Assembly: GCF_021764745.1 (NCBI RefSeq)
Contig: NZ_JAETXX010000001.1
Location: forward strand, 682,001-746,000
From: Joostella atrarenae
GTDB taxonomy: Bacteria; Bacteroidota; Bacteroidia; Flavobacteriales; Flavobacteriaceae
Reading direction: 5' to 3'
Length of the DNA stretch: 64,000 bases
Part shown: piece by piece, positions 1 through 64,000 of the stretch
Layout of the letters: the number at the start of each line of letters is the position of its first letter
Numbering within the stretch: the first letter of the stretch is position 1
Translations under genes and position numbers: made by a program
Notes under the pieces: generated by a model
Database searches by the model: none
What the model was told of the DNA's origin: nothing
Seen by the model: only the letters and a program-made list of their open reading frames with translations

Positions 1-1
1 T

Positions 2-115
2 GGTAAGTGGTTTTTTTGGAATGATAACACTTTAAAAGAAGTAAATTATCAAGATAATAGGATTACAAATGTTACCACTTGGAATAGTTCAAATCCTGTA
101 GTGATTAACAACTAG
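2..115 (+). CDS. C-terminal end of a YwqK-like (MORN-type repeat) protein, truncated by the window edge
   Basis: Only the last 37 codons are present, in frame 2, ending in TAG at 113-115. The peptide begins GKWFFWNDNTLKEV and continues with tyrosine, asparagine and threonine-rich residues. The G-x-W-x-x-W-N/Y-x-N-x-x-L pattern is that of one repeat of the YwqK family (toxin-antitoxin-like MORN variant repeats), which Flavobacteriaceae often carry as secreted or lipid-anchored proteins. The stop is followed at once by a strong hairpin terminator, which supports this being the true gene end. The family call rests on one repeat, so it is tentative; nothing about substrate or role can be said. 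Confidence 0.55.
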   Translation, partial: GKWFFWNDNTLKEVNYQDNRITNVTTWNSSNPVVINN

Positions 116-138
116 AAAACATAATAATAGAAGATTAG

Positions 139-170
139 AAAAACCATGCGAAAGCATGGTTTTTTTGTTT
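139..170 (+). terminator. Rho-independent terminator after the YwqK-like gene
   Basis: An 11-bp perfect stem (139-149 pairs with 154-164) closes on a GAAA tetraloop, and its T-rich 3' arm runs on through TTGTTT. It lies 24 nt after the stop codon and separates that gene from yicC. Confidence 0.85.
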
Positions 171-238
171 TTTAGGAATATTTATTCATAAATAATGAGA
201 GTACTCTAGATTATGGTTTTTAAAACTATACTATTTTG

Positions 239-246
239 TACTTTTG
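239..246 (+). promoter_or_regulatory. Probable -7 promoter element for the yicC-gmk-nadD operon
   Basis: TACTTTTG matches the Bacteroidota -7 consensus TAnnTTTG exactly and sits 20 nt before the yicC ATG. No clean TTTG is found 19 bp upstream, only a GGTTTT stretch, so the -33 half is weak. Confidence 0.4.
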
Positions 247-266
247 TCGACAGATAAAACAGAATC

Positions 267-1139
267 ATGATACATTCAATGACCGGTTTTGGGAAGAATA
301 TCATTCAGCTTCCTTCAAAAAAAATCACAGTAGAGTTAAAATCATTAAATAGTAAAAATTTAGATCTAAATGCTAGAATACCTTCTGCATATAGAGCTAA
401 AGAGATAGAGCTAAGAAATGTAATTGCAAATAGCCTTGAAAGAGGAAAGATAGATTTTAGTCTTTTTGTGGAGGTAACGGGAGAGGTTTCTAATACGCAA
501 GTAAATGTGAATGTTGTTAAGCAATACATGGAACAATTACGTGCGGTGAATTCTTCTAATTTCACTGAAAATGATGATGTTGAGTTATTGAAGATGGCTG
601 TAAGAATGCCAGATGCATTAAAGGCAGAGCGTGAAGAGATTGATGAAGAGGAATATAAAATAATTAAGAATGCTGTAATTGAAGCGCTTAAAGATATTAA
701 TGTTTTCCGTGCGCAAGAAGGTGCTGTTTTAGAAAGAGATTTTGTTTCTAGAATTGAAAGTATACTCTCTTTGCTTAAACAAGTTGAGGTTATAGATGCT
801 GAAAGGCTAGCCGCTGTTCGTGAGCGTTTAGATAGAGCTGTAGCAGATATAAAAGAGAATGTAGATGAAAATCGTTTCGAGCAAGAGCTTATTTATTACT
901 TAGAGAAATTCGATATTACAGAAGAAAAGGTGCGTTTAGCAAACCATTTAGATTATTTCTTAAAAACGCTTAATTCTGATGGTTCCAACGGGAAAAAGCT
1001 TGGCTTTATTAGTCAGGAAATAGGAAGAGAAATAAATACCATAGGTTCTAAAGCTAATTATGCTCCAATGCAACAATTAGTAGTTCAGATGAAAGACGAA
1101 TTGGAGAAAATTAAAGAACAGATGTTAAACGTATTGTAG
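267..1139 (+). CDS. yicC: YicC/YloC-family endoribonuclease
   Basis: The 290-residue product has the usual family length. It opens with the family signature MIHSMTGFGK and the N-terminal YicC domain covers about residues 1-155; the C-terminal DUF1732 part (about 205-290) contains the conserved stretch GREINTIGSKA and ends in a charged helix. E. coli YicC and its relatives are cytoplasmic endoribonucleases linked to stationary-phase physiology and small-RNA turnover; that role is carried over from the family, not shown here. It is the first gene of an operon with gmk (46-nt gap) and nadD (45-nt gap). The yicC-gmk order is widely conserved, which supports the call. ATG 267 is chosen because the family motif starts at residue 1. 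Confidence 0.93.
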   Translation: MIHSMTGFGKNIIQLPSKKITVELKSLNSKNLDLNARIPSAYRAKEIELRNVIANSLERGKIDFSLFVEVTGEVSNTQVNVNVVKQYMEQLRAVNSSNFTENDDVELLKMAVRMPDALKAEREEIDEEEYKIIKNAVIEALKDINVFRAQEGAVLERDFVSRIESILSLLKQVEVIDAERLAAVRERLDRAVADIKENVDENRFEQELIYYLEKFDITEEKVRLANHLDYFLKTLNSDGSNGKKLGFISQEIGREINTIGSKANYAPMQQLVVQMKDELEKIKEQMLNVL

Positions 1140-1185
1140 TATTTACAAGCGATAATAAATATTTTTAAAGCAAAATAAGTCACCT

Positions 1186-1785
1186 ATGCAAGATCGTAAT
1201 ACCGGAAAGGGAGGAAAACTAATTATATTTTCAGCTCCTTCGGGGAGTGGTAAAACAACCATTGTAAGGCATCTGTTAGAATATCCTGAATTAAATTTAG
1301 AGTTTTCTATTTCTGCTACTTCAAGAGAAGCTAGGGGAGAAGAAGTGGATAAAGAGAATTATTATTTTCTTTCACTGAAGGATTTTAAAGATCATATTAA
1401 GAATGACGATTTCTTAGAATGGGAAGAAGTCTACCGAGATAATTTCTACGGAACATTAAAGAGTGAAGTGGAAAGAATCTGGGCGCTAGGAAAGAATGTT
1501 ATTTTTGATATTGATGTTTCTGGTGGACTTAGAATAAAAAAGAAATTCCCAGAGCAGACACTTGCTGTATTTGTAAAACCTCCAAGTGTAGATGAGCTTA
1601 AAATAAGACTTAAGAAAAGAAAAACAGAAAGCGACGATAAGATCAATATGCGTATCGCTAAAGCTTCTGTGGAGCTAGCAACGGCTCCTCAATTTGATAA
1701 AATCATTAAAAATTATGATTTGGATGTTGCAAAAAAAGAAGCTTACGATCTTGTAGCAGATTTTATAGGTTTAGATAAAAAGTAA
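1186..1785 (+). CDS. gmk: Guanylate kinase
   Basis: Cytoplasmic kinase that phosphorylates GMP (and dGMP) with ATP to give GDP, an essential step in guanine nucleotide supply. The 199-residue product is of normal length. Its P-loop APSGSGKT lies at residues 17-24. The GMP-binding region follows as SATSREARGEEVDKENYYFL from about residue 43, the counterpart of the family's T-T-R-x-x-R-x-G-E-x-x-G-x-x-Y-x-F block; here the usual paired threonines are A-T-S. A lid segment rich in Arg and Lys lies near residues 140-160. The start is ATG 1186, giving a ten-residue tail before the core strand. It is the second gene of the yicC-gmk-nadD operon. Confidence 0.96.
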   Translation: MQDRNTGKGGKLIIFSAPSGSGKTTIVRHLLEYPELNLEFSISATSREARGEEVDKENYYFLSLKDFKDHIKNDDFLEWEEVYRDNFYGTLKSEVERIWALGKNVIFDIDVSGGLRIKKKFPEQTLAVFVKPPSVDELKIRLKKRKTESDDKINMRIAKASVELATAPQFDKIIKNYDLDVAKKEAYDLVADFIGLDKK

Positions 1786-1830
1786 CCACTAACTTTTTAT
1801 AAGAGCCAAAAAGAGTATATAAGAATTTAG

Positions 1831-2415
1831 ATGAAGAAAATCGGGTTATATTTCGGAACATTCAATCCTATCCATATGGGGCATTTGGTTATCGCAAATC
1901 ATATGGTAGAGTTTAGCGATTTGGACGAAGTTTGGCTTGTTGTTACTCCTCATAATCCATTAAAGAAGAAAAGCACTTTGCTAGATAACCATCATCGTTT
2001 GGAAATGGTTTATCGTGCTACAGAAGGTTATAGCAAGCTTAAACCAAGTGACATTGAATTTGGATTACCGCAACCTAATTATACGGTAAATACGCTTGTA
2101 TATTTAAAGGAAAAGTATCCTAAACATCATTTTTCTTTAATCATGGGAGAAGATAATCTTAAGAACTTTCATAAATGGAAAAATCATGATGTTATCTTAA
2201 AAGAGAATGATATTTATGTTTATCCACGTATTACAAAGGGGCAAACAGAGGAGAGTAGGTTCGATTCACATCCTAGTATAAATAAGGTAGATGCGCCAAT
2301 TATGGAGATATCTTCTACTTTTATTCGTAATGCAATTGCAGAACAGAAGAATATTAAACCTTTACTGAATGCTAAAGTTTGGGAATATATTGATTTAATG
2401 AATTTTTATAAATAA
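1831..2415 (+). CDS. nadD: Nicotinate-nucleotide adenylyltransferase
   Basis: Catalyses NaMN + ATP to deamido-NAD in NAD biosynthesis, in the cytoplasm. The 194-residue product carries the nucleotidyltransferase N-terminal motif GTFNPIHMGHL at residues 9-19 with the catalytic HxGH at 15-18, and the C-terminal ISSTFIR motif (S-S-T-x-I-R) near residues 162-168 that binds the ATP phosphates. Length and motif spacing are normal for NadD. It closes the yicC-gmk-nadD operon. The 156 nt between its stop and the convergent BON/LysM gene contain only a weak GAAG/CTTC hairpin on this strand and no convincing terminator. A 3-hydroxyanthranilate dioxygenase gene 13 kb away would feed the same NAD pathway, but the two are not linked. 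Confidence 0.95.
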   Translation: MKKIGLYFGTFNPIHMGHLVIANHMVEFSDLDEVWLVVTPHNPLKKKSTLLDNHHRLEMVYRATEGYSKLKPSDIEFGLPQPNYTVNTLVYLKEKYPKHHFSLIMGEDNLKNFHKWKNHDVILKENDIYVYPRITKGQTEESRFDSHPSINKVDAPIMEISSTFIRNAIAEQKNIKPLLNAKVWEYIDLMNFYK

Positions 2416-2517
2416 ACTAAAAATATCCTCTAAAAAGAATATAGGAAGCTGAAAACTTCTAATTTTCTTGTGTACAGAATTTATTTTTAAAATTCCTTCA
2501 ACCTTTAATTTGTGCCA

Positions 2518-2549
2518 AATAAAAAAGCCCAGATGTAAAATCTGAGCTT
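2518..2549 (-). terminator. Rho-independent terminator of the BON/LysM gene
   Basis: Read on the minus strand, GCTCAGAT pairs with ATCTGGGC (one G-U pair) around a short loop and is followed by a run of T. It lies 22 nt beyond the stop of the gene ending at 2572. Confidence 0.75.
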
Positions 2550-2571
2550 CGAAATGTATTTTAAGTCAAAG

Positions 2572-3069
2572 TTATCCTTTTATAACAGGAATACGTAAAA
2601 CTTGACCTGGGTAAATCTTATCAGGATCGGTTAGCATAGGTTTGTTAGCCTCAAAAATCTCAGGATATTTCATAGCATTCCCGTAGAATTTTTTAGCAAT
2701 TTTTCCTAATGTGTCTCCGCTTACAACTGTATGAAATTGTGCTTCTGGCTCTACATTTTCAACATCTAGTAAATCATCTACAACAGCTATTCCAGCGCTA
2801 TTTCCTACAACTAAAATAACTTTTTCTTTGGTACTTTGATTAAATGCTTTTCCTCTTACCGTAGCAGTATCTCCAGAAATTTCAATATTTAAAACTTCTA
2901 CTTTTAAGCCTAAATCGCCGATAGTTTCAGTAAGACTAGCTGCTGCTGCTGTATTTGCCGCTTTTATTGCAGCTGCTTTATCTGCTGCTGCTTCCGCAGC
3001 TTCTTCTGCTGAAGTTTTTCCTCCGAAAATCTTTGCTCCAGCATCTTTAATAAATGAAAATAATCCCAT
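2572..3069 (-). CDS. kbp: BON and LysM domain protein, Kbp/YgaU-like
   Basis: The 165-residue product has three parts. An alanine-rich helical segment lies at about 18-45; a BON domain at about 50-110 contains VRGKAFNQSTKEKVILVVGN; a LysM domain at about 113-162 contains FHTVVSGDTLGKIAKKFYGN and ends KIYPGQVLRIP. This order is that of E. coli Kbp (YgaU), a cytoplasmic potassium-binding protein. The N-terminus MGLFSFIKDAGAKIFGG has no signal peptide, again like Kbp. It is monocistronic with its own terminator. The potassium-binding role is transferred by architecture; the protein could instead be a general envelope-stress LysM protein. ATG 3069 fits the family N-terminus. Confidence 0.85.
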   Translation of the reverse strand: MGLFSFIKDAGAKIFGGKTSAEEAAEAAADKAAAIKAANTAAAASLTETIGDLGLKVEVLNIEISGDTATVRGKAFNQSTKEKVILVVGNSAGIAVVDDLLDVENVEPEAQFHTVVSGDTLGKIAKKFYGNAMKYPEIFEANKPMLTDPDKIYPGQVLRIPVIKG

Positions 3070-3196
3070 TGTTTATCTTTTTTTTAAATTGAAAGTTAAC
3101 AGCTACCAATTTACGAAAATTATCACGCCAAAACAAAGAATTTATTCAATATAAAGAAGGATATATAAACAATTGGAAGTATAATTTTCGACAAAG

Positions 3197-3240
3197 AACA
3201 AAGCCGCCTTTTGAAATATCAAAAAGCGGCTTTGTTTAAA
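3197..3240. terminator. Hairpin with terminator-like shape in the kbp-gpsA intergenic region
   Basis: AACAAAGCCGC (3197-3207) pairs perfectly with GCGGCTTTGTT (3226-3236), and after one C/A mismatch the inner TTTTGA pairs with TCAAAA. Both flanks are A/T-rich, so it could stop transcription in either direction. No annotated gene ends here: it is upstream of both divergent neighbours, so what it terminates is unclear. Confidence 0.55.
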
Positions 3241-3436
3241 ATAACCAACCAAAAAAATCAACTAACTTTACTTAATTATATAGAACAATTCTATACTTAC
3301 TAAACGGTGTATTTCAACATATAATTGTATGAGAACTCATAATCTATTGTTAAAGATGTTTTAATACTTTCTTATTTGTAAATAAAAAATTAAACTACTG
3401 ATAATCAATAAGTAATATCATATTTTAAAAATTAAT

Positions 3437-3444
3437 TACATTTG
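3437..3444 (+). promoter_or_regulatory. Probable -7 promoter element for gpsA
   Basis: TACATTTG fits TAnnTTTG exactly. Transcription would begin only a few nt before the ATG at 3453, which favours the in-frame ATG at 3468 as the real start. No TTTG at the -33 position is seen. Confidence 0.4.
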
Positions 3445-3467
3445 ACTTTTAAATGAATGAAAAACGG

Positions 3468-4469
3468 ATGAATAATACGATAAAAGTTGCTGTTTTAGGT
3501 GGCGGTAGTTGGGCTACAGCATTAGTGAAAATGTTGTGTGAAAACTTAGATGAAGTAGGTTGGTATATGCGTAATGAAAATGCTATAAACCACATTCTAA
3601 CAAATCAGCACAATCCAAATTATTTGAGCTCTGTAGAGTTTAATACAGACAAGCTGAAGCTTAGTAAAGACATAAATGAAATCGTGGAATATGCTGATTA
3701 TCTTATTTTCGCTATTCCATCTGCTTTTTTACATGAAGAGCTCACTAAATTAACAGCCTCTCTAGATGATAAAGTGGTTTTTTCAGCAATTAAAGGGATT
3801 GTTCCTGAGTGCGGACTTATTGTAGGAGAATATTTTAATGAGCTTTATAAAGTTCCTTTCTATAGAATCGGAATCATTACCGGGCCTTGCCACGCTGAAG
3901 AGGTTGCTTTAGAACGTCTTTCATACATTACGGTGGCTTCTTCAGACGAGAATAAAGCGGTAACATTGGCAGATAAACTCGCTGGACCATATATTAAAAC
4001 TAAAATTAGTGATGATATTATAGGTACGGAGTATGCTGCGGTGCTTAAAAATATATATGCTATTGCCGCAGGAATTGCTCATGGATTAGGTTATGGAGAT
4101 AACTTCCAATCTGTTTTAATGAGTAATGCTATCCGAGAAATGAAGCGTTTTATTAAGAGGATTCATAAAATGAAGCGTAATATTAACGATTCAGCCTATT
4201 TAGGAGATCTTTTAGTTACTGGATATTCGATCTTTAGTAGAAATAGAATGTTTGGAAACATGATCGGAAAGGGGTATACCGTTAAAAGTGCGATGATGGA
4301 AATGAATATGGTTGCTGAAGGGTATTATGCTACAAAAAGCGCTCATATTATCACATCAAAGCAAAAACGTAAGTCTAAAACTCCAATTATTGATGCAGTT
4401 CATGCTGTACTTTATGAAGGAAAAGACCCTAAGCAAACGTTTTTAAAGTTAACTGAAAAATTAGATTAA
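3468..4469 (+). CDS. gpsA: NAD(P)H-dependent glycerol-3-phosphate dehydrogenase
   Basis: Reduces dihydroxyacetone phosphate to sn-glycerol-3-phosphate for phospholipid synthesis. The Rossmann motif VLGGGSWATA lies at the N-terminus; further GpsA landmarks are FSAIKGI, the GPCHAEEVA block and the catalytic-lysine helix beginning VLKNIYAIAAGIAHGLGYGD. Length (333 residues from this start) is normal. An in-frame ATG at 3453 would add MNEKR, but the -7 box at 3437-3444 would then leave almost no leader, and the A-rich stretch before 3468 resembles other starts in this window, so 3468 is preferred. It converges on glpD, the enzyme that runs the opposite reaction, across a shared terminator. Confidence 0.95.
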   Translation: MNNTIKVAVLGGGSWATALVKMLCENLDEVGWYMRNENAINHILTNQHNPNYLSSVEFNTDKLKLSKDINEIVEYADYLIFAIPSAFLHEELTKLTASLDDKVVFSAIKGIVPECGLIVGEYFNELYKVPFYRIGIITGPCHAEEVALERLSYITVASSDENKAVTLADKLAGPYIKTKISDDIIGTEYAAVLKNIYAIAAGIAHGLGYGDNFQSVLMSNAIREMKRFIKRIHKMKRNINDSAYLGDLLVTGYSIFSRNRMFGNMIGKGYTVKSAMMEMNMVAEGYYATKSAHIITSKQKRKSKTPIIDAVHAVLYEGKDPKQTFLKLTEKLD

Positions 4470-4492
4470 CAACGACAGTTATATACTTATTT

Positions 4493-4540
4493 AAAAACCC
4501 ACTAGTTAATTCTTTATAGAGGAGCTAGTGGGATTTTTGT
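4493..4540. terminator. Bidirectional terminator between gpsA and glpD
   Basis: CCCACTAG (4498-4505) pairs with CTAGTGGG (4525-4532) around a 19-nt loop. T-runs follow on both strands (ATTTTTG on plus, GTTTTTAA on minus). It sits between two convergent genes and can serve both. Confidence 0.8.
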
Positions 4541-4545
4541 TGAAA

Positions 4546-6201
4546 TTAGTTTTTAATTTCACTGTGCTTTTTAATCAGCATTAAAATTTCATCTCTATAT
4601 TTTTCTACTTCGGATATTTCAACATTAAACAGCTCTTTGTATTCTTGAAGTATTGCTGGAAGATATTTTTTAACACTTTCAATATCAAAATACATACGCC
4701 CTGTTCTTCGGATAAAGAAATCTATTGGGTTTTCTACAAGTTCGTATTTTGCCGAAAATAAAAATTCTGCTCTTAGGAGTTTCTGGTAGGCATCACTATC
4801 GATAAGTTTTTCATAAATTTTTAAAATCTCATCTGTTTGCTTACCGTATGTAGTCACTAAATATAAAGCGTCATATTTTGAGAATCCATCGTCTTGAAGA
4901 CGTTTGTATAGTGCCTTTTTATATTTTTTTACTTCTTTATAGTTTTTCCATGGTCCCCCAGAAAGAGGTATTTTATCTGTGTTGCATTTCGGAATTTTTA
5001 TAGAAAAATCTTCCTCAATCCTTTTAGTAACTTTATCGACAGTACGCTCGGCCATTTTTCGGTATCCAGTGAGCTTTCCACCAGCAATACTTATAAGTCC
5101 GCTTTCAGAAATAAAGATTTCATCTTTCCGAGATAACTCTGAAGGAGATTTGCCTTCTTCATGAATTAAAGGTCTTAAGCCTGCCCAAGTAGATTGGATG
5201 TCTTTCAATGATAAGTTCACAGTTGGAAACATATGGTTCACTGCTTCAATAATATATAAAGCATCAGTTAAATTGGTATAGACTTCATTTTTATTCTCCG
5301 TGTAGTTTGTATCGGTGGTTCCTACGTATGTTATTTTACCTCTCGGAATTGCAAATATCATTCTGCCATCTGGAACATCAAAATATACCGATTGCTTCAC
5401 TGGAAACTTCTCGTGTTTAAAAACGAGATGTACTCCTTTTGTAAGATGTAAACTGTCTCCTTTTTTGGAGTTGTTTATAAGGCGTAAATCATCCACCCAA
5501 GGTCCAGTAGCATTGATTACATATTTAGCATGGATTTCATATTTATCTCCAGTTGTATTGTCTGTTACGGCAACACCCTTTACTTGCCCATCTTCATATA
5601 AAAAATCATTTACTTGGGTGTAGTTTATTGCTGTTGCATCGTATTGTAAGGCTGTTTTAATATTTTCTAAGGTTAACCGAGCATCATCAGTTCTATATTC
5701 AGCATAATAACCCGCACCTTTTAAAATTTTCTTCGGAAGCAAGGGTTCTAAAGTCATTGCCTTTTCTTTATCTACCATTTGCCGCTGATCTTCATCCTCT
5801 ACTTGTGCTAATAAATCGTATACTTTTAATCCGATTGAAGTGAGCCATTTTCCGTAAGATCCATTCTCAACTAAAGGGAGTAACATTTTTTCAGGAATTA
5901 CCAGATGCGGCGCTAGTTTATGTACAATCGCTCGCTCTGTACCAACTTCCTTTACAAGCCAAAAATCGAACTGCTTGAGGTAGCGTAGTCCGCCATGAAT
6001 AAGTTTGGTAGACTTACTACTCGTTCCTGAGGCGAAGTCTTCTTTTTCTACAAGAGCCACTTTTAATCCCCTTGAAGCGGCATCTAAAAGTATTCCAGCA
6101 CCTGTAATACCACCTCCAATAACGATAAGGTCGAATGTTGTGCTTTTTAACGTTTCTGTTATTTGTGCCCGTTGGAGATTTGAGAAGTTATATAATTTCA
6201 T
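4546..6201 (-). CDS. glpD: FAD-dependent (aerobic) glycerol-3-phosphate dehydrogenase
   Basis: Oxidises sn-glycerol-3-phosphate to dihydroxyacetone phosphate at the inner membrane, passing electrons to quinone. The 551-residue product has the FAD-binding dinucleotide fold DLIVIGGGITGAGILLDAAS starting near residue 24, followed by the family signature FASGTSSKSTKLIHGGLRYL near residues 56-75. The middle carries the DAO oxidase fold with GPWVDDLR and GGKLTGYRKMAE, and the C-terminal helical DAO_C domain is present. No glpF or glpK is adjacent, so glycerol uptake is encoded elsewhere. It starts 48 nt downstream of the pbpC stop on the same strand and may be either read from the A2M-pbpC operon or from its own promoter; no clear TAnnTTTG box is seen in the gap. 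Confidence 0.95.
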   Translation of the reverse strand: MKLYNFSNLQRAQITETLKSTTFDLIVIGGGITGAGILLDAASRGLKVALVEKEDFASGTSSKSTKLIHGGLRYLKQFDFWLVKEVGTERAIVHKLAPHLVIPEKMLLPLVENGSYGKWLTSIGLKVYDLLAQVEDEDQRQMVDKEKAMTLEPLLPKKILKGAGYYAEYRTDDARLTLENIKTALQYDATAINYTQVNDFLYEDGQVKGVAVTDNTTGDKYEIHAKYVINATGPWVDDLRLINNSKKGDSLHLTKGVHLVFKHEKFPVKQSVYFDVPDGRMIFAIPRGKITYVGTTDTNYTENKNEVYTNLTDALYIIEAVNHMFPTVNLSLKDIQSTWAGLRPLIHEEGKSPSELSRKDEIFISESGLISIAGGKLTGYRKMAERTVDKVTKRIEEDFSIKIPKCNTDKIPLSGGPWKNYKEVKKYKKALYKRLQDDGFSKYDALYLVTTYGKQTDEILKIYEKLIDSDAYQKLLRAEFLFSAKYELVENPIDFFIRRTGRMYFDIESVKKYLPAILQEYKELFNVEISEVEKYRDEILMLIKKHSEIKN

Positions 6202-6249
6202 CTATTGCTTTTTCCTTTAAGAAATATACAATTTTTACGCTTCTAAATA

Positions 6250-8676
6250 TTAAGAAGTTTTTTCAATTTCTATATGAACCGTTTTTTCATTTCCTAGCTC
6301 ATCAATAACGGTAATTCGATGTTCCCCTTCAGAAGGGAGAATAGCTATTTCATGGAAAGTTTTCGTTTCCCCAATATAAACATCATCTAAATACCAAAAA
6401 ACCGTTGCATTCCTTCTAGGATGAACAATTTTACAAATAATTTCATTCGTTTTTCCACGGAAACCTTTGGTAAGAATAATTTTATTATTGTTTTTAGGGT
6501 ATATAAAATCCATTAAAAGTTCGTCATTATTTTTGCAAGCGATATTTAGCGGAGGTATACTTTTATAATTTGCATTGCTGCTTTTGTAGTAAAACTCCAT
6601 TAATGGGGGTAAAACAAACCAAGATTCTGTAATTATTTTATCCATTGGATAACATGAGTTATTCACTCTAAATTGCTTTTTAGCATCCAAATGGATGAGC
6701 CTATGATAAGGGCAGACCTTAAAATTAGTTCCTGAAATTGGAACTTTTACCTCCGTTTTAGGACAAATTGGAGCGGCTAAATAACCGCTATCACTACATA
6801 CTTTTATTGCTGCCAACGCATCAAAAGGAGTATCAAACCAAGTGGTTTTTGGAAGAGCGTCAAAAACATCAAATAATATTGGAGCCGCACTGTTTACACC
6901 CGTTAGTTCAGGCCTTCCTTCGCCATCGGCATTTCCAACCCAAACGCCAACTAGATATTTTTTGGTAACTCCAATAGCCCAAGCATCTCTGTTTCCATAA
7001 CTGGTTCCTGTCTTCCAAGCAATTTCTTTTGAGGAATCGAAAAATTCCCAAGCCTCTTCCCCTTCAGGACGATTTACTTCTTTTAAAGCTTCAAGGGTTA
7101 GAAAAAAACTACCCGCATCGAAAACGGATTTTTCTTGTGTCTTTTTTCCGAAGTTATATTTTTTCTGTTGAAGGAAAATAGGATCTCCAAATTCATTTGA
7201 AAAATATTCACTTGATGTTTCTGTATAATGATTTACAGTCGAAGCCATCCCAGCATAAGCCTTGCATAAATCCCATAGATTACTCTCTGCACCTCCTAAA
7301 ATGAGGGAAAGACCGTAATAATCGGAGGATCTATTAATGTCTTTTTGATTAAAATACTTTAATTGTTCTCTAAATTTATCTAAGCCATAATCTTGTAATA
7401 AGCGTACCGCGGGAACATTTAAAGAACGGGCTAATGCTTTTTTTGCTTGTACAGCGCCAGTATATTGTTCGTTATAATTGGTGGGTTTATAACCTGCAAT
7501 TTGTGTAGGCACATCGGCAACTAGCGTGTTAGGAAGTAACTCACCGCTATCTAACATAGCAGCGTATAAAAAGGGTTTTAAAATGCTTCCTGTGCTGCGC
7601 GGTGCCTGAACAATATCTACATCTTTTTGATGACTTTTGGTTGTTGGAGTGTTTCCCACATATGCCAATACTTCTTTGGTTTTGATGTCTAAAACGAGCA
7701 CACCAGCATTAAAAACTTGATTCTGACGTAATGTTTCGTAATGCCTCTTTACAATATTATTGGTTCGCTTTTGAAGTTCATAATCTACAGTAGTCTTTAG
7801 TTTTTTTCCTCTTTTCTTCGTCGCTGTATATTGTAAAAAATGTGGTGCTAATTGAGGTAATGCGTATGGCTTCTCTGGTAGAGTTTCTGTTATCGCTAGT
7901 TTATAAGTTAGGGAATCTATAATGTTTTCTTGATGTAGCTTTTTTAGTAACCGATTTCGTTTTTCTAATAAACGTTTTTTATTTTTTCCTGGATAAATCA
8001 GTGCTGGAGCATTTGGCAATACAGCGAGAGTAGCACTTTCTGCCCATGATAATTTATCTGCTGGGATCCCAAAATAGCGCCAAGAAGCAACCTCCAAGCC
8101 AACTACATTTCCACCAAAGGGGGCATGAGCAGTATACAGGCTTAAAATCTCTTCTTTATTATACCTAAGTTCTAAACGGGTTGCCTGGATGAGCTCTATT
8201 ATTTTTTCAAAATAGGTTCTTTTCTTACCATCTCTAGAGAGTCGAATTACTTGCTGTGTAAGCGTACTTCCTCCGCGAACAACTTTTCCAGATTTTACAT
8301 TAGCAATAAAAGCTTTTACCATAGAAACAGGATTAAATCCTGGATGGTTATAAAAATAGCCATCTTCAAACTGTGTAATACACTGTTTGAATTTTATAGG
8401 AACGCTATCGCTTGCAGGAAATCTCCATTGCTCATCACTTGCAATTTGAGCCCCTAATAACCGTCCTTCACGACTCTCAATAACCGATGAGGTTGGATTG
8501 TTAAAAAGTTGCTTCGGAAGTGCAAAATAGTATGCAATTAACAATCCAATAATTACAACACTTTTTATTCGGTGTTTTACGAACAAAAATGTTAGTATTC
8601 GATTAATTTTTGATGTCTTCCCGTTTATGGAGTCGCTTTTAGGTTCTTTATTTTTTATTGAACTACTTCTACCCAT
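6250..8676 (-). CDS. pbpC: Penicillin-binding protein 1C (bifunctional transglycosylase/transpeptidase)
   Basis: The 808-residue inner-membrane enzyme polymerises lipid II and cross-links peptidoglycan. One N-terminal membrane helix lies at about residues 36-54. The GT51 transglycosylase domain follows, with its catalytic Glu in FEDGYFYNHPGF near residue 102 and the GGSTLTQQVIRLSR motif. The transpeptidase domain has the S-x-x-K serine motif in RSTGSILKP near residue 363 and the KTGTS motif near residue 555. The C-terminal 90 residues form the Ig-like BiPBP_C domain typical of PBP1C. The first 22 bases overlap the end of the alpha-2-macroglobulin gene, so the two are translationally coupled, the same pairing as E. 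coli yfhM-pbpC. In E. coli PBP1C is thought to repair the wall; that role is inferred here. Confidence 0.95.
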   Translation of the reverse strand: MGRSSSIKNKEPKSDSINGKTSKINRILTFLFVKHRIKSVVIIGLLIAYYFALPKQLFNNPTSSVIESREGRLLGAQIASDEQWRFPASDSVPIKFKQCITQFEDGYFYNHPGFNPVSMVKAFIANVKSGKVVRGGSTLTQQVIRLSRDGKKRTYFEKIIELIQATRLELRYNKEEILSLYTAHAPFGGNVVGLEVASWRYFGIPADKLSWAESATLAVLPNAPALIYPGKNKKRLLEKRNRLLKKLHQENIIDSLTYKLAITETLPEKPYALPQLAPHFLQYTATKKRGKKLKTTVDYELQKRTNNIVKRHYETLRQNQVFNAGVLVLDIKTKEVLAYVGNTPTTKSHQKDVDIVQAPRSTGSILKPFLYAAMLDSGELLPNTLVADVPTQIAGYKPTNYNEQYTGAVQAKKALARSLNVPAVRLLQDYGLDKFREQLKYFNQKDINRSSDYYGLSLILGGAESNLWDLCKAYAGMASTVNHYTETSSEYFSNEFGDPIFLQQKKYNFGKKTQEKSVFDAGSFFLTLEALKEVNRPEGEEAWEFFDSSKEIAWKTGTSYGNRDAWAIGVTKKYLVGVWVGNADGEGRPELTGVNSAAPILFDVFDALPKTTWFDTPFDALAAIKVCSDSGYLAAPICPKTEVKVPISGTNFKVCPYHRLIHLDAKKQFRVNNSCYPMDKIITESWFVLPPLMEFYYKSSNANYKSIPPLNIACKNNDELLMDFIYPKNNNKIILTKGFRGKTNEIICKIVHPRRNATVFWYLDDVYIGETKTFHEIAILPSEGEHRITVIDELGNEKTVHIEIEKTS

Positions 8677-11600
8677 TTACCTTTTGTTCTCACCATATAA
8701 TCATTATCATACATTGCTTCTGCTTGGATCCCTGGTAAATAATACTTTCCTAAATACGATGCGTTTAAAAGAATTCTAAAGGTTTTACTTTTGTTCCCGC
8801 CCATATCAAAATAGAAATTTGCACGGTCGTCTCTTAAATCTGTATAATTAACTTGATTCTCTTCAAAAGCTCCAAAATCGGTAAAGCGGGTATTAATTAT
8901 TTCCCATCCGCTAGGGAATATTTCGGTTAAGGCTACATTTTCTAGTGCTTCAGAATTAGTATTTGTTATGGTTACTTCCGCAATAAAATTTGTACCCTGC
9001 GTTAATTTGTTTACCTCCAAAGGCGTTCCGTCTTTTCCTTTAAAGCTTACAAGTGCATTTAGGTTTCTTCGAGCAGCTTTTTCTTCTCCTACAGGAAGCT
9101 TTCCTGTATTCAATACTCTTACAAAAAGTGTATTATCAGCTTTATTGTTTAGCGTGATAGAATTGCTTCCTTTTTTAATAACGAGATTCCTATTAGCAAG
9201 TGTTTTTCCTGAATTAACATTATTAGTACCATTGCTATTTACATTGTATGATACTTGTATCCCTTTACCACCAATATAATCAGCAAATTTGGCCATTCCT
9301 AGAAGGCTATATGCCGTAGTTTGTGTGCTCATCCATTTTTCAGAAACTAGAGATTTAGCTACGCTCTTTGCCATTTCTTGAGCACGTCCTTTCTCTTTTA
9401 GAAGCACCAATGTTTCTAATGCCATCGCTATATTTCTTTCAGTAGAACCATAAGTATATGAGTCGTAATTTACAGGTTGAAAATCGATATTAGCATTATT
9501 AAAAATTGTTTTTGCAACTTGAGTTTGCCCAATAATAGCATATGTTGCAGAAAGTCTGTGTTTCGCTTCGTTAGAAATATTCGGTGTCTCTAGTAATCTG
9601 TTCATAGAAGATACGTCTGGTTTTCCAGCCAGTGCTAAAGAATAGAGTCTGTATGCCTGCGCCAAGTCTGATGAAGAGCTGGAAGACCGCCATTGTTTTG
9701 CCTCTTGCTGCTGATAATGAATCCATTTTTCTTTAAATCCAATTGGTAATACATATCCTTTACTTTCAGCCTCTAATAAAAAGTGTCCTGCATAGGAAGT
9801 TCCCCAATCATTAGGAGCATTTTGTCCCTGCCAATAAGAGAATCCTCCATTTGGAAGTTGGAAATTACTAAGACGTTTAATTCCCTTTTCGATATTGGTT
9901 TGGATACGCTGTTTCTTATCTATAGTAAGATCAAAAATATCTGCTAGATATAACTGCGGAAATACTGCTGAAGTCGTCTGCTCAATGCATCCGTGTGGAT
10001 ATCTAATTAAATATTCTAGTCTGCTAGTGAAATCCATAGGAGGAAGCGTAGAAAATTCAATCTGCGCGCTATTACTGCCTTCGATTCCGAAAGTTTCTAA
10101 ATTTATAGTTTCAGTAGCATTTGCATCTAAAGTGATTTCTTGAGTTATGGTCGACTTAGGATTTGGATTGAATACATCCAATTCGATTTTATAATTAGCT
10201 TTTTCGCCATTTGCAGTTGCACTAACTTCTATTTCTCCAATTCCTGTAATCTGATTTACTTGGAGATCAAAATAAACCATTTTTTCATCAGGGTCAGAAA
10301 ATGTAACGGTTTTTGTCTTATCTCCAATAATTTCATAAGCATTGTTATCTTTTATCGAAACAGTTACATTTTTAATATTCTTTTCCATAGCAAAAACGGT
10401 CACAGGAACAGTAATCGTTTCTTTAGGAGTTATTTTCCTTGGCGCTGATGCTAATAACATCAATGGTTTTTTTACAGGAGTAGATTTCTCTGCCATTCCA
10501 TAAGCATTTTCCTTAACGTTTCCTGCAATAACCATGGTTCTTACAGCTCCTATATATTTAGGAATAAGGATGTCATGAGTTTTTGTTTCTCCTTCTTTTA
10601 ATTGAAAAGGTCCTAAATAAACAACCATCGGTTTAAAGCGGTTGGCTTTTTTATTTTTTGCTCCAGCTGCCATTCCATCTCCACCAATACTAAATACTTG
10701 ATCTATACGACCTCCAAAAGCACCTATTATATCGTCATAAATATCCCAAGTTTTTACTCCTAAAGCTTCACGAGCAAAAAAAGTATCCCATGGATTTGGC
10801 GTTTTAAAACGAGTAAGATCGAGTAAGCCTTCATCTACAATAGCAAGAGTGTAGGTCATAGCCTTCCCGTTTTTCTCTCCCACTTTTACATTGATATGTT
10901 CTTCCGGTTTTAATGAATTTGGCATCGCGATAGTTGGCTCCAAGATTGTCTTAGGATCATTTACCGTAATCGGAATTACTCCATACATTCGTATTGGAGC
11001 ATCATTTAATGTTGTAGCATGCGGCTGTAATAATGAAATATGAATGTATACATTTGGAGCGTAAAGAGCTTCGATTGGAAGCTCGAATTTAGTTTCCTCT
11101 TTTTCAGGAATTACCCACATTGATTTTAATACTTCGTTTCCATTTTCAACAGTAACCAAAGCTCGCCCTTGCTCACTAGAAGGAAATGTTATAATTGCAT
11201 TTTCGCCAACATTATAAGTTTCTTTATCAGAAGAGAATACAAGCATGGTGGCCGCTTCAGGGTCTTGGTTTTTAGATTTTCCAGCCCATCCTGGCCAATC
11301 TATATATACAGTTTCTCCAGTGGCATGCCCACCTTCTTCATCTTCAACTCTTACCAAATAACGACCCCATTCAGGATATTTAATTTCAAATTTAAAAGTC
11401 CCTTTACCGCTGCTATTAGTGGCTATTGTTGTTTTGTATACTTCCTCTTGATAATTGCTACCGTTAAAACTAGATAAGTTGTCTTCGGAAGTATCCCACC
11501 ACCAACGCCAATCAATTTTATAAACAGATACATTAAGTTTATCAACCGCTTTCGGAGCTCCGTTTTTATCTACAGTAGCTACTTCAAAAGTATGTTCTTC

Positions 11601-14189
11601 ATCTGTAAGAAGCATACTTCTTTTTGTATCGCCATCTGGAACTCTAAGTCCAACATAAGTATCGTATGGAGCGTAATTTTTTGAAAATACATCAGTACTA
11701 AAGTCACCTCCGTTTTCATAAACTTTAGTGATAAAAGTGGCCTTTAGCATCCCAGGGGCTTTCTCTTCCAATTGTGGAGAAAGTCTAAAATTGGTTTTCC
11801 CTTCTGAATTTATCTTCCCGTCGAAAACCGTTTGATCTTCAGAAGAAAAACGGATGGTTGGATCATCAAAAATATAGTTTTGATAATCTTCAAAAGTAGT
11901 TTTTGTTGCTGAAAAACGACCTTTAATATCACTTTTTAAGTTCTTCGCAATTGCACCATGCAACCAAGTAACAGACATATTCCCATTGATTTCTTCGTCT
12001 GAGGAAAGCAATTCTTTATCAAAATCTACTTTTATTTTTAAACGGTTAGGCTTTATCGTTTCTATTTTTAGTGTTTTTGAAAACGATGTTCCCCCAATGC
12101 TCACTTTAGCTAGCCAGTTTCCTGTTGGAGCGTCTTGGTCTGTAGCTACATTAAAATTATAGAAACCGTTAATTCCATTTGCTCTAATTTCTTTGTGAAC
12201 TATTTTTCCGTAAGGATCACTTAATTCGAACTTAACAGGATGGCTATCTGGAATAGGATTGTTTTTGTCATTTAAAATGAAATTTAAAAACAGGGTGTCT
12301 CCAGGTCTCCAAACACCACGTTCCCCATAAATAAATCCTTTTAGACCTCTTTTAAGTTCTGCCCCAGCGACGTTAAATTTACTAACCGATAATGCATTCC
12401 CATCGTTTATTTTAAGATATGTTTTCTGATTGTTTCGCTCTGCAATTACAAAGAAGGCTGGAGCTTCTGCATCAAACATTGTAGTCCCATCTGTTTCGGT
12501 AATACCGTATCCAATAGGCTGCTGTTGGTAATTGTAGAAGGTTACTTTTGTGCCAGCTAGCGGCTTTGTGGTGATAATATCATTAGCGCTGATAAAGTAA
12601 CTTTCGTTTTTTCCCTTTTTAATTGTTAGACCAATATCACTTGCAATAATGTTTGTTTTTATTGTCTTATCGTAATAGTAAGAATCTTTACAAGGATCTT
12701 CACGTTCACTCCAATTATAATCATAATAATAGTCGTTATCCCAATAGCTATTGCTGGCGGTAGGCGTCCATTCTTCAGAGTTATTTACTTCTTCTTTAAA
12801 ATTATCGAAATCATTAAGTTCGAAAGTTTCATTCTCATCAGCACCACAAGAATAGGAACTATATTTTTTACTGTATGAGAATTCTACCCTGTATATCGCT
12901 CCTGGATCTGGAGTGATAATTTCACGAAGATCGAGTGCATATGCTCGCCAATTACCAGTATTTTTAGTAAGGTTTGTTTGTAATTGGATGGCCTTTTTTG
13001 CTACAGGTTTTGCTACGGAACGCAAGTTTCCTCCACCGTTGATATCATTTTGTTGAAGAAATTGTAAGATATTATTTTGGTAGATTTTAATAACCGTTAC
13101 ATCTACTGCTTTTAGATTCACGGCTTCAAAATTAATTTTTAGATTGTTAGAGTTGGGAAGAATTGTTCCGCTACTTAAAAGTCTAACATTTGGTTTTAAT
13201 TGTTCGAAAGCAATATTCTCACTGAAAATATTTTTTAGTTTATAGCCTTCAGCACTTTCTATTCCTTGAAAAATATTTAAACTATTTACACCTTGAACTT
13301 TTTCATTAGGATAGACTTTTATAACATTTCCATCAATTATAAATTTCAGTTTATCTACATTTTCAAGTGTAATTAACCCTTCTAAATTCTGAGACTTTTT
13401 TATAGGATCGGAGAAATTGATTTCGAAATATTGATTCTCACCCTCATAAGTATTTACTTCAACAATAGAAAAGTTGTTCTTTCCAGGGATATTTACTTTT
13501 GTATCCCCTTTATCATGAATTCCTTGAGAATTTCCATCCCAAATAATCTCTAATTCTGAGTCGTCTTCAAATCGCTGAATACTATCGATTTTAAAAGGGA
13601 TTTGTGTTCCTTCGTCTATAGTTCCATCAAATTTAATAGCGAGGGATTTACTATTCTGGTATGCTGCCACAAGACTTTTTGCAGTCTCCAAATCCATAAC
13701 ATCACTGCTACGAAGGCTCCCCTCCAAATACTGCCAATCTCTGCTATATGATTGTAAATTGGAAGTTGTAATATTAAATTGTTGCTTGAGAGTTTTCACT
13801 TTAAAGGTAAACTCTTCAAATTCTGAAGGTAGATCTTCAATAAAAGCTTCTAGATTGAGTTCTAGCGTATATTCAGTGTCTTGTTTAAGTCTTTTTTCAG
13901 GAATAAAAGCAATAGTTTGATTGTTTAAAGCAACCACTTTACCATCTACATAGGGACTAATATCTAATATTTTATCATCTAATACTTTATTGTCAGAAAG
14001 TTTTTCTGAAGGGTTTCTTAGCACTACACGAATATCAGATTTAGTAGAAATGATTCCTGTGGAAACATCAGATATGTAATTTCTGTATTTAAATAATTCT
14101 TCTTTTTGTTGCTGAATATCATCCTTCTTGTTTTTGCAACCGATGATGAGAATTGCTAAAACGAAAAAAAATATCTTTTGTATTTGCAT
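8655..14189 (-). CDS. Alpha-2-macroglobulin family lipoprotein (YfhM-like)
   Basis: The 1844-residue protein is by far the largest in the window. It has an SPII signal peptide ending in the lipobox IIGC (Cys 18), followed by KNKKDD, so it is probably membrane-anchored facing the periplasm or surface. MG-type beta domains fill the first part; MG2-like GFIYGERGVWRPGDTLFLNF lies near residues 620-640. The thioester motif CIEQ is near residue 1400 in YPHGCIEQTTS, within the alpha-helical thioester domain, so the protease-trapping chemistry looks intact. A tyrosine/aspartate-rich insertion near 465-510 is unusual. The family traps attacking proteases by a bait-region cleavage and covalent thioester bond. 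It is co-transcribed with pbpC. Confidence 0.93.
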   Translation of the reverse strand: MQIQKIFFFVLAILIIGCKNKKDDIQQQKEELFKYRNYISDVSTGIISTKSDIRVVLRNPSEKLSDNKVLDDKILDISPYVDGKVVALNNQTIAFIPEKRLKQDTEYTLELNLEAFIEDLPSEFEEFTFKVKTLKQQFNITTSNLQSYSRDWQYLEGSLRSSDVMDLETAKSLVAAYQNSKSLAIKFDGTIDEGTQIPFKIDSIQRFEDDSELEIIWDGNSQGIHDKGDTKVNIPGKNNFSIVEVNTYEGENQYFEINFSDPIKKSQNLEGLITLENVDKLKFIIDGNVIKVYPNEKVQGVNSLNIFQGIESAEGYKLKNIFSENIAFEQLKPNVRLLSSGTILPNSNNLKINFEAVNLKAVDVTVIKIYQNNILQFLQQNDINGGGNLRSVAKPVAKKAIQLQTNLTKNTGNWRAYALDLREIITPDPGAIYRVEFSYSKKYSSYSCGADENETFELNDFDNFKEEVNNSEEWTPTASNSYWDNDYYYDYNWSEREDPCKDSYYYDKTIKTNIIASDIGLTIKKGKNESYFISANDIITTKPLAGTKVTFYNYQQQPIGYGITETDGTTMFDAEAPAFFVIAERNNQKTYLKINDGNALSVSKFNVAGAELKRGLKGFIYGERGVWRPGDTLFLNFILNDKNNPIPDSHPVKFELSDPYGKIVHKEIRANGINGFYNFNVATDQDAPTGNWLAKVSIGGTSFSKTLKIETIKPNRLKIKVDFDKELLSSDEEINGNMSVTWLHGAIAKNLKSDIKGRFSATKTTFEDYQNYIFDDPTIRFSSEDQTVFDGKINSEGKTNFRLSPQLEEKAPGMLKATFITKVYENGGDFSTDVFSKNYAPYDTYVGLRVPDGDTKRSMLLTDEEHTFEVATVDKNGAPKAVDKLNVSVYKIDWRWWWDTSEDNLSSFNGSNYQEEVYKTTIATNSSGKGTFKFEIKYPEWGRYLVRVEDEEGGHATGETVYIDWPGWAGKSKNQDPEAATMLVFSSDKETYNVGENAIITFPSSEQGRALVTVENGNEVLKSMWVIPEKEETKFELPIEALYAPNVYIHISLLQPHATTLNDAPIRMYGVIPITVNDPKTILEPTIAMPNSLKPEEHINVKVGEKNGKAMTYTLAIVDEGLLDLTRFKTPNPWDTFFAREALGVKTWDIYDDIIGAFGGRIDQVFSIGGDGMAAGAKNKKANRFKPMVVYLGPFQLKEGETKTHDILIPKYIGAVRTMVIAGNVKENAYGMAEKSTPVKKPLMLLASAPRKITPKETITVPVTVFAMEKNIKNVTVSIKDNNAYEIIGDKTKTVTFSDPDEKMVYFDLQVNQITGIGEIEVSATANGEKANYKIELDVFNPNPKSTITQEITLDANATETINLETFGIEGSNSAQIEFSTLPPMDFTSRLEYLIRYPHGCIEQTTSAVFPQLYLADIFDLTIDKKQRIQTNIEKGIKRLSNFQLPNGGFSYWQGQNAPNDWGTSYAGHFLLEAESKGYVLPIGFKEKWIHYQQQEAKQWRSSSSSSDLAQAYRLYSLALAGKPDVSSMNRLLETPNISNEAKHRLSATYAIIGQTQVAKTIFNNANIDFQPVNYDSYTYGSTERNIAMALETLVLLKEKGRAQEMAKSVAKSLVSEKWMSTQTTAYSLLGMAKFADYIGGKGIQVSYNVNSNGTNNVNSGKTLANRNLVIKKGSNSITLNNKADNTLFVRVLNTGKLPVGEEKAARRNLNALVSFKGKDGTPLEVNKLTQGTNFIAEVTITNTNSEALENVALTEIFPSGWEIINTRFTDFGAFEENQVNYTDLRDDRANFYFDMGGNKSKTFRILLNASYLGKYYLPGIQAEAMYDNDYMVRTKGKWVEVVQ

Positions 14190-14269
14190 AATTGTTTTTT
14201 TGAAGGATGTTAGTCAGTACTAATTTTTGATTTTAATATTTTAAAAAAGGTATTGAAATATAAATGGAG

Positions 14270-15337
14270 CTATTCGCCATAAATAGCAATTTCTAGTTTT
14301 CCGTTTTTATCAATAGAAGCTCTATACATTCCAGCTGTATTAAATTCCATAGCCATATTCCCTTTATGGTCTATTGCAATTATACCACCATCGCCACCCA
14401 TTTCTGGAACCTTTTCTTGGATTACTATTTTAGCAGCCTCTGCAAGAGATTTACCGCCATATTCCATCATTGCAGAAATATCATAAGCAACTACACCACG
14501 AATAAAATATTCTCCCCACCCTGTTGATGATACAGCGCAAGTTTTATTGTTAGCATACGTTCCTGCCCCTATAATTGGAGCGTCTCCAACACGCCCCCAG
14601 CGTTTGTTTGTCATTCCTCCTGTAGATGTTCCAGCTGCTAAATTTCCATTTTTATCTAAAGCAGCACAGCCTACAGTTCCAAATTTATCATCCTTAATAA
14701 AGGGATCATAGAATGCAGTTTTATCATCATGATCTAGCTCTACTTGTTCTCTTTTCTGTGCTCTTTTTAAAGAGTTCATTCTTTTGTCAGTATAAAAGTA
14801 AGAAGGGTCTACAATTTCTAGACCTTGCTCTTCTGCAAATTGTTCTGCACCTTCTCGTGCAAACATAACATGCTCCGACTTTTCCATTACAGCTCTCGCT
14901 AAATTAATTGGGTTTTTAACTGTAGTTACACCAGCCACAGCTCCAGCATTTAGTGTTTTACCGTCCATAATGGAAGCATCTAGTTCATTTTTTCCTTCAT
15001 TGGTAAATACAGCTCCTTTTCCAGCATTAAAAAGAGGAGAGTTTTCCATTACATTTATTGTTTTTTCAATCGCATCTAAGCTACTTCCACCTTTTTCAAG
15101 AATTGCATATCCTGTTTTTATAGCTTCTTCTAATTTAGCTTTGTAGGCAACTTCGAGCGAATCGCTCATATTCTTTTTTAAGATGGTTCCTGCTCCTCCG
15201 TGAATAATAATTCCGAAGTTATTTTCAGTATTATTTTCTTTATCAGCAGTAGGTTGATCTGGAGCATTTGTAGTGTTTTTGTTTTCGCATGAGAAGAAAA
15301 TAACTACAAATAGTAGCAGAAAATTCAGATGTTTCAT
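14270..15337 (-). CDS. Secreted isoaspartyl peptidase / plant-type L-asparaginase lipoprotein
   Basis: Ntn-hydrolase of the IaaA/EcAIII family that removes isoaspartyl residues from peptides and hydrolyses asparagine. The 355-residue product starts with a lipoprotein signal (LLLFVVIFFSC, Cys 17), then a short polar linker and the family N-terminus FGIIIHGGAGTI. The autoprocessing site lies in FGTVGCAALDKNG, with the nucleophile Thr at about residue 220 after the conserved Gly; the downstream STGGMTNKRWGRVGDAPI block forms the substrate pocket. Lipid anchoring places it in the periplasm, whereas the E. coli enzyme is cytoplasmic. It lies 80 nt downstream of nothing on its own strand and 80 nt upstream of the A2M gene start, so the two could share a transcript. 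Confidence 0.92.
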   Translation of the reverse strand: MKHLNFLLLFVVIFFSCENKNTTNAPDQPTADKENNTENNFGIIIHGGAGTILKKNMSDSLEVAYKAKLEEAIKTGYAILEKGGSSLDAIEKTINVMENSPLFNAGKGAVFTNEGKNELDASIMDGKTLNAGAVAGVTTVKNPINLARAVMEKSEHVMFAREGAEQFAEEQGLEIVDPSYFYTDKRMNSLKRAQKREQVELDHDDKTAFYDPFIKDDKFGTVGCAALDKNGNLAAGTSTGGMTNKRWGRVGDAPIIGAGTYANNKTCAVSSTGWGEYFIRGVVAYDISAMMEYGGKSLAEAAKIVIQEKVPEMGGDGGIIAIDHKGNMAMEFNTAGMYRASIDKNGKLEIAIYGE

Positions 15338-15485
15338 AAATAATGATTATATTTAACTGATTAGATAGTTACTAAATTACTTTTTTTCCCATCTCTTTCC
15401 CAACTTGTCGCCTTTTTCTTTTTAAAAAAAGGACTTTTCATGGTGTCCCATTTCTGACACATAATTGTTTAATACAATTTGCCAG

Positions 15486-15980
15486 ATGAAAAGTTATCTT
15501 TATTTTTTGAGTTTGATGTTGTTTTTATCTGTTGTTTCCTGTGGGAATGACAATATAGAAGATGAAATGCAACAAGAAGAATTAACAATTGCTGTTAATG
15601 AAGGTTTAGAGCAACAAGTGATTCAAGAAGTTAATAAGTTTAGAGTAAGTAAAGGGTTGAATGCGCTTGCTTATAGTGAGGACGCATACCAGTATGCGGA
15701 AGCACAAACTCATTATATGATTCGTACTGGGAGTTTAAATCATGATTCTTTTGATGAAAGAGCATCCTCACTTTCTAAATCTACAAATGCCATAAAGGTG
15801 GCCGAAAATGTTGCCAAAGGATATACTACAGCAAAAGACGTTGTTGAAGGATGGATTTTGAGTGAAGGACATTATATAAACTTAGTAGGTTCTTATTCTC
15901 ATACAGCCGTTTCTGTAGCTCAAAATAGTGAAGGTGTCCTTTATTATACCCAGATTTTTATCAAGGATCAGATTAAATAA
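15486..15980 (+). CDS. CAP-domain (SCP/PR1-like) lipoprotein
   Basis: The product (164 residues from this start) has a lipoprotein signal peptide MKSYLYFLSLMLFLSVVSC followed by an acidic linker, then one CAP domain. Recognisable CAP features are the first helix VIQEVNKFRVSKGLNAL, the His-containing AQTHYMIRTGSLNHDSF, the AENVAKGY segment and the helix VVEGWILSEGHYINLV. The usual GHRxNI pattern is altered to GHYINL. Function is unknown in bacteria; the fold is associated with secreted proteins of diverse roles. The longer frame beginning at 15465 adds seven residues before the signal peptide; 15486 is chosen because the signal peptide then starts correctly. A GTGTC-N8-GACAC repeat lies just upstream (15443-15460). 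Confidence 0.88.
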   Translation: MKSYLYFLSLMLFLSVVSCGNDNIEDEMQQEELTIAVNEGLEQQVIQEVNKFRVSKGLNALAYSEDAYQYAEAQTHYMIRTGSLNHDSFDERASSLSKSTNAIKVAENVAKGYTTAKDVVEGWILSEGHYINLVGSYSHTAVSVAQNSEGVLYYTQIFIKDQIK

Positions 15981-16042
15981 TTGATTAGATTTCCTGCTTT
16001 TTTCTTTAAGTTGTTTACTTTTATACTTCAATTATAAGAACA

Positions 16043-16585
16043 ATGGCAATTATAAAACCTTTCAATTTAAATAAATGGTTAGAAGAGAATAGAGATCTCT
16101 TAAAACCTCCTGTTGGGAATAAAAATCTATATAAAGAATCGGATGATTATATCGTAATGGTTGTGGCGGGGCCTAATGCTCGTAAAGATTATCATTACAA
16201 TCAAACCGAAGAACTTTTTTATCAATTAGAGGGTACAATTGAAGTTCATGTTCAAGATGATGGGGAGAAGAAAATCATGGAGCTTGGTCCTGGAGATATG
16301 TACTTGCATCCTGCAGGAGTTCCTCATAGTCCTGTTAGAAAAGAAGGTTCGATTGGATTGGTTGTAGAACGTAAACGCGATAAGCTTGATATTGAAGATG
16401 GATTATTATGGTTTTGCGATAATTGTAATAATAAGCTGTACGAAGTTCGTTTTCCTTTAAATGATATTGAAAAAGACTTTCTAAAACATTTTAAACATTT
16501 TTATAGTAGTAAAGAATTGCGAACATGTGATAGCTGTGGCACTGTAATGCCAGTTGATGAACGTTATGTTTCTAATGATGATTAG
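16043..16585 (+). CDS. nbaC: 3-Hydroxyanthranilate 3,4-dioxygenase
   Basis: Cupin-type iron dioxygenase that opens the ring of 3-hydroxyanthranilate, giving the precursor of quinolinate in the kynurenine route from tryptophan to NAD. The 180-residue product has bacterial HAO length. The iron-binding cupin motif shows as DYHYNQTEELFYQLEG with His and Glu ligands, and the second cupin His in YLHPAGVPHSP. The C-terminus keeps the rubredoxin-like metal site, CDNC near residue 131 and CDSC near residue 170, characteristic of the prokaryotic enzyme. No other kynurenine-pathway gene is in the window, so it appears as an isolated gene. It converges on the PepSY gene with a 33-nt gap and no visible terminator. 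Confidence 0.95.
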   Translation: MAIIKPFNLNKWLEENRDLLKPPVGNKNLYKESDDYIVMVVAGPNARKDYHYNQTEELFYQLEGTIEVHVQDDGEKKIMELGPGDMYLHPAGVPHSPVRKEGSIGLVVERKRDKLDIEDGLLWFCDNCNNKLYEVRFPLNDIEKDFLKHFKHFYSSKELRTCDSCGTVMPVDERYVSNDD

Positions 16586-16618
16586 GGTTTAAATTCAGTA
16601 GTATAAACATTAATTGCA

Positions 16619-17659
16619 TTAAGCAATCAGTTTTTTTCTTTTAAGCCAGATAAAATAACCTGTAATAGAAAGAAATTGGCCAGAGAGCCCTATTAAGCAA
16701 TATAGAACTTTGCTGAAGATTCCTCCGTACTGTCCATAGTGGAGGGGAAGGATACTGCTATTAAATTTAGTTGAGAAATCTGCTTCTTCAATTTTATTTA
16801 CACCAATTAATTCACCTGTTTTATAGTCAACAGAAATCTTATTGTAGTATTCGCTAAGGTAAAAAGAATCACCTTTAAAAATACCATTTACAGTAATGCT
16901 CCCTTCTTTAGAACTTGGTAGTCTAAGATACGTTGGAGTAAAATCTGGATGCTCCTTTTTTATGTTTTTTAATGCTGCCTCCATAGAAGTTTCTACTGTT
17001 GGAGGTGTAGGTTCAACAGGTTTTTTAAGTCCAGAGGTTACCACTTTATACGCAAGAAATACCCCTGTAAATACAATCACTAAATTTAATAATAAAGACC
17101 AAACTCCTACATAACGGTGTAATGCCGAATAGTAATTACGTTTGTTATTACTCTTTACTTTAATTTTAAAAAGAAGCGTTTTTATGATTACTTTTCGATA
17201 TAGGATTATCCCAGTAATAAGAGATAAGAAAAAAGCTATTCCTGCAATGAAAATTAGAACACGTCCAGTTATTCCTGCGTGGAGGGAATAATGAAACTTA
17301 AGAATCCATTTTGTAAAATGGCTCGTAGCACTGATAACATTTGTAATCTTTCCGGTAGCGGGATCTACAAAAGCATATTTTCTTGCTTCAGGCCTTCTTA
17401 AGTTAAAAAGAATGGTTTTTCCTTTTTCAAACTTAATAATCCTTGTGCTCCATTCAGGAAATTCTCTCTGAACTTCACTAATAGCCTTATCTAGTTGAAG
17501 TGCTTCACTTTCACTTTTAACCTCATATTTTTCAAAAATAAGAAGGTCAATATCATCTGTAAAAACTAACACAGAGCCCGTAATACCCAAAGCAAATAGA
17601 ATGATACCTGCAATGATACCAAAGTATGAATGGTATTTTAAAAGGACTCTGTTGTTCAT
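16619..17659 (-). CDS. PepSY-associated transmembrane protein, iron-uptake type
   Basis: The 346-residue inner-membrane protein has the four-helix layout of the PepSY_TM family: helix 1 near residues 10-33, two near 130-155 and 185-210, and one near 315-338. Between them lie periplasmic PepSY-like segments, for example around VQREFPEWSTRIIKFEKG and the loop near 225-300. The conserved His-containing ILKFHYSLHAGITGRVL and the NYYSALHRYVGVWSLLLN match the family, whose members often act as siderophore-linked ferric reductases. It follows the TonB receptor by 12 nt and is surely co-transcribed. A ferric-reductase role is inferred from this pairing. Confidence 0.88.
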   Translation of the reverse strand: MNNRVLLKYHSYFGIIAGIILFALGITGSVLVFTDDIDLLIFEKYEVKSESEALQLDKAISEVQREFPEWSTRIIKFEKGKTILFNLRRPEARKYAFVDPATGKITNVISATSHFTKWILKFHYSLHAGITGRVLIFIAGIAFFLSLITGIILYRKVIIKTLLFKIKVKSNNKRNYYSALHRYVGVWSLLLNLVIVFTGVFLAYKVVTSGLKKPVEPTPPTVETSMEAALKNIKKEHPDFTPTYLRLPSSKEGSITVNGIFKGDSFYLSEYYNKISVDYKTGELIGVNKIEEADFSTKFNSSILPLHYGQYGGIFSKVLYCLIGLSGQFLSITGYFIWLKRKKLIA

Positions 17660-17671
17660 ATAGTTACCCTA

Positions 17672-20011
17672 CTATAAGTTTATAGTTAGCGATACATTAA
17701 ATTGTGTTCCGTTAGCTTTTATGTAATTAGAATCTCTTGCGTTCCATTGAGAAATTAGATTGTAATAATCTTCATTCAGTAAGTTTTTAATACCTAATCC
17801 CAATTTTGTGTTTTCGGTTAAGTCATAATTGGTGGTAAGGTTTAATACCCCAAAACTATCAACTGGTCCTTGTCCGTAAGAGTAACTTGGCACGAAACGA
17901 TCTCTGTCACCGCTGTAAATATAAGCTAAACGAGCATCAAATCTATTGTTCCATTTGTAAGATACATAAGAGACAATTTTTACTGGTGGAATTCTATCTC
18001 CTCCCATATAAGTGTCGTAATCACCACTATCTTGGCTATCTATTTTTCCTTCCGTATAAGAAACAGAAGTTCCAAAGTTTACATTTCTAGCTATTTCAGT
18101 GTCTAATGAGAGCTCAAATCCATATACTTTTTCTGGCTGACGTAGGATCTCGAAAGCTCCACTTTCTGTTTCGCTATATGTAGATCCTAAATCTGATGTG
18201 CTTATAAAGTATGCTCCACTAATACTTGTTGCTCTTCCTAAATGTGTATTGAACCCTATTTCGTAATTATTTGCAATTACTGCTTCAGAGTTAATTTCGC
18301 TTACAGTATTTTCCGTTGCAGAACGTAGTGTTCTCCCTAAATCCGCAATAGAAAAACTCTGTGAGAAACTAATAAAAGGCTTAAATACGCTCCACTTGTT
18401 GTAACGTAACCCTGCATTAAAAGTAGTTGCATTATAATCTAACTCTCCGCCAGTAATATCTACACCACCGCTGTTTGGAGTAGTTTCACCAACATTATAT
18501 CTTGTAAGTGTTGTGTAGTCTGGAATATCAATATTTATGTTTTCGAATCTTATTCCTGCCTTTAAAACAAAATTCTTATAGATTGTTTTCAACTGGGCAT
18601 AAGGAGCAAAGTTTGTCATGTCCATTTCTGGAACCCACTCACGGCCATCAACTAATTCTTGAGATGTTCTGTCATTTAAAATATCTACACCATAAAGAAT
18701 ATTACCCGTTACCTCTCCAAAAGAATACGAAGTATTTAAATTAAAACGCGCTCCTTTTTTTGATGATAATATAGAAGACTGTCCGCCATCATATCCTAGG
18801 TTAGGATCGTAAAAACTATCTGTATATCCGTATACAGTTTTAAAATCTTGCATGTATAGATTTAATCTGAAATCTGTTTTACCAAAAATCTCATCATAAT
18901 CGTATGTTAGTTGAGCGTTATGGTTGTATCTATTTCCTTGGTCTTCTCCTAGATCTTCACCAAGCACTCCAATAGTTGGTGTTTCACCATAAACTCCTAC
19001 TTGCGGAATGTAGTCTGTATCTTGATTGCTGCTGAAGTAATTGTACATTAATTCAACCCTTTGCTTTTCGGTAAACTGATAATTTAATTTACCAAATAAG
19101 CTATATTGACTTGTTTCACCTAACCCATAGAAAGGAGAGATAACCTCACCATTTGCATCTTTATAAACTCCTGTTTGTCTAAAACTTCCGCTAGCAACAT
19201 ATCCTAGTTTATTAATCTGACCGTTAAAAGTCTGAGTAACTTTAGCACCAACCGTATTATCAATATCTACTAAAGCACCTTCAGCACCAATATAGGTTGT
19301 GCTTTCCATTTTCTTTGTAGCATGCGGCTTTTTAGTAATGTAGTTTACAATACCACCATCGGCACCATTTCCATAAATAGCAGTAGCTCCTTTTATAACC
19401 TCTACACGCTCTAAAGTGCTCGGATCAATAGTATTTACATCTCTTCCTCCTGCTCTTAATGGTGTAGATTGCGGAATTCCATCAATAAGCACCAACATTC
19501 TTCTACCTCTTAGCGTTTGTCCTGTGCTACTTGTTTGATTTGAACTTAGAGACATTCCAGGGACTTCTGTAAGTACATCAGCAACAGAATTACTAGTTTG
19601 TGCTAAGTTTTCTACTTGTTTAGAGGTTAAAACAGAAACAGAAGATGTTACTTCGTCCAATGTTTCTCTTGTTCTGTTAGAGGTAATAACAACTTCATTT
19701 AGTTGCTCCATAGACTCTTCTAAAACAACATTTAGTTCTATAGAAGTATTGTTTTGTATGTCTACTTTTTTAGTGATTGTAGAAAAACCAATTGCAGAGA
19801 ATCTAACAGTATAAGAACCATTCTCAATATTGTTTATTTCATAAGTACCGTTGTTTGCAGTAGTGGTACCCTTATTATTTTCTTTTATTGTAACTGAAAT
19901 ATAAGGAATCGGTTCATTGGTGTTATCGGTTACCTTTCCTCGGATACTTCCATCTTGTCCGTATATAGTTATTGAACTGATGATAAACAGTAAAAATGCG
20001 AAATATTTCAT
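17672..20011 (-). CDS. TonB-dependent outer-membrane receptor, probable ferric-siderophore type
   Basis: The 779-residue product has a signal peptide (MKYFAFLLFIISSITIYGQ), then the Bacteroidota-type carboxypeptidase-regulatory-like domain at about 22-105, a plug domain at about 120-230 with VLTEVPGMSL and GADGGIVNYIT, and a 22-strand type beta-barrel to the C-terminus, which ends in aromatic/aliphatic strands (FNVSLTINL). No SusD partner is present, and the gene is followed directly by a PepSY membrane protein, so import of a siderophore or other iron complex is more likely than glycan uptake. The substrate cannot be told from sequence. A promoter with excellent spacing lies upstream (20046-20077). 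I did not find a clear Fur box. Confidence 0.92.
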   Translation of the reverse strand: MKYFAFLLFIISSITIYGQDGSIRGKVTDNTNEPIPYISVTIKENNKGTTTANNGTYEINNIENGSYTVRFSAIGFSTITKKVDIQNNTSIELNVVLEESMEQLNEVVITSNRTRETLDEVTSSVSVLTSKQVENLAQTSNSVADVLTEVPGMSLSSNQTSSTGQTLRGRRMLVLIDGIPQSTPLRAGGRDVNTIDPSTLERVEVIKGATAIYGNGADGGIVNYITKKPHATKKMESTTYIGAEGALVDIDNTVGAKVTQTFNGQINKLGYVASGSFRQTGVYKDANGEVISPFYGLGETSQYSLFGKLNYQFTEKQRVELMYNYFSSNQDTDYIPQVGVYGETPTIGVLGEDLGEDQGNRYNHNAQLTYDYDEIFGKTDFRLNLYMQDFKTVYGYTDSFYDPNLGYDGGQSSILSSKKGARFNLNTSYSFGEVTGNILYGVDILNDRTSQELVDGREWVPEMDMTNFAPYAQLKTIYKNFVLKAGIRFENINIDIPDYTTLTRYNVGETTPNSGGVDITGGELDYNATTFNAGLRYNKWSVFKPFISFSQSFSIADLGRTLRSATENTVSEINSEAVIANNYEIGFNTHLGRATSISGAYFISTSDLGSTYSETESGAFEILRQPEKVYGFELSLDTEIARNVNFGTSVSYTEGKIDSQDSGDYDTYMGGDRIPPVKIVSYVSYKWNNRFDARLAYIYSGDRDRFVPSYSYGQGPVDSFGVLNLTTNYDLTENTKLGLGIKNLLNEDYYNLISQWNARDSNYIKANGTQFNVSLTINL

Positions 20012-20045
20012 TCTTATTCTTATTTAGATTCTTTTAAAATAAGCG

Positions 20046-20077
20046 CAAATGTACAGTCATTTTATTCTTATCCAAAA
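20046..20077 (-). promoter_or_regulatory. Promoter of the TonB receptor-PepSY operon
   Basis: On the minus strand TTTTG (20073-20077) is followed by a 19-bp spacer and TACATTTG (20046-20053). Both boxes and the spacing match the Bacteroidota sigma-ABfr consensus. The leader would be roughly 30 nt. Confidence 0.65.
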
Positions 20078-20239
20078 ATATCATTGTTAATTCTTAATTT
20101 TTTCTAAAATTACAATGAACTGTAATGATTAAGAGTTCTACTATTAATAGCTTTATTTTATGCTGCTGATTACATCTTTACATAAAGAATTTGTATTTTC
20201 GTGATTATTGAAACAAAATGAAGTTAAAAAGTTATAAAT

Positions 20240-21793
20240 ATGACAAACAATATAAAGGAATCTAAAATATCTGAAGCATTAAAAGAGTTAGGAGTAGAGT
20301 CCAATAGTTTAGGAACTTCTACAGGAAACGAATGGTTTGCTTCTGGTGAAGAGTTAATTTCTACTTCTCCCGTAGATGGAGCTGTAATAGGGAAAGTAAA
20401 GCAAACGACTGCTGAAGATTATGAAAAAGTAATTAAAACGGCGGAAGGAGCATTTAAAGAGTGGCGAAAAGTAACTGCGCCTCAGCGTGGAGAAATAGTG
20501 CGTCAATTTGGTCTAGAATTGCGAACGCATAAAAATGCTTTAGGAAAATTGGTTTCTTATGAAATGGGGAAATCATATCAAGAAGGTTTAGGAGAAGTTC
20601 AAGAAATGATAGATATCTGCGATTTCGCAGTAGGATTATCACGTCAGTTACATGGTCTTACCATGCATTCTGAACGTCCTGGGCATAGAATGTACGAACA
20701 ATACCATCCTTTGGGAATTGTTGGGATTATCTCTGCGTTTAATTTCCCTGTTGCCGTTTGGGCTTGGAATACTGCCTTGGCATGGGTTTGTGGAGATGTT
20801 TGCGTTTGGAAACCTTCAGAGAAAACACCATTAACCTCTGTTGCTTGTCAGAAATTAATCGGTAATGTTATCAAAGCGAACAATCTGCCAGAAGGAATCT
20901 CTTGTTTAATTACAGGTGATTATAAAGTAGGAGAGTTGCTTACAAATGATAAAAGAATTCCATTGGTTTCTGCAACAGGATCTATCCGAATGGGGAAAAT
21001 TGTAGCGCAAGCTGTAGCTGCTCGTTTAGGAAAATCTTTACTGGAATTAGGGGGAAATAATGCTATTATAGTTACGCCAGATGCTGATGTTAAGATGACG
21101 GTTATTGGAGCTGTATTTGGAGCTGTTGGTACTTGTGGGCAACGTTGTACTTCTACGAGAAGACTAATCGTGCATGAAGACATGTATGATAAAGTTAAGA
21201 ATGCATTGGTGGAAGCGTATAAGCAATTAAGAATTGGAGATCCTTTGGATGAAAATAATCATGTTGGGCCACTTATCGATAAAGATGCTGTGAATAATTA
21301 TTTAACGGCTTTAGATGAAGTTAAAAAAGAAGGTGGTACTATTTTAGTTGAAGGAGGAGTGCTTGAAGGCAAAGGTTATGAAAGTGGATGTTATGTAAAA
21401 CCAGCCATTGCAGAAGCTAAAAACGATTATAAAATAGTTCAGCATGAAACATTTGCTCCTATTCTTTATTTAATGAAGTATAAAGGAAGTATAGAAGATG
21501 CTATCGAGCTTCAAAACGGTGTAGTACAAGGATTGTCTTCTGCAGTTATGACCAATAATTTAAGAGAAGCAGAACACTTTTTATCTTATCAAGGATCGGA
21601 TTGTGGGATAGCGAATGTAAATATTGGAACTAGTGGTGCCGAGATTGGAGGTGCTTTTGGTGGAGAAAAAGAAACAGGTGGAGGTCGCGAAAGTGGATCG
21701 GATGCTTGGAAAGTTTATATGAGACGCCAAACAAATACTATTAATTACACTACAGAACTACCTTTAGCACAAGGAATAAAATTTGATTTGTAG
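20240..21793 (+). CDS. amaB: ALDH7-type aldehyde dehydrogenase, probable L-aminoadipate-semialdehyde dehydrogenase
   Basis: The 517-residue product belongs to the antiquitin (ALDH7A1/AmaB) branch of the NAD-dependent aldehyde dehydrogenases, which oxidise alpha-aminoadipate semialdehyde or its cyclic form in lysine breakdown. The general-base Glu sits in LLELGGNNAI near residue 267 and the catalytic Cys in TCGQRCTSTRR near residue 302. Branch-specific features are the GTSTGNEWFASG start, the NIGTSGAEIGGAFGGEKETG segment and the tail MRRQTNTINYTTELPLAQGI. The gene is monocistronic with its own terminator. Lysine catabolism is the likely pathway, but no neighbour confirms it; betaine-aldehyde activity is known in the same branch. 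Confidence 0.9.
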   Translation: MTNNIKESKISEALKELGVESNSLGTSTGNEWFASGEELISTSPVDGAVIGKVKQTTAEDYEKVIKTAEGAFKEWRKVTAPQRGEIVRQFGLELRTHKNALGKLVSYEMGKSYQEGLGEVQEMIDICDFAVGLSRQLHGLTMHSERPGHRMYEQYHPLGIVGIISAFNFPVAVWAWNTALAWVCGDVCVWKPSEKTPLTSVACQKLIGNVIKANNLPEGISCLITGDYKVGELLTNDKRIPLVSATGSIRMGKIVAQAVAARLGKSLLELGGNNAIIVTPDADVKMTVIGAVFGAVGTCGQRCTSTRRLIVHEDMYDKVKNALVEAYKQLRIGDPLDENNHVGPLIDKDAVNNYLTALDEVKKEGGTILVEGGVLEGKGYESGCYVKPAIAEAKNDYKIVQHETFAPILYLMKYKGSIEDAIELQNGVVQGLSSAVMTNNLREAEHFLSYQGSDCGIANVNIGTSGAEIGGAFGGEKETGGGRESGSDAWKVYMRRQTNTINYTTELPLAQGIKFDL

Positions 21794-21807
21794 TCAGGGA
21801 ATAATAT

Positions 21808-21846
21808 AAAAAAAAGCGGAGTTGAATTAACAACTCCGCTTTTTTG
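21808..21846. terminator. Bidirectional terminator between the aldehyde dehydrogenase and the acyl-ACP desaturase
   Basis: AAAAAGCGGAGTTG (21811-21824) pairs perfectly with CAACTCCGCTTTTT (21831-21845) around a 6-nt loop, with A-run before and T-run after, so it works in both directions between two convergent genes. Confidence 0.9.
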
Positions 21847-21848
21847 TT

Positions 21849-22838
21849 TTATAAAACTCCATTTGCCTCAACCCATTTAAAAATATGTGGATCTTGAGGA
21901 GTAGACATCCTTTCAGAAATACGTTTTAATCTGTCAGGAAGAGCAACTAAATAATCTCTAGCTTTCTCTCCTTTATCATTTAATTCTCTAATCTTATCGA
22001 TTTCCCAATATTGGTTCAATCTTTCAAGAATATTAATGTAATCAAAAGTAGTGTAAACACCTAAGCGTTGCGCTGCATTCGAGAAGTTCTCGAAGGCACT
22101 TCCGATGTGGTCCCCAGATTCTCTTACAAATTGTGCAGGCATTACGATCTTTTTCTTCATCATATCAGCAAAAGCAATCATCATTTCACTGGCATCATAT
22201 TCAAAAATCGTTTTTACAAATTCTCGGTATGCTAAATGGTGTCTCATTTCATCCCCAGCAATAATATTACACATTTTTGCTAGCATCGGATTTCCTTTCT
22301 TTTTAGCTAGTTGTCCAACTCTCTTGTGAGAAATATTGGTTGCTAACTCTTGGAAAGAAGTGTATACAAAGTTTTTATATGGGTCTCTTCCTGTACCGAT
22401 ATCAAAACCATCGGCAATCATATGTTGTGTTGTAACTTCAATTTCCTTCATGTTTACACGTCCAGAAAGATATAAGTATTTGTTCAACACATCTCCGTGT
22501 CTGTTTTCTTCTGCAGTCCAGTGGCGAACCCATTTAGACCATCCATTTCTAGATTGCTGGTCTACACCCTCTACATCCATTAACCAAGATTCGTATGTTG
22601 GTAATGCTTCTTCAGTAATAGTGTCTCCAACGAGTACTACCCAGAAGTCGTATCCTAATTCTTGCGCCTCTCCTCTAATTTTTTTTACGTCTTCAAAGAA
22701 GTTTTCACTTTGAGAGTCCGGAAGAAAATCTGTAGGCTGCCATATTTTTTCAGCAGGAATAAGATATTGTTCAAGAAAAGAGTCTACTCTCTTCTCGATG
22801 GTTCTCATTACTTCAAGTCTAATATTATGTAGTGACAT
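21849..22838 (-). CDS. Acyl-ACP desaturase (soluble di-iron stearoyl-ACP desaturase family)
   Basis: Ferritin-like di-iron enzyme that introduces a cis double bond into acyl chains bound to ACP. The 329-residue product has the two E-x-x-H iron-binding repeats: EENRHGD near residue 112 and DEMRHHLAYREF near residue 200. The Trp-rich segment SKWVRHWTAEENRHG and the FVYTSFQELATNISH helix are typical. No TM helices are seen, as expected for the soluble type. The gene is monocistronic. A role in unsaturated fatty-acid synthesis or cold adaptation of the membrane is inferred from the family. The start ATG 22838 gives the expected short N-terminal helix before IEKRVDSFLEQYL. Confidence 0.92.
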   Translation of the reverse strand: MSLHNIRLEVMRTIEKRVDSFLEQYLIPAEKIWQPTDFLPDSQSENFFEDVKKIRGEAQELGYDFWVVLVGDTITEEALPTYESWLMDVEGVDQQSRNGWSKWVRHWTAEENRHGDVLNKYLYLSGRVNMKEIEVTTQHMIADGFDIGTGRDPYKNFVYTSFQELATNISHKRVGQLAKKKGNPMLAKMCNIIAGDEMRHHLAYREFVKTIFEYDASEMMIAFADMMKKKIVMPAQFVRESGDHIGSAFENFSNAAQRLGVYTTFDYINILERLNQYWEIDKIRELNDKGEKARDYLVALPDRLKRISERMSTPQDPHIFKWVEANGVL

Positions 22839-23240
22839 GTTGTTCTGGTTTTTATGTTGGTAAATATCGTATTTCTATAAATTAAATACGAACACTTTAA
22901 GATATTTATAGTATTTTCCCTTTTTATAGGGTCTGTTTCACGATTTTACACCTAATTAAGTATAATTAAATGATACTTTTAGCGATTCCTTGTTTATTTT
23001 AAATTACCTCCAACAGGCTTTTTAAATGTTTCCATCTCCATTAACGCAAGGTCTCTAAATAACAATTCAGGATAATAATATAAGTTGGCTAATATAGGTT
23101 ACAAAATAGAACTATTAAAGTTCTTTTGAGGGTAACTTAAAGATACGAAATAAAAATGTACATTATGTTTTTTTAATGTTATGATAACTAATTGATTTAA
23201 AGTTTTTTATATATTTCGAGTAATCATTTAAGATTTTGTT
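22839..23240. other. Gene-free interval upstream of the OmpA-like gene
   Basis: AT-rich sequence with no full gene. On the minus strand 22994-23098 is an open stretch of 34 codons that reads ANLYYYPELLFRDLALMEME and then a short tail before TAA; it has no start codon except an internal ATG at 23041 and no recognisable leader, so it looks like chance or a remnant. The rest shows nothing I can name. Confidence 0.4.
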
Positions 23241-23248
23241 TAAATTTG
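23241..23248 (+). promoter_or_regulatory. Probable -7 promoter element for the OmpA-like gene pair
   Basis: TAAATTTG fits TAnnTTTG and lies 32 nt before the ATG. The -33 region shows only TTTCG at an imperfect distance. Confidence 0.4.
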
Positions 23249-23280
23249 AGTGTAAGAAATTATAAATCAAACCCATATAT

Positions 23281-24201
23281 ATGAAATCAACATATTTAGT
23301 TGGTATTATTCTGACCATTATAGTAGGTTCATTTTTTAATTGGATTTTATGCTGTGAGGCGGTAAATGTCACTTCTGATAAAAACCAAGAAATTGTATCG
23401 CCAAAAGAATCTACTCCACTAGTAAATCCGATGGTTATAAAAGATAGTACGGGAGATTTTAATTATACTACAAATGACAATTATAATTTTAATAAATCTG
23501 ACTTCGTAATATTAAGGCCTCTGGGAGAAGGTGTAGATAAAGGTGTTGATGAATTAAAAGATTATATCAATCAGAATAACGGTAAGTTTATAAACATAAA
23601 TGGGTTTTATTCAATTTCTGAAAAAAACAATTCTGCTTTTCCAAACTTAGGAATGGCAAGAGCAAATGCTATTAAAAATCATTTAATTGCGCAAGGAGTG
23701 TCTTCAAAAAAGATCAATACTTCCGGAGATTTAAAACCAGATTTGGTAATTCAAGATAGTGATAGTATTTATATCGGTCCTGTGTCTTTTGTGATTTCGA
23801 GTGATTCAGATTTTGAAGATGCGGAAGCTATTGTTGCAGATATTATTAAGAATCCTATTGTGTTATATTTTGAAACTGGTGAGAGTACAATAAAGTTGTA
23901 TAAAGATCAGAAAGCTAAATATATGAACATAGTGAAGGCGCTAGATAAGGTTGATAATATTTCTGTACATATTATTGGTTATACGGATAATACCGGTGAT
24001 ACGGCTAATAATATAGCTTTAGGGAAAGAAAGGGCGGAGTTTATTAAAGCATATTTAGTGAGAAATGGAATTCCTGCGGGAAGTATTGAAACTCTTTCTA
24101 AAGGAGAAGAAGACCCCGTAGCTAATAATAGTACAATTGAAGGGCGTGCCAAAAACCGTCGTACAGTAATTACCATAAAAAAAGAATCATCCAAAATTTA
24201 A
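23281..24201 (+). CDS. OmpA-family protein with two OmpA-like modules
   Basis: The 306-residue product has an N-terminal hydrophobic segment (about residues 5-24) ending in ILCCEA, which may be a signal anchor or an imperfect lipobox. Residues about 60-170 form a degenerate OmpA-like module with MARANAIKNHLIAQGVSSKKI. Residues about 195-302 form the canonical module, with the peptidoglycan-binding pattern in VHIIGYTDNTGD, LGKERAEFIKAYLVRNGI and GRAKNRRTVITI, which carries the conserved Asp and Arg that hold diaminopimelate. It therefore probably links an envelope layer to the wall. It is followed after 4 nt by a membrane-anchored H3TH protein, so the two are a translational pair. Confidence 0.85.
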   Translation: MKSTYLVGIILTIIVGSFFNWILCCEAVNVTSDKNQEIVSPKESTPLVNPMVIKDSTGDFNYTTNDNYNFNKSDFVILRPLGEGVDKGVDELKDYINQNNGKFININGFYSISEKNNSAFPNLGMARANAIKNHLIAQGVSSKKINTSGDLKPDLVIQDSDSIYIGPVSFVISSDSDFEDAEAIVADIIKNPIVLYFETGESTIKLYKDQKAKYMNIVKALDKVDNISVHIIGYTDNTGDTANNIALGKERAEFIKAYLVRNGIPAGSIETLSKGEEDPVANNSTIEGRAKNRRTVITIKKESSKI

Positions 24202-24205
24202 ATAT

Positions 24206-24727
24206 ATGAACTGGTGTTTAATTATTCCGATAATAGTAGGTGTTATTTGTGCTATTTTAGGTTATTTATTAGGTAAGTCATCTTCTAATAATACTGATGA
24301 AATAGGAGCTTGGCAAAAGAAGTATGATAAATTAGAGGCAGATTTAAGCGAATGTAGATCGAAATTAGCTTTAAAACCCTCGGAGTCGATAGCAGCTACA
24401 GAATCTCCAAATACTTCTGCTACTTTACTTCCTTTTGACGCTACATTAGCTAAAGCTGCATTCGGAAAAAAAATAAAGCAAGACGATCTTAAAATTGTGG
24501 AGGGAATAGGCCCTAAAATAGAGCTGCTTTTTCATTCAAAAGGAATTAAAACATGGAAAGACTTATCAGAATGTAGTGTGCAAAAATGTACAGAAGTTTT
24601 ACAATCTGGAGGAAAAGCATACGAAATTCATAAACCTGGAACCTGGCCAGAGCAAGCAAAATTAGCTTATGAAGGTAAGTGGACCGAGCTCCATAAGTGG
24701 CAAGGCGAGTTAAAAGGAGGTAAATAA
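24206..24727 (+). CDS. Membrane-anchored protein with an H3TH-like (flap endonuclease-1-like) C-terminal domain
   Basis: The 173-residue product has one N-terminal membrane helix (about residues 3-23, WCLIIPIIVGVICAILGYLL), a charged stretch with a short coiled coil at about 33-52, a low-complexity linker rich in Ser, Thr and Ala, and a C-terminal domain from about residue 92. That domain opens DLKIVEGIGPKIELLF, a helix-hairpin-helix-type motif, and ends with TWPEQAKLAYEGKWTELHKW then a Gly-Gly-Lys tail, matching the family described as predicted 5' nuclease, H3TH domain (COG3743) and related DUF4332 proteins. No nuclease active-site carboxylates are evident. It follows the OmpA-like gene by 4 nt and is closed by a terminator. 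Function unknown. Confidence 0.75.
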   Translation: MNWCLIIPIIVGVICAILGYLLGKSSSNNTDEIGAWQKKYDKLEADLSECRSKLALKPSESIAATESPNTSATLLPFDATLAKAAFGKKIKQDDLKIVEGIGPKIELLFHSKGIKTWKDLSECSVQKCTEVLQSGGKAYEIHKPGTWPEQAKLAYEGKWTELHKWQGELKGGK

Positions 24728-24749
24728 AATTTACCTGTTAAGCATACAG

Positions 24750-24777
24750 AAGCCCTCTTTTACAGAGGGTTTTTTAA
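24750..24777 (+). terminator. Rho-independent terminator after the OmpA/H3TH pair
   Basis: CCCTCT (24753-24758) pairs with AGAGGG (24764-24769) and is followed by six T. The T-run overlaps the stop codon region of the convergent phosphoesterase gene. Confidence 0.8.
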
Positions 24778-25505
24778 TTTCTTCCGTTTTCATCAGGATA
24801 CAATTCATTTACATTGTCACTTTGCCAATATTCTTTTGTGTCCACATCCATTATCGTAAGCGGACTTTTATATGCAGCTCCAGTATCCATATTCCAAACA
24901 CGATCGATATTTACTGGTGTAGTTTCCCCGATTCTTATGGTAGGCGTATGTCCGATGTAAATTTCTTTGTAATGTTTTAATCGCTTTGGGTAATAAGGGC
25001 TGTCTTCAGTTAACGTTTTGTCCATTGCCAAAAGCATTTCCCAAAGAGTTCTGTCCCAGTACATCATTTCAGGGAAATATTCTTTATCAACACCATGTAA
25101 ATTTGTAAATCCTGCATGAATATAAAGACGGTTTTTATCATCTAAATAATGGTTTTCTAGAGATTTAAAAAAATCGATATGGATATTTATCTCCGTTTTA
25201 CTAAGTTTATTATAAGCATCGAGCGTTGCTTTGCCTCCATGGAATAACCACAACTCATTATCCTTTTGCGTAATAAGCCAGTCAAGAAATAAGGCATCAT
25301 GATTCCCTTTTATAAAAACACATTCATTAGAGCTTCTTAATGAGATAAGTTTATTTATTACCTGTGGTGATTCACTCCAACCATCTACATAATCACCTAA
25401 AAAAATTAGCGTATCATTTTCGGTAACATTAGCAAGGGATAAAACTTGTTCTAAAGCGCGAAATGCACCATGAATATCACCGATTACAAGCGTTCTTTTT
25501 GTCAT
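24774..25505 (-). CDS. Metallophosphoesterase, serine/threonine protein phosphatase-like
   Basis: The 243-residue protein has the calcineurin-type phosphoesterase motifs in order: GDIHG (residues 8-12), GDYVDGW near residue 38, KGNHD near residue 68, and the distal His motif GHTPT near residue 197. These residues bind the two catalytic metals. The single-domain size and the W-N-M-D-T-G-A end block match the bacterial PPP family that includes bacteriophage-lambda phosphatase and symmetrical diadenosine-tetraphosphatase-like enzymes. Substrate cannot be decided between phosphoprotein and nucleotide. It is divergent from the PfkB-kinase gene with 51 nt between start codons. Confidence 0.9.
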   Translation of the reverse strand: MTKRTLVIGDIHGAFRALEQVLSLANVTENDTLIFLGDYVDGWSESPQVINKLISLRSSNECVFIKGNHDALFLDWLITQKDNELWLFHGGKATLDAYNKLSKTEINIHIDFFKSLENHYLDDKNRLYIHAGFTNLHGVDKEYFPEMMYWDRTLWEMLLAMDKTLTEDSPYYPKRLKHYKEIYIGHTPTIRIGETTPVNIDRVWNMDTGAAYKSPLTIMDVDTKEYWQSDNVNELYPDENGRN

Positions 25506-25556
25506 GAAGTCACTTTTAAAGTATATTTATGGTGAAATTACGATATAAGTTTGGGA

Positions 25557-26501
25557 ATGAAAAAAGTTTATTGTGTAGGAGAGTTGTTAATAGATTTTGT
25601 TGCTGAAAACCAAGGAGCAGATTTATCTATTGCAAGTAGCTTTGTAAAGAAAGCAGGCGGAGCACCAGCAAATGTAGCTGCTGCAATAGCAAAGCTAAAT
25701 GGGAAAAGTGAGTTTGTAGGTTGTGTTGGTCAAGATGCTTTTGGAGATTTTCTTGCTGAAACCCTTAAGGAAAATGGAGTAGGAATAACAAATCTCCAAC
25801 GGTCTAATATATTTACAACATTAGCATTTGTCTCAATTGCTGAAGATGGAGAGCGTGATTTTGTATTTAGTAGAGGAGCGGATAAAGAATTGGTCCATCA
25901 GGAGGAGTTAGCAAGCGACTTAAAAAATCAAATTGTTCATTTTGGAGCGGCTACCAGTTTTTTGGGCGGTTCGCTAGAAACGGCATATCATCAATATTTG
26001 GAAGATGCTATTTCAGAAAATGCTTTCATTAGCTTCGACCCTAATTATAGAGCAGATCTATGGAAAGGAAATTCAGATGTTTTTATTGAAAAATGCATTC
26101 CATATATAAAAAAGGCAAATTTCGCTAAGTTCAGTGAAGAGGAAGCTATTTTAATAGCTGGAAAAGAAACTTTATTGGATGCGTGTAAAGCACTTCATTT
26201 GCATGGAGTAAAATTAATTGCTGTTACATTAGGGAGTAAAGGGACATTTTTAAGTACAGAGAACGAAAATGTTATTATAGAAAGTATTGCGGTAACCGCT
26301 GTGGATACTACTGGAGCAGGAGATGCTTTTGTAGGGTGTTTTTTATATCAACTTTCATTAGAGGATAATATTTCAGAAACAATAAATGATTTTTCGAAGC
26401 TTAAAAAAATGATAGCAATAGCCAATAAAGCGGGGGCGATAACAACCACAAAATTCGGTGCGATAAATGCATTGCCAACCGCAGATCAAGTTGGGGTGTG
26501 A
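25557..26501 (+). CDS. PfkB-family carbohydrate kinase, fructokinase-like
   Basis: Ribokinase-fold sugar kinase. The 314-residue product begins MKKVYCVGELLIDFV and shows the first PfkB signature around KKAGGAPANVAAAIAKLNGK (near residue 32) and the second, with the catalytic Asp, in DTTGAGDAFVGCF near residue 255. The GELLIDF and GGAPANVA pattern is that of bacterial fructokinases, so fructose is the best guess; no sugar transporter is adjacent. The start is ATG 25557 rather than the in-frame TTG six bases earlier. A TAAGTTTG match overlaps the region immediately before the ATG but is too close to be a convincing -7 box for a leadered message. Confidence 0.9.
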   Translation: MKKVYCVGELLIDFVAENQGADLSIASSFVKKAGGAPANVAAAIAKLNGKSEFVGCVGQDAFGDFLAETLKENGVGITNLQRSNIFTTLAFVSIAEDGERDFVFSRGADKELVHQEELASDLKNQIVHFGAATSFLGGSLETAYHQYLEDAISENAFISFDPNYRADLWKGNSDVFIEKCIPYIKKANFAKFSEEEAILIAGKETLLDACKALHLHGVKLIAVTLGSKGTFLSTENENVIIESIAVTAVDTTGAGDAFVGCFLYQLSLEDNISETINDFSKLKKMIAIANKAGAITTTKFGAINALPTADQVGV

Positions 26502-26502
26502 T

Positions 26503-27639
26503 TTAAGAATACTCCACTTTTCTTAAAATCCTCAATGCTTCTTTAAGAGAGGCATATACATCTTTATTATGCTCTTTTACAAACCATCTGTAATCTTCTA
26601 GCATTTGTTTGGCGCCTCCAAATCCATTCAAATAGCAAATAAGATGTGTTGCAGGGATGTTTTTGAGGTCTTTTTCATCACGATTATTTAATGGGAGTCC
26701 TTTTTTTAGTTTTTCTAGAATGGTGTTATTGGTATTGAAAATATGATAGAGCATTTTTCGGTCGTACTGCGGAGGATCAAAAATTAGTGTACTATTAATT
26801 TTGTAAGAGCCATTATCGTTAAAAAGGATTTCTACTTTTTCTAGAGGATAGAATTTTTTATTATTGCTTAATCCCAATTTCACATATTCAGTAATAGAAA
26901 AAGAGTGATCGTTATAATTAATTTCCACTTCATCTAAGGCAGAATAAAATAGTTTTACTTGCTCGTTTATAAGTTCGATATCAACCCGAGAGTAATAAAC
27001 TTTGTTGTCAATTTTTTTAATTTTTCCAGCCCAACATACTACAAACTGCTCTTTAAAAACTTTATAGTCAGATTCTAAATCTCGGTGTTTGTTATTTATA
27101 AAATCGATAACTCCATCTAAGGTAAGTTCGATATTATTTTTGGCATGTTGTTCAATTTCATTAACAATCGCAGAATTGGTGTCTTTTATTTCAATATCAA
27201 AAATTTTGGGCATGCTTATGCTTCCATCTCTAAAGAAAACACTTCCTCCCCAATATTTCCAAATGTTCTTTTTTAAAGCTGCTAGTTTTCCTGAAGAGCG
27301 AATAGTAACTAAGCCGACTACCTTCCCCTCAGGGAGTTTTGGGAAATATATATTTTCATAAGAAACAAAAGGAGCATTTACAATGTAGGCATTTACAAGA
27401 TTCTGAATCTTGCTATCGTCAAAAAAATCAACGCCAACAATTTTATTATCTTCATCTTCAACGCCAATTACAATAAAAGAATTGTTATTAGGATTAGAAT
27501 TTGCTAATGCGCAGATGTGTTTTATAAATTTTGCCTTCCCTTCTTTATCTCCAATATTTATAAACCGCTTCTTATCATAAAAACTGTTTTCGTCGTTATG
27601 AGCCAATAGATTTTTTACTAGCAAGCGTTTATTAATCAT
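26503..27639 (-). CDS. AlbA_2 (Schlafen-like) domain ATP-binding protein
   Basis: The 378-residue protein carries an AlbA_2 / divergent AAA-4 domain in its N-terminal 150 residues: FINIGDKEGKAKFIKHICAL, then ALANSNPNNNSFIVIGVEDE with the small-residue G-V-E-D turn, and further FFDDSKIQNLVNAYI. The C-terminal 200 residues are an undescribed mixed domain, for instance LICYLNGFGGAKQMLEDYRW near the end. Proteins of this family are annotated as putative transcriptional regulators or ATP-binding; some act in phage defence, but a chromosomal housekeeping copy is common in flavobacteria. It is convergent with the PfkB gene with one base between stop codons. Function uncertain. Confidence 0.7.
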   Translation of the reverse strand: MINKRLLVKNLLAHNDENSFYDKKRFINIGDKEGKAKFIKHICALANSNPNNNSFIVIGVEDEDNKIVGVDFFDDSKIQNLVNAYIVNAPFVSYENIYFPKLPEGKVVGLVTIRSSGKLAALKKNIWKYWGGSVFFRDGSISMPKIFDIEIKDTNSAIVNEIEQHAKNNIELTLDGVIDFINNKHRDLESDYKVFKEQFVVCWAGKIKKIDNKVYYSRVDIELINEQVKLFYSALDEVEINYNDHSFSITEYVKLGLSNNKKFYPLEKVEILFNDNGSYKINSTLIFDPPQYDRKMLYHIFNTNNTILEKLKKGLPLNNRDEKDLKNIPATHLICYLNGFGGAKQMLEDYRWFVKEHNKDVYASLKEALRILRKVEYS

Positions 27640-27725
27640 TCAGCAATATATCCTTAATTATTTGACTTTAAAGATATAAAGTAGAAATGTAAAGGAAAAG
27701 ACATTCATTCTTTTCCTTTAATAAA

Positions 27726-28484
27726 CTATAGATTTTTATTTACGATCGTACTTGTTGCTTGCGCAGTCGGCATTACAATTAAGTCAGCAATATTTACATG
27801 TGGTGGTCTAGTAACTGTAAAATGGATTATATCTGCAATGTCTTCAGGTTTTAAAGGATCAAAACCTGTATAAACAGTAGCTGCTTTCTCTGTATCTCCT
27901 TTAAAGCGGACTTTACTAAACTCTGTTTCTACTAATCCAGGATTTATAGCTCCAACACGAATTCCATGTGCATGGAGGTCTATTCTCATACCTTGATTAA
28001 TAGCATCAACGGCGTGTTTGCTTGCGCAATAGACGTTTCCGCCAGGATATACTTCTTTTCCAGCAGTAGATCCAATATTTATGATATGTCCAGATTTACG
28101 TGCTATCATTCCAGGGATAACAGCTTTAGAAATGTAAAGGAGTCCCTTAACGTTAATATCCATCATAGCTTCCCAATCGGAGATATCCCCTTTGTCAATA
28201 GGAGAAAGTCCATGCGCATTCCCTGCATTATTTATAAGAATGTCAATTTCTTTAAATGCTGAAGGGAGATTTTCGATAGCTTCAAAAACAAGTTCTTTAT
28301 TACGAATATCAAATGTTAAGGTATGTACTTTTACTTTAGCTGAAAGTTCTTCTTTAAGCTTCTCTAATCGTTCGTTCCTTCTTCCGCAGATGATCAGATC
28401 AATACCATGATTAGCAAATACTTTTGCAGTTGCGTTTCCAATACCGCTAGTTGCTCCTGTTATAAGTGCAATTTTATTTTTCAT
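27726..28484 (-). CDS. Short-chain dehydrogenase/reductase, YdfG-like
   Basis: Classical NAD(P)-dependent SDR of 252 residues. The cofactor motif TGATSGIG lies near residue 9, an Arg-Arg pair after the second strand (ICGRRNERLEKL) suggests NADP preference, NNAG is near residue 87, and the catalytic Ser, Tyr and Lys are seen in NIGSTAGKEVYPGGNVYCAS then K. The sequence GLVETEFSKVRFKGD following the catalytic block is typical of the YdfG/3-hydroxy acid (serine, allo-threonine) dehydrogenase group. Substrate is therefore likely a 3-hydroxy acid, by family only. Monocistronic. Confidence 0.9.
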   Translation of the reverse strand: MKNKIALITGATSGIGNATAKVFANHGIDLIICGRRNERLEKLKEELSAKVKVHTLTFDIRNKELVFEAIENLPSAFKEIDILINNAGNAHGLSPIDKGDISDWEAMMDINVKGLLYISKAVIPGMIARKSGHIINIGSTAGKEVYPGGNVYCASKHAVDAINQGMRIDLHAHGIRVGAINPGLVETEFSKVRFKGDTEKAATVYTGFDPLKPEDIADIIHFTVTRPPHVNIADLIVMPTAQATSTIVNKNL

Positions 28485-28742
28485 GAGTTTATCTTTTTGT
28501 TGTAGTGCTTTTCAGAAATTAAAAGTAATCATAATATAAACGCTTAGAAAAATCGATTTTAAAATTCTATCGTTTGACGTAAATTTTTTCAATCAAAAAA
28601 AAGTTGAAGTTTCATACAATAAATCAATTTCCGAATCTTAACACTTGTTAACATCTTTCTGCTGTTAAAGGGGCGTACATAAAAATAAGACCACATTGCG
28701 CAAGAGGTTTTAGAGATTAAAATTTAACAACAAACAAACCCA
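28485..28742. promoter_or_regulatory. Control region upstream of the DUF4382 lipoprotein gene, with repeated TTAACA motifs
   Basis: TTAACA occurs at 28638-28643 and again at 28648-28653, and its complement TGTTAA at 28663-28668. The last two form an inverted pair with a 9-nt spacer. They lie about 75-105 nt before the start codon, a plausible place for an activator or operator site. No exact TAnnTTTG box is visible. Confidence 0.3.
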
Positions 28743-29816
28743 ATGATGAAAAGTTTAAAGAGATTATCACAAGTTGTATTAATGGCTTTTGCCATGCTAT
28801 TTATAGCTGCTAGTTGTAGTGACGACGATAATGATGGTGCAGAAGTGCCGTCTTCAGATATGGCAAAAGTGACCGTAAAATTAGTAGATGCCCCTGGTGA
28901 CTACGAAAAGGTAAATGTCGATATCCAAGATGTTATGATTAACAGAACCGACGACGAAGAAGGAGGATGGGAAAGTATCGGAGAAGTAAATGCTGGTGTT
29001 TACGATTTATTAGAATTAACTGGAGGTGCAAATGTTGTACTTGTAGATGAAGATATTCCTGCTGGAGAAGTAAAACAAATGAGACTTGTTTTAGGAGATA
29101 ATAATACTGTTGTGATTGAAGGAGAAGAGTTTCCTTTAAAAACACCAAGTGCAGAGCAGTCAGGATTAAAAATAAAGTTGGACGATGCCGAAATGGAAGG
29201 TGGATTTACATATGAAGTAGTGCTAGATTTTGACGCGGAGAAATCTATCGTAGATGCTGGAAACTCTGATAATATTATTCTTAAGCCTGTAATTAATGCT
29301 AGTACAGAAGTAAATTCAGGAAGAATTATGGGGGCTGTTTCTCCAGTAGATTTCCAAACGTTGGCTTGGGTAGTTGCAGATCAAGATACTATTACGACCT
29401 ACACAAACGAAGATGGACTTTTTGTATTAAATGGTGTGCCTGCTGGTACGTATGATGTAATGCTTACTCCAGATGAAGATTCAGGTTTTGCTGATGCTAC
29501 TATTGAAGATGTTGAGGTAGAAAACGGATCAGTTGCCGATGTTGGTGCTGTAGAATTAATGCAGATTTCTGGAGGTAGTATTTCTGGAACTGTAATTAAT
29601 GCTGATGTTACTATTACTGCTTCTATTTTAGTTGAAGATGAAATAGTTTCTGCTGATACAAATGCTGAAGGTGTATTTACATTAGAAGGTGTTCCTGCTG
29701 GGACTTATGTTTTAACTTTAACACCTGCAGAAGGTTCTGCTTTTGATGTAAAAGAAATTGAAACTGTTGAAGTTATGGACGGAGAAGCAACTGCTTTAGG
29801 TGAAATAAGCTTGTAA
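28743..29816 (+). CDS. DUF4382-domain surface lipoprotein with two regulatory-like beta repeats
   Basis: The 357-residue protein has a lipoprotein signal peptide ending IAASC, followed directly by SDDD, which matches the Bacteroidota lipoprotein export signal for surface display. Residues about 38-170 form a DUF4382 domain (VTVKLVDAPGDYEKVNVDIQ at its start). Residues about 190-275 and 276-357 are two copies of a carboxypeptidase-regulatory-like beta-sandwich with the repeated pattern V-P-A-G-T-Y in GVPAGTYDVMLTP and GVPAGTYVLTLTP. The protein is very acidic. Its role is not known; a ligand-binding or adhesive surface role is a guess. It is monocistronic. Confidence 0.87.
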   Translation: MMKSLKRLSQVVLMAFAMLFIAASCSDDDNDGAEVPSSDMAKVTVKLVDAPGDYEKVNVDIQDVMINRTDDEEGGWESIGEVNAGVYDLLELTGGANVVLVDEDIPAGEVKQMRLVLGDNNTVVIEGEEFPLKTPSAEQSGLKIKLDDAEMEGGFTYEVVLDFDAEKSIVDAGNSDNIILKPVINASTEVNSGRIMGAVSPVDFQTLAWVVADQDTITTYTNEDGLFVLNGVPAGTYDVMLTPDEDSGFADATIEDVEVENGSVADVGAVELMQISGGSISGTVINADVTITASILVEDEIVSADTNAEGVFTLEGVPAGTYVLTLTPAEGSAFDVKEIETVEVMDGEATALGEISL

Positions 29817-29971
29817 TAGTTAAAAAAACATAAAAATCTACTAAGAGTAGTCTAATCTATAGGCTACTCTTAATTTTTTAACCTATTGTTAACAGCGACA
29901 GTCTAAATAAATTTTCAATTTGCGTCCTATTATAGATGGTGTTATATTGATGCCTCAAAAAATTAACATAA

Positions 29972-30973
29972 ATGGAGCAAAATACTACGTTGGATATTAA
30001 TGCTATTAACGAGAAAATTGAAAAAGAAAGTGCTTTTATCGATGTACTAACCTTAGAAATGAATAAGGTTATCGTTGGTCAAAAGCATATGGTAGAAAGA
30101 TTGTTGATTGGCCTTTTGGGTCAAGGTCATATTCTATTGGAAGGTGTTCCTGGGTTGGCAAAGACATTGGCTATTAATACATTATCTAAAGCTGTAGATG
30201 GTAGCTTTAGTAGAGTGCAATTTACCCCAGACCTTTTACCTGCCGATGTTGTAGGTACGTTAATTTACAATATGAAGGATAATGACTTTTCGATTAAGAA
30301 AGGTCCAATATTTGCAAATTTTGTATTGGCAGATGAGATTAACCGTGCGCCAGCAAAAGTGCAATCTGCTCTTTTGGAGGCCATGCAAGAAAAGCAAGTT
30401 ACCATTGGAGACGAAACTTTTACACTTGACAAGCCATTTTTAGTAATGGCAACACAGAATCCTGTGGAGCAAGAAGGGACGTATCCGTTACCAGAAGCAC
30501 AAGTTGACCGTTTTATGTTGAAAACGGTAATTAAATACCCGAAATTAGATGAAGAGCAACTTATTATCCGAGCGAATCTAAAAGGGGAATTCAATAAGGT
30601 AAATAAAGTAGTTTCCATAGAGCAAATTCTTAGAGCTCAAGCTTCTGTTAGAGAAGTTTATATGGATGAAAAAATCGAGAAATATATCCTTGATATAATT
30701 TTTGCAACACGTTATCCAGAGAAATACAACCTTGCAGAGTTGAAGCCACTTATTAGTTTTGGTGCTTCACCAAGGGGTAGTATTAACTTGGCAGTAGCTG
30801 CAAAATGTTATGCGTTTATAAAAAGAAGAGGATATGTGATTCCAGAAGATGTTCGTGCTGTAATCCATGATGTGCTACGCCACAGAGTAGGAATTACATA
30901 TGAGGCAGAAGCAGAGAATATTACTTCAGAAGAAATAATTAATAAAATTGTAAACGAAATAGAAGTACCATAG
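29972..30973 (+). CDS. MoxR-family AAA+ ATPase of the Bat operon
   Basis: Cytoplasmic AAA_3 chaperone-like ATPase, 333 residues. Walker A is GVPGLAKT near residue 55, Walker B VLADEIN near residue 113, sensor 1 ATQNPVEQEGTYPLPEAQVD near residue 167, and the lid domain holds ISFGASPRGSINLA. MoxR proteins are thought to insert cofactors or mature VWA-domain partners; here the partners are the DUF58 protein and BatA/BatB encoded downstream. It heads the operon; a 141-nt gap containing a perfect hairpin separates it from the DUF58 gene. Confidence 0.95.
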   Translation: MEQNTTLDINAINEKIEKESAFIDVLTLEMNKVIVGQKHMVERLLIGLLGQGHILLEGVPGLAKTLAINTLSKAVDGSFSRVQFTPDLLPADVVGTLIYNMKDNDFSIKKGPIFANFVLADEINRAPAKVQSALLEAMQEKQVTIGDETFTLDKPFLVMATQNPVEQEGTYPLPEAQVDRFMLKTVIKYPKLDEEQLIIRANLKGEFNKVNKVVSIEQILRAQASVREVYMDEKIEKYILDIIFATRYPEKYNLAELKPLISFGASPRGSINLAVAAKCYAFIKRRGYVIPEDVRAVIHDVLRHRVGITYEAEAENITSEEIINKIVNEIEVP

Positions 30974-31007
30974 ATAATTGAAAAAAAATTATGATACGGA
31001 GAAGGTT

Positions 31008-31027
31008 GTTTTAGAAACCTCTAAAAC
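31008..31027 (+). promoter_or_regulatory. Perfect hairpin in the gap between the MoxR and DUF58 genes
   Basis: GTTTTAGA (31008-31015) pairs with TCTAAAAC (31020-31027) around a 4-nt loop. No T-run follows, so it is not a terminator; it may stabilise or process the message. A 10-bp palindrome ACTTCGAAGT lies a few bases further on. Confidence 0.45.
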
Positions 31028-31114
31028 GCATAAAACTTCGAAGTGTTAAACTCAGCTAATGAGTAAATTTTATTGAGATCTCATGGATTCGATAAAACAA
31101 ACTTTCAATAAAAA

Positions 31115-31981
31115 ATGGATACTAAAGAACTACTTAAAAAGGTTAGAAAAATAGAGATAAAGACCCGTAGATTGAGTGATCATATCTTTGGCGGGGAATA
31201 TCATTCTACATTTAAAGGCCGTGGGATGACATTTAGCGAAGTCCGCAGTTATCAATTTGGTGATGATGTAAGGAATATCGACTGGAATGTTACTGCGCGT
31301 TATAACGAACCTTATATAAAAGTTTTTGAAGAGGAACGCGAACTCACCATGATGCTTATGGTAGATGTGAGTGGATCGGAGCTATTTGGAACCACCAATC
31401 AATTCAAAAAAGATATTATTACTGAAATATCGGCTACGCTAGCATTTTCTGCTATGCAGAATAACGATAAAATTGGGTTAATATTATTTTCAGATCAGAT
31501 AGAATTATACATCCCACCAAAAAAGGGAAGATTTCATGTGTTACGAATTATTCGTGAGTTGATTGAGTTTAAGCCGTCAAATAAGAATACAGATATAAAT
31601 GGTGCGCTTAAATTTATGTCTAGCGTAAGCAAGAAAAAGGTAATCGCATTTGTATTGTCAGATTTTATGTCTGATGCTTATGAACATGCTCTTAAAATAG
31701 CTGCAAATAAGCATGATATTACAGGGATAAGAATCTATGACGAAAAAGAAGAAGCTATTCCTAATATTGGTTTCGTGCAGATGGAAGATGCAGAAACTGG
31801 AGAACTGATGCTTGTAAATACAAAGTCAAAAAGTGTTCGTAACCAGTATGCGCAACATTATAAAGACAATGTGAATTATTTTCAAACAGTATTCACTAAA
31901 AGTGGGGCAGGGGTAATAAGTAGTCGCGTAGATGAAAGTTATGTAAAGAAATTATTAGGGTATTTTAAACGAAGAGGATAA
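31115..31981 (+). CDS. DUF58 (VWA-like) protein of the Bat operon
   Basis: The 288-residue product contains the DUF58 signature GRGMTFSEVRSYQFGDDVRN then IDWNVTARYNEPYIKVFEEE, near residues 33-75. It continues into a VWA-like fold with a MIDAS-type DVSGS near residue 86. There is no membrane helix, so it is cytoplasmic and probably a client or cofactor of the MoxR ATPase. It is followed after 18 nt by the next operon gene. The function is known only in outline: the operon protects some bacteria against oxygen and envelope stress. Confidence 0.93.
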   Translation: MDTKELLKKVRKIEIKTRRLSDHIFGGEYHSTFKGRGMTFSEVRSYQFGDDVRNIDWNVTARYNEPYIKVFEEERELTMMLMVDVSGSELFGTTNQFKKDIITEISATLAFSAMQNNDKIGLILFSDQIELYIPPKKGRFHVLRIIRELIEFKPSNKNTDINGALKFMSSVSKKKVIAFVLSDFMSDAYEHALKIAANKHDITGIRIYDEKEEAIPNIGFVQMEDAETGELMLVNTKSKSVRNQYAQHYKDNVNYFQTVFTKSGAGVISSRVDESYVKKLLGYFKRRG

Positions 31982-31999
31982 AAAGAATTAACCATAAGA

Positions 32000-33658
32000 A
32001 TGACAAATTTAATTTTTAAGAATAGGTTTAAGATGTCGCTTCGAGGGAAGTCGGGCATGCTGTTGCTTATATTCTTTTGTGTTTCCTATTTTACCATAGC
32101 ACAATCTACACCAACAATAAAATCTTCTGTAGATTCTACAGAAATAAAAATTGGTGAGCAGATACTTTTTAAGGTTGAAGTGGAAGCAGATACTACTGCG
32201 CAGGTAATTTTTCCTGAAGGGCAAACTTTTATGCCTATAGAAGTGGTGGAAGCTTTACCAACGGATACATTGATTAATCAAGATAAATTCAATTTAATAA
32301 AAAAATATGCATTAACGCAGTTTGATTCTGGGAGCTATACGCTACCGCGTCAACAGATAATGATTAACAACAAGCCTTATTTTACGGATTCTTTGCAAAT
32401 AGAAGTAAATACCGTTGTTGTAGATACGTTAAAGCAAAAAATGTATGATATAAAAGGTTTGGCGCAAGTAGACAAGCCTCTTGGAGATTGGTGGATTTGG
32501 CTACTTGTTGGGATTGTAATTGCTGCTCTTGTTGGAGGTTTGCTTTATTGGTTTGTTTTTAGAAAGAAACCACTTTCCGAAGAAGAAAAGATAGCATTAT
32601 TGCCTCCTTATGATCGTGCTCTTGCTGAATTAAAAAAATTAGACGAATCTAAATACCTTATCCAATCGGAATACAAAGAGTATTATTCAGAATTAACGAA
32701 TATTGTACGTTCTTATTTAGAAGAAGATGCACATATTTCTGCATTGGAGAGTACAACAGATGAGTTGATTTTTAAAATGGAAATGCTTCGTGATGCAGGG
32801 AATTTAAAAATTGATGATGAAACGCTAAAGCAGTTTAAAAATGTACTTCAAACTGCCGATTTAGTAAAGTTTGCAAAGTCTACTCCCGAAGGTTCGATTA
32901 TAGATCGTGATAGAAAGTCTATTGAGCACATTGTTGTAAAAACTAAAGAAGCCCTTCCGGAGCCTACAGAAGAGGAGTTGATGGAGCAAGAAGAATACAT
33001 GGAGGCTTACAGGCAGAAAAAGAAAAAGCAACAAATAAGATATGCTATTGCTGCTGGAATCGGAGTGTTGTTAATTGTTGGAGGTATATTCACGTATACT
33101 TATGGCTTTAAAAATGTTAAGGATTCGGTTTTCGGGAACGCTACTAAATCTTTACTCGAAGAGCAGTGGGTAGGAAGTTCTTATGGATACCCAGCAATTT
33201 ATGTGGAAACACCGGTTGTTCTTAAGAGAGAGACTGATATTACAACAGATGAAGCGGCAGGAACTAATACTTATCAGGTGTTTTCTTATGGAGATTTACT
33301 AAGTAAGTTTTATATCCAGACAAGTATCTCTACTTATAAAAAAGAAGCTGATTTCGATGCTAAGAAAGCGATAGATGCAGCACTAGCAAAAGTAGAGGCA
33401 GCTGGAGCTAAGAATATGATTGTAAAACAAGAAGACTTAGTAACGCCAACAGGAAAGAAGGGGAATAAGGTTTTTGGAACTTTAGAAATTGAAAACCCTG
33501 ATGATAAGAAGATGAAAAAGTCTGCTTACGTTATTCTTAGTTTTGTTGAAAATGGAGGTTTCCAGCAGATAATTATGGTATATGAGAATGGCGATAGTTA
33601 CGCGGAAGATATTGTTAAAAGAGTAACCAACTCTATAGATTTTAAAACGGAAAGCTAA
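32000..33658 (+). CDS. Bat-operon membrane protein of unknown function (DUF4381-like segment)
   Basis: The 552-residue product has a cleavable signal region (MLLLIFFCVSYFTIAQ; the encoded start at 32000 gives a 20-residue n-region, and ATG at 32033 or 32060 is also possible), a periplasmic beta-rich domain resembling BatD modules at about 40-155, a membrane helix at about 164-187, a cytoplasmic helical region with YDRALAELKKLDESKYLIQS (DUF4381-like), a second helix at about 350-372, and a C-terminal 180-residue domain of unknown family. It overlaps nothing and is followed after 2 nt by batA. The gene fills the position between the DUF58 and batA genes usual in flavobacteria. Confidence 0.75.
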   Translation: MTNLIFKNRFKMSLRGKSGMLLLIFFCVSYFTIAQSTPTIKSSVDSTEIKIGEQILFKVEVEADTTAQVIFPEGQTFMPIEVVEALPTDTLINQDKFNLIKKYALTQFDSGSYTLPRQQIMINNKPYFTDSLQIEVNTVVVDTLKQKMYDIKGLAQVDKPLGDWWIWLLVGIVIAALVGGLLYWFVFRKKPLSEEEKIALLPPYDRALAELKKLDESKYLIQSEYKEYYSELTNIVRSYLEEDAHISALESTTDELIFKMEMLRDAGNLKIDDETLKQFKNVLQTADLVKFAKSTPEGSIIDRDRKSIEHIVVKTKEALPEPTEEELMEQEEYMEAYRQKKKKQQIRYAIAAGIGVLLIVGGIFTYTYGFKNVKDSVFGNATKSLLEEQWVGSSYGYPAIYVETPVVLKRETDITTDEAAGTNTYQVFSYGDLLSKFYIQTSISTYKKEADFDAKKAIDAALAKVEAAGAKNMIVKQEDLVTPTGKKGNKVFGTLEIENPDDKKMKKSAYVILSFVENGGFQQIIMVYENGDSYAEDIVKRVTNSIDFKTES

Positions 33659-33660
33659 TT

Positions 33661-34662
33661 ATGTTTGAAAATATACAATTTGCAAATCCACAATTTTTCT
33701 GGTTGTTTTTGATACTTCCAGTAGCTATTGCTTGGTACTTTTTTAAACGTAAAAAGCAAACAGCTTCCTTAAAAATATCCAGCATTAAAGGATTTAAGGG
33801 GAAGTCGTCTACGCTAGCAAAATTGAAGCCTTTACTTTTTGTATTGCGTTTACTGGCAATAGCAGCTTTAATTGTTGCGATGGCAAGACCACAGACAGAA
33901 GATATTTCTACAAGAACTAATACAACGAGAGGAATAGATATTGTAATGGCAATAGATGTCTCTTCAAGTATGTTGGCACGCGATTTAAAGCCTAATAGAT
34001 TAAGTGCACTGAAAAAAGTAGCAGCAGAATTTATTAAAGAACGTGTAAACGACCGTATTGGATTGGTGGTTTATTCAGGAGAAAGTTTTACAAAAACCCC
34101 TATTACTAGCGACAAGGCTATTGTGCTGAGGTCTTTGGAAGATATAAAATACGGACAGCTTGAAGATGGTACTGCTATTGGAATGGGACTGGCTACTTCT
34201 GTAAATAGATTAAAAGATAGTAAAGCCAAGAGTAAAGTAATTATCTTGCTGACCGATGGTGTTAATAACTCTGGTTTTATAGAGCCACAAACAGCAGCTG
34301 GTTTAGCAATAGAATATGGTATAAAAACGTATACTATAGGCTTAGGAAGCAATGGTATGGCGCTTTCGCCAATTGGCTATAATCCAGATGGAAGTTTTAG
34401 ATATGGAATGAGTAAAGTAGAAATTGACGAAGCTTTGCTAAAAGATGTTGCAGATAAAACTGGAGGAAAATATTTTAGAGCTACAGATAATGAGAAATTG
34501 TCTGAGATTTATGATGAAATAAATAAATTAGAGAAAACGGATATTGAAGAATTTAAATATTACAACTACGAAGAAAAGTTTAGAGTGTTCGCGCTTTTAG
34601 CTTGTGCTTTATTAGTATTGGAATATTTATTGAGGTATACTGTTTTTAGAAGTTTTGTATAA
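33661..34662 (+). CDS. batA: BatA, membrane-anchored VWA-domain protein
   Basis: The 333-residue inner-membrane protein has two N-terminal helices (about 8-27 and 58-78), a von Willebrand A domain with an intact metal-binding MIDAS motif DVSSSM near residue 100 and a second conserved block ILLTDGVNNSG near residue 195, and a C-terminal helix at about 307-328. This is the standard BatA layout. The VWA domain faces the periplasm, where it binds partner proteins through a divalent metal. It is placed 2 nt after the preceding gene and 3 nt before batB. Aerotolerance is the function given to Bat in Bacteroides; in flavobacteria it is inferred. Confidence 0.94.
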   Translation: MFENIQFANPQFFWLFLILPVAIAWYFFKRKKQTASLKISSIKGFKGKSSTLAKLKPLLFVLRLLAIAALIVAMARPQTEDISTRTNTTRGIDIVMAIDVSSSMLARDLKPNRLSALKKVAAEFIKERVNDRIGLVVYSGESFTKTPITSDKAIVLRSLEDIKYGQLEDGTAIGMGLATSVNRLKDSKAKSKVIILLTDGVNNSGFIEPQTAAGLAIEYGIKTYTIGLGSNGMALSPIGYNPDGSFRYGMSKVEIDEALLKDVADKTGGKYFRATDNEKLSEIYDEINKLEKTDIEEFKYYNYEEKFRVFALLACALLVLEYLLRYTVFRSFV

Positions 34663-34665
34663 GAT

Positions 34666-35715
34666 ATGTATCAATTAGACGAAAAAATATATTTCTATTT
34701 ATTGGTTTTAATACCAATATTGTTGCTGCTTTTTTTAGGGTTTAAATTCTGGCAAAGAAGAACTCAGAAGAAGTTTGCAGATACAACATTGCTCGATAAA
34801 TTAAGTCCTAATAGATCGAGCTTTAAACCGTTTATTAAGTTATTGTTTTTACTTTTAGCGATAACATGTTTGGCAGTTGCATTGGTCAATCCAAAGATTG
34901 GTTCTAAACTAGAAACAGTTAAACGAGAAGGAGTAGATATTGTTTTTGCTATTGATGTTTCTAAAAGTATGGCTGCAGAAGATATTGCACCAAATAGATT
35001 AGAGAAAGCAAAACGGATAGTTTCAGAGATAATAAACAATCTTGCTAGTGATCGTATAGGGATTATTGCGTACGCTGGGCAAGCATATCCGCAGTTACCA
35101 ATTACAACCGATTATTCTGCTGGGAAAATGTTTTTGCAGAGTATGAATACCGATATGATGTCTTCGCAAGGAACGGCAATAAATGAAGCCATTTCGTTAG
35201 CAACTACATATTACGACGACCAAGATCAAACAAATCGTGTATTGTTTTTAATTTCTGATGGAGAAGACCATTCCGACATGGCAATTGAGTCGGTTGAGAA
35301 AGCGCGTGAAGCAGGAATTAAAATATATACTATTGGAGTAGGAACACCAAAAGGAGGTCCAATTCCTATTAGAGTAAATGGAATTATAGATTCTTATAAA
35401 AAGGATAGAAATGGTGAAGTTGTAATTACACAGCTTAACGAGACTATTTTAGATGGGATTGCTTCGGAAGGAGATGGATCTTATATTAATGGATCTAATA
35501 CAGGGGAGGTTGTAGATTTTGTTACAGATACCTTGGCAAGGATGGATAAAACTGAATTTGAGTCTAAGCAATATGCAGATTTTAAAGATCAGTTTCAATG
35601 GTTTATTGCTGCGGCAATTATATTTTTGTTCCTAGATATTTTCTTATTGGAAAGAAAAACGGTTTGGATTCAGAAATTAAACTTGTTTAATGAGCGAAAG
35701 AAAGATGAAAAATAA
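34666..35715 (+). CDS. batB: BatB, membrane-anchored VWA-domain protein
   Basis: The 349-residue paralogue of BatA, with helices at about 8-25 and 56-78, a VWA domain carrying MIDAS motif DVSKSM near residue 103 and LISDGEDHSDMA near residue 198, and a C-terminal helix at about 312-333. It differs from BatA in its longer tail after the last helix. BatA and BatB are thought to form a complex in the membrane. Its last 26 bases overlap the batC reading frame, so translation is coupled. Confidence 0.94.
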   Translation: MYQLDEKIYFYLLVLIPILLLLFLGFKFWQRRTQKKFADTTLLDKLSPNRSSFKPFIKLLFLLLAITCLAVALVNPKIGSKLETVKREGVDIVFAIDVSKSMAAEDIAPNRLEKAKRIVSEIINNLASDRIGIIAYAGQAYPQLPITTDYSAGKMFLQSMNTDMMSSQGTAINEAISLATTYYDDQDQTNRVLFLISDGEDHSDMAIESVEKAREAGIKIYTIGVGTPKGGPIPIRVNGIIDSYKKDRNGEVVITQLNETILDGIASEGDGSYINGSNTGEVVDFVTDTLARMDKTEFESKQYADFKDQFQWFIAAAIIFLFLDIFLLERKTVWIQKLNLFNERKKDEK

Positions 35716-36658
35716 TATAAAAACAATAGCTATAAAAGAGCGATTTTCTATGGATGCTAGAATTGTTTTCCTAACTGTTTTAGCACTTTTTTCCGTAGCT
35801 CAAATAGCTGCACAAGATTCAGAAGCTTTAGAAAAAGCTAAAGAGAAGGCTTTATCTGAGTCAAAAGGTTATACTTATGAAGGAAACGAAATTTTATCAG
35901 AAAGTGATGATGCTGTTGCTGCTGAAGTAGAATATCGTAAGGCTATAGCTAAAAGTTCTGCAAATGCAAAAGCTAAATATAATTTAGGAAACGTTTATTA
36001 TAAGGATGAGAGCATGGGCGAAGCTTTTATGCGATATAAAGAAGCGGGAACCACAGCGGAAACTAAAGAAGAAAGACATAGCGCATATCATAACTTGGGA
36101 AATGTATTCATGAAGAATAAAGAGTACCAGAAAGCAGTAGAAGCGTATAAAGAAGCGCTTAGAAACGACCCATCTGATGAAGAAACACGTTATAATCTTG
36201 CCTTAGCCAAAGAAATGCTTAAAAAGCAGCAAGACGAGAATAAGGATAATCAGAATAAAGACGACCAAAACCAAGACGAGAATAAAGACAACCAAGATAA
36301 TCAGGATCAGAACCAAGACGATCAAGACAAGAAAGATGGCGATGAAGGGGAAGATAAAAAAGACGATCAAGGTGAGGAAGGTGACGAGAATAAAGAGGGA
36401 GACAATAAAGATGAGCAAGGAGAGAATCCTGAAGATAAAAACCAGGATGAAGGAAAGAATGATAAACAAGATCAGCAGAAGCAGAATCCTGAAGGTAAAC
36501 CTGAAGAACAGCAACAACAGCCTAGGCCAGATCAGTTATCACCGCAGCAGGTGAGAAATATTTTGGAGGCTATGAATAATGAGGAGAAGAAAGTTCAGGA
36601 GAAAGTAAATGCTGAAAAAATAAAAGGTGCGCCAGTAAAATCTGAAAAAGATTGGTAG
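35690..36658 (+). CDS. batC: BatC, TPR protein with a highly charged low-complexity tail
   Basis: The 322-residue protein has a signal sequence (around MDARIVFLTVLALFSVAQIA), then two to three TPR repeats at about 75-180 (AKYNLGNVYYKDESMGEAFM and AYHNLGNVFMKNKEYQKAVE), then about 105 residues composed almost only of Asp, Glu, Lys, Asn and Gln (from 36220), and a final helix PQQVRNILEAMNNEEKKVQ. BatC-type TPR proteins bind other Bat components in the periplasm. The start at 35690 overlaps batB by 26 bases; ATG at 35705 gives an 11-base overlap and is equally possible. Confidence 0.9.
   Translation: MSERKMKNNIKTIAIKERFSMDARIVFLTVLALFSVAQIAAQDSEALEKAKEKALSESKGYTYEGNEILSESDDAVAAEVEYRKAIAKSSANAKAKYNLGNVYYKDESMGEAFMRYKEAGTTAETKEERHSAYHNLGNVFMKNKEYQKAVEAYKEALRNDPSDEETRYNLALAKEMLKKQQDENKDNQNKDDQNQDENKDNQDNQDQNQDDQDKKDGDEGEDKKDDQGEEGDENKEGDNKDEQGENPEDKNQDEGKNDKQDQQKQNPEGKPEEQQQQPRPDQLSPQQVRNILEAMNNEEKKVQEKVNAEKIKGAPVKSEKDW
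36220..36535 (+). repeat. Low-complexity Asp/Glu/Lys/Asn/Gln-coding tract inside batC
   Basis: Over about 300 bases nearly every codon is GAC/GAT, GAA/GAG, AAA/AAG, AAC/AAT or CAA/CAG, arranged as imperfect repeats of units such as DENKDNQ, DDQNQDENK and NQDQNQD. The antisense strand gives a spurious very hydrophobic open frame. Such tracts change length readily. Confidence 0.85.
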
Positions 36659-36662
36659 AGAA

Positions 36663-38453
36663 ATGAAGATTAGAATATTAATAATAGCTTTTATTATAGG
36701 ATTTTTTGGGAATGCATATTCCCAAGATGAGGTACAGTTTGAGGCCAAGGCCAGCAAGCAGAAGCTTGGTGTGAATGAGCGCTTACGTATTGAATTTAGT
36801 ATGAATAAAGATGGAGATAATTTTGTACCTCCTTCTTTTGAAGGCTTTAGAGTAGAAATGGGACCAAATCAATCTGTGAGTCATTCATGGGTGAATGGAA
36901 AACGTTCTTTTTCGAAATCATATTCTTATATAATTTCTCCTATTTCAAAAGGGAATTTTACAATTAATCAAGCAAAAGTAGAGATTGATGGAAGTACTTA
37001 TAAAACATTTCCAATAAAGATAGAAGTTACTGGTGCAGTTAGCGATCCGAACGCTCCTCCTTCAGCAGACGAAATTGCTGGAGAGAATTTACATTTGGTA
37101 GCCGAAGTCTCTGACGCTAGTCCTTATTTAAATGAAGCGGTAAGCGTTGTTTATAAGCTTTATGTAAGCCCAAGTATTAATGTTTCTAATTTTGTGCCTA
37201 AAGCAAATCCTACGTATAATAATTTCTGGTCTCAAGATATAAAGGTTAAAAGATATAATGTTGAGAATGGATTGTATAATGGAAAACAGTATCGCTTTGT
37301 AGTTCTTAAAAGAGTTGTTTTATATCCTCAAAAAACGGGATCTTTAGAGATAGAGCCACTTTCTTTAGATGTAACGGTAGATGTGCCTACTAATAGAAGA
37401 GATGTTTTTGGAGGCAGATTGTTTACGCAAACTCATAAAACAGTTACTGCTGGGCAAAGAAAACTTAATGTTCGTCCGTTGCCTACAAAAGGAAAGCCTG
37501 ATGGTTTTACTGGTGCTGTAGGGCAGTTTGATTTTGATGTGATTACTTCAAAATCTGATTTAAAAGCAAATGAATCTTTAAGTGCTAAGATAAAAGTATC
37601 TGGAAAGGGTAATTTAAAACTTATTAGCTTACCAAAGTTAACGCTACCAAGTTCTTTGGAAGTATATGAGCCAGAGCATGAAGAAAGTGTTTCTACGAAC
37701 TTATCTGGAATGAGTGGTGAGATTTCCGATAATTATACCATTGTTCCTCAGTACAAGGGGAAATATCCAATTCCAGGCGTTGCTTTTTCATATTTCGATC
37801 CAAAGGAAGAAGCATATAAAACGATAACTTCCCAGCAGTCGGTAATTAATGTGTATGAAGGGCCTACAAGTGCTTCTGTTGCGAATGCAACAAATGATAA
37901 TGCAGATAGTAGTACTTTAAATAAGCAACCAGTTTCTACTATTGGAGATCAGTTTAGATATATAAAATTGGATGCTGATTTTGTGTCTAAGAAAGCGAAT
38001 GTCTTCTTTGGTTCTATTTTGTATTATATATTATTATTAGCTCCTTTATTGTTAATCCCTATTGCAATATTGATAGGTAAGAAAAGAGCAGCTATGGCTG
38101 GAGATGTTGTTGGAAATCGTGTGAGAAAGGCTAATAAACTTGCTAAGAAATATTTATCTGAAGCCAAACGTAACTTAGGTAATAAAGAAGCTTTCTATGA
38201 GTCTTTAGAGCGAGCGTTGCATAATTATTTACGTGCGAAATTAAAGTTAGTAACTTCAGAATTTAGTAAAGAGAAAATTAGTGAATTATTGCTGTCTAAA
38301 AGTGTGGATGAGCAGGTTGTAAATGAGTTTATTGCATTATTAAAAAGTTGTGAGTTGGCAAGGTATTCTCCGAGTACGATTGCTGAGATGCAGAGTGATT
38401 ATAATAAAGCAGCCGAAGTTATTTCGTTAATCGATAAACAGTTTAGATCATGA
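36663..38453 (+). CDS. batD: BatD, oxygen-tolerance membrane protein
   Basis: The 596-residue protein has a signal peptide (MKIRILIIAFIIGFFGNAYS), several BatD beta-sandwich modules across the periplasmic part (for example FEAKASKQKLGVNERLRIEF near the start and FDFDVITSKSDLKANESL near residue 290), one membrane helix at about 450-470 (IFYILLLAPLLLIPI-type), and a cytoplasmic helical tail that resembles a TPR-like domain. This is the usual BatD architecture and length. It starts 4 nt after batC and its last codons overlap batE in an ATGA arrangement, indicating coupled translation. Confidence 0.93.
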   Translation: MKIRILIIAFIIGFFGNAYSQDEVQFEAKASKQKLGVNERLRIEFSMNKDGDNFVPPSFEGFRVEMGPNQSVSHSWVNGKRSFSKSYSYIISPISKGNFTINQAKVEIDGSTYKTFPIKIEVTGAVSDPNAPPSADEIAGENLHLVAEVSDASPYLNEAVSVVYKLYVSPSINVSNFVPKANPTYNNFWSQDIKVKRYNVENGLYNGKQYRFVVLKRVVLYPQKTGSLEIEPLSLDVTVDVPTNRRDVFGGRLFTQTHKTVTAGQRKLNVRPLPTKGKPDGFTGAVGQFDFDVITSKSDLKANESLSAKIKVSGKGNLKLISLPKLTLPSSLEVYEPEHEESVSTNLSGMSGEISDNYTIVPQYKGKYPIPGVAFSYFDPKEEAYKTITSQQSVINVYEGPTSASVANATNDNADSSTLNKQPVSTIGDQFRYIKLDADFVSKKANVFFGSILYYILLLAPLLLIPIAILIGKKRAAMAGDVVGNRVRKANKLAKKYLSEAKRNLGNKEAFYESLERALHNYLRAKLKLVTSEFSKEKISELLLSKSVDEQVVNEFIALLKSCELARYSPSTIAEMQSDYNKAAEVISLIDKQFRS

Positions 38454-39232
38454 TTCGAGGTTATAAAATTTTATATAAAAGTATTGTGCTCGTCCTTTTC
38501 TTGTTAATTTCTGTTTCAGGATTAGCACAGCAGGAGTCTGCATTTCAAGAAGGAAATGATTTTTATCACGACGGTGAATATCAAGAAGCCATAGATTCAT
38601 ATTTAAAGGCAGAAAAAGGGAACCTGCATTCTGTAGCATTGTATTATAACTTAGCTAATTCATATTATAAATTAAATGAAATAGCACCGAGCATTTATTA
38701 TTATGAAAAAGCTTTATTGTTGAATCCTGACGATGAGGATGTAAAAAACAACTTAAAGTTCGCTCAACAAATGACTGTTGATGCTATTGAAGTATTACCA
38801 CAAGTAGGGATAGATAAGATTTTTGGGAAATTAATTAATAAGTTCTCTTACGCAACATGGGCGATTTTAGCTATTGTCTTTATGGTTTTGTTTGTGTTAG
38901 CTTTCTTACTTTATTATTTTGCTTCTTACCATACTAAGAAGCGAGTATTTTTCGCTATTAGTATAATTTTCATGATAGCTTCTATTGGTAGTTTTGTATT
39001 TGCACATTCTCAATATGGAGCTGTAAATGCTAAAGATCCTGCTATAATATTTGCAAAAGAAACACCAGTTATGTCCGAACCAAACATGGGAAGTACTGAG
39101 GTTTTTTTACTACACGAAGGAACCAAAGTAAGCGTTTTAGATACCGTTGGAGAATGGAAGAAAATTAGGCTTACAGACGGTAAAATCGGTTGGTTGCCAA
39201 GCAGTGAGATAAAAATAATCAAAGATTTTTAG
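38450..39232 (+). CDS. batE: BatE, TPR and SH3-like domain membrane protein
   Basis: The 260-residue product has a signal sequence (about residues 10-26, LVLFLLISVSGLAQQ), two TPR repeats (NDFYHDGEYQEAIDSYLKAE and LYYNLANSYYKLNEIAPSIY), two membrane helices at about 138-160 and 168-188, and a C-terminal bacterial SH3-like domain (about 195-258) with PVMSEPNMGSTEVFLLHEGT and DGKIGWLPSSEI. The order TPR-TM-SH3 is that of BatE. It overlaps batD by four bases (ATGA) and ends the conserved operon. Confidence 0.93.
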   Translation: MIRGYKILYKSIVLVLFLLISVSGLAQQESAFQEGNDFYHDGEYQEAIDSYLKAEKGNLHSVALYYNLANSYYKLNEIAPSIYYYEKALLLNPDDEDVKNNLKFAQQMTVDAIEVLPQVGIDKIFGKLINKFSYATWAILAIVFMVLFVLAFLLYYFASYHTKKRVFFAISIIFMIASIGSFVFAHSQYGAVNAKDPAIIFAKETPVMSEPNMGSTEVFLLHEGTKVSVLDTVGEWKKIRLTDGKIGWLPSSEIKIIKDF

Positions 39233-39291
39233 TTGTTCCTTAACAGAAAAATCAATAACAAATATTATCTTTACATTTATTGTAATGTAAT

Positions 39292-39615
39292 TTGCTAGCA
39301 TTGGATACAAATAAGAAAATATTTGTTTGTTTTTTTTTATTCATATTCTGCTCTTTCTTGATAACACCGGCAATTTTAACGGTAGTAGAGAAAGGTGCAG
39401 ATATAGCCTATTATTATAATTTAGCAGAAGAAGAAAAGAAAGATACCAATACAAATGGGTTGAAAGAAGTTAAAGAAATGCCTTACCCTAAGGACTTAAA
39501 CTTACAGCTCTCCCAGATTTCTAAAAAAAAAGAAAATTATTTTTACTACTTCAAGCGCCATTACGATCAAGTAATGGATGTTATTATACCGCCTCCAGAG
39601 GCCTTTACTGTATAA
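39292..39615 (+). CDS. Small hydrophobic-start protein of unknown function
   Basis: A 107-residue frame with an N-terminal membrane helix or signal (IFVCFFLFIFCSFLITPAIL) and a Lys/Glu-rich remainder that ends PPPEAFTV. No ATG is available near the start; TTG 39292 (or TTG 39301) is the likely initiation codon. The composition (Lys, Glu, Tyr-rich) suits a short soluble or secreted tail. I do not recognise the family. It sits 59 nt after batE and 185 nt before the first SulP gene, so it may be the last gene of the Bat operon or a separate gene. Confidence 0.5.
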   Translation: MLALDTNKKIFVCFFLFIFCSFLITPAILTVVEKGADIAYYYNLAEEEKKDTNTNGLKEVKEMPYPKDLNLQLSQISKKKENYFYYFKRHYDQVMDVIIPPPEAFTV

Positions 39616-39800
39616 TTAATTAGATCAGAATTCATTTTTGAAATTACGAATAGTTCGGCATAAATTTTTGTTTAACTCAGTTAGTACATCAGTAATGAAA
39701 TAAATAGGATCTAATTTATTATAGTTTCGTTTTTCAAATAAGATTTATAGTAAAGTTTCAATAGGCTTTCGCGTTACGCGGAGGTATAATATAGTTAGAT

Positions 39801-41381
39801 ATGTTTAAACATTTAAAAAAAGATTTACCGGCTAGTCTTGTCGTATTTTTTGTAGCCCTTCCATTATGTCTGGGAATTGCATTGGCCAGTGGAGCGCCAT
39901 TGTTTTCTGGTTTGATAGCTGGAATTGTAGGAGGGATTGTAGTAGGAAGCTTGAGTGGTTCTTCAATAGGAGTTAGTGGACCAGCAGCAGGTTTAGCAGT
40001 TATAGTTTTAGCTGCGATAGCTAATTTAGGATTCGAGAACTTTTTAGTAGCAGTAATTATTGGTGGTGCACTTCAAATTTTATTGGGAGTGTTAAAAGCT
40101 GGTATTATTGGATATTATTTCCCTTCGTCTGTAATTAAAGGAATGTTGGCAGCCATAGGTATCATTATCTTTTTAAAACAAATTCCTCATGCATTTGGAT
40201 ATGATTCTGATTATGAGGGGGATTTAAATTTCTTCCAAATGGATGGAGAGAATACGTTTTCAGCAATAGGAGCAATGTTTGATTTTATTTCTCCTGGAGC
40301 TCTTTTAGTAACATGTATTTCGCTATTCATTTTATTATTTTGGGAGAAAGTTTTATCAAAAAAACACGATATATTTAAAATTATACCAGGGCCGTTAGTA
40401 GCAGTAGTTGTAGGTATTTTATATTATATGTTTGTAGATCCAACTTCTTCGCTTGCAATAGCAAAAAATCATTTAGTTTCTGTACCAGTTCCAGAGAGTG
40501 CAACAGATTTTATGAGTCAGTTTACATTCCCTAATTTTGGAGCGATTACAAATCCGCAAGTATGGGTTGCAGGGGTAACAATTGCTATTGTGGCTAGTTT
40601 AGAAACACTATTGTGTGTAGAAGCTACAGATAAGTTAGATCCAGAGAAAAGAACAACTCCAACAAATAGAGAGCTTTTTGCTCAGGGAACAGGAAATATT
40701 GTTTCTGGACTTATTGGAGGGCTTCCAATTACACAAGTAATTGTACGTAGTTCTGCGAACCTTCAATCAGGAGGTAAGACAAAACTATCAGCAATTATTC
40801 ATGGATTTTTATTGCTAGGATCGGTAATTTTGATTCCGTTGTTACTTAATAAAATTCCATTAGCAGTATTAGCTGCAATTTTATTAATTGTAGGTTATAA
40901 ACTAGCAAAACCAGCTTTATTTAAGCAAATGTTTAAGTTAGGAAGTGAGCAGTTTATTCCTTTTATTGTAACTGTTTTCGGTGTAGTATTCACAGATTTA
41001 TTAGTAGGAATCGGTTTAGGATTGGCTGTAGGGATTACAATAATTTTAATTAAAAATTATCAAAATTCACATTTCTTGCATATTCAGAAAACAGAAGATG
41101 GAAGTCATGTTGTTAAAATGACTTTAGCAGAAGAGATTTCTTTTCTTAATAAAGGCGCTATTTTGAAGGAGCTTAATGCACTTCCAGAAGATACATTGTT
41201 GGAATTGGATGTGAGTAAGACTTTGCGATTAAATTATGATATTTTAGAAATTCTTGATGATTTTGCTATTAAAGCTAAAGATAAAAATATTGAAGTTAAA
41301 TTGATTTCTGATAAAGGAGTTCTTTACAATCCGAAAAGCTTTACTGAATTTTTTAGATCAAAAAATAGAAAAGCGGCTTAA
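39801..41381 (+). CDS. SulP-family inorganic anion transporter (probable bicarbonate transporter)
   Basis: The 526-residue membrane protein begins directly with the SulP core (MFKHLKKDLPASLVVFFVAL), with about 12 membrane helices. Conserved SulP pieces are GVSGPAAGLAVI near residue 56 and GGLPITQVIVRSSANLQSGG near residue 308. The C-terminal 100 residues form a weak STAS-like domain. It is followed after 43 nt by a beta-carbonic anhydrase on the same strand; SulP plus carbonic anhydrase is known from cyanobacterial BicA-type systems and marine flavobacteria, so bicarbonate is the best guess, not sulphate. Substrate is inferred from context only. Confidence 0.9.
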   Translation: MFKHLKKDLPASLVVFFVALPLCLGIALASGAPLFSGLIAGIVGGIVVGSLSGSSIGVSGPAAGLAVIVLAAIANLGFENFLVAVIIGGALQILLGVLKAGIIGYYFPSSVIKGMLAAIGIIIFLKQIPHAFGYDSDYEGDLNFFQMDGENTFSAIGAMFDFISPGALLVTCISLFILLFWEKVLSKKHDIFKIIPGPLVAVVVGILYYMFVDPTSSLAIAKNHLVSVPVPESATDFMSQFTFPNFGAITNPQVWVAGVTIAIVASLETLLCVEATDKLDPEKRTTPTNRELFAQGTGNIVSGLIGGLPITQVIVRSSANLQSGGKTKLSAIIHGFLLLGSVILIPLLLNKIPLAVLAAILLIVGYKLAKPALFKQMFKLGSEQFIPFIVTVFGVVFTDLLVGIGLGLAVGITIILIKNYQNSHFLHIQKTEDGSHVVKMTLAEEISFLNKGAILKELNALPEDTLLELDVSKTLRLNYDILEILDDFAIKAKDKNIEVKLISDKGVLYNPKSFTEFFRSKNRKAA

Positions 41382-41424
41382 TTGTTTATTTAAAAAAGTT
41401 TAATTTTAGAAAAAATATATAAAT

Positions 41425-42051
41425 ATGAATTTAGAAACGGTATTCGATAATAATAAAAAGTGGATTCAATCTAAACTCGATGTAGACTCAAATTATTTTG
41501 AAGAATTAGGGAAAGGACAAAGTCCTGAGCTATTGTATATAGGATGTTCTGATAGTAGAGTTACAGCTGAAGATTTAATGGGCTTAACACCGGGAGAAGT
41601 TTTTGTACATAGAAATATTGCAAACATGGTGGTAGGTACAGATTTAAATGCAATGTCTGTATTAGATTACGCTGTTAATCATTTAAAAGTAAATCATGTT
41701 GTAGTATGTGGTCATTATTCTTGCGGTGGAGTGAAAGCAGCTATGCAATCTGCTGATTTAGGAATTTTAAATCCATGGTTAAGAAATATTCGTGATGTGT
41801 ATCGTTTACATAAAACTGAATTAAATGCTATTGAGGATGAAGATAAACGTTACGATCGTTTAGTTGAATTAAACGTTCAAGAGCAATGCGTAAACCTAAT
41901 TAAGACGGCTACAGTACAAAAAGCATATAGAGATAGAAGCTTAAAAGTACATGGTTGGGTGTTTGATATTCACACAGGAAAGTTAATCGATTTAAAGATT
42001 GATCTTGATGGTATTTTAAATAATATCATGGAGATTTATCACTTAGACTAA
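41425..42051 (+). CDS. can: Beta-class carbonic anhydrase
   Basis: Interconverts carbon dioxide and bicarbonate. The 208-residue product keeps all zinc-site residues: Cys 41 and Asp 43 with Arg 45 in GCSDSRV, and His 97 and Cys 100 in CGHYSCGGV. The size is that of the bacterial Can type. It is placed between two SulP transporters, consistent with trapping or supplying bicarbonate moved by them. It is followed by a strong terminator, so it ends the SulP1-can operon. Confidence 0.96.
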   Translation: MNLETVFDNNKKWIQSKLDVDSNYFEELGKGQSPELLYIGCSDSRVTAEDLMGLTPGEVFVHRNIANMVVGTDLNAMSVLDYAVNHLKVNHVVVCGHYSCGGVKAAMQSADLGILNPWLRNIRDVYRLHKTELNAIEDEDKRYDRLVELNVQEQCVNLIKTATVQKAYRDRSLKVHGWVFDIHTGKLIDLKIDLDGILNNIMEIYHLD

Positions 42052-42117
42052 TGTAAGAGATATCAAAATCAAATAATATTTTATATCGTCATCTGTTTTT
42101 GTGATGATATTGAGGGC

Positions 42118-42157
42118 AAAAAAAATCCTGCGGAGTTTTCTCCGTAGGATTTTTTGC
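42118..42157 (+). terminator. Rho-independent terminator after the carbonic anhydrase gene
   Basis: AATCCTGCGGAG (42124-42135) pairs with CTCCGTAGGATT (42140-42151) with one G-U pair around a TTTT loop, flanked by A-run and T-run. Confidence 0.9.
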
Positions 42158-42527
42158 TTTCTACTGTTACATATCTTAGTTGTTCTTTTAAAGATATATC
42201 CTTTTAGCCTTTGTGTTGTATTCTTTATAGATTTCTTCTTTTATTTCTAACCTAAAGTTCATCTCTGTTTTAATTTTAATCTCCAATTTATAAGGGTTTA
42301 GGTTAGTTATTCTGGTTGTAGTACATTATTATTTAAATTTTATTCTACATTTATTGACTTAGTAATCAAATATTTTTAATATAATGTCATCTGTTTCTTA
42401 TAATTTTATTTTTAGTTACATTATTTTGTTATACATTATGACCGCATAAATGCTTGTTTTATAGGTGTGTGTTGAATTTTCGCACGACTTCGTAAGAAAA
42501 TTCGAAATAAATAAAAGAGTTTAGTGA
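42158..42527. promoter_or_regulatory. 370-nt upstream region of the second SulP gene with two inverted repeats
   Basis: No gene is visible. CTAACCTAAA (42247-42256) and TTTAGGTTAG (42297-42306) are perfect inverted copies 40 nt apart. GAATTTTC (42474-42481) and GAAAATTC (42496-42503) form a second hairpin that ends 24 nt before the start codon. An exact TAnnTTTG box was not found. Confidence 0.5.
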
Positions 42528-44369
42528 ATGAAGAATTTTTTCTCCAATCTTAAAAATGATGCTTTTGGAGGTGTCACAGCAGGAATAGTAGCATTACCAC
42601 TAGCGTTAGCTTTTGGTGTTAGTTCAGGATTAGGTCCTAGCGCGGGACTTTATGGAGCCATATTTTTAAGTTTCTTTGCAGCGCTATTTGGTGGAACTAA
42701 TACACAGATTTCTGGACCAACTGCTCCGATGACTGCTGTAAGTATGGTCGTAATAGCAAGTATTATTGGCGCTAATGATGGGGATGTTGCGCAAGCTTTA
42801 CCTGCTATTTTAGCTGTTTTTCTCCTAGCAGGATTGATGCAAGTAGCGTTCGGACTTGCTGGTGTTGGAGTGTATATTAAATATATACCATATCCTGTAG
42901 TTTCTGGTTTTATGACTGCTATTGGAGTAATTATTTTGATTACCCAATTGCTCCCAATGGTGGGGTACTATCCTAAAGAAGATAAAGCTTTTGTGAGTGA
43001 GTTTACTCCCTATGCTGAGGAGATATTATTAGATAGGATTTTAAAGGAAGAAGCCGGAGAAGGTATTTTGGTGCTAGATGATTTTAAAGAAACAGTAAGT
43101 AGAGCTGAAGAAATTGATGATGATAAGATCCATACTGAAGCTGTTGTGTTAGCTAAAAAATCTGCTTCTGGTGTCATAGGAGCTATTAAGACTTTTCCTC
43201 GTGCTTTGAACAATATAAATTGGTTAGAACTTGCTTTAGGACTAATTACCATATTCATTATATACGGATTTAAGCGAATTACAACCGCTATTCCAAGCAC
43301 ATTAGTTTCATTATTAGTGGTCTCTGGAGCGGCAATGATATTAGGATTAGATTATCGTCCCATACAAGAGATTCCTGGAGGATTCCCAATTCCACACTTC
43401 GAAATATTTACATCGTTTAGTATCTCCTCTATATTGCCTTATATTTTCACTGCTTTTACTTTGGCGTTATTAGGAGGTATTGACTCGCTATTAACTTCTG
43501 TTGTTGCCGATAATATGACTAAAACAAAACATAAACCTAATAAAGAATTAATAGGACAAGGTATTGGTAATAGTATAGCTGCCTTATTTGCTGGATTGCC
43601 TGGAGCTGGAGCGACCATAAGAACAGTAGTTAATATTAAAGCAGGAGGTGCAACGCGTCTTTCTGGGATGATGGCTGGAATTCTTTTACTGATTGTACTA
43701 TTAGCATTAGGTCCTATTGCATCTAAGATTCCTGCCGCTGTTTTAGCGGGTATTTTGGTTACAGTAGGTCTTGGAGTTATGGATTATAAGGGGTTAAAAG
43801 CAATTCCGAATATGCCAAAAAGTGAAGTTTTTATAATGGTAACGGTAATGTTACTTTCTACTTTTTGGAATTTAGTATATGCTGTAGGGATCGGTTTGGT
43901 GATTGCTGCTTTAGTATTTATGAAGAAAATTGGAGATCATACAGCACAAGCATCTGATGTAAAAATGTTAAAAGAAGAAGACTGGAAAGATGAGATGGAT
44001 TTCCCAGAAAGCTTGAAAGAGGAAGTCTTTATTAAGCATTTAAAAGGGCCTCTTTTCTTTGGGTTTACCAGTGAATTCCAACACCTTTCGTCTCAAATTC
44101 CTATGACTGCTTCTCATGTGGTTATCAGAATGGATAAAGTTCCCTATATGGATCAGTCTGGAGTGTATGCAATGGAAGATGTGTTGATAGAACTCAGTAG
44201 TGCCAATATAGAAATTTTATTTGTAGATGTTAATAAGCAGCCTAGATATCTAATGGAAAGAGTTTCTCTGATCCCAAGATTAGTGCCAGAAAATCATGTT
44301 TTTAAAGATTTTAATGAGTGCTTGCTCTATATAAAAATGAATGTTAAGGATAAATACCCTAAGAAGTAA
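42528..44369 (+). CDS. SulP-family transporter with STAS domain and extra periplasmic-loop insertion
   Basis: The 613-residue protein has the SulP membrane core (GGVTAGIVALPLALAFGV at the start, QISGPTAPMTAVSMVV near residue 60, GGIDSLLTSVVADNMTKTKH near residue 317, GLPGAGATIRTVVNIKAGG near residue 350) and a C-terminal STAS domain, about 500-605, containing VVIRMDKVPYMDQSGVYAME. Between core helices, residues about 151-215 are an acidic insertion that the first SulP protein lacks. It has its own control region and is monocistronic. Sulphate or bicarbonate transport is possible; the nearby carbonic anhydrase favours bicarbonate. Confidence 0.9.
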   Translation: MKNFFSNLKNDAFGGVTAGIVALPLALAFGVSSGLGPSAGLYGAIFLSFFAALFGGTNTQISGPTAPMTAVSMVVIASIIGANDGDVAQALPAILAVFLLAGLMQVAFGLAGVGVYIKYIPYPVVSGFMTAIGVIILITQLLPMVGYYPKEDKAFVSEFTPYAEEILLDRILKEEAGEGILVLDDFKETVSRAEEIDDDKIHTEAVVLAKKSASGVIGAIKTFPRALNNINWLELALGLITIFIIYGFKRITTAIPSTLVSLLVVSGAAMILGLDYRPIQEIPGGFPIPHFEIFTSFSISSILPYIFTAFTLALLGGIDSLLTSVVADNMTKTKHKPNKELIGQGIGNSIAALFAGLPGAGATIRTVVNIKAGGATRLSGMMAGILLLIVLLALGPIASKIPAAVLAGILVTVGLGVMDYKGLKAIPNMPKSEVFIMVTVMLLSTFWNLVYAVGIGLVIAALVFMKKIGDHTAQASDVKMLKEEDWKDEMDFPESLKEEVFIKHLKGPLFFGFTSEFQHLSSQIPMTASHVVIRMDKVPYMDQSGVYAMEDVLIELSSANIEILFVDVNKQPRYLMERVSLIPRLVPENHVFKDFNECLLYIKMNVKDKYPKK

Positions 44370-44385
44370 GGATAAGGCTGAATTA

Positions 44386-44874
44386 TTAAGATGTTTCTTT
44401 TAGAACCCAGTCAAAAACAAAATTTCCGATACTTTTTACGGGTTCATAAGTAGCGGAGTTTTCGAGGGTTTTCTGGTCTATAAACTCTATTGTTTGGTTA
44501 GAACGGTCTATAAAAATTAAGATGGCTCCAAGGATAATAGCAATCTTTAATCCTCCAAAAACGCCTCCTGAAATCCTATTTAAGAGTCCTAAAGCGGCTA
44601 GATTAGCTATTTTGGTAAGGAGCTTTCCAATTAAAGAAACAGCTAATATTATTAATATAAATGTAATTGCAAAAGCAGTGAGGCTAATGTATTTTTCATC
44701 CCAGCTAACCTGTTCTTTTAAATAGTCTCCAATAAAATAGGAAAAATGGATGGCGCCATATATACCTAATACTAAAGCAATCAGGGAAGCTATTTCAATG
44801 AAAAGACCTTTCATAAAACCACGCACTAAGCCAAATAGAATAAGTCCGCCAATAATAATATCTATAAAGTTCAT
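44386..44874 (-). CDS. CvpA-family membrane protein
   Basis: The 162-residue product begins MNFIDIIIGGLILFGLVRGF, the CvpA family start, and has four membrane helices with a conserved small-residue pattern (LGLLNRISGGVFGGLKIAII near residue 103). A longer frame reaching back to 45012 would add 46 residues that do not belong to the family, so 44874 is taken as the start. CvpA proteins are needed for colicin V export or bile/envelope stress tolerance in enterobacteria; in flavobacteria the role is not established. Divergent from the small gene at 45022. Confidence 0.88.
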   Translation of the reverse strand: MNFIDIIIGGLILFGLVRGFMKGLFIEIASLIALVLGIYGAIHFSYFIGDYLKEQVSWDEKYISLTAFAITFILIILAVSLIGKLLTKIANLAALGLLNRISGGVFGGLKIAIILGAILIFIDRSNQTIEFIDQKTLENSATYEPVKSIGNFVFDWVLKETS

Positions 44875-44999
44875 GCAATGATTGCTTTTCAACAAATATA
44901 AATCTTTTTTTAAATTATAATTAAGACCATAATTGATGGCCTCTTTAATCGCGGATAAAGAATTAATGTTAACGGTTAAATACTTATGGATTAACTTTC

Positions 45000-45007
45000 T
45001 ATTTTTG
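45000..45007 (+). promoter_or_regulatory. Probable -7 element for the small gene upstream of pheS
   Basis: TATTTTTG fits TAnnTTTG and is 14 nt from the ATG at 45022. No clear -33 TTTG at 19 bp. Confidence 0.35.
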
Positions 45008-45021
45008 TACAAAATTGAAAG

Positions 45022-45378
45022 ATGGCAAGAGACGAGGTATTAAAGATGAAATGGGATTTGTTGGTTACTAAATTATCCAATCAGTTTGCTGATGGAGATG
45101 AGTTAGAGCTTGACGGAATTATATATTTAATAGGTGTTCAGGAACTTGGACAACTAAATAGAAAGTTTAAAAAAGACGAGAAGCTTAATTTAATGCATAT
45201 TGCTATTTGTAGACTTTTAGAGCCTTATGGTTATTATGAGTTTGATTTTTTTGATGATGATGGTTGGCCGCATTATACTATAAAAGAACAATTGCCAGTG
45301 CTCAAAGCAGGAGAGCAATCTGTATTAATGAAAGAAGCGATTGTTCAATATTTTATAGAAGGTGGTTATATCGAGTAA
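45022..45378 (+). CDS. Conserved hypothetical protein, soluble
   Basis: The 118-residue protein is acidic, with no signal or membrane helix. It starts MARDEVLKMKWDLLVTKLSN and contains YLIGVQELGQLNRKFKKDEK, ICRLLEPYGYYEFDFFDDDG and a Trp-Pro-His-Tyr segment, then ends in an acidic helix. The clear codon pattern and compact size suggest a real gene, and I think related short proteins occur in other flavobacteria, but I cannot name a family. It lies 111 nt before pheS, which appears to have its own promoter. Confidence 0.65.
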   Translation: MARDEVLKMKWDLLVTKLSNQFADGDELELDGIIYLIGVQELGQLNRKFKKDEKLNLMHIAICRLLEPYGYYEFDFFDDDGWPHYTIKEQLPVLKAGEQSVLMKEAIVQYFIEGGYIE

Positions 45379-45459
45379 TTTTTAAAAGTATTATTAAAAA
45401 ATGGTTTTTAAAAAGAATTATAAGTTCAAGGAAACTACATTATATTCTTTAGAAATCTT

Positions 45460-45467
45460 TAAATTTG
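45460..45467 (+). promoter_or_regulatory. Probable -7 element for pheS
   Basis: TAAATTTG fits TAnnTTTG exactly and lies 22 nt before ATG 45490. Confidence 0.4.
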
Positions 45468-45489
45468 CCCTTCCAAAGAAAAGTTGGTT

Positions 45490-46509
45490 ATGATAGATAC
45501 TATTAAGGAACATATCGGAAAAGTAAATAGCTTTACAGCTGCTACTTTAGATGAAGTTGAAGCATTTAGAATTGAATATTTAGGAAAAAAAGGATTGTTG
45601 AATGATTTTTTTGCTGAATTTAAAAATGTTCCTAATGAACAGAAAAAAGAATTCGGACAGGTAATTAACCAGTTGAAAACTTCTGCTCAAGAAAAGGTTA
45701 ATTCTCTAAAAGAAGCCTTAGAAAATAATGATGCAGATAGTAATCAATATGGAGATTTAACTCGTCCTGGAATGCCATTAGAGCTAGGAGGGAGACATCC
45801 AATTTCTATCGTTAAGAATCAAATTATAGATATCTTTTCTCGTATCGGGTTTAATGTTTCTGAAGGACCAGAAATTGAAGACGATTGGCATAATTTCACA
45901 GCTTTAAATTTACCTGAATATCATCCAGCAAGAGATATGCAGGATACTTTTTTTGTACAAAAAGATCCAGATGTTCTATTGCGTACACACACATCTTCTG
46001 TGCAAGTGCGCTACATGGAAAATAACAAGCCACCAATTAGAACAATTTCTCCTGGTCGTGTATTTAGAAATGAAGCAATTTCTTCACGTTCTCATTGTTT
46101 CTTTCACCAAGTGGAAGGTCTTTATATAGATAAAGGAGTTTCTTTTGCAGATTTAAAGCAGACATTACAGTATTTTACTACCGAAATGTTCGGGAAATCT
46201 AAAATTCGCTTACGTCCTTCTTACTTTCCATTTACTGAGCCAAGTGCAGAGGTGGATGTATATTGGGGGTTAGAAACAGAAACCGACTATAGAATGACTA
46301 AAGGTACGGGCTGGTTAGAAATTATGGGTTGTGGTATGGTAGATCCAAATGTATTGGAAAACTGTGGGATCGATTCTAAAGAATATTCAGGATTCGCCTT
46401 TGGAATGGGGATTGATAGAATTGCATTGTTACTACATCAAATATCTGATATTAGAATGCTTAGTGAAAATGATATTCGTTTTCTAAAGCAATTTAAATCT
46501 GTATTATAA
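45490..46509 (+). CDS. pheS: Phenylalanyl-tRNA synthetase, alpha subunit
   Basis: Catalytic subunit that charges tRNA-Phe. The 339-residue product has the N-terminal coiled-coil (about 1-90) and the class II catalytic core: the motif 1 region GGRHPISIVKNQIIDIFSRI near residue 100, motif 2 around FRNEAISSRSHCFFHQVEGL near residue 195, and motif 3 GFAFGMGIDRIALLLHQI near residue 306. Length is normal. The start ATG 45490 is preferred over the in-frame TTG 45484. pheT is not in the window; split pheS and pheT are usual in Bacteroidota. A small conserved gene follows after 13 nt. Confidence 0.96.
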   Translation: MIDTIKEHIGKVNSFTAATLDEVEAFRIEYLGKKGLLNDFFAEFKNVPNEQKKEFGQVINQLKTSAQEKVNSLKEALENNDADSNQYGDLTRPGMPLELGGRHPISIVKNQIIDIFSRIGFNVSEGPEIEDDWHNFTALNLPEYHPARDMQDTFFVQKDPDVLLRTHTSSVQVRYMENNKPPIRTISPGRVFRNEAISSRSHCFFHQVEGLYIDKGVSFADLKQTLQYFTTEMFGKSKIRLRPSYFPFTEPSAEVDVYWGLETETDYRMTKGTGWLEIMGCGMVDPNVLENCGIDSKEYSGFAFGMGIDRIALLLHQISDIRMLSENDIRFLKQFKSVL

Positions 46510-46522
46510 ATAATTATAACTG

Positions 46523-46918
46523 ATGAAAAAAGATATTGAAATACCAGTTGCAGAAGAAGTTTATATCGCCGCTGTAAATGAGTGGGATGAAAAACACCTA
46601 TCTAAAACATGGTATATTTATCTTATTAATAATCGAAATACCCCTTTGGAGGCTTCTCTTCTTGTTTCCAAAGGGTATGCCGAAGAAATGAAAACTACAA
46701 CCATGCGCCATGGTCTTGGTGATCTGGATGCAAAATCTTTTCGTAAAGTAGAACTTCTTCATGAGGATCTTTTTAAATTAGAAAATGAATTCTTTTTAAC
46801 TTTTTTTGCAGACAATAAGCTATATGAAAGAAAGTTTATTTTTGATGCACATCAGATCTCGGAGAGTAATCAAATCAATATTCCTATAATGGAAGTGGAT
46901 GGGGTTTTAGCTAGATAA
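46523..46918 (+). CDS. Conserved hypothetical protein co-transcribed with pheS
   Basis: The 131-residue protein has no signal or helices and is predicted soluble and beta-rich. It contains HLSKTWYIYLINNRNTPLEA and MRHGLGDLDAKSFRKVELLH. Relatives in Bacteroidota are often mislabelled as a phenylalanyl-tRNA synthetase subunit because the gene follows pheS; nothing in it resembles a synthetase. It starts 13 nt after the pheS stop, so it is surely co-transcribed. Function unknown. Confidence 0.7.
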   Translation: MKKDIEIPVAEEVYIAAVNEWDEKHLSKTWYIYLINNRNTPLEASLLVSKGYAEEMKTTTMRHGLGDLDAKSFRKVELLHEDLFKLENEFFLTFFADNKLYERKFIFDAHQISESNQINIPIMEVDGVLAR

Positions 46919-47102
46919 ATCCCATAAAACATATTATTTGTTCGGTATAATCACTATTATAATTGATTAACCGTATTTTTATTTATCTGAAATAGTTGTT
47001 ATTAGCTTAAAATTATTATTTTCGTTTAAAGAATATATTCTATGTAATAAATAGATTATATATATTACTTGATTTAATAGTTTTAGAGGTAGTAATTTTA
47101 TT

Positions 47103-48380
47103 ATGAATTTATGGTTTTTTACAGATGATAGAGATGAGATAACAAAACTTCGATTCTTAGCACTTTGCGTGATTATCTCTGCTTTTTTGTTTGAAACATA
47201 TGATGAGTTAGTGCTCAATGGTAATTTTATAAAAGGTTGTGTAGATGTACTTATAACTCTTATTATATTATCTTTATTAGTGTTAAATAGATTTAAGGTC
47301 ATTTCATTAAAGGTGATTTTAACTATCGTAATGTATTGTATTCTTCTTTTTATAACTTTTTCAGCACCAATTGAAGGGATACATAATTTAGATTCAGCAA
47401 TTACATTTTTTGTAAAGGGGGAGCTTATTTTTGTTTTATTAATTGTTGGGATGGGGGTTTTAGTTGATCCTCTTCATATAAACTATTGCATAGCATTAAA
47501 TCTAATTTTTGCAACTTTCTTGGTTTATTACTTGTTTACAATCGATTTACATATTCCAACTCCTAAATTATTTTATTATCTAGTAATTTCATCTGGGTCT
47601 GGTATTATAGCAAAGCGTTTGTATGTCCATCTATTAAGTCTTCAGTCTAAATTAAGAGAAGCTAATAATGATATTACTCTTAAGAACGAAAGACTTATTC
47701 GGGTAAATAAATCTAACCAAGAGTTGTTTGTAATATTGGGTCATGATATGAAAACACCTTTTGTTCATATTAGGATGTTGTTAGATTTAATGGAACGTGC
47801 AGATTTTTCTAAAGATAAGTTTGATAAGTATAAAGCAATGCTTGATGAAGCTACTGCTAATGGAAGTAAATTACTTAGAAATTTATTGGAGTGGGTGCAT
47901 AACAATTCTTTAGAGCATGAAATGAAAATCACACCTTTCCCACTTCATTCTTTAGTTGAAGAAGAGATAGAAATGTTTAAAAATACATATATATCTAAAG
48001 AGGTCAAGATTGTTAATTTAATCCCTAAAGATCTTATTATAAATGCGGATATGAATATGTCTTCAGTAATTATTAGAAACTTACTTTCTAATGCTATAAA
48101 ATATTCTCATGTAAATTCTAAGATTGAAATTGGAGTAAGAGATATTAATAAGAGCCATCATATTTATGTAAAAGATTTTGGAGTAGGTGTTAGTGAAGCT
48201 GTAGTAGAGAAAATTAAGAAAAATATAAAAGTGTCTTCCATGCCAGGAACTATGAATGAGCAGGGTACGGGCTTAGGAATAAATATTTGTAAAAAATTAG
48301 CGTATCATCATGGTGGTGATATTACTGTTGCTGCAGATGATGAGGTAGGTAGTACATTTATTTTTATTCTCCCTCAATAA
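47103..48380 (+). CDS. Membrane sensor histidine kinase, orphan
   Basis: The 425-residue kinase has about six N-terminal membrane helices in the first 180 residues (starting near residue 14), a linker coiled coil near 185-205, a HisKA phosphoacceptor with His 214 in ILGHDMKTPFVH, and a HATPase_c domain with N-box NLLSNAIKYSH near residue 336, DFGVGVS and GTGLGINICKKLAYHHGG near the end. The helices replace a classical periplasmic sensor, so the signal may be a membrane property. No response regulator is adjacent. The 184 nt before it, 46919-47102, show no gene. Confidence 0.92.
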   Translation: MNLWFFTDDRDEITKLRFLALCVIISAFLFETYDELVLNGNFIKGCVDVLITLIILSLLVLNRFKVISLKVILTIVMYCILLFITFSAPIEGIHNLDSAITFFVKGELIFVLLIVGMGVLVDPLHINYCIALNLIFATFLVYYLFTIDLHIPTPKLFYYLVISSGSGIIAKRLYVHLLSLQSKLREANNDITLKNERLIRVNKSNQELFVILGHDMKTPFVHIRMLLDLMERADFSKDKFDKYKAMLDEATANGSKLLRNLLEWVHNNSLEHEMKITPFPLHSLVEEEIEMFKNTYISKEVKIVNLIPKDLIINADMNMSSVIIRNLLSNAIKYSHVNSKIEIGVRDINKSHHIYVKDFGVGVSEAVVEKIKKNIKVSSMPGTMNEQGTGLGINICKKLAYHHGGDITVAADDEVGSTFIFILPQ

Positions 48381-48546
48381 AACAAATATTTTTTTCTACT
48401 TGAATTATTTCTTCACTATATTTAACATATATTAGTTCCTTTCCCCTTTTTTTAGATTTCCCCCACACATATTTATAAGTTAATAATGAGCGTTTTAAGC
48501 GCTTTTTAAGTTCTTTGATAGATTTAACAAACTATTAACGACTGTT

Positions 48547-48568
48547 TAGTTCGGTATTATCCGAACTA
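48547..48568. promoter_or_regulatory. Palindromic operator upstream of the efflux regulator gene
   Basis: TAGTTCGG (48547-48554) and CCGAACTA (48561-48568) are perfect inverted copies with a 6-nt spacer. It lies in the space between the expected -33 and -7 boxes of the regulator gene, the place expected for autorepression by a dimeric MarR-type protein. Confidence 0.55.
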
Positions 48569-48572
48569 GAGT

Positions 48573-48580
48573 TAATTTTG
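48573..48580 (+). promoter_or_regulatory. -7 promoter element of the regulator-efflux operon
   Basis: TAATTTTG fits TAnnTTTG exactly and sits 18 nt before ATG 48599, immediately after the palindrome. It also overlaps a TTG that would otherwise look like an upstream start codon, which rules that start out. Confidence 0.5.
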
Positions 48581-48598
48581 CGCTCTTATTTAGGCACT

Positions 48599-49117
48599 AT
48601 GTTAATAGATGAAAAATTAAATAAAGTAAAGGCAGAGCTTATTGAAGAGATGGGAGTGTATTTTGAGTGTCAAGATATATTATCTCCATTGTCTTCAAGG
48701 ATTTTTGCTTATTTAGCTTTAGCGGGAGATGATGGCGTTACCTTCGATGAAATTTTAGAAGAGTTAAAGATTAGCAAGAGCTCAGCTTCTACTAATCTTC
48801 AGCTTTTACAGTCTATGGGTAGAGTTGGATATTACACTAAGCCTGGAGATCGTAAGAGATATTTTAAAGTTTCGTTTGATAATATGGTGAACCGTTTAGA
48901 TGATAAAATTAATTCTTGGAAAAAAGAAAAGGAGTTACATATCAAAGTGCTCGATTATCGTCATAAGGTTTTGTTAGCAAACGATAAAATCGACCGTGAA
49001 ATAGAAAATAGAAAAGATTTATCATATAACAAACACTATATAGAGTTTGTGGATAGGATGATCGAAAATTTGCATAAATTAAAAAGTAATTTAATAACTG
49101 TCAACCAAGATAAATAA
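48599..49117 (+). CDS. GbsR/MarR-type winged-helix transcriptional regulator
   Basis: The 172-residue protein begins MLIDEKLNKVKAELIEEMGV and contains a winged helix-turn-helix at about residues 30-95, with DDGVTFDEILEELKISKSSA as the recognition region and VGYYTKPGDRKRYFKV as the wing, followed by a long C-terminal coiled-coil for dimerisation. It belongs to the GbsR/MarR group of repressors. It overlaps the adaptor gene by one base and so heads the efflux operon; local repression through the palindrome at 48547-48568 is the natural reading. The true start is ATG 48599, as the upstream TTG lies in the promoter. Confidence 0.88.
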   Translation: MLIDEKLNKVKAELIEEMGVYFECQDILSPLSSRIFAYLALAGDDGVTFDEILEELKISKSSASTNLQLLQSMGRVGYYTKPGDRKRYFKVSFDNMVNRLDDKINSWKKEKELHIKVLDYRHKVLLANDKIDREIENRKDLSYNKHYIEFVDRMIENLHKLKSNLITVNQDK

Positions 49118-50247
49118 TGGGTTCAAAATTATATTCAAGAATTATATTAATGGGACTTTCAGTAGTCTTATTAAGTTGTGGAGGTAAGAAAGAGCAGGAT
49201 CAAAGTCAAGCGCAAAAGGCCATGCCATTTCCTACTGTTAAAGTAGAAAGTAAAGAAATTACAGGTTATAAGACCTACCCAACAAGCATAGAGGGGGTTC
49301 TTAATAGTGATGTGCGTGCTAAAGTTTCTGGTTACATCAAAGAGGTTTTAGTAGATGAAGGAGAGAAAGTGAGTAAGGGACAGACTTTGTTTAGACTAGA
49401 AACAGAATCTTTAAGTCAAGACGCACAAGCTGCACAGGCTAGCGTTAATGTGGCGCAGGTTAATGTAGATAAGTTGAAGCCACTTGTAGAGAAAGGGATC
49501 ATCAGTAAAGTGCAATTGGAAACAGCAAAAGCAAACTTAGAGCAAGCAAAAAGTAATTATAGTAGTATTAATGCTAGTATTGGTTATGCAACTGTTAAAA
49601 GTTCTGTGGATGGATATGTAGGTGCTATTCCTTTTAGACAAGGTACTCTTGTGAGTCCAAACGATCAAACACCATTAACAACGGTTTCAGATATTAAGCA
49701 GGTTTATGCTTACTTTTCTATGAATGAGGAGGATTACATTGATTACATTCAGAACACAAAAGGAGATACTCGTCAAGAAAAACTAGATAATTTCCCTGAG
49801 ATAGATCTTGTTTTAGCAAATGGAGCTTTATATCCACATAAAGGAAAAATTAAAACTGTAACAGGGCAAATCAATCAGAATACTGGTACGGTTAGTTTTA
49901 GAGCGACTTTTGATAATCCAAACTCATTGCTAACCAATGGGAATAGTGGGACAATAAAAATTCCAACTATATATAAAGATCAACCTGTTATTTCTCAAGA
50001 ATCTACATTTGAACAACAAGGTCAAGTGTTAGTTTATCATGTGAATGATGAAAATAAAGTTTCATCAGAAGTAATAAAAATTAGTGATGAGATAGACAAT
50101 CTATATGTTGTGAAATCTGGAGTGAAAGTAGGAGATGTGATTGTAGCTAAGGGAGTAGGGAAACTAAGAGAAGGGATGCTTATTGCTCCCCAAGAAGTTT
50201 CTTACGACAGTATAGTCAAGCCAATAAAAACTTTATTTAGAAACTAG
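49117..50247 (+). CDS. RND efflux periplasmic adaptor (membrane fusion lipoprotein)
   Basis: The 376-residue protein has a lipoprotein signal ending LLSC (Cys 21) and the adaptor domain order: a barrel-sandwich start with VRAKVSGYIKEVLVDEGEKV near residue 68, the alpha-hairpin at about 105-155, then VKSSVDGYVGAIPFRQGTLV and the beta-barrel and membrane-proximal domains. This is the AcrA/MexA type. It starts on the last base of the regulator's stop codon. The substrates pumped cannot be told from sequence. Confidence 0.94.
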   Translation: MGSKLYSRIILMGLSVVLLSCGGKKEQDQSQAQKAMPFPTVKVESKEITGYKTYPTSIEGVLNSDVRAKVSGYIKEVLVDEGEKVSKGQTLFRLETESLSQDAQAAQASVNVAQVNVDKLKPLVEKGIISKVQLETAKANLEQAKSNYSSINASIGYATVKSSVDGYVGAIPFRQGTLVSPNDQTPLTTVSDIKQVYAYFSMNEEDYIDYIQNTKGDTRQEKLDNFPEIDLVLANGALYPHKGKIKTVTGQINQNTGTVSFRATFDNPNSLLTNGNSGTIKIPTIYKDQPVISQESTFEQQGQVLVYHVNDENKVSSEVIKISDEIDNLYVVKSGVKVGDVIVAKGVGKLREGMLIAPQEVSYDSIVKPIKTLFRN

Positions 50248-50265
50248 AAGCTTAAAACATAAGAT

Positions 50266-53200
50266 ATGCTAAAGACATTTATTGAGAGACCTGTATTGTC
50301 TACAGTAATCTCTATTATATTAGTAATATTAGGGGTTTTAGGGGTTATTTCACTCCCTATAGAACAGTATCCTGATATTGCTCCAGCTACGGTTCAAGTA
50401 AATGCTACTTATCCTGGAGCGAGTGCAGAAACAATATTAGAGAGTGTTATTGTTCCGATTGAGGAGCAAATAAACGGAGTGGAAGGGATGACTTATATCA
50501 CTTCAACAGCTACAAACTCTGGAACAGCTAATATTACTGTTTATTTTGATGAAGATACAGATCCAGATATTGCCGCTGTAAACGTTCAGAATAGAGTTTC
50601 GAGAGCAAACTCTTTATTACCACAAGAGGTGGTTCAAACAGGGGTAATTACACAAAAGCAGCAAACAAGTTCGTTGATGTTTATATCATTCTATTCAACG
50701 AATAAAGATTACGATGCTACTTATTTACAGAATTACCTTAAGATTAACGTAATTCCAGAATTACAGCGTGTTAAAGGTGTTGGAGACGTTAATGTGTTTT
50801 CGCAGCAGGATTATGCAATGCGTCTTTGGTTAAAGCCAGAGAAGCTAGCTGCTTATAACCTAATTCCAACAGATGTTGTTGCAGCATTGACCGAACAAAG
50901 TTTGGAGGCTGCTGCCGGATCTTTAGGGGAAAATAATGGAGAGGCATTTTCATATGTTATTAAATATAGTGGACGTTTTAAGACCGAAACTCAATATGAG
51001 GATATTATAATAAAAGCGTTAGGCGATGGTCAGTATTTAAGACTTAAGGATGTAGCTGATGTAGAATTAAATGCGCAATCTTATGCTGCAAATTCTGTTA
51101 CAAAAGGTTTTCCAAGTATAAACATGGCAATTTATCAGACTAAAGGTTCTAATGCACAAGAGATTATAGAAACTATTCAAGGGAAATTAGATGATCTAAA
51201 ACCTACTTTTCCAAAAGGAGTTGAGCTATTTATTCCATATAATACGAATGACTTCTTAACAGCGTCTATTGAAAAAGTAGTACATACGCTAGTAGAAGCC
51301 TTTATATTGGTTTTTATTGTTGTATTTATCTTCTTACAAGATTTCCGTTCAACGCTTATTCCTGCAATTGCAGTACCAGTGGCGATTATTGGAACGTTCT
51401 TTTTCCTGAATGTTTTCGGATATTCTATAAACCTATTAACGTTATTTGCATTAGTACTGGCAATTGGTATTGTTGTCGATGATGCCATTGTGGTCGTCGA
51501 GGCCGTCCATGCAAAAATTGAGGAAGGAAATTCTGAGTCCGCGAAATCTGCAACCATCGATGCGATGCATGAAATTTCTGGAGCTATTATTTCGATTACA
51601 TTAGTAATGGCGGCCGTATTTATTCCAGTAACCTTTATTCAAGGTCCTACAGGGGTATTTTATGAGCAATTCGGTATTACACTTATTGTGGCGATCATGA
51701 TTTCTGCAGTAAATGCATTGACCTTGAGTCCTGCATTATGTGCATTATTGCTAAAAACACATACAGAGGAAGAAAAGAAGAACACTTCTTTCTTACAACG
51801 ATTTTATGATGGTTTTAATAGAGGATTTAACGCTATAACTCAGCGTTATGGTAAATCCCTAGGGTTTTTATATAAGCATAAATGGATTACAGGAGTTGCT
51901 TTACTGGCGTCTATAGCGGGTATTGTATGGGTTTCTTCAACAACACCTACAGGTTTTGTGCCTAGTGAAGACCGTGGAATTATTTTTGCCAATGTTGAAT
52001 TGCCTCCAGGTTCTTCAATTGATAGAACAGGAGAAGTTAATAGATTATTATATGAAAAAACCAAAGATCTTCCTGGAGTAGAAGGAGTATCTGTAATTAG
52101 TGGTTTTAGTTTACTAGGAGGTAGAGGTAGTAACTACGGATTAGGATTTATAAAATTAGATGATTGGGAGAAACGTGGTGAAGATTCTCTTTCTGTAGAT
52201 GCTCTTACTAAAAAACTCTTCGGTTTGGCGGCTTCTATTCCTGAAGCAAATATTGTCTTCTTTGCTCCGCCGAGTATACCTGGATTTGGAGTTTCCTCTG
52301 GGTTTGAGGTTAACCTTTTAGATAAATCAGGAGGTGCTTTTACAGAGCTGGATCAAACTAATCGTGATTTTATGACTGCCTTAATGCAGCATCCTGAAAT
52401 ACAATATGGACAATCGTCATTCAATACAAGATATCCACAGTACGAAATGGAAATCAACGTTCCATTGGCTAAAGAAAAAGGAGTTCCTATAAACTCTATA
52501 TTTTCAACATTACAGGGGTATATAGGAGGTATTTATGCATCCGATTTCTCAAGATTTGGAAAGCAGTATCGTGTATACTTACAAACACTTCCTGAGAATA
52601 GAGATAATAAAGATGCTCTTAATGGTCTTTATGTTAGGACAGGAGAAGGAGAAATGGCTCCAATTACACAGTTTGTAAAACTGAAGAGAGTATATGGACC
52701 GCAATCTGTAACAAGATTTAATCTTTTTAACTCATCAAAAGTAACTGGAGCAACAAATCCAGGATTTAGTACAGGGGATGCTATTGCTGTTGTAGAAGCA
52801 GAAGCTGCTAAGCTACCAGCAAATTATGATATTGCTTACTCTGGATTAACAAGAGAAGAGGTGAGTGCCGGAAGTCAGACGATTTTAATATTTATTTTAA
52901 GTATTGTCTTTGTATACTTCTTATTAGCAGCACAATATGAGAGTTATTTATTACCGTTCTCTGTTATTTTCTCTCTTCCATTAGGGGTTTTTGGAGCTTA
53001 CTTTACTACGAAAGTGGTAGGATTGGAAAACAATATATATTTCCAGATTGCATTAATAATGTTAATTGGATTACTGGCGAAGAATGCAATTCTTATTGTG
53101 GAGTTTGCGCTCCAGAGACGTAAAAATGGTGAAAGCTTATCTGAAGCAGCTATACATGGAGCAAAAGCGAGACTTCGACCTATTTTAATGACTTCATTTG

Positions 53201-53415
53201 CATTTATCTTAGGATTGATGCCGTTAGCATTAGCAGGTGGTGTAGGAGCAGCAGGAAATAGATCAATTGGTACAGGAGCTGTTGGTGGAATGTTAATAGG
53301 TACCATTTTAGGAGTATTTTTTATTCCGATATTGTTTGTAATCTTTCAATGGTTACAAGAACGTATTTCTGGAGCACCAAAAGTAGCAGTAGAACCTCAT
53401 GATAACTCAAATTAA
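50266..53415 (+). CDS. RND efflux pump, HAE1 (AcrB/MexB) family
   Basis: The 1049-residue inner-membrane proton antiporter has 12 helices and the HAE1 hallmarks: the start MLKTFIERPVLSTVISIILV, the TM4 proton-relay Asp pair in GIVVDDAIVVVEAVHAKIEE near residue 405, the pore-domain sequence GVEGMTYITSTATNSGTANI, and the late motif ILMTSFAFILGLMPLALAGG near residue 970. Length and order equal those of AcrB. It lies 18 nt after the adaptor gene and directly before the outer-membrane channel gene. It exports hydrophobic or amphiphilic compounds; the class is multidrug but the natural substrate is open. Confidence 0.96.
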   Translation: MLKTFIERPVLSTVISIILVILGVLGVISLPIEQYPDIAPATVQVNATYPGASAETILESVIVPIEEQINGVEGMTYITSTATNSGTANITVYFDEDTDPDIAAVNVQNRVSRANSLLPQEVVQTGVITQKQQTSSLMFISFYSTNKDYDATYLQNYLKINVIPELQRVKGVGDVNVFSQQDYAMRLWLKPEKLAAYNLIPTDVVAALTEQSLEAAAGSLGENNGEAFSYVIKYSGRFKTETQYEDIIIKALGDGQYLRLKDVADVELNAQSYAANSVTKGFPSINMAIYQTKGSNAQEIIETIQGKLDDLKPTFPKGVELFIPYNTNDFLTASIEKVVHTLVEAFILVFIVVFIFLQDFRSTLIPAIAVPVAIIGTFFFLNVFGYSINLLTLFALVLAIGIVVDDAIVVVEAVHAKIEEGNSESAKSATIDAMHEISGAIISITLVMAAVFIPVTFIQGPTGVFYEQFGITLIVAIMISAVNALTLSPALCALLLKTHTEEEKKNTSFLQRFYDGFNRGFNAITQRYGKSLGFLYKHKWITGVALLASIAGIVWVSSTTPTGFVPSEDRGIIFANVELPPGSSIDRTGEVNRLLYEKTKDLPGVEGVSVISGFSLLGGRGSNYGLGFIKLDDWEKRGEDSLSVDALTKKLFGLAASIPEANIVFFAPPSIPGFGVSSGFEVNLLDKSGGAFTELDQTNRDFMTALMQHPEIQYGQSSFNTRYPQYEMEINVPLAKEKGVPINSIFSTLQGYIGGIYASDFSRFGKQYRVYLQTLPENRDNKDALNGLYVRTGEGEMAPITQFVKLKRVYGPQSVTRFNLFNSSKVTGATNPGFSTGDAIAVVEAEAAKLPANYDIAYSGLTREEVSAGSQTILIFILSIVFVYFLLAAQYESYLLPFSVIFSLPLGVFGAYFTTKVVGLENNIYFQIALIMLIGLLAKNAILIVEFALQRRKNGESLSEAAIHGAKARLRPILMTSFAFILGLMPLALAGGVGAAGNRSIGTGAVGGMLIGTILGVFFIPILFVIFQWLQERISGAPKVAVEPHDNSN

Positions 53416-53416
53416 G

Positions 53417-54817
53417 ATGAAGAATTTAAAGAAATATAGAATCTTATTAGGTCTTAGTATTCCATTGCTTTTGCAGTCTTGCTTTGTAGCTAAGAATTAC
53501 GAAAGGCCTGAAGTAGAGACCGAAAACTTATATAGAACTGATAATATTTCTCAGGATAGCACTTCTTTAGGAATGGTTTCTTGGCGTGAATTGTTTCAAG
53601 ATCCAATTCTGGAGAAACATATAGAAACTGCATTAGAGAACAATCTAGATATTAGAATGGCAGTTCAGCAAATTGTTGCTTCGGAGGCTTATTTAAAGCA
53701 AGGAAAGGCTGGTAATTATCCAACACTTGGTGTTAATGGGACGGTTACGCGTCAGCAAAACTCAGAGAATAGTCAGTTTGGTAGTATTTTTAGTGAGCCA
53801 TATGAGCAGTACGATTTGACTGCAAATATTTCTTGGGAAGCAGATATCTGGGGGAAAATACGAAGTAACAAAAGAGCTTTTGAAGCTACTTATTTACAAA
53901 CCTTAGAAGCGCATAAAGCTGTTAAAACAGAATTAATTGCTGCTATAGCTTCTACTTACTATCAATTACTTTCTTTGGATGAACAATTAGAAATCACCAA
54001 TGAAACGATTGAAAATAGAAAAGGAAGTTTAGAGACTACAAAAGCTTTAAAGGAAGCAGGATTAGTTACTGAGGTAGGAGTTAAGCAAACGGAAGCGCAA
54101 TTATATACTGCGCAGGCTATAAAGATTGATCTTGAGAACAATATAAAATTATTGGAGAACTCTTTTTCTATTCTTTTAGCTGAGCCACCGCATGCTATTG
54201 AAAGAGGAGTTTTAGATGCCCAAAAAATTGATTCTGAATTAACAACAGGGGTGCCATATTTGCTATTGCAAAACAGACCAGATGTAGCTTCAGCGGAATA
54301 TGGATTGGTAAATGCTTTTGAGCTTACTAATGTCGCTAGAAGTAGCTTTTATCCCTCTATTACTTTAGGTGCTAGCGTTGGTTTTCAGAGTTTAAACTTT
54401 GATAATTGGATAGATGCGAGTTCTATTTTTAATTCTTTGGTAGCTGGTTTAGCACAACCAATTTTGAATGGAAGAAAAATACGTACACAATTTGAAGTTT
54501 CTAAAGCTCAACAAGAGCAAGCACTTTTAAATTATAAGAAAACGCTGCTGGTAGCTGGAAGAGAGGTGTCTGATGCATTGTATGATTATGATGCCGCTAC
54601 AGGGAAAATTGAAGTCAGACAAAAAGAATATGAAGCTTATAATTTAGCTACACAATATTCAGAAGAGCTGTTAAATCAAGGTTTAGTTAACTACCTTGAG
54701 GTGCTTACAGCTAGAGAGAATTCATTAAATTCTGAATTATTATTGGTTCAGAATAAGTATTACCGTTTAAACTCTATTGTCACTCTATATCAAGCCTTAG
54801 GAGGCGGTTGGCAATAA
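53417..54817 (+). CDS. Outer-membrane efflux channel, NodT/OprM-type lipoprotein
   Basis: The 466-residue product starts MKNLKKYRILLGLSIPLLLQ, with the lipobox LQSC, and contains the OMF repeats: EKHIETALENNLDIRMAVQQ in the first half and NRPDVASAEYGLVNAFELTN and TQYSEELLNQGLVNYLEVLT in the second. It forms the trimeric TolC-like channel for the pump. ATG 53417 is preferred to the upstream frame start at 53399, since it follows the pump's stop codon by one base and the signal peptide then begins correctly. A terminator follows. Confidence 0.94.
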   Translation: MKNLKKYRILLGLSIPLLLQSCFVAKNYERPEVETENLYRTDNISQDSTSLGMVSWRELFQDPILEKHIETALENNLDIRMAVQQIVASEAYLKQGKAGNYPTLGVNGTVTRQQNSENSQFGSIFSEPYEQYDLTANISWEADIWGKIRSNKRAFEATYLQTLEAHKAVKTELIAAIASTYYQLLSLDEQLEITNETIENRKGSLETTKALKEAGLVTEVGVKQTEAQLYTAQAIKIDLENNIKLLENSFSILLAEPPHAIERGVLDAQKIDSELTTGVPYLLLQNRPDVASAEYGLVNAFELTNVARSSFYPSITLGASVGFQSLNFDNWIDASSIFNSLVAGLAQPILNGRKIRTQFEVSKAQQEQALLNYKKTLLVAGREVSDALYDYDAATGKIEVRQKEYEAYNLATQYSEELLNQGLVNYLEVLTARENSLNSELLLVQNKYYRLNSIVTLYQALGGGWQ

Positions 54818-54842
54818 GACTTTCATAAAATATATAGACATT

Positions 54843-54876
54843 GTGCCCTTACTTATTGTAAGGGCTTTTTGTTTTT
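54843..54876 (+). terminator. Rho-independent terminator of the RND efflux operon
   Basis: GCCCTTAC (54845-54852) pairs with GTAAGGGC (54858-54865) around a 5-nt loop, followed by a T-rich run. Confidence 0.9.
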
Positions 54877-54917
54877 AATAATTAAAAGGTGTTAATTAGA
54901 GTTTTTAAACTCAACTC

Positions 54918-55613
54918 ATGAATATTAATCAACTTTCACAAGAACAAATAAAAGCAGAGCAAGCCCGATTTATGACTAAAGTATACGGATGGATGTCTGG
55001 AGCTTTGATTATAACAGGTTTAATAGCAGCTTGGGTTGCTAATACAGAAGAAATTGTCAATGTTATTTTTAGTAATAAATTATATTTCTACGGATTGCTT
55101 ATTGCAGAATTTGCTGCTGTTGCCTATTTAAGCGCTGCAATTAATAGGATAAGTGCAAGTACTGCAATCGCTGTGTTTATAGGGTATGCTATATTAAACG
55201 GATTAACGTTTTCTGTTATCTTTCTTGCTTTTACATCAGAGTCTATAGCTACTACTTTTTATATTACTGCAGGAACCTTTGGAGCTATGAGTGTTTATGG
55301 ATATTATACTAAAACCGACCTAACTTCAGTAGGGAATATAGCTTTTATGGGCTTAATTGGGATTATAATAGCCTCAATTGTCAATTTCTTTTTCCAGAAT
55401 GAAATGTTGTATTGGATTGTGACGTATGCAGGTGTTTTAATTTTTGTAGCGTTAACTGCTTATGATACTCAGAAGATAAAACGAATGAATATCATTGGGA
55501 ATGAGGGAACAGAAGAAGATACAAAAGAAGCTGTTATGGGAGCTTTAACACTTTACCTAGACTTTATAAACCTATTTCTATTCTTGCTGAGAATTTTTGG
55601 AAGAAGGAAATAA
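54918..55613 (+). CDS. BI-1/YccA-family membrane protein
   Basis: The 231-residue protein has the seven-helix layout of the Bax-inhibitor-1 family, with FMTKVYGWMSGALIITGLIA at the first helix, the conserved NGLTFSVIFLAF in the middle, FFQNEMLYWIVTYAGVLIFV near residue 155, and the final FGRRK tail; ALTAYDTQKIKRMN contains the family's conserved Asp. In bacteria the family is linked to calcium leak and membrane-protein quality control (YccA inhibits FtsH). Monocistronic. Confidence 0.93.
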   Translation: MNINQLSQEQIKAEQARFMTKVYGWMSGALIITGLIAAWVANTEEIVNVIFSNKLYFYGLLIAEFAAVAYLSAAINRISASTAIAVFIGYAILNGLTFSVIFLAFTSESIATTFYITAGTFGAMSVYGYYTKTDLTSVGNIAFMGLIGIIIASIVNFFFQNEMLYWIVTYAGVLIFVALTAYDTQKIKRMNIIGNEGTEEDTKEAVMGALTLYLDFINLFLFLLRIFGRRK

Positions 55614-55944
55614 CCTTTATGGGTTGTGCGTTTCTTTTCTTTCTTAAATTGAAATATTCTTCAAATTATTGATGATAAAAAAGTATCATTCTTTGTTATT
55701 TCTTGTGTAGAAAAAACTCTGTTATTAATGTAGTTTGCAATCAGTAAAATTATTGTGATTGCTTACTATAAGCATTCTGCGGTATAAAATGAGATATATA
55801 AACAGCGATATTTTTGCAAATTGATATTCACTATTTACTTGTTTTAATCTTGAATGATAGTGTTGATTTAATAAAATGCTTGAATTAGAACTACTGATGT
55901 ATCTGAGTTATTAAAATTCTTCAATAAATTGAAACCGAATTATT
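55614..55944. promoter_or_regulatory. Gene-free interval before the fucosidase gene
   Basis: About 330 nt, AT-rich. It holds an inverted pair GCAATCA (55737-55743) and TGATTGC (55756-55762) and a TAnnTTTG match at 55809-55816 that could drive the fucosidase with a leader of about 125 nt. Nothing else is recognised. Confidence 0.35.
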
Positions 55945-57711
55945 ATGAATAGAGTGTTGTATATATTGTGTTGTCTTGTATTTTGTGGAGTTGCTTTAGG
56001 GAACGCACAAGAAAAGGAGATGGACGAACTGTGGGGTGGATTAAATAATAATACCGTAGATAAAAAAACGCTTTTTTCTGAAGGGAATTACGCTATGTTT
56101 ATTCACTGGGGTATTTATTCGGAATTAGCTGGGGTATGGCAGGACACTACTTATTATGGAATTTCAGAATTTTTAATGGATAAGAGACGAGCAGGCATTC
56201 CTGTTGATGTTTATAAAAAGCAAGCAAGTAAATTTAATCCAGAAAATTTTAATCCTGACGAAATTGTAAAACTCGCAAAAGATGCAGGGATGAAATATAT
56301 TATAATCACTGCCAAACATATCGATGGTTTTGCTATGTATGATTCTAAAGTAAGCGATTTTAATATTGTTAAAGCTACGCCATACGGAAAAGACCCGATG
56401 AAAGCTTTACAAGAAGCTTGCGAACGAGAAGGACTCGGTTTCGGCTTTTATTATGCACAATATTTAGACTGGACATTTCCTGGAGGGAAAGGAGGTCCTA
56501 CTAAAGATAGTCAAGGGAATCCTGTAGATTTTGGATATTACTTTGAAAATAAATGTTTGCCTCAAGTTCGAGAAATCACCCAAAACTATGGAGATTTAAC
56601 TTTGCTTTGGTTTGATACGCCTGGACAGATGGAAAGGAAGTATGTAGAGAAGCTTATTGCAGAAGTTAAGAAAAATCAACCCAACGCTTTAGTTTCTGGA
56701 AGGGTAGGACATGGATTAGGAGATTATAATACATTTGGAGACATGCATATTCCAGTACTCAATGTAGATGGATTATGGGAATCTGTAGATGTAACGAATG
56801 ATAGTTGGGGCTACACATGGTATGATAAAAATTGGAAAACACCTAAGCAAATTTTAATTAATACAATTTCTACTATTGCTAGAGGAGGAACATATATGTT
56901 GAATATAGGTCCCAAAGGAGATGGTTCTATCCCTAAAGCTGTAAAAGCTAGTTTAGAGAGTTCTGGATCTTGGATAAAAAGGCATCCTAGTGTTATTTAT
57001 GGAGCAAGACCTTCTCCTTGGAAAAAAGCATTTTCTTGGGGAGAGGTAACAGTACATAGCAATACTATTCAGTTATGTATTTTTGATTGGCCAGAAAATG
57101 GAAAATTAGAATTTTACGGACTAGAGAATAAAATAGTAGGTGCTAAGTTGCAGGGAGAAGATGAAACACTTTCAGTAGCATATAATCAAGAAAATAAGTG
57201 GACTACAGTGAATTTACCGTTTCAAAAGCCAGAGAAACTTATAAATGTAGTTACTTTAGAGGTAAAAGGACAAATAAAAGTAGATGACAAACTTGTAGTT
57301 GACCCAGTTTACAAAACTGAATTACCTGTAGAGATAGCTAATGAAAATAATGTTACTATTGAAGGGAAACGATGGATGGAAAAATTTGGAGAATGGAAGC
57401 ATGTTACGCAAGCACATAATTGGATTAAAAAAGAGAGCTATATTTCTTGGGAAGTAAATGTAAATCAACCAGGATATTATCAAACAGAACTACGCTATGC
57501 TGGAAATGGACGTATGGTTTGGAAAATCGAATCTTCTCATGGTGAAGTCGTTCAAAACGAGCAAGGTTCCTCTAGTATTTATACAAACTTCCCGATGGGG
57601 TGGATAAAATTTGATAAAGCTGGCGTATATGAGCTAAAAGTAAGATTGATGGAAGGTGATACTTCTTCAGCTAGCTTAGAAGGGTTATATCTTGAGCCGA
57701 TTGAATTTTAA
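55945..57711 (+). CDS. GH29 alpha-L-fucosidase, secreted
   Basis: The 588-residue protein has a signal peptide (about residues 1-22, ending ALGNAQ). The GH29 catalytic (beta/alpha)8 domain spans about 35-370: YAMFIHWGIYSELAGVWQDT near residue 50, IITAKHIDGFAMYDSKVSDF near residue 118, and the nucleophile Asp in LTLLWFDTPGQ near residue 226. The remaining C-terminal part is beta-rich and includes a carbohydrate-binding-like segment after residue 470 (WMEKFGEWKHVTQAHNWIKK). It probably removes terminal fucose from algal or host glycans. No SusCD pair or other glycosidase is nearby, so it is an isolated enzyme; linkage preference cannot be read. Confidence 0.92.
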   Translation: MNRVLYILCCLVFCGVALGNAQEKEMDELWGGLNNNTVDKKTLFSEGNYAMFIHWGIYSELAGVWQDTTYYGISEFLMDKRRAGIPVDVYKKQASKFNPENFNPDEIVKLAKDAGMKYIIITAKHIDGFAMYDSKVSDFNIVKATPYGKDPMKALQEACEREGLGFGFYYAQYLDWTFPGGKGGPTKDSQGNPVDFGYYFENKCLPQVREITQNYGDLTLLWFDTPGQMERKYVEKLIAEVKKNQPNALVSGRVGHGLGDYNTFGDMHIPVLNVDGLWESVDVTNDSWGYTWYDKNWKTPKQILINTISTIARGGTYMLNIGPKGDGSIPKAVKASLESSGSWIKRHPSVIYGARPSPWKKAFSWGEVTVHSNTIQLCIFDWPENGKLEFYGLENKIVGAKLQGEDETLSVAYNQENKWTTVNLPFQKPEKLINVVTLEVKGQIKVDDKLVVDPVYKTELPVEIANENNVTIEGKRWMEKFGEWKHVTQAHNWIKKESYISWEVNVNQPGYYQTELRYAGNGRMVWKIESSHGEVVQNEQGSSSIYTNFPMGWIKFDKAGVYELKVRLMEGDTSSASLEGLYLEPIEF

Positions 57712-57720
57712 GGTTTATAA

Positions 57721-58605
57721 TCAGCTTTTCTCTTCTTTTAAAATAGCATCAATCGTTGCGTTTAGTTTTTCTTTGTTGCTATAGATAGGATCTAAATCGA
57801 TGATTTCAACTTTTCGGAACTGTACAGGGTGACTTTCACTTTGTATAGATATAAAGCCTTCTGTTAGCGCTTTTCCGTCTTGTTTAACGGCTGGATCAAA
57901 ATCTTTAACCCCAGCATCTCCAATTTGAGGATTTGTATATTCAAGAACAGTTTTTCCGTCTATAATATGCTTTACAATGGAGTCTTTTAAAACTAAAAAT
58001 GTACCACGAACCCATTGATCGCCATGATAAGTTTTAGAATCAGAGTTTGTACAATGTGGGGTAAATAATGAATCGTTTAAGACAACATTTGTTCCTGGAG
58101 TGCATAAGTTCAACGTGTGTCTTTCGTTAGTGCCGTCTCCTCCTAAAAATTGCCCTTCAATACTAATTGGAAAATCTTGATCTTTCAGCATTGTTCTTGG
58201 GTCTTGGCCATGTAACATAGCGCCGCTATTTCTCCAAGCCCATCCTTCACCGTCTGCAATTTGTTTGTCTATAAATCGGTATTCAATAGCAAGGAAATAT
58301 GCCGAAAAAGACTTGTCGTAGAATAAATGACCATATTGTTTATTGAAAACATCATTATAACCATCATAATTAACGGTAATGTATCCATCTTTCACGGAAA
58401 ATGTGTTGGCATAATTTTCGCCAACCTCATGATGTCTAATTTTAGGAATCCAGCCAGAAAGGTCTTCGCCATTAAATAGCTGCTCCCATTCTAGCTGGAC
58501 TGCTGTATCAGTTTTTAATGTTGGTGTTTCTTTTTTCTCTTCATTGTTTTTACAACCAATCGTAAAAATTAGTCCTGCCAATACTATAAACTGATATATC
58601 TTCAT
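57721..58605 (-). CDS. DUF1080 (3-keto-disaccharide hydrolase fold) lipoprotein
   Basis: The 294-residue product has a lipoprotein signal ending TIGC (Cys 18), then a beta-jelly-roll DUF1080 domain with WEQLFNGEDLSGWIPKIRHH near its start and GEGWAWRNSGAMLHGQDPRT in the middle. The DUF1080 fold is related to laminin-G/LamG-like glycan-binding and 3-keto-glycoside hydrolase enzymes. The binding partner is unknown. It follows azurin on the same strand after 13 nt, so the two are co-transcribed. It converges on the fucosidase. Confidence 0.88.
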   Translation of the reverse strand: MKIYQFIVLAGLIFTIGCKNNEEKKETPTLKTDTAVQLEWEQLFNGEDLSGWIPKIRHHEVGENYANTFSVKDGYITVNYDGYNDVFNKQYGHLFYDKSFSAYFLAIEYRFIDKQIADGEGWAWRNSGAMLHGQDPRTMLKDQDFPISIEGQFLGGDGTNERHTLNLCTPGTNVVLNDSLFTPHCTNSDSKTYHGDQWVRGTFLVLKDSIVKHIIDGKTVLEYTNPQIGDAGVKDFDPAVKQDGKALTEGFISIQSESHPVQFRKVEIIDLDPIYSNKEKLNATIDAILKEEKS

Positions 58606-58618
58606 CTTAAAAAATAAA

Positions 58619-59137
58619 TTATTCTACAATAAATTTACCTTGCATAGCAGCAAAGTGTCCTGGGAAACTACATAAGAAATCATAAGTTCCAGCAGCTGGA
58701 GCTTCAAATTCTATAGTGTCACTTTCTCCACCACCAATCAATTTTGTGTGTGCAATAACAGCATCTGTTCCTTCAGGGATGTATTCACTTTCTGATGCTC
58801 CAGTAGCTTTGGTAGCAAATTCTATAAGATCAGTACCTGCTTTTAGAATCACAAGATTATGACCCATTACACTTTTGTCAAGCTTACCAACGTGCTTTAA
58901 AGTGATAGTTACTTTTTCACCAGCTTTTACTCTAATTTCTTTTTTATTGAATTTCATCATGTCGTTTGCTGTAATAACCACAGTGTTTTGTGATTCTTTA
59001 GCATCAGAGCTCTCTTTAGAAGACGACTGATCTTGTTCATATTGAAATTTTTCTTCTTTTTTCTCTTTCTTCCCGTCACCACAACTTATAATGGCTAATG
59101 AAAAAAGACACGCAGCTATTTTACTGTACAGTTTCAT
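58619..59137 (-). CDS. Azurin-like blue copper lipoprotein
   Basis: Type 1 copper electron carrier. The 172-residue product has a lipoprotein signal with the lipobox IISC (Cys 19) and a charged linker rich in Lys, Glu and Ser up to about residue 50. The cupredoxin domain keeps all four copper ligands: His 93 in MGHNLVIL, and Cys 156, His 161 and Met 165 in CSFPGHFAAMQGKF. Azurins are normally free in the periplasm; the lipid anchor suggests attachment to an outer or inner membrane face near respiratory partners. It lies upstream of the DUF1080 gene in the same direction. Confidence 0.95.
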   Translation of the reverse strand: MKLYSKIAACLFSLAIISCGDGKKEKKEEKFQYEQDQSSSKESSDAKESQNTVVITANDMMKFNKKEIRVKAGEKVTITLKHVGKLDKSVMGHNLVILKAGTDLIEFATKATGASESEYIPEGTDAVIAHTKLIGGGESDTIEFEAPAAGTYDFLCSFPGHFAAMQGKFIVE

Positions 59138-59223
59138 TGTTGTTGTTATTTTTTTAGTTAACTGCTAAGATAATCATTTCAGATTCTTTTGTGGAATTCA
59201 TTGTGTAGAAAATAGGTAGCTTT

Positions 59224-60186
59224 TTAGTCTGTAAAATCTGATGCAAATTGAAGCGCTCTCTTTTCATTATAATAAATATTGTTTGTGTCATAAAACCCCA
59301 CATGTCCTCCATACTTAGGGGTTTCAAGAAAAAGATGCCTATTTTTTTTTGCCTTTTCTCTTGGGAAGCAACTTTCAGAAAGAAAGGAGTCGTTTTCAGC
59401 ATTTATAAGTAATGTTGGTGTTGTAATAGTCTCTAGATATTGTAGAGAGCTACTTTGTTTGTAATAGTCTAAAGCATCTAAAAATCCATGTGCTTTTGAA
59501 GTGTATATGTCATCAAAATCTTTTAGAGTGATTATGCTTTTTATAGTTTGATCTGTTACTTTATCTGGAAATATTTTTTGCTTTTCTTTTAATTTCTGAA
59601 TTAGTGACTTTTTAAAGCGAAGGGCATACAAATAATTTTTCTTCTTATGAATCTCTAGCATGGATCCATATAAATCACAAGGAGCAGAAATTGCAATTGC
59701 TGCTTTAATTTGTGAAGGTGTGTCGTGCTGGCCTAAATATTTTAAAACTAGATTTCCACCAAGGCTAAATCCTTTTAAAATAATATCTTTATAATTAGTT
59801 GTTTTTAGAATGTGATTTATAATCCATTCCAATTCATCAGAATCTCCAGAATGGTAGGATCTAAAATTATTATTTGTTCGCCCGCTACAACTTCTATAGT
59901 TTACCGAAACAACATCAAAGTCGTTGTTGTTAAATAATTTTGCGCTTCCTGTAACGTAAGGCCTTTGTGCATTACCTTCCAATCCATGTAAAATAATTAA
60001 AAGCTTAGTTGTTTTTACTTTTGAATAACTCCAATCTAAATCGATAAAATCATTGTCGCGTGTAGTAAGTTCAACACGTTTCTGTTCTACGCCAATTACC
60101 TTTCTTATTTTTCCAGAATAGATAGTTGCAAAATGACCGTTTTTAAATAAATGAGGTGGATTGTAATGAGATTCAATAATAGGCAT
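59224..60186 (-). CDS. Alpha/beta-hydrolase of the YheT type
   Basis: The 320-residue protein has the order of the YheT/EMB8 hydrolase family: ILHGLEGNAQRPYVTGSAKL near residue 66, NYRSCSGRTNNNFRSYHSGD near residue 98, the nucleophile Ser in GFSLGGNLVLKYLG near residue 141, an acid residue in NAENDSFLSESCFP near residue 263, and the His in YGGHVGFYD near residue 294. All catalytic pieces are present. Substrate is unknown; some relatives are lipid or ester hydrolases. It is divergent from the thioesterase gene across a perfect palindrome. Confidence 0.9.
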   Translation of the reverse strand: MPIIESHYNPPHLFKNGHFATIYSGKIRKVIGVEQKRVELTTRDNDFIDLDWSYSKVKTTKLLIILHGLEGNAQRPYVTGSAKLFNNNDFDVVSVNYRSCSGRTNNNFRSYHSGDSDELEWIINHILKTTNYKDIILKGFSLGGNLVLKYLGQHDTPSQIKAAIAISAPCDLYGSMLEIHKKKNYLYALRFKKSLIQKLKEKQKIFPDKVTDQTIKSIITLKDFDDIYTSKAHGFLDALDYYKQSSSLQYLETITTPTLLINAENDSFLSESCFPREKAKKNRHLFLETPKYGGHVGFYDTNNIYYNEKRALQFASDFTD

Positions 60187-60216
60187 ATTAGAAATATATT
60201 TTCCTTAAGCGTTAAA

Positions 60217-60234
60217 TATTATGCGCGCATAATA
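60217..60234. promoter_or_regulatory. 18-bp perfect palindrome between two divergent genes
   Basis: TATTATGCG followed by CGCATAATA, no spacer. It lies 31 nt upstream of the hydrolase start on the minus strand and 150 nt upstream of the thioesterase start on the plus strand. The symmetry and position suggest a binding site of a dimeric regulator. Confidence 0.5.
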
Positions 60235-60384
60235 ATAGTTTGTAAATTTGTTTTTCAGGGAAGGTTAAAACTAAGAAAATAATTAGATATAATAATCGCT
60301 AGTGCTGTCTATTTAAGTATAAAATAGAACAATCTATGTGGGAGATGTTTTACTTCTGATGTTAGAATGAATTAAAATTTATAT

Positions 60385-60864
60385 ATGTACAAAAAGGAAT
60401 TTGAAATACGTTGGAACGATTTAGATGCAAATAGACATTTAGCAAATAAGGCATACATAGAATTTGCAGCTCATACAAGAATGTCTTTTTTAATAGAAAA
60501 TGGTTTTGATCAACGTTTGTTGGCAAAGCTAAATATCGGTCCCGTAGTTTTTTATGAACACATTTATTATTTTAAAGAAGTATTCTCAGGGAAACCAGTA
60601 ACAGTTTCTCTAGAGTTAAAAGGACTTAGTGAAGATGGAATGTTCTTTGAATTTCATCATAATTACTATGATTATAAAGGTCGTAACGTAGCACATTGTG
60701 AAATAATGGGTGCTTGGATTGATTTAGGATCTAGAAAACTAATAGGGCTTCCAGAAGAGGCTGTTCATCTTTTTGATAAGATAGAGCGTGCTAAAGACTT
60801 TAGAGTACTTACCAAAGAGGATACTCGTAAACATGCTAAAAAGCCAGTCGATTTAGAAGCTTAA
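60385..60864 (+). CDS. Acyl-CoA thioesterase, 4HBT (hotdog) family
   Basis: The 159-residue hotdog-fold product begins MYKKEFEIRWNDLDANRHLA then NKAYIEFAAHTR, with the 4HBT catalytic Asp in NDLDANRHL. Size and motif match acyl-CoA thioesterases of the 4-hydroxybenzoyl-CoA/YbgC group. No fatty-acid or aromatic gene is adjacent, so the acyl chain is not identified. ATG 60385 is the natural start. It is followed by a strong terminator. Confidence 0.9.
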   Translation: MYKKEFEIRWNDLDANRHLANKAYIEFAAHTRMSFLIENGFDQRLLAKLNIGPVVFYEHIYYFKEVFSGKPVTVSLELKGLSEDGMFFEFHHNYYDYKGRNVAHCEIMGAWIDLGSRKLIGLPEEAVHLFDKIERAKDFRVLTKEDTRKHAKKPVDLEA

Positions 60865-60899
60865 TGAAAATAGATCGTTGAAAGACGAATTTTTTTGTT

Positions 60900-60940
60900 T
60901 GACTCCCTCGCGGTATATGCTGCGAGGGAGTTCTTTTTTT
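60900..60940 (+). terminator. Rho-independent terminator after the thioesterase gene
   Basis: ACTCCCTCGC (60902-60911) pairs with GCGAGGGAGT (60922-60931), followed by TC and seven T. The T-run touches the stop codon of the convergent transporter gene. Confidence 0.9.
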
Positions 60941-61853
60941 ATACAGGCTTGCTTTCTATCTTAGGTACTTGCTTTTTAGTTTTAGTTACTAAATAGACAC
61001 CTATAAATACTAAGATAGCAGCAACAATTCTAACAGTGCTAATTTTATCAGCGCCTACTAAAACAGCAAAAGCTATCCCGATAAGCGGTTGTAGGTATAC
61101 AAAAGCTCCAATAGTCGATGCTTTTAATTGTTTTAATGCGTAGATGTTTAAAATGTAAGTAGAAAATGTGGTTCCAAGTACAACAAAAGCCATTCTCCAA
61201 ATAGCATCGAATGGGAGAGAACTCCATTCTACTGCTGTGAATTCTGAAATTGTAAACGGTAAATTAATAAAAATTGCAATTAGAAACAGCCACTTCATAA
61301 TTGTAAAGGCATGATATTTTGCTGTGAGTGGTTTAACCAAAATTAAATAAATACCGTACGAAATAGCATTTATAAGAACCATAATATTACCCAATGCAAT
61401 GTCTGGAGCTCCTTGTTGCATTTCTCCTCCTGCTAGCACCAAGCCAAGGGCTCCGGTTAGACCTAATAAAACTCCAAAAATTCTAATAGGAGTAATACGT
61501 TCCTTTATAATCAAAGCGGAAAGTACAAATACAAAAATTGGTGTAATTGTGGATATTACAGAGCTGTTTACAGGCGAAGAAAGGCTAAGACCTTTGAAAA
61601 ACATAAGCATATTGATAACCATTCCGAAAATAGCACTTCCTATAAGTCGTGGCCAATCTTCTCGGGCTATTTTTTCTTTCGGGCCAAAAAGACTAATGAG
61701 CCAAAATAAGACAGCCGCACCCGTTACTCTTAAAAATATGAACCCAAAAGGCTCAATATAAGTTGGCATTACATCTTTAGCAACAGTGTGGTTTATTCCA
61801 TAAATAACACTTGCGCCAAAGGCTGCTAACAGCGCTAAAACTCTTTTATCCAT
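60939..61853 (-). CDS. DMT-superfamily (EamA) transporter
   Basis: The 304-residue protein has ten membrane helices in two EamA halves, starting MDKRVLALLAAFGASVIYGI with the conserved VAKDVMPTYIEPFGFIFLRV, and the second half repeating the pattern from about residue 155. It ends in a short basic tail. EamA proteins export amino acids, nucleotide bases or other metabolites; substrate is unknown. The start is ATG 61853; a TTG at 61880 would add nine residues ahead of the first helix and is less likely. It overlaps the preceding gene by 8 bases. Confidence 0.9.
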   Translation of the reverse strand: MDKRVLALLAAFGASVIYGINHTVAKDVMPTYIEPFGFIFLRVTGAAVLFWLISLFGPKEKIAREDWPRLIGSAIFGMVINMLMFFKGLSLSSPVNSSVISTITPIFVFVLSALIIKERITPIRIFGVLLGLTGALGLVLAGGEMQQGAPDIALGNIMVLINAISYGIYLILVKPLTAKYHAFTIMKWLFLIAIFINLPFTISEFTAVEWSSLPFDAIWRMAFVVLGTTFSTYILNIYALKQLKASTIGAFVYLQPLIGIAFAVLVGADKISTVRIVAAILVFIGVYLVTKTKKQVPKIESKPV

Positions 61854-62199
61854 GAACAGCTTGTTTTGCGGATTCAACAATTTTTTTACTGTTTCCTATA
61901 AAAATAGAATCCCCAATAATTATAACTGGTCTTTTTAAGAATGTATAGTGTTCTAAAATAAGCTCTTTGTAGTCGTTTTCACTGAGTTCTTTATTTTTTA
62001 AATCTCGCTCTTTATAAAGGCGTGCTCTTTTACTGAATAAAGATTCGTATGACTCAGCTAAAGCTTTCATTTCTTCAATTTGCTCCTTTGTAATGCTTTC
62101 TTTTTTTATGTCTTGAAAAATGAAATCTGAAGGTAGGTTTAGTTCTTCAATGATTCTTTTACATGTGTCACAAGTGCTTAGGTAGTATATCTTTTTCAT
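61846..62199 (-). CDS. ArsC/Spx/MgsR-like thioredoxin-fold protein
   Basis: The 117-residue protein has the redox CxxC at Cys 10 and Cys 13 in STCDTCK, and the ArsC/Spx family end segment LKRPVIIIGDSIFIGNSKKI. Members are arsenate reductases or Spx-type regulators; because true glutaredoxin-linked ArsC residues are not clearly recognised and no ars gene is near, arsenate reductase is not assumed. Its last 8 bases overlap the DMT transporter gene, so the two are co-transcribed and coupled. Confidence 0.85.
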   Translation of the reverse strand: MKKIYYLSTCDTCKRIIEELNLPSDFIFQDIKKESITKEQIEEMKALAESYESLFSKRARLYKERDLKNKELSENDYKELILEHYTFLKRPVIIIGDSIFIGNSKKIVESAKQAVHG

Positions 62200-62217
62200 G
62201 AGCTAAAATTTAAACGG

Positions 62218-62225
62218 CAAATTTA
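62218..62225 (-). promoter_or_regulatory. Probable -7 element for the ArsC-like/DMT gene pair
   Basis: On the minus strand TAAATTTG fits TAnnTTTG exactly, 18 nt before the ATG at 62199. A -33 TTTG at the right distance is not seen. Confidence 0.4.
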
Positions 62226-62361
62226 AAGTTTATAAGACACTTTAGCCTTCTTTTTGTGGTATTTATATCATAGTATATGTTATTAATTATGTGACTTTTT
62301 ATAATGAGTTCTTACATGTAAATATGTAATTTTATCGGTTAGAATTAAAAACACTATAATA

Positions 62362-62826
62362 ATGATCGATTACCAGTTTAATATCTTGGAGAAAAGTAGA
62401 GAAGCCGTATTGAAAAAAACGGAAAACCTTTCAGAAGAACAAATCAATAAAATCCCTGAGGGGTTTAAAAATAATATAGCTTGGAATGTAATACATCTGC
62501 TAGTAACACAGCAACTTCTGTGTTATAAGTTAGCCGGAAAAGAAATGTATGTTAGTGAAGAAGTGGTTAATAGTTATCGTAAAGGGACAGCTCCAGATCC
62601 AAGCAAGCCAGTTTCTCTAGAAGATTTTAATAAGTTTAAAGAAGAACTTGTGCTAAATATCAAAAGGATAAAGGAAGATTATAAAAAAGTTACTTCTTTT
62701 AATAGCTACCCAACCAGTGCGGGGATTACTTTAAATAGTATTGAAGACGCTATAGCTTTTAATAATTATCATGAAGGGCTGCATACAGGTTTTATTAATG
62801 CGTTGCTTCGTGCCATTCAGGCTTAA
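62362..62826 (+). CDS. DinB-family (four-helix metal-binding) protein
   Basis: The 154-residue protein has the DinB four-helix bundle pattern: the first helix around YQFNILEKSREAVLKKTENL, then GFKNNIAWNVIHLLVTQQLL with the first metal His, and AFNNYHEGLHTGFINALLRA with two more His near the C-terminus. Three His residues in the right helices suggest an intact divalent-metal site. DinB relatives are thiol transferases or of unknown role; the activity is not known here. Its 3' end overlaps the convergent DUF3298 gene by 32 bases. Confidence 0.85.
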   Translation: MIDYQFNILEKSREAVLKKTENLSEEQINKIPEGFKNNIAWNVIHLLVTQQLLCYKLAGKEMYVSEEVVNSYRKGTAPDPSKPVSLEDFNKFKEELVLNIKRIKEDYKKVTSFNSYPTSAGITLNSIEDAIAFNNYHEGLHTGFINALLRAIQA

Positions 62827-63550
62827 TAAATTCATTAGCTTTTTCAAAAGGAATTTCAATTTTAGTAAGTCCATCTGCATAGGCAGATATTTCATACGGG
62901 TTGTAAATTAATATGATGCCCTTTTCGTTGAATCCAATGCTATTTGGTAAATGAAAATTATCATCTTCAAACATAAATCCGGTGCTATTAATATTGGCAT
63001 CGGATTCTATTTTTTCTTGATTTCTAAAAGTTTCTTCCGCGTAATCTATAAATGCTTCTTCATCTTTAAAAAGTCCTTCAGAAGGAATAATATTCCCTGT
63101 AGCATTATCAAAATTTAAGTAGCTAACGCTCCCGTATCCATGTGCGCCACCCGTAAAAACATAACTGTCTATTTTTATGGAAGTAAATTTCTCGTTTTCA
63201 AAAGCTATTTCTCCATTTATAGTAGCTTCCCATGGAATAATATCTTCTGGAAATCTCTCTTTTAATTTTTTGTAGTCATTTTTAAAAATTCCAATAGCTG
63301 TTTCTAAAGAATCTGTTGTTCGTTCTTCAGAATAATTAAGAATACTGATAATAAATTTATCGACCTCTTGATTTATAGAAGTTGCAATAGGACTTTCCGG
63401 TTGTGCTTGTGGAGTATTGATAACTACTTTCGCACAATTTTCACAGGTATCATTTATGATATTATGATTCACAAAACTAAGAGTTTCCTTCTTTTCACAT
63501 CCTATAAAAAGGATAGAAATAACAATTCCGATTGCAAAAAAATTCTTCAT
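62795..63550 (-). CDS. DUF3298 / DUF4163-domain lipoprotein (RsiV-like)
   Basis: The 251-residue protein has a lipoprotein signal (MKNFFAIGIVISILFIGC), a DUF4163-like module in the middle and a DUF3298 C-terminal domain with FTGGAHGYGSVSYLNFDNAT near residue 131. Proteins of this type include anti-sigma-factor RsiV-like and peptidoglycan-related proteins. No sigma-factor gene is adjacent, so an anti-sigma role is not claimed. Its end overlaps the DinB gene by 32 bases on the opposite strand. A promoter with correct spacing lies upstream (63575-63606). Confidence 0.87.
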   Translation of the reverse strand: MKNFFAIGIVISILFIGCEKKETLSFVNHNIINDTCENCAKVVINTPQAQPESPIATSINQEVDKFIISILNYSEERTTDSLETAIGIFKNDYKKLKERFPEDIIPWEATINGEIAFENEKFTSIKIDSYVFTGGAHGYGSVSYLNFDNATGNIIPSEGLFKDEEAFIDYAEETFRNQEKIESDANINSTGFMFEDDNFHLPNSIGFNEKGIILIYNPYEISAYADGLTKIEIPFEKANEFIKPEWHEATH

Positions 63551-63574
63551 AAAAAATAGCTGTTAAATAAAGGA

Positions 63575-63606
63575 TAAAGGTACGTTGTTCTTTGCAATCA
63601 CCAAAA
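63575..63606 (-). promoter_or_regulatory. Promoter of the DUF3298 lipoprotein gene
   Basis: On the minus strand TTTTG (63602-63606), a 19-bp spacer and TACCTTTA (63575-63582, one mismatch to TAnnTTTG) give near-consensus spacing, 24 nt before the start codon. Confidence 0.45.
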
Positions 63607-63725
63607 GTAAACGATATTTTTGTTAGGGTAACACTGCTACATTTTATGAATTTAAAGTTGCTTTTATTGTTTCGGCTTTAATATGAAAGTTGGGGTTCTA
63701 TAAATTATTAAAATGATTGTTTTGA

Positions 63726-64000
<275 letters not shown>

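Follow-up and report, generated by a model that had tools for sequence, protein, structure and literature searches.

The window, by which we mean the whole stretch of 64,000 nucleotides analysed, contains the gene of a small winged-helix regulator, P0001, followed on the same strand by the genes of an efflux pump and preceded by a perfect inverted repeat. The features used below are, in window coordinates:

47103-48380, + strand: sensor kinase gene, upstream of the regulator and in the same direction (ATPase domain only in Pfam)
48488-48504, + strand: terminator-like hairpin, from a consensus scan only; may end the upstream kinase transcript
48524-48539, + strand: upstream element TTAAC-N6-TTAAC, at about -61 to -46 (sequence scan of the window and homologous upstream regions)
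48547-48568, no strand: perfect palindrome TAGTTCGG-TATTAT-CCGAACTA, candidate operator, reaching from about -38 to -17 relative to the inferred start
48573-48580, + strand: -7 box TAATTTTG (TAnnTTTG), at a conserved distance from the core in homologous promoters
48599-49117, + strand: GbsR/MarR-type winged-helix regulator P0001, 172 amino acids (profile and structure matches)
48776-48814, + strand: recognition helix, residues 60-72 (KSSASTNLQLLQS), in the predicted model; S61 and S62 track operator base 5
49117-50247, + strand: RND periplasmic adaptor (membrane fusion protein), TIGR01730 over cut-off; its ATG overlaps the regulator stop
50266-53415, + strand: RND permease of AcrB/HAE1 type, PF00873, TIGR00915 over cut-off
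53399-54817, + strand: outer-membrane efflux channel of NodT/TolC type, PF02321, TIGR01845 over cut-off

Adaptor, permease and channel genes thus lie together, each over its cut-off, as an HAE1-type RND tripartite operon; the sensor kinase (47103-48380) has FimS as its best NCBIfam match, under the cut-off. P0001 belongs to the MarR superfamily (PF12802, 29.3 bits against a cut-off of 27) and, by full-length similarity, to its GbsR subfamily: a profile of its homologues matches MJ223 (1ku9) with E 1e-9. Its predicted structure (9-sequence alignment, mean pLDDT 84.6), in which residues 60-72 form the recognition helix and 76-80 and 87-91 the strands of the wing, matches MJ223 in Foldseek with E 5e-8 over 170 alignment columns at an rmsd of 7.6, and by profile and Foldseek alike the top matches are MJ223 and 4nb5, at Foldseek rmsd values of 7 to 8. 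The two leaders in VIA-align are 5jbr (Z 13.3, rmsd 6.1, 149 aligned) and 1ku9 (Z 12.5, rmsd 7.5, 146 aligned); since the 50 listed matches all fall within Z 10.0 to 13.3 and include many other winged-helix proteins, this ranking says little. The CudC profile spans residues 5-158 (E 2e-8), and P0001 falls short of the GbsR/CudC choline equivalog NF047500, with 34.3 bits against a cut-off of 218 (33.3 in the genome search). These profile matches agree with a sequence-only reading of the locus, which had seen a MarR/GbsR-type regulator at the head of an RND efflux operon. MexR of Pseudomonas is a MarR-family repressor of an RND pump, and so a winged-helix repressor of such a pump as P0001 is proposed to be, but of a different subfamily; its structure, 4zzl, is among the VIA-align matches listed, whereas the best full-length fold matches of P0001 are MJ223 (the GbsR modelling template), 4nb5 and 5jbr.

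The palindrome and its promoter

The palindrome consists of TAGTTCGG (48547-48554), the spacer TATTAT (48555-48560) and CCGAACTA (48561-48568), and is separated by GAGT from the TAATTTTG box; the regulator ATG is at 48599. The exact 8-bp arms, the N6 spacer and an end four bases ahead of a -7 box had all been read correctly from the sequence. The box itself is present, its description as a plain consensus -7 element being better replaced by the Bacteroidota form, TAnnTTTG. This flavobacterial sigma-A box is placed at -12 to -5 (PMC9723704), a convention that puts the transcription start near 48585, leaves a leader of about 14 nt and sets the palindrome at about -38 to -17.

The arms are exact in the window, but what relatives keep of them is an 18-bp core, GTTCGG-N6-CCGAAC (48549-48566); the outer TA/TA pair is not strictly conserved, being replaced, for example, by TTGGTTCGG...CCGAACCAA at three homologous loci (L007, L010, L011). 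A window scan allowing up to 3 mismatches returned one palindrome, the perfect one, against a shuffled mean of 0.08. The 3.99-Mb genome holds the perfect palindrome once, and two other places match it, each with 3 mismatches. A wider regulon in this genome found no support: with up to 3 mismatches allowed, the motif matched 32 times forward, counting the site in the window, and the reversed control 80 times. The proposal that the motif be used to search the genome for further sites of the regulator was therefore not borne out: with a single occurrence it is unsuited to finding a regulon, and the palindrome would be a switch acting locally at one site, not a motif spread through the genome.

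Among relatives the picture is one of strong conservation at this one place. In the genus, all seven genomes have the regulator, each with the exact GTTCGG-N6-CCGAAC. In the family, 112 of 397 genomes have this motif, and its reversed control turns up in 26 of 397. A regulator match follows 29-78 bp downstream at 54 of the 75 listed places; the remaining 21 are about what the reversed control predicts, and so give no sign of a wider regulon. The regulator profile itself matches 148 of the 397 genomes and has no match in 249, so most of the family is without the regulator. Family counts rest on these 75 listed motif places and on 150 listed regulator matches. In the upstream regions of the latter the core is exact in 86 and has one mismatch in 30, two in 18, three in nine and four in seven; 3000 shuffled upstreams, in which base composition only and not dinucleotides was kept, gave no exact core, none with one mismatch and three with two. 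Absence of the palindrome upstream of orthologous regulator-efflux operons had been named beforehand as the observation that would count against an operator; what was found is the reverse, an inverted repeat kept at the promoter of the regulator itself, in every genome of the genus and, exactly or with one mismatch, before most of the listed homologues.

Conservation reaches deeper still for GTTC-N10-GAAC, which is exact in 151 and within one mismatch in 19 of 177 upstreams, that is, the 150 from the family plus 27 from a class-wide sample (37 matches, 30 with loci, of which three duplicates, L214, L220 and L226, were removed); 3540 shuffles, again matched in base composition only, gave three exact and 85 one-mismatch occurrences. 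The spacing is as constant as the letters: GTTC and GAAC stand 10 apart in 131 of the 150 listed upstreams, each of the other spacings from 4 to 16 being seen twice at most. The site is not universal in the wider family, for the 26 homologues with SKGP or SKAS helices have no exact core and only three with one mismatch. The spacer has 43 different versions among the sites. In the direction of the gene it reads TTTGTT in 29 of the 86 exact sites (among L064-L093, for example) and, as the reverse complement AACAAA, in one; this asymmetry, unexpected for a plain dyad, may reflect overlap with a promoter element.

The core is also held in register with the promoter. Of the 134 homologous sites with up to 2 mismatches, 120 have TAnnTTTG starting 6 or 7 nt past the core, 6 nt being the distance in the window, and anchoring 91 promoters on the site gives the consensus TTTAACAAtt.TTTAAcTTCgtTTaGTTCGGTTt.ttCCGAACtAA...Ta.tTTTg. 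Further upstream lies a second conserved element, TTAAC-N6-TTAAC, present within 160 bp upstream in 70 of the 150 listed family homologues; its two TTAAC copies, near -61 and -50, are 11 bp, one helical turn, apart. The pair matched 54 times in 645 kb of fetched loci, and 45 of these matches fell at the regulator promoter; the reversed control matched eight times and five shuffles 2 to 8 times. As a common genomic motif it was rejected: a version with TT appended matched the genome once forward and once in reverse, the control giving 1 and 3, and these matches do not include the present site. The pair may be an UP-like element or the site of a second factor. It recurs about 500 bp past the regulator start, shortly before an ATG, at eight loci (L166, L169, L170, L172, L177, L179, L180, L181), at about 966-972 in gene orientation; these loci have asymmetric operators, mostly GTTTGT...CCGAAC, and the recurrence suggests an additional promoter in this subgroup.

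Covariation of operator base 5 with the recognition helix

Scoring the regulator alignment columns against operator base 5 placed residue 62 first among the scored columns at all four redundancy cut-offs (n = 170, 108, 42 and 29). In alignment-based counts, 268 of the 296 half-sites of regulators with Ser or Thr at 62 have G; the 40 half-sites of Ala62 regulators divide into 35 with T and 5 with A, and all 4 of Gly62 regulators have A. A rule based on this residue alone, with Ser/Thr62 specifying G5, was fixed beforehand and failed on 57 new loci from the phylum. For this phylum sample, 40 of the 112 listed rows that still lacked a locus were fetched, the weakest mostly being left out; a further 30 loci, 13 of them duplicates, brought the total to the 57, of which 25 have an exact core, three a core with one mismatch and 29 more mismatches. 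Held-out half-sites with Ser62 had 20 G, 4 T and 28 A among 52; Thr62 went with G in 2 of 2, and Ala62 with T in 2 of 2.

The Ser62 failure is due to residue 61, in helices of the SKGS type: these loci have an exact core in 10 of 13, with A on both sides in all ten, whereas SKSS loci have the core in 13 of 13, with G in 20 of 26 half-sites and always in the left half. A Gly61 term was added after the held-out failure, a locus with an SKGA helix (L236) having already pointed that way. The refined rule for base 5 reads Ser61 with Ser/Thr62 as G, Ser61 with Ala62 as T, and Gly61, Gly62 or Arg60 as A. It fits 358 of 394 half-sites in 197 operators, a set that includes the data that shaped the rule, and that was assembled without L240, duplicates, core-less upstreams (7 of the 177, 29 of the 57) and the three new one-mismatch sites, and with three TTTC-type sites added by hand. 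Three KSS operators with A on both sides (L173, L176, L194) are exceptions.

In further genomes the refined rule held for 21 of 26 half-sites, and none of the 13 sites departed from it in both halves. These came from 30 rows, nine of them places used before, leaving 21 new loci of which 13 were counted; at least 7 of the 13 come from two genera, L328-L331 sharing genus g396 with the earlier L229 and L317-L319 being of one genus. The eight uncounted loci have SRGN helices, one of them (L321) repeating L315; SRGN-helix homologues carry TTTCA-N8-TGAAA at 7 of 9 distinct loci.

Kinship was taken into account with a tree of 84 rows built without the helix columns. The Ala62 contrast yields six independent pairs, and on average 5.8 of them agree in direction with a left base T (sign test: median p 0.031, range 0.031-0.125). 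All four Ser/Thr pairs agree in direction, as do 2.9 of the three Gly/Arg pairs, numbers too small to reach significance; an earlier tree gave 2 and 1 pairs on well-supported branches. Since the distribution of helix classes largely mirrors the clades, few changes count as independent, and the covariation of base 5 with the helix, as judged from these alignments, is supported on a small number of them. That base 5 tracks residues 61-62 points to direct binding by the neighbouring regulator, and the way the operator letter changes with the helix may amount to a small recognition code.

A broader version of this idea we favour by a modest degree, taken as a whole: GbsR-type regulators across Bacteroidota, and perhaps beyond, would share one frame, NTTC-N10-GAAN, in which residues 60-62 set the variable bases, Ser61 with Ser/Thr62 giving G at base 5, Ser61 with Ala62 giving T, Gly at 61 or 62 giving A, and Arg instead of Lys at 60 going with T instead of G at base 1. 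If the code is true, the operator of an uncharacterised GbsR protein becomes predictable from the protein's sequence.

A probable autoregulatory switch and the alternatives

Very probably, the GbsR-type repressor whose gene begins 30 bp further downstream uses the palindrome as the operator through which it controls its own expression. The elements on which this reading draws are the anatomy of the site, its deep conservation at fixed spacing and position, its linkage to the operon and the covariation of base 5. The self-binding operator of a MarR/GbsR-type repressor that had been proposed for this place from the sequence thus gains support from conservation and from recognition-helix covariation, both at the level of sequence. 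For P0001 itself we infer that a dimer would bind with one recognition helix per GTTCG half-site, the half-site centres being 12 bp apart; lying at about -38 to -17, it would cover the -33 region and the spacer of the sigma-A promoter and exclude RNA polymerase, so that regulator, adaptor, RND pump and channel would be repressed together, until an inducer, plausibly a pump substrate, released the repressor.

The regulator might instead bind here but activate, or repress only weakly, mainly tuning its own level. The near-constant distance of homologous sites from the -7 box would suit such a role, but a site over the -33 and spacer region is in a position typical of occlusion; the operator of Bacillus subtilis OpcR, which overlaps the -35, is reported to hinder polymerase (PMC7396694), and CioR of Chromobacterium violaceum represses its own operon (PMC11837568). 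We consider activation or mere tuning unlikely. It is very unlikely that another transcription factor owns the site and controls the efflux operon while the encoded GbsR protein acts elsewhere: the second conserved element, TTAAC-N6-TTAAC, does allow that more than one factor may act at this promoter, but the palindrome is unique in the genome and adjoins the regulator gene, the 21 of 75 listed sites that have no regulator nearby roughly match the expectation from the reversed control, base 5 tracks the regulator's own helix in the further genomes and in independent tree pairs, and a GbsR-type protein, CydE, has been footprinted on a site of the same geometry (PMC6096048). That the palindrome acts as RNA, either as a leader structure or as a hairpin or terminator belonging to the kinase transcript from upstream, is hardly credible, for although the scan lists TTTAGTTCGG...CCGAACTAGA as terminator-like, with 10 pairs, the stem is followed by GTTAATTTTG and no plain T run, lies upstream of the inferred start and so outside the leader, has a spacer fixed at 6 (86 sites with N6, one with any other length from 3 to 11) and keeps all six pairs of its 6-bp dyad at no more than 90 of 134 sites, some being altered on one side, as in GTTCGG...CAGAAC; a separate terminator-like stem is available at 48488-48504, and base 5 follows a protein helix.

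The autoregulatory switch proposed here is a mechanism of known kind. One close counterpart is CydE of Alishewanella sp. WH16-1, a GbsR-type repressor of cytochrome bd genes whose DNase footprint protects TATTTCAGAAATTTCTGAAAGTTCA, a second, dissimilar site being footprinted too (PMC6096048). Inside the first footprint lies TTTCAG-AAATTT-CTGAAA, an 18-bp palindrome with the NTTC-N10-GAAN geometry seen here. Like P0001, CydE is a GbsR-type regulator encoded ahead of the genes it represses; unlike P0001 it controls a terminal oxidase rather than efflux, and its half-sites differ at bases 1 and 5. CioR is likewise a GbsR-type self-repressor, but of a cytochrome bd operon (PMC11837568). The Bacillus proteins GbsR, OpcR and OpuAR are GbsR-type repressors as well (PMC7396694, PMC6207618); GbsR and OpcR work through operators that are inverted repeats or A/T-rich, and OpcR blocks the -35 region, as P0001 is proposed to do. 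The three differ from P0001 in controlling osmoprotectant genes and in their A/T-rich operators with other spacers, and the operator of Bacillus GbsR lies downstream of the start, as a roadblock.

Efflux linkage and its limits

Of the 150 listed family homologues, 139 are followed on the same strand by adaptor and RND matches, and 133 of the 150 have the adaptor within 300 bp of the regulator end. These homologues form a large Bacteroidota GbsR group tied to efflux operons, to which a probable operator, a promoter geometry and a testable code can now be assigned, whereas a 2018 survey of GbsR proteins had 73 of 179 homologues without a function from gene neighbours, mainly in Euryarchaeota and Bacteroidetes (PMC6207618). 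The group offers a handle on how flavobacterial efflux pumps are switched on, and a ready system for the study of repressor-operator specificity.

Neither the operator strings nor an RND-linked GbsR operator from Bacteroidota came up in the open-licence papers searched, among the matches listed. The string matches listed, from 15 of 81 papers, concerned the 9-mer CCGAACTAA in every case; a Flavobacterium columnare match (PMC5395568) belongs to a table of CRISPR-like repeats and was set aside, and PMC10812688, which concerns a PadR regulator, is not relevant to a GbsR operator. Within the literature searched, an operator common to efflux-linked Bacteroidota GbsR proteins, with a testable recognition code, seems to be new.

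The efflux link reaches beyond the family, in another gene order: an outer-membrane efflux channel is the next gene in 10 of 10 class- or phylum-wide homologues without an adjoining adaptor, these loci having been picked by hand for that lack and, in most cases, for a next frame of about 450 codons. Not all relatives are linked to efflux, as is seen from the next genes of a second, deliberately mixed ten: LolA-like in three, without a match in one, DUF6653 in one, and in one each an alpha/beta hydrolase, a short-chain dehydrogenase, an MscS-type channel, a META-domain protein and a patatin-type protein. Outside the class, a branch with SKGS helices (within L274-L294) has GTTCA...TGAAC operators, and in the two of its loci that were scanned, L275 and L279, the next gene encodes a LolA-like lipoprotein-sorting protein. 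A LolA-like gene is likewise next at L300, where the helix is SRAS and the site TTTCAG...CTGAAA.
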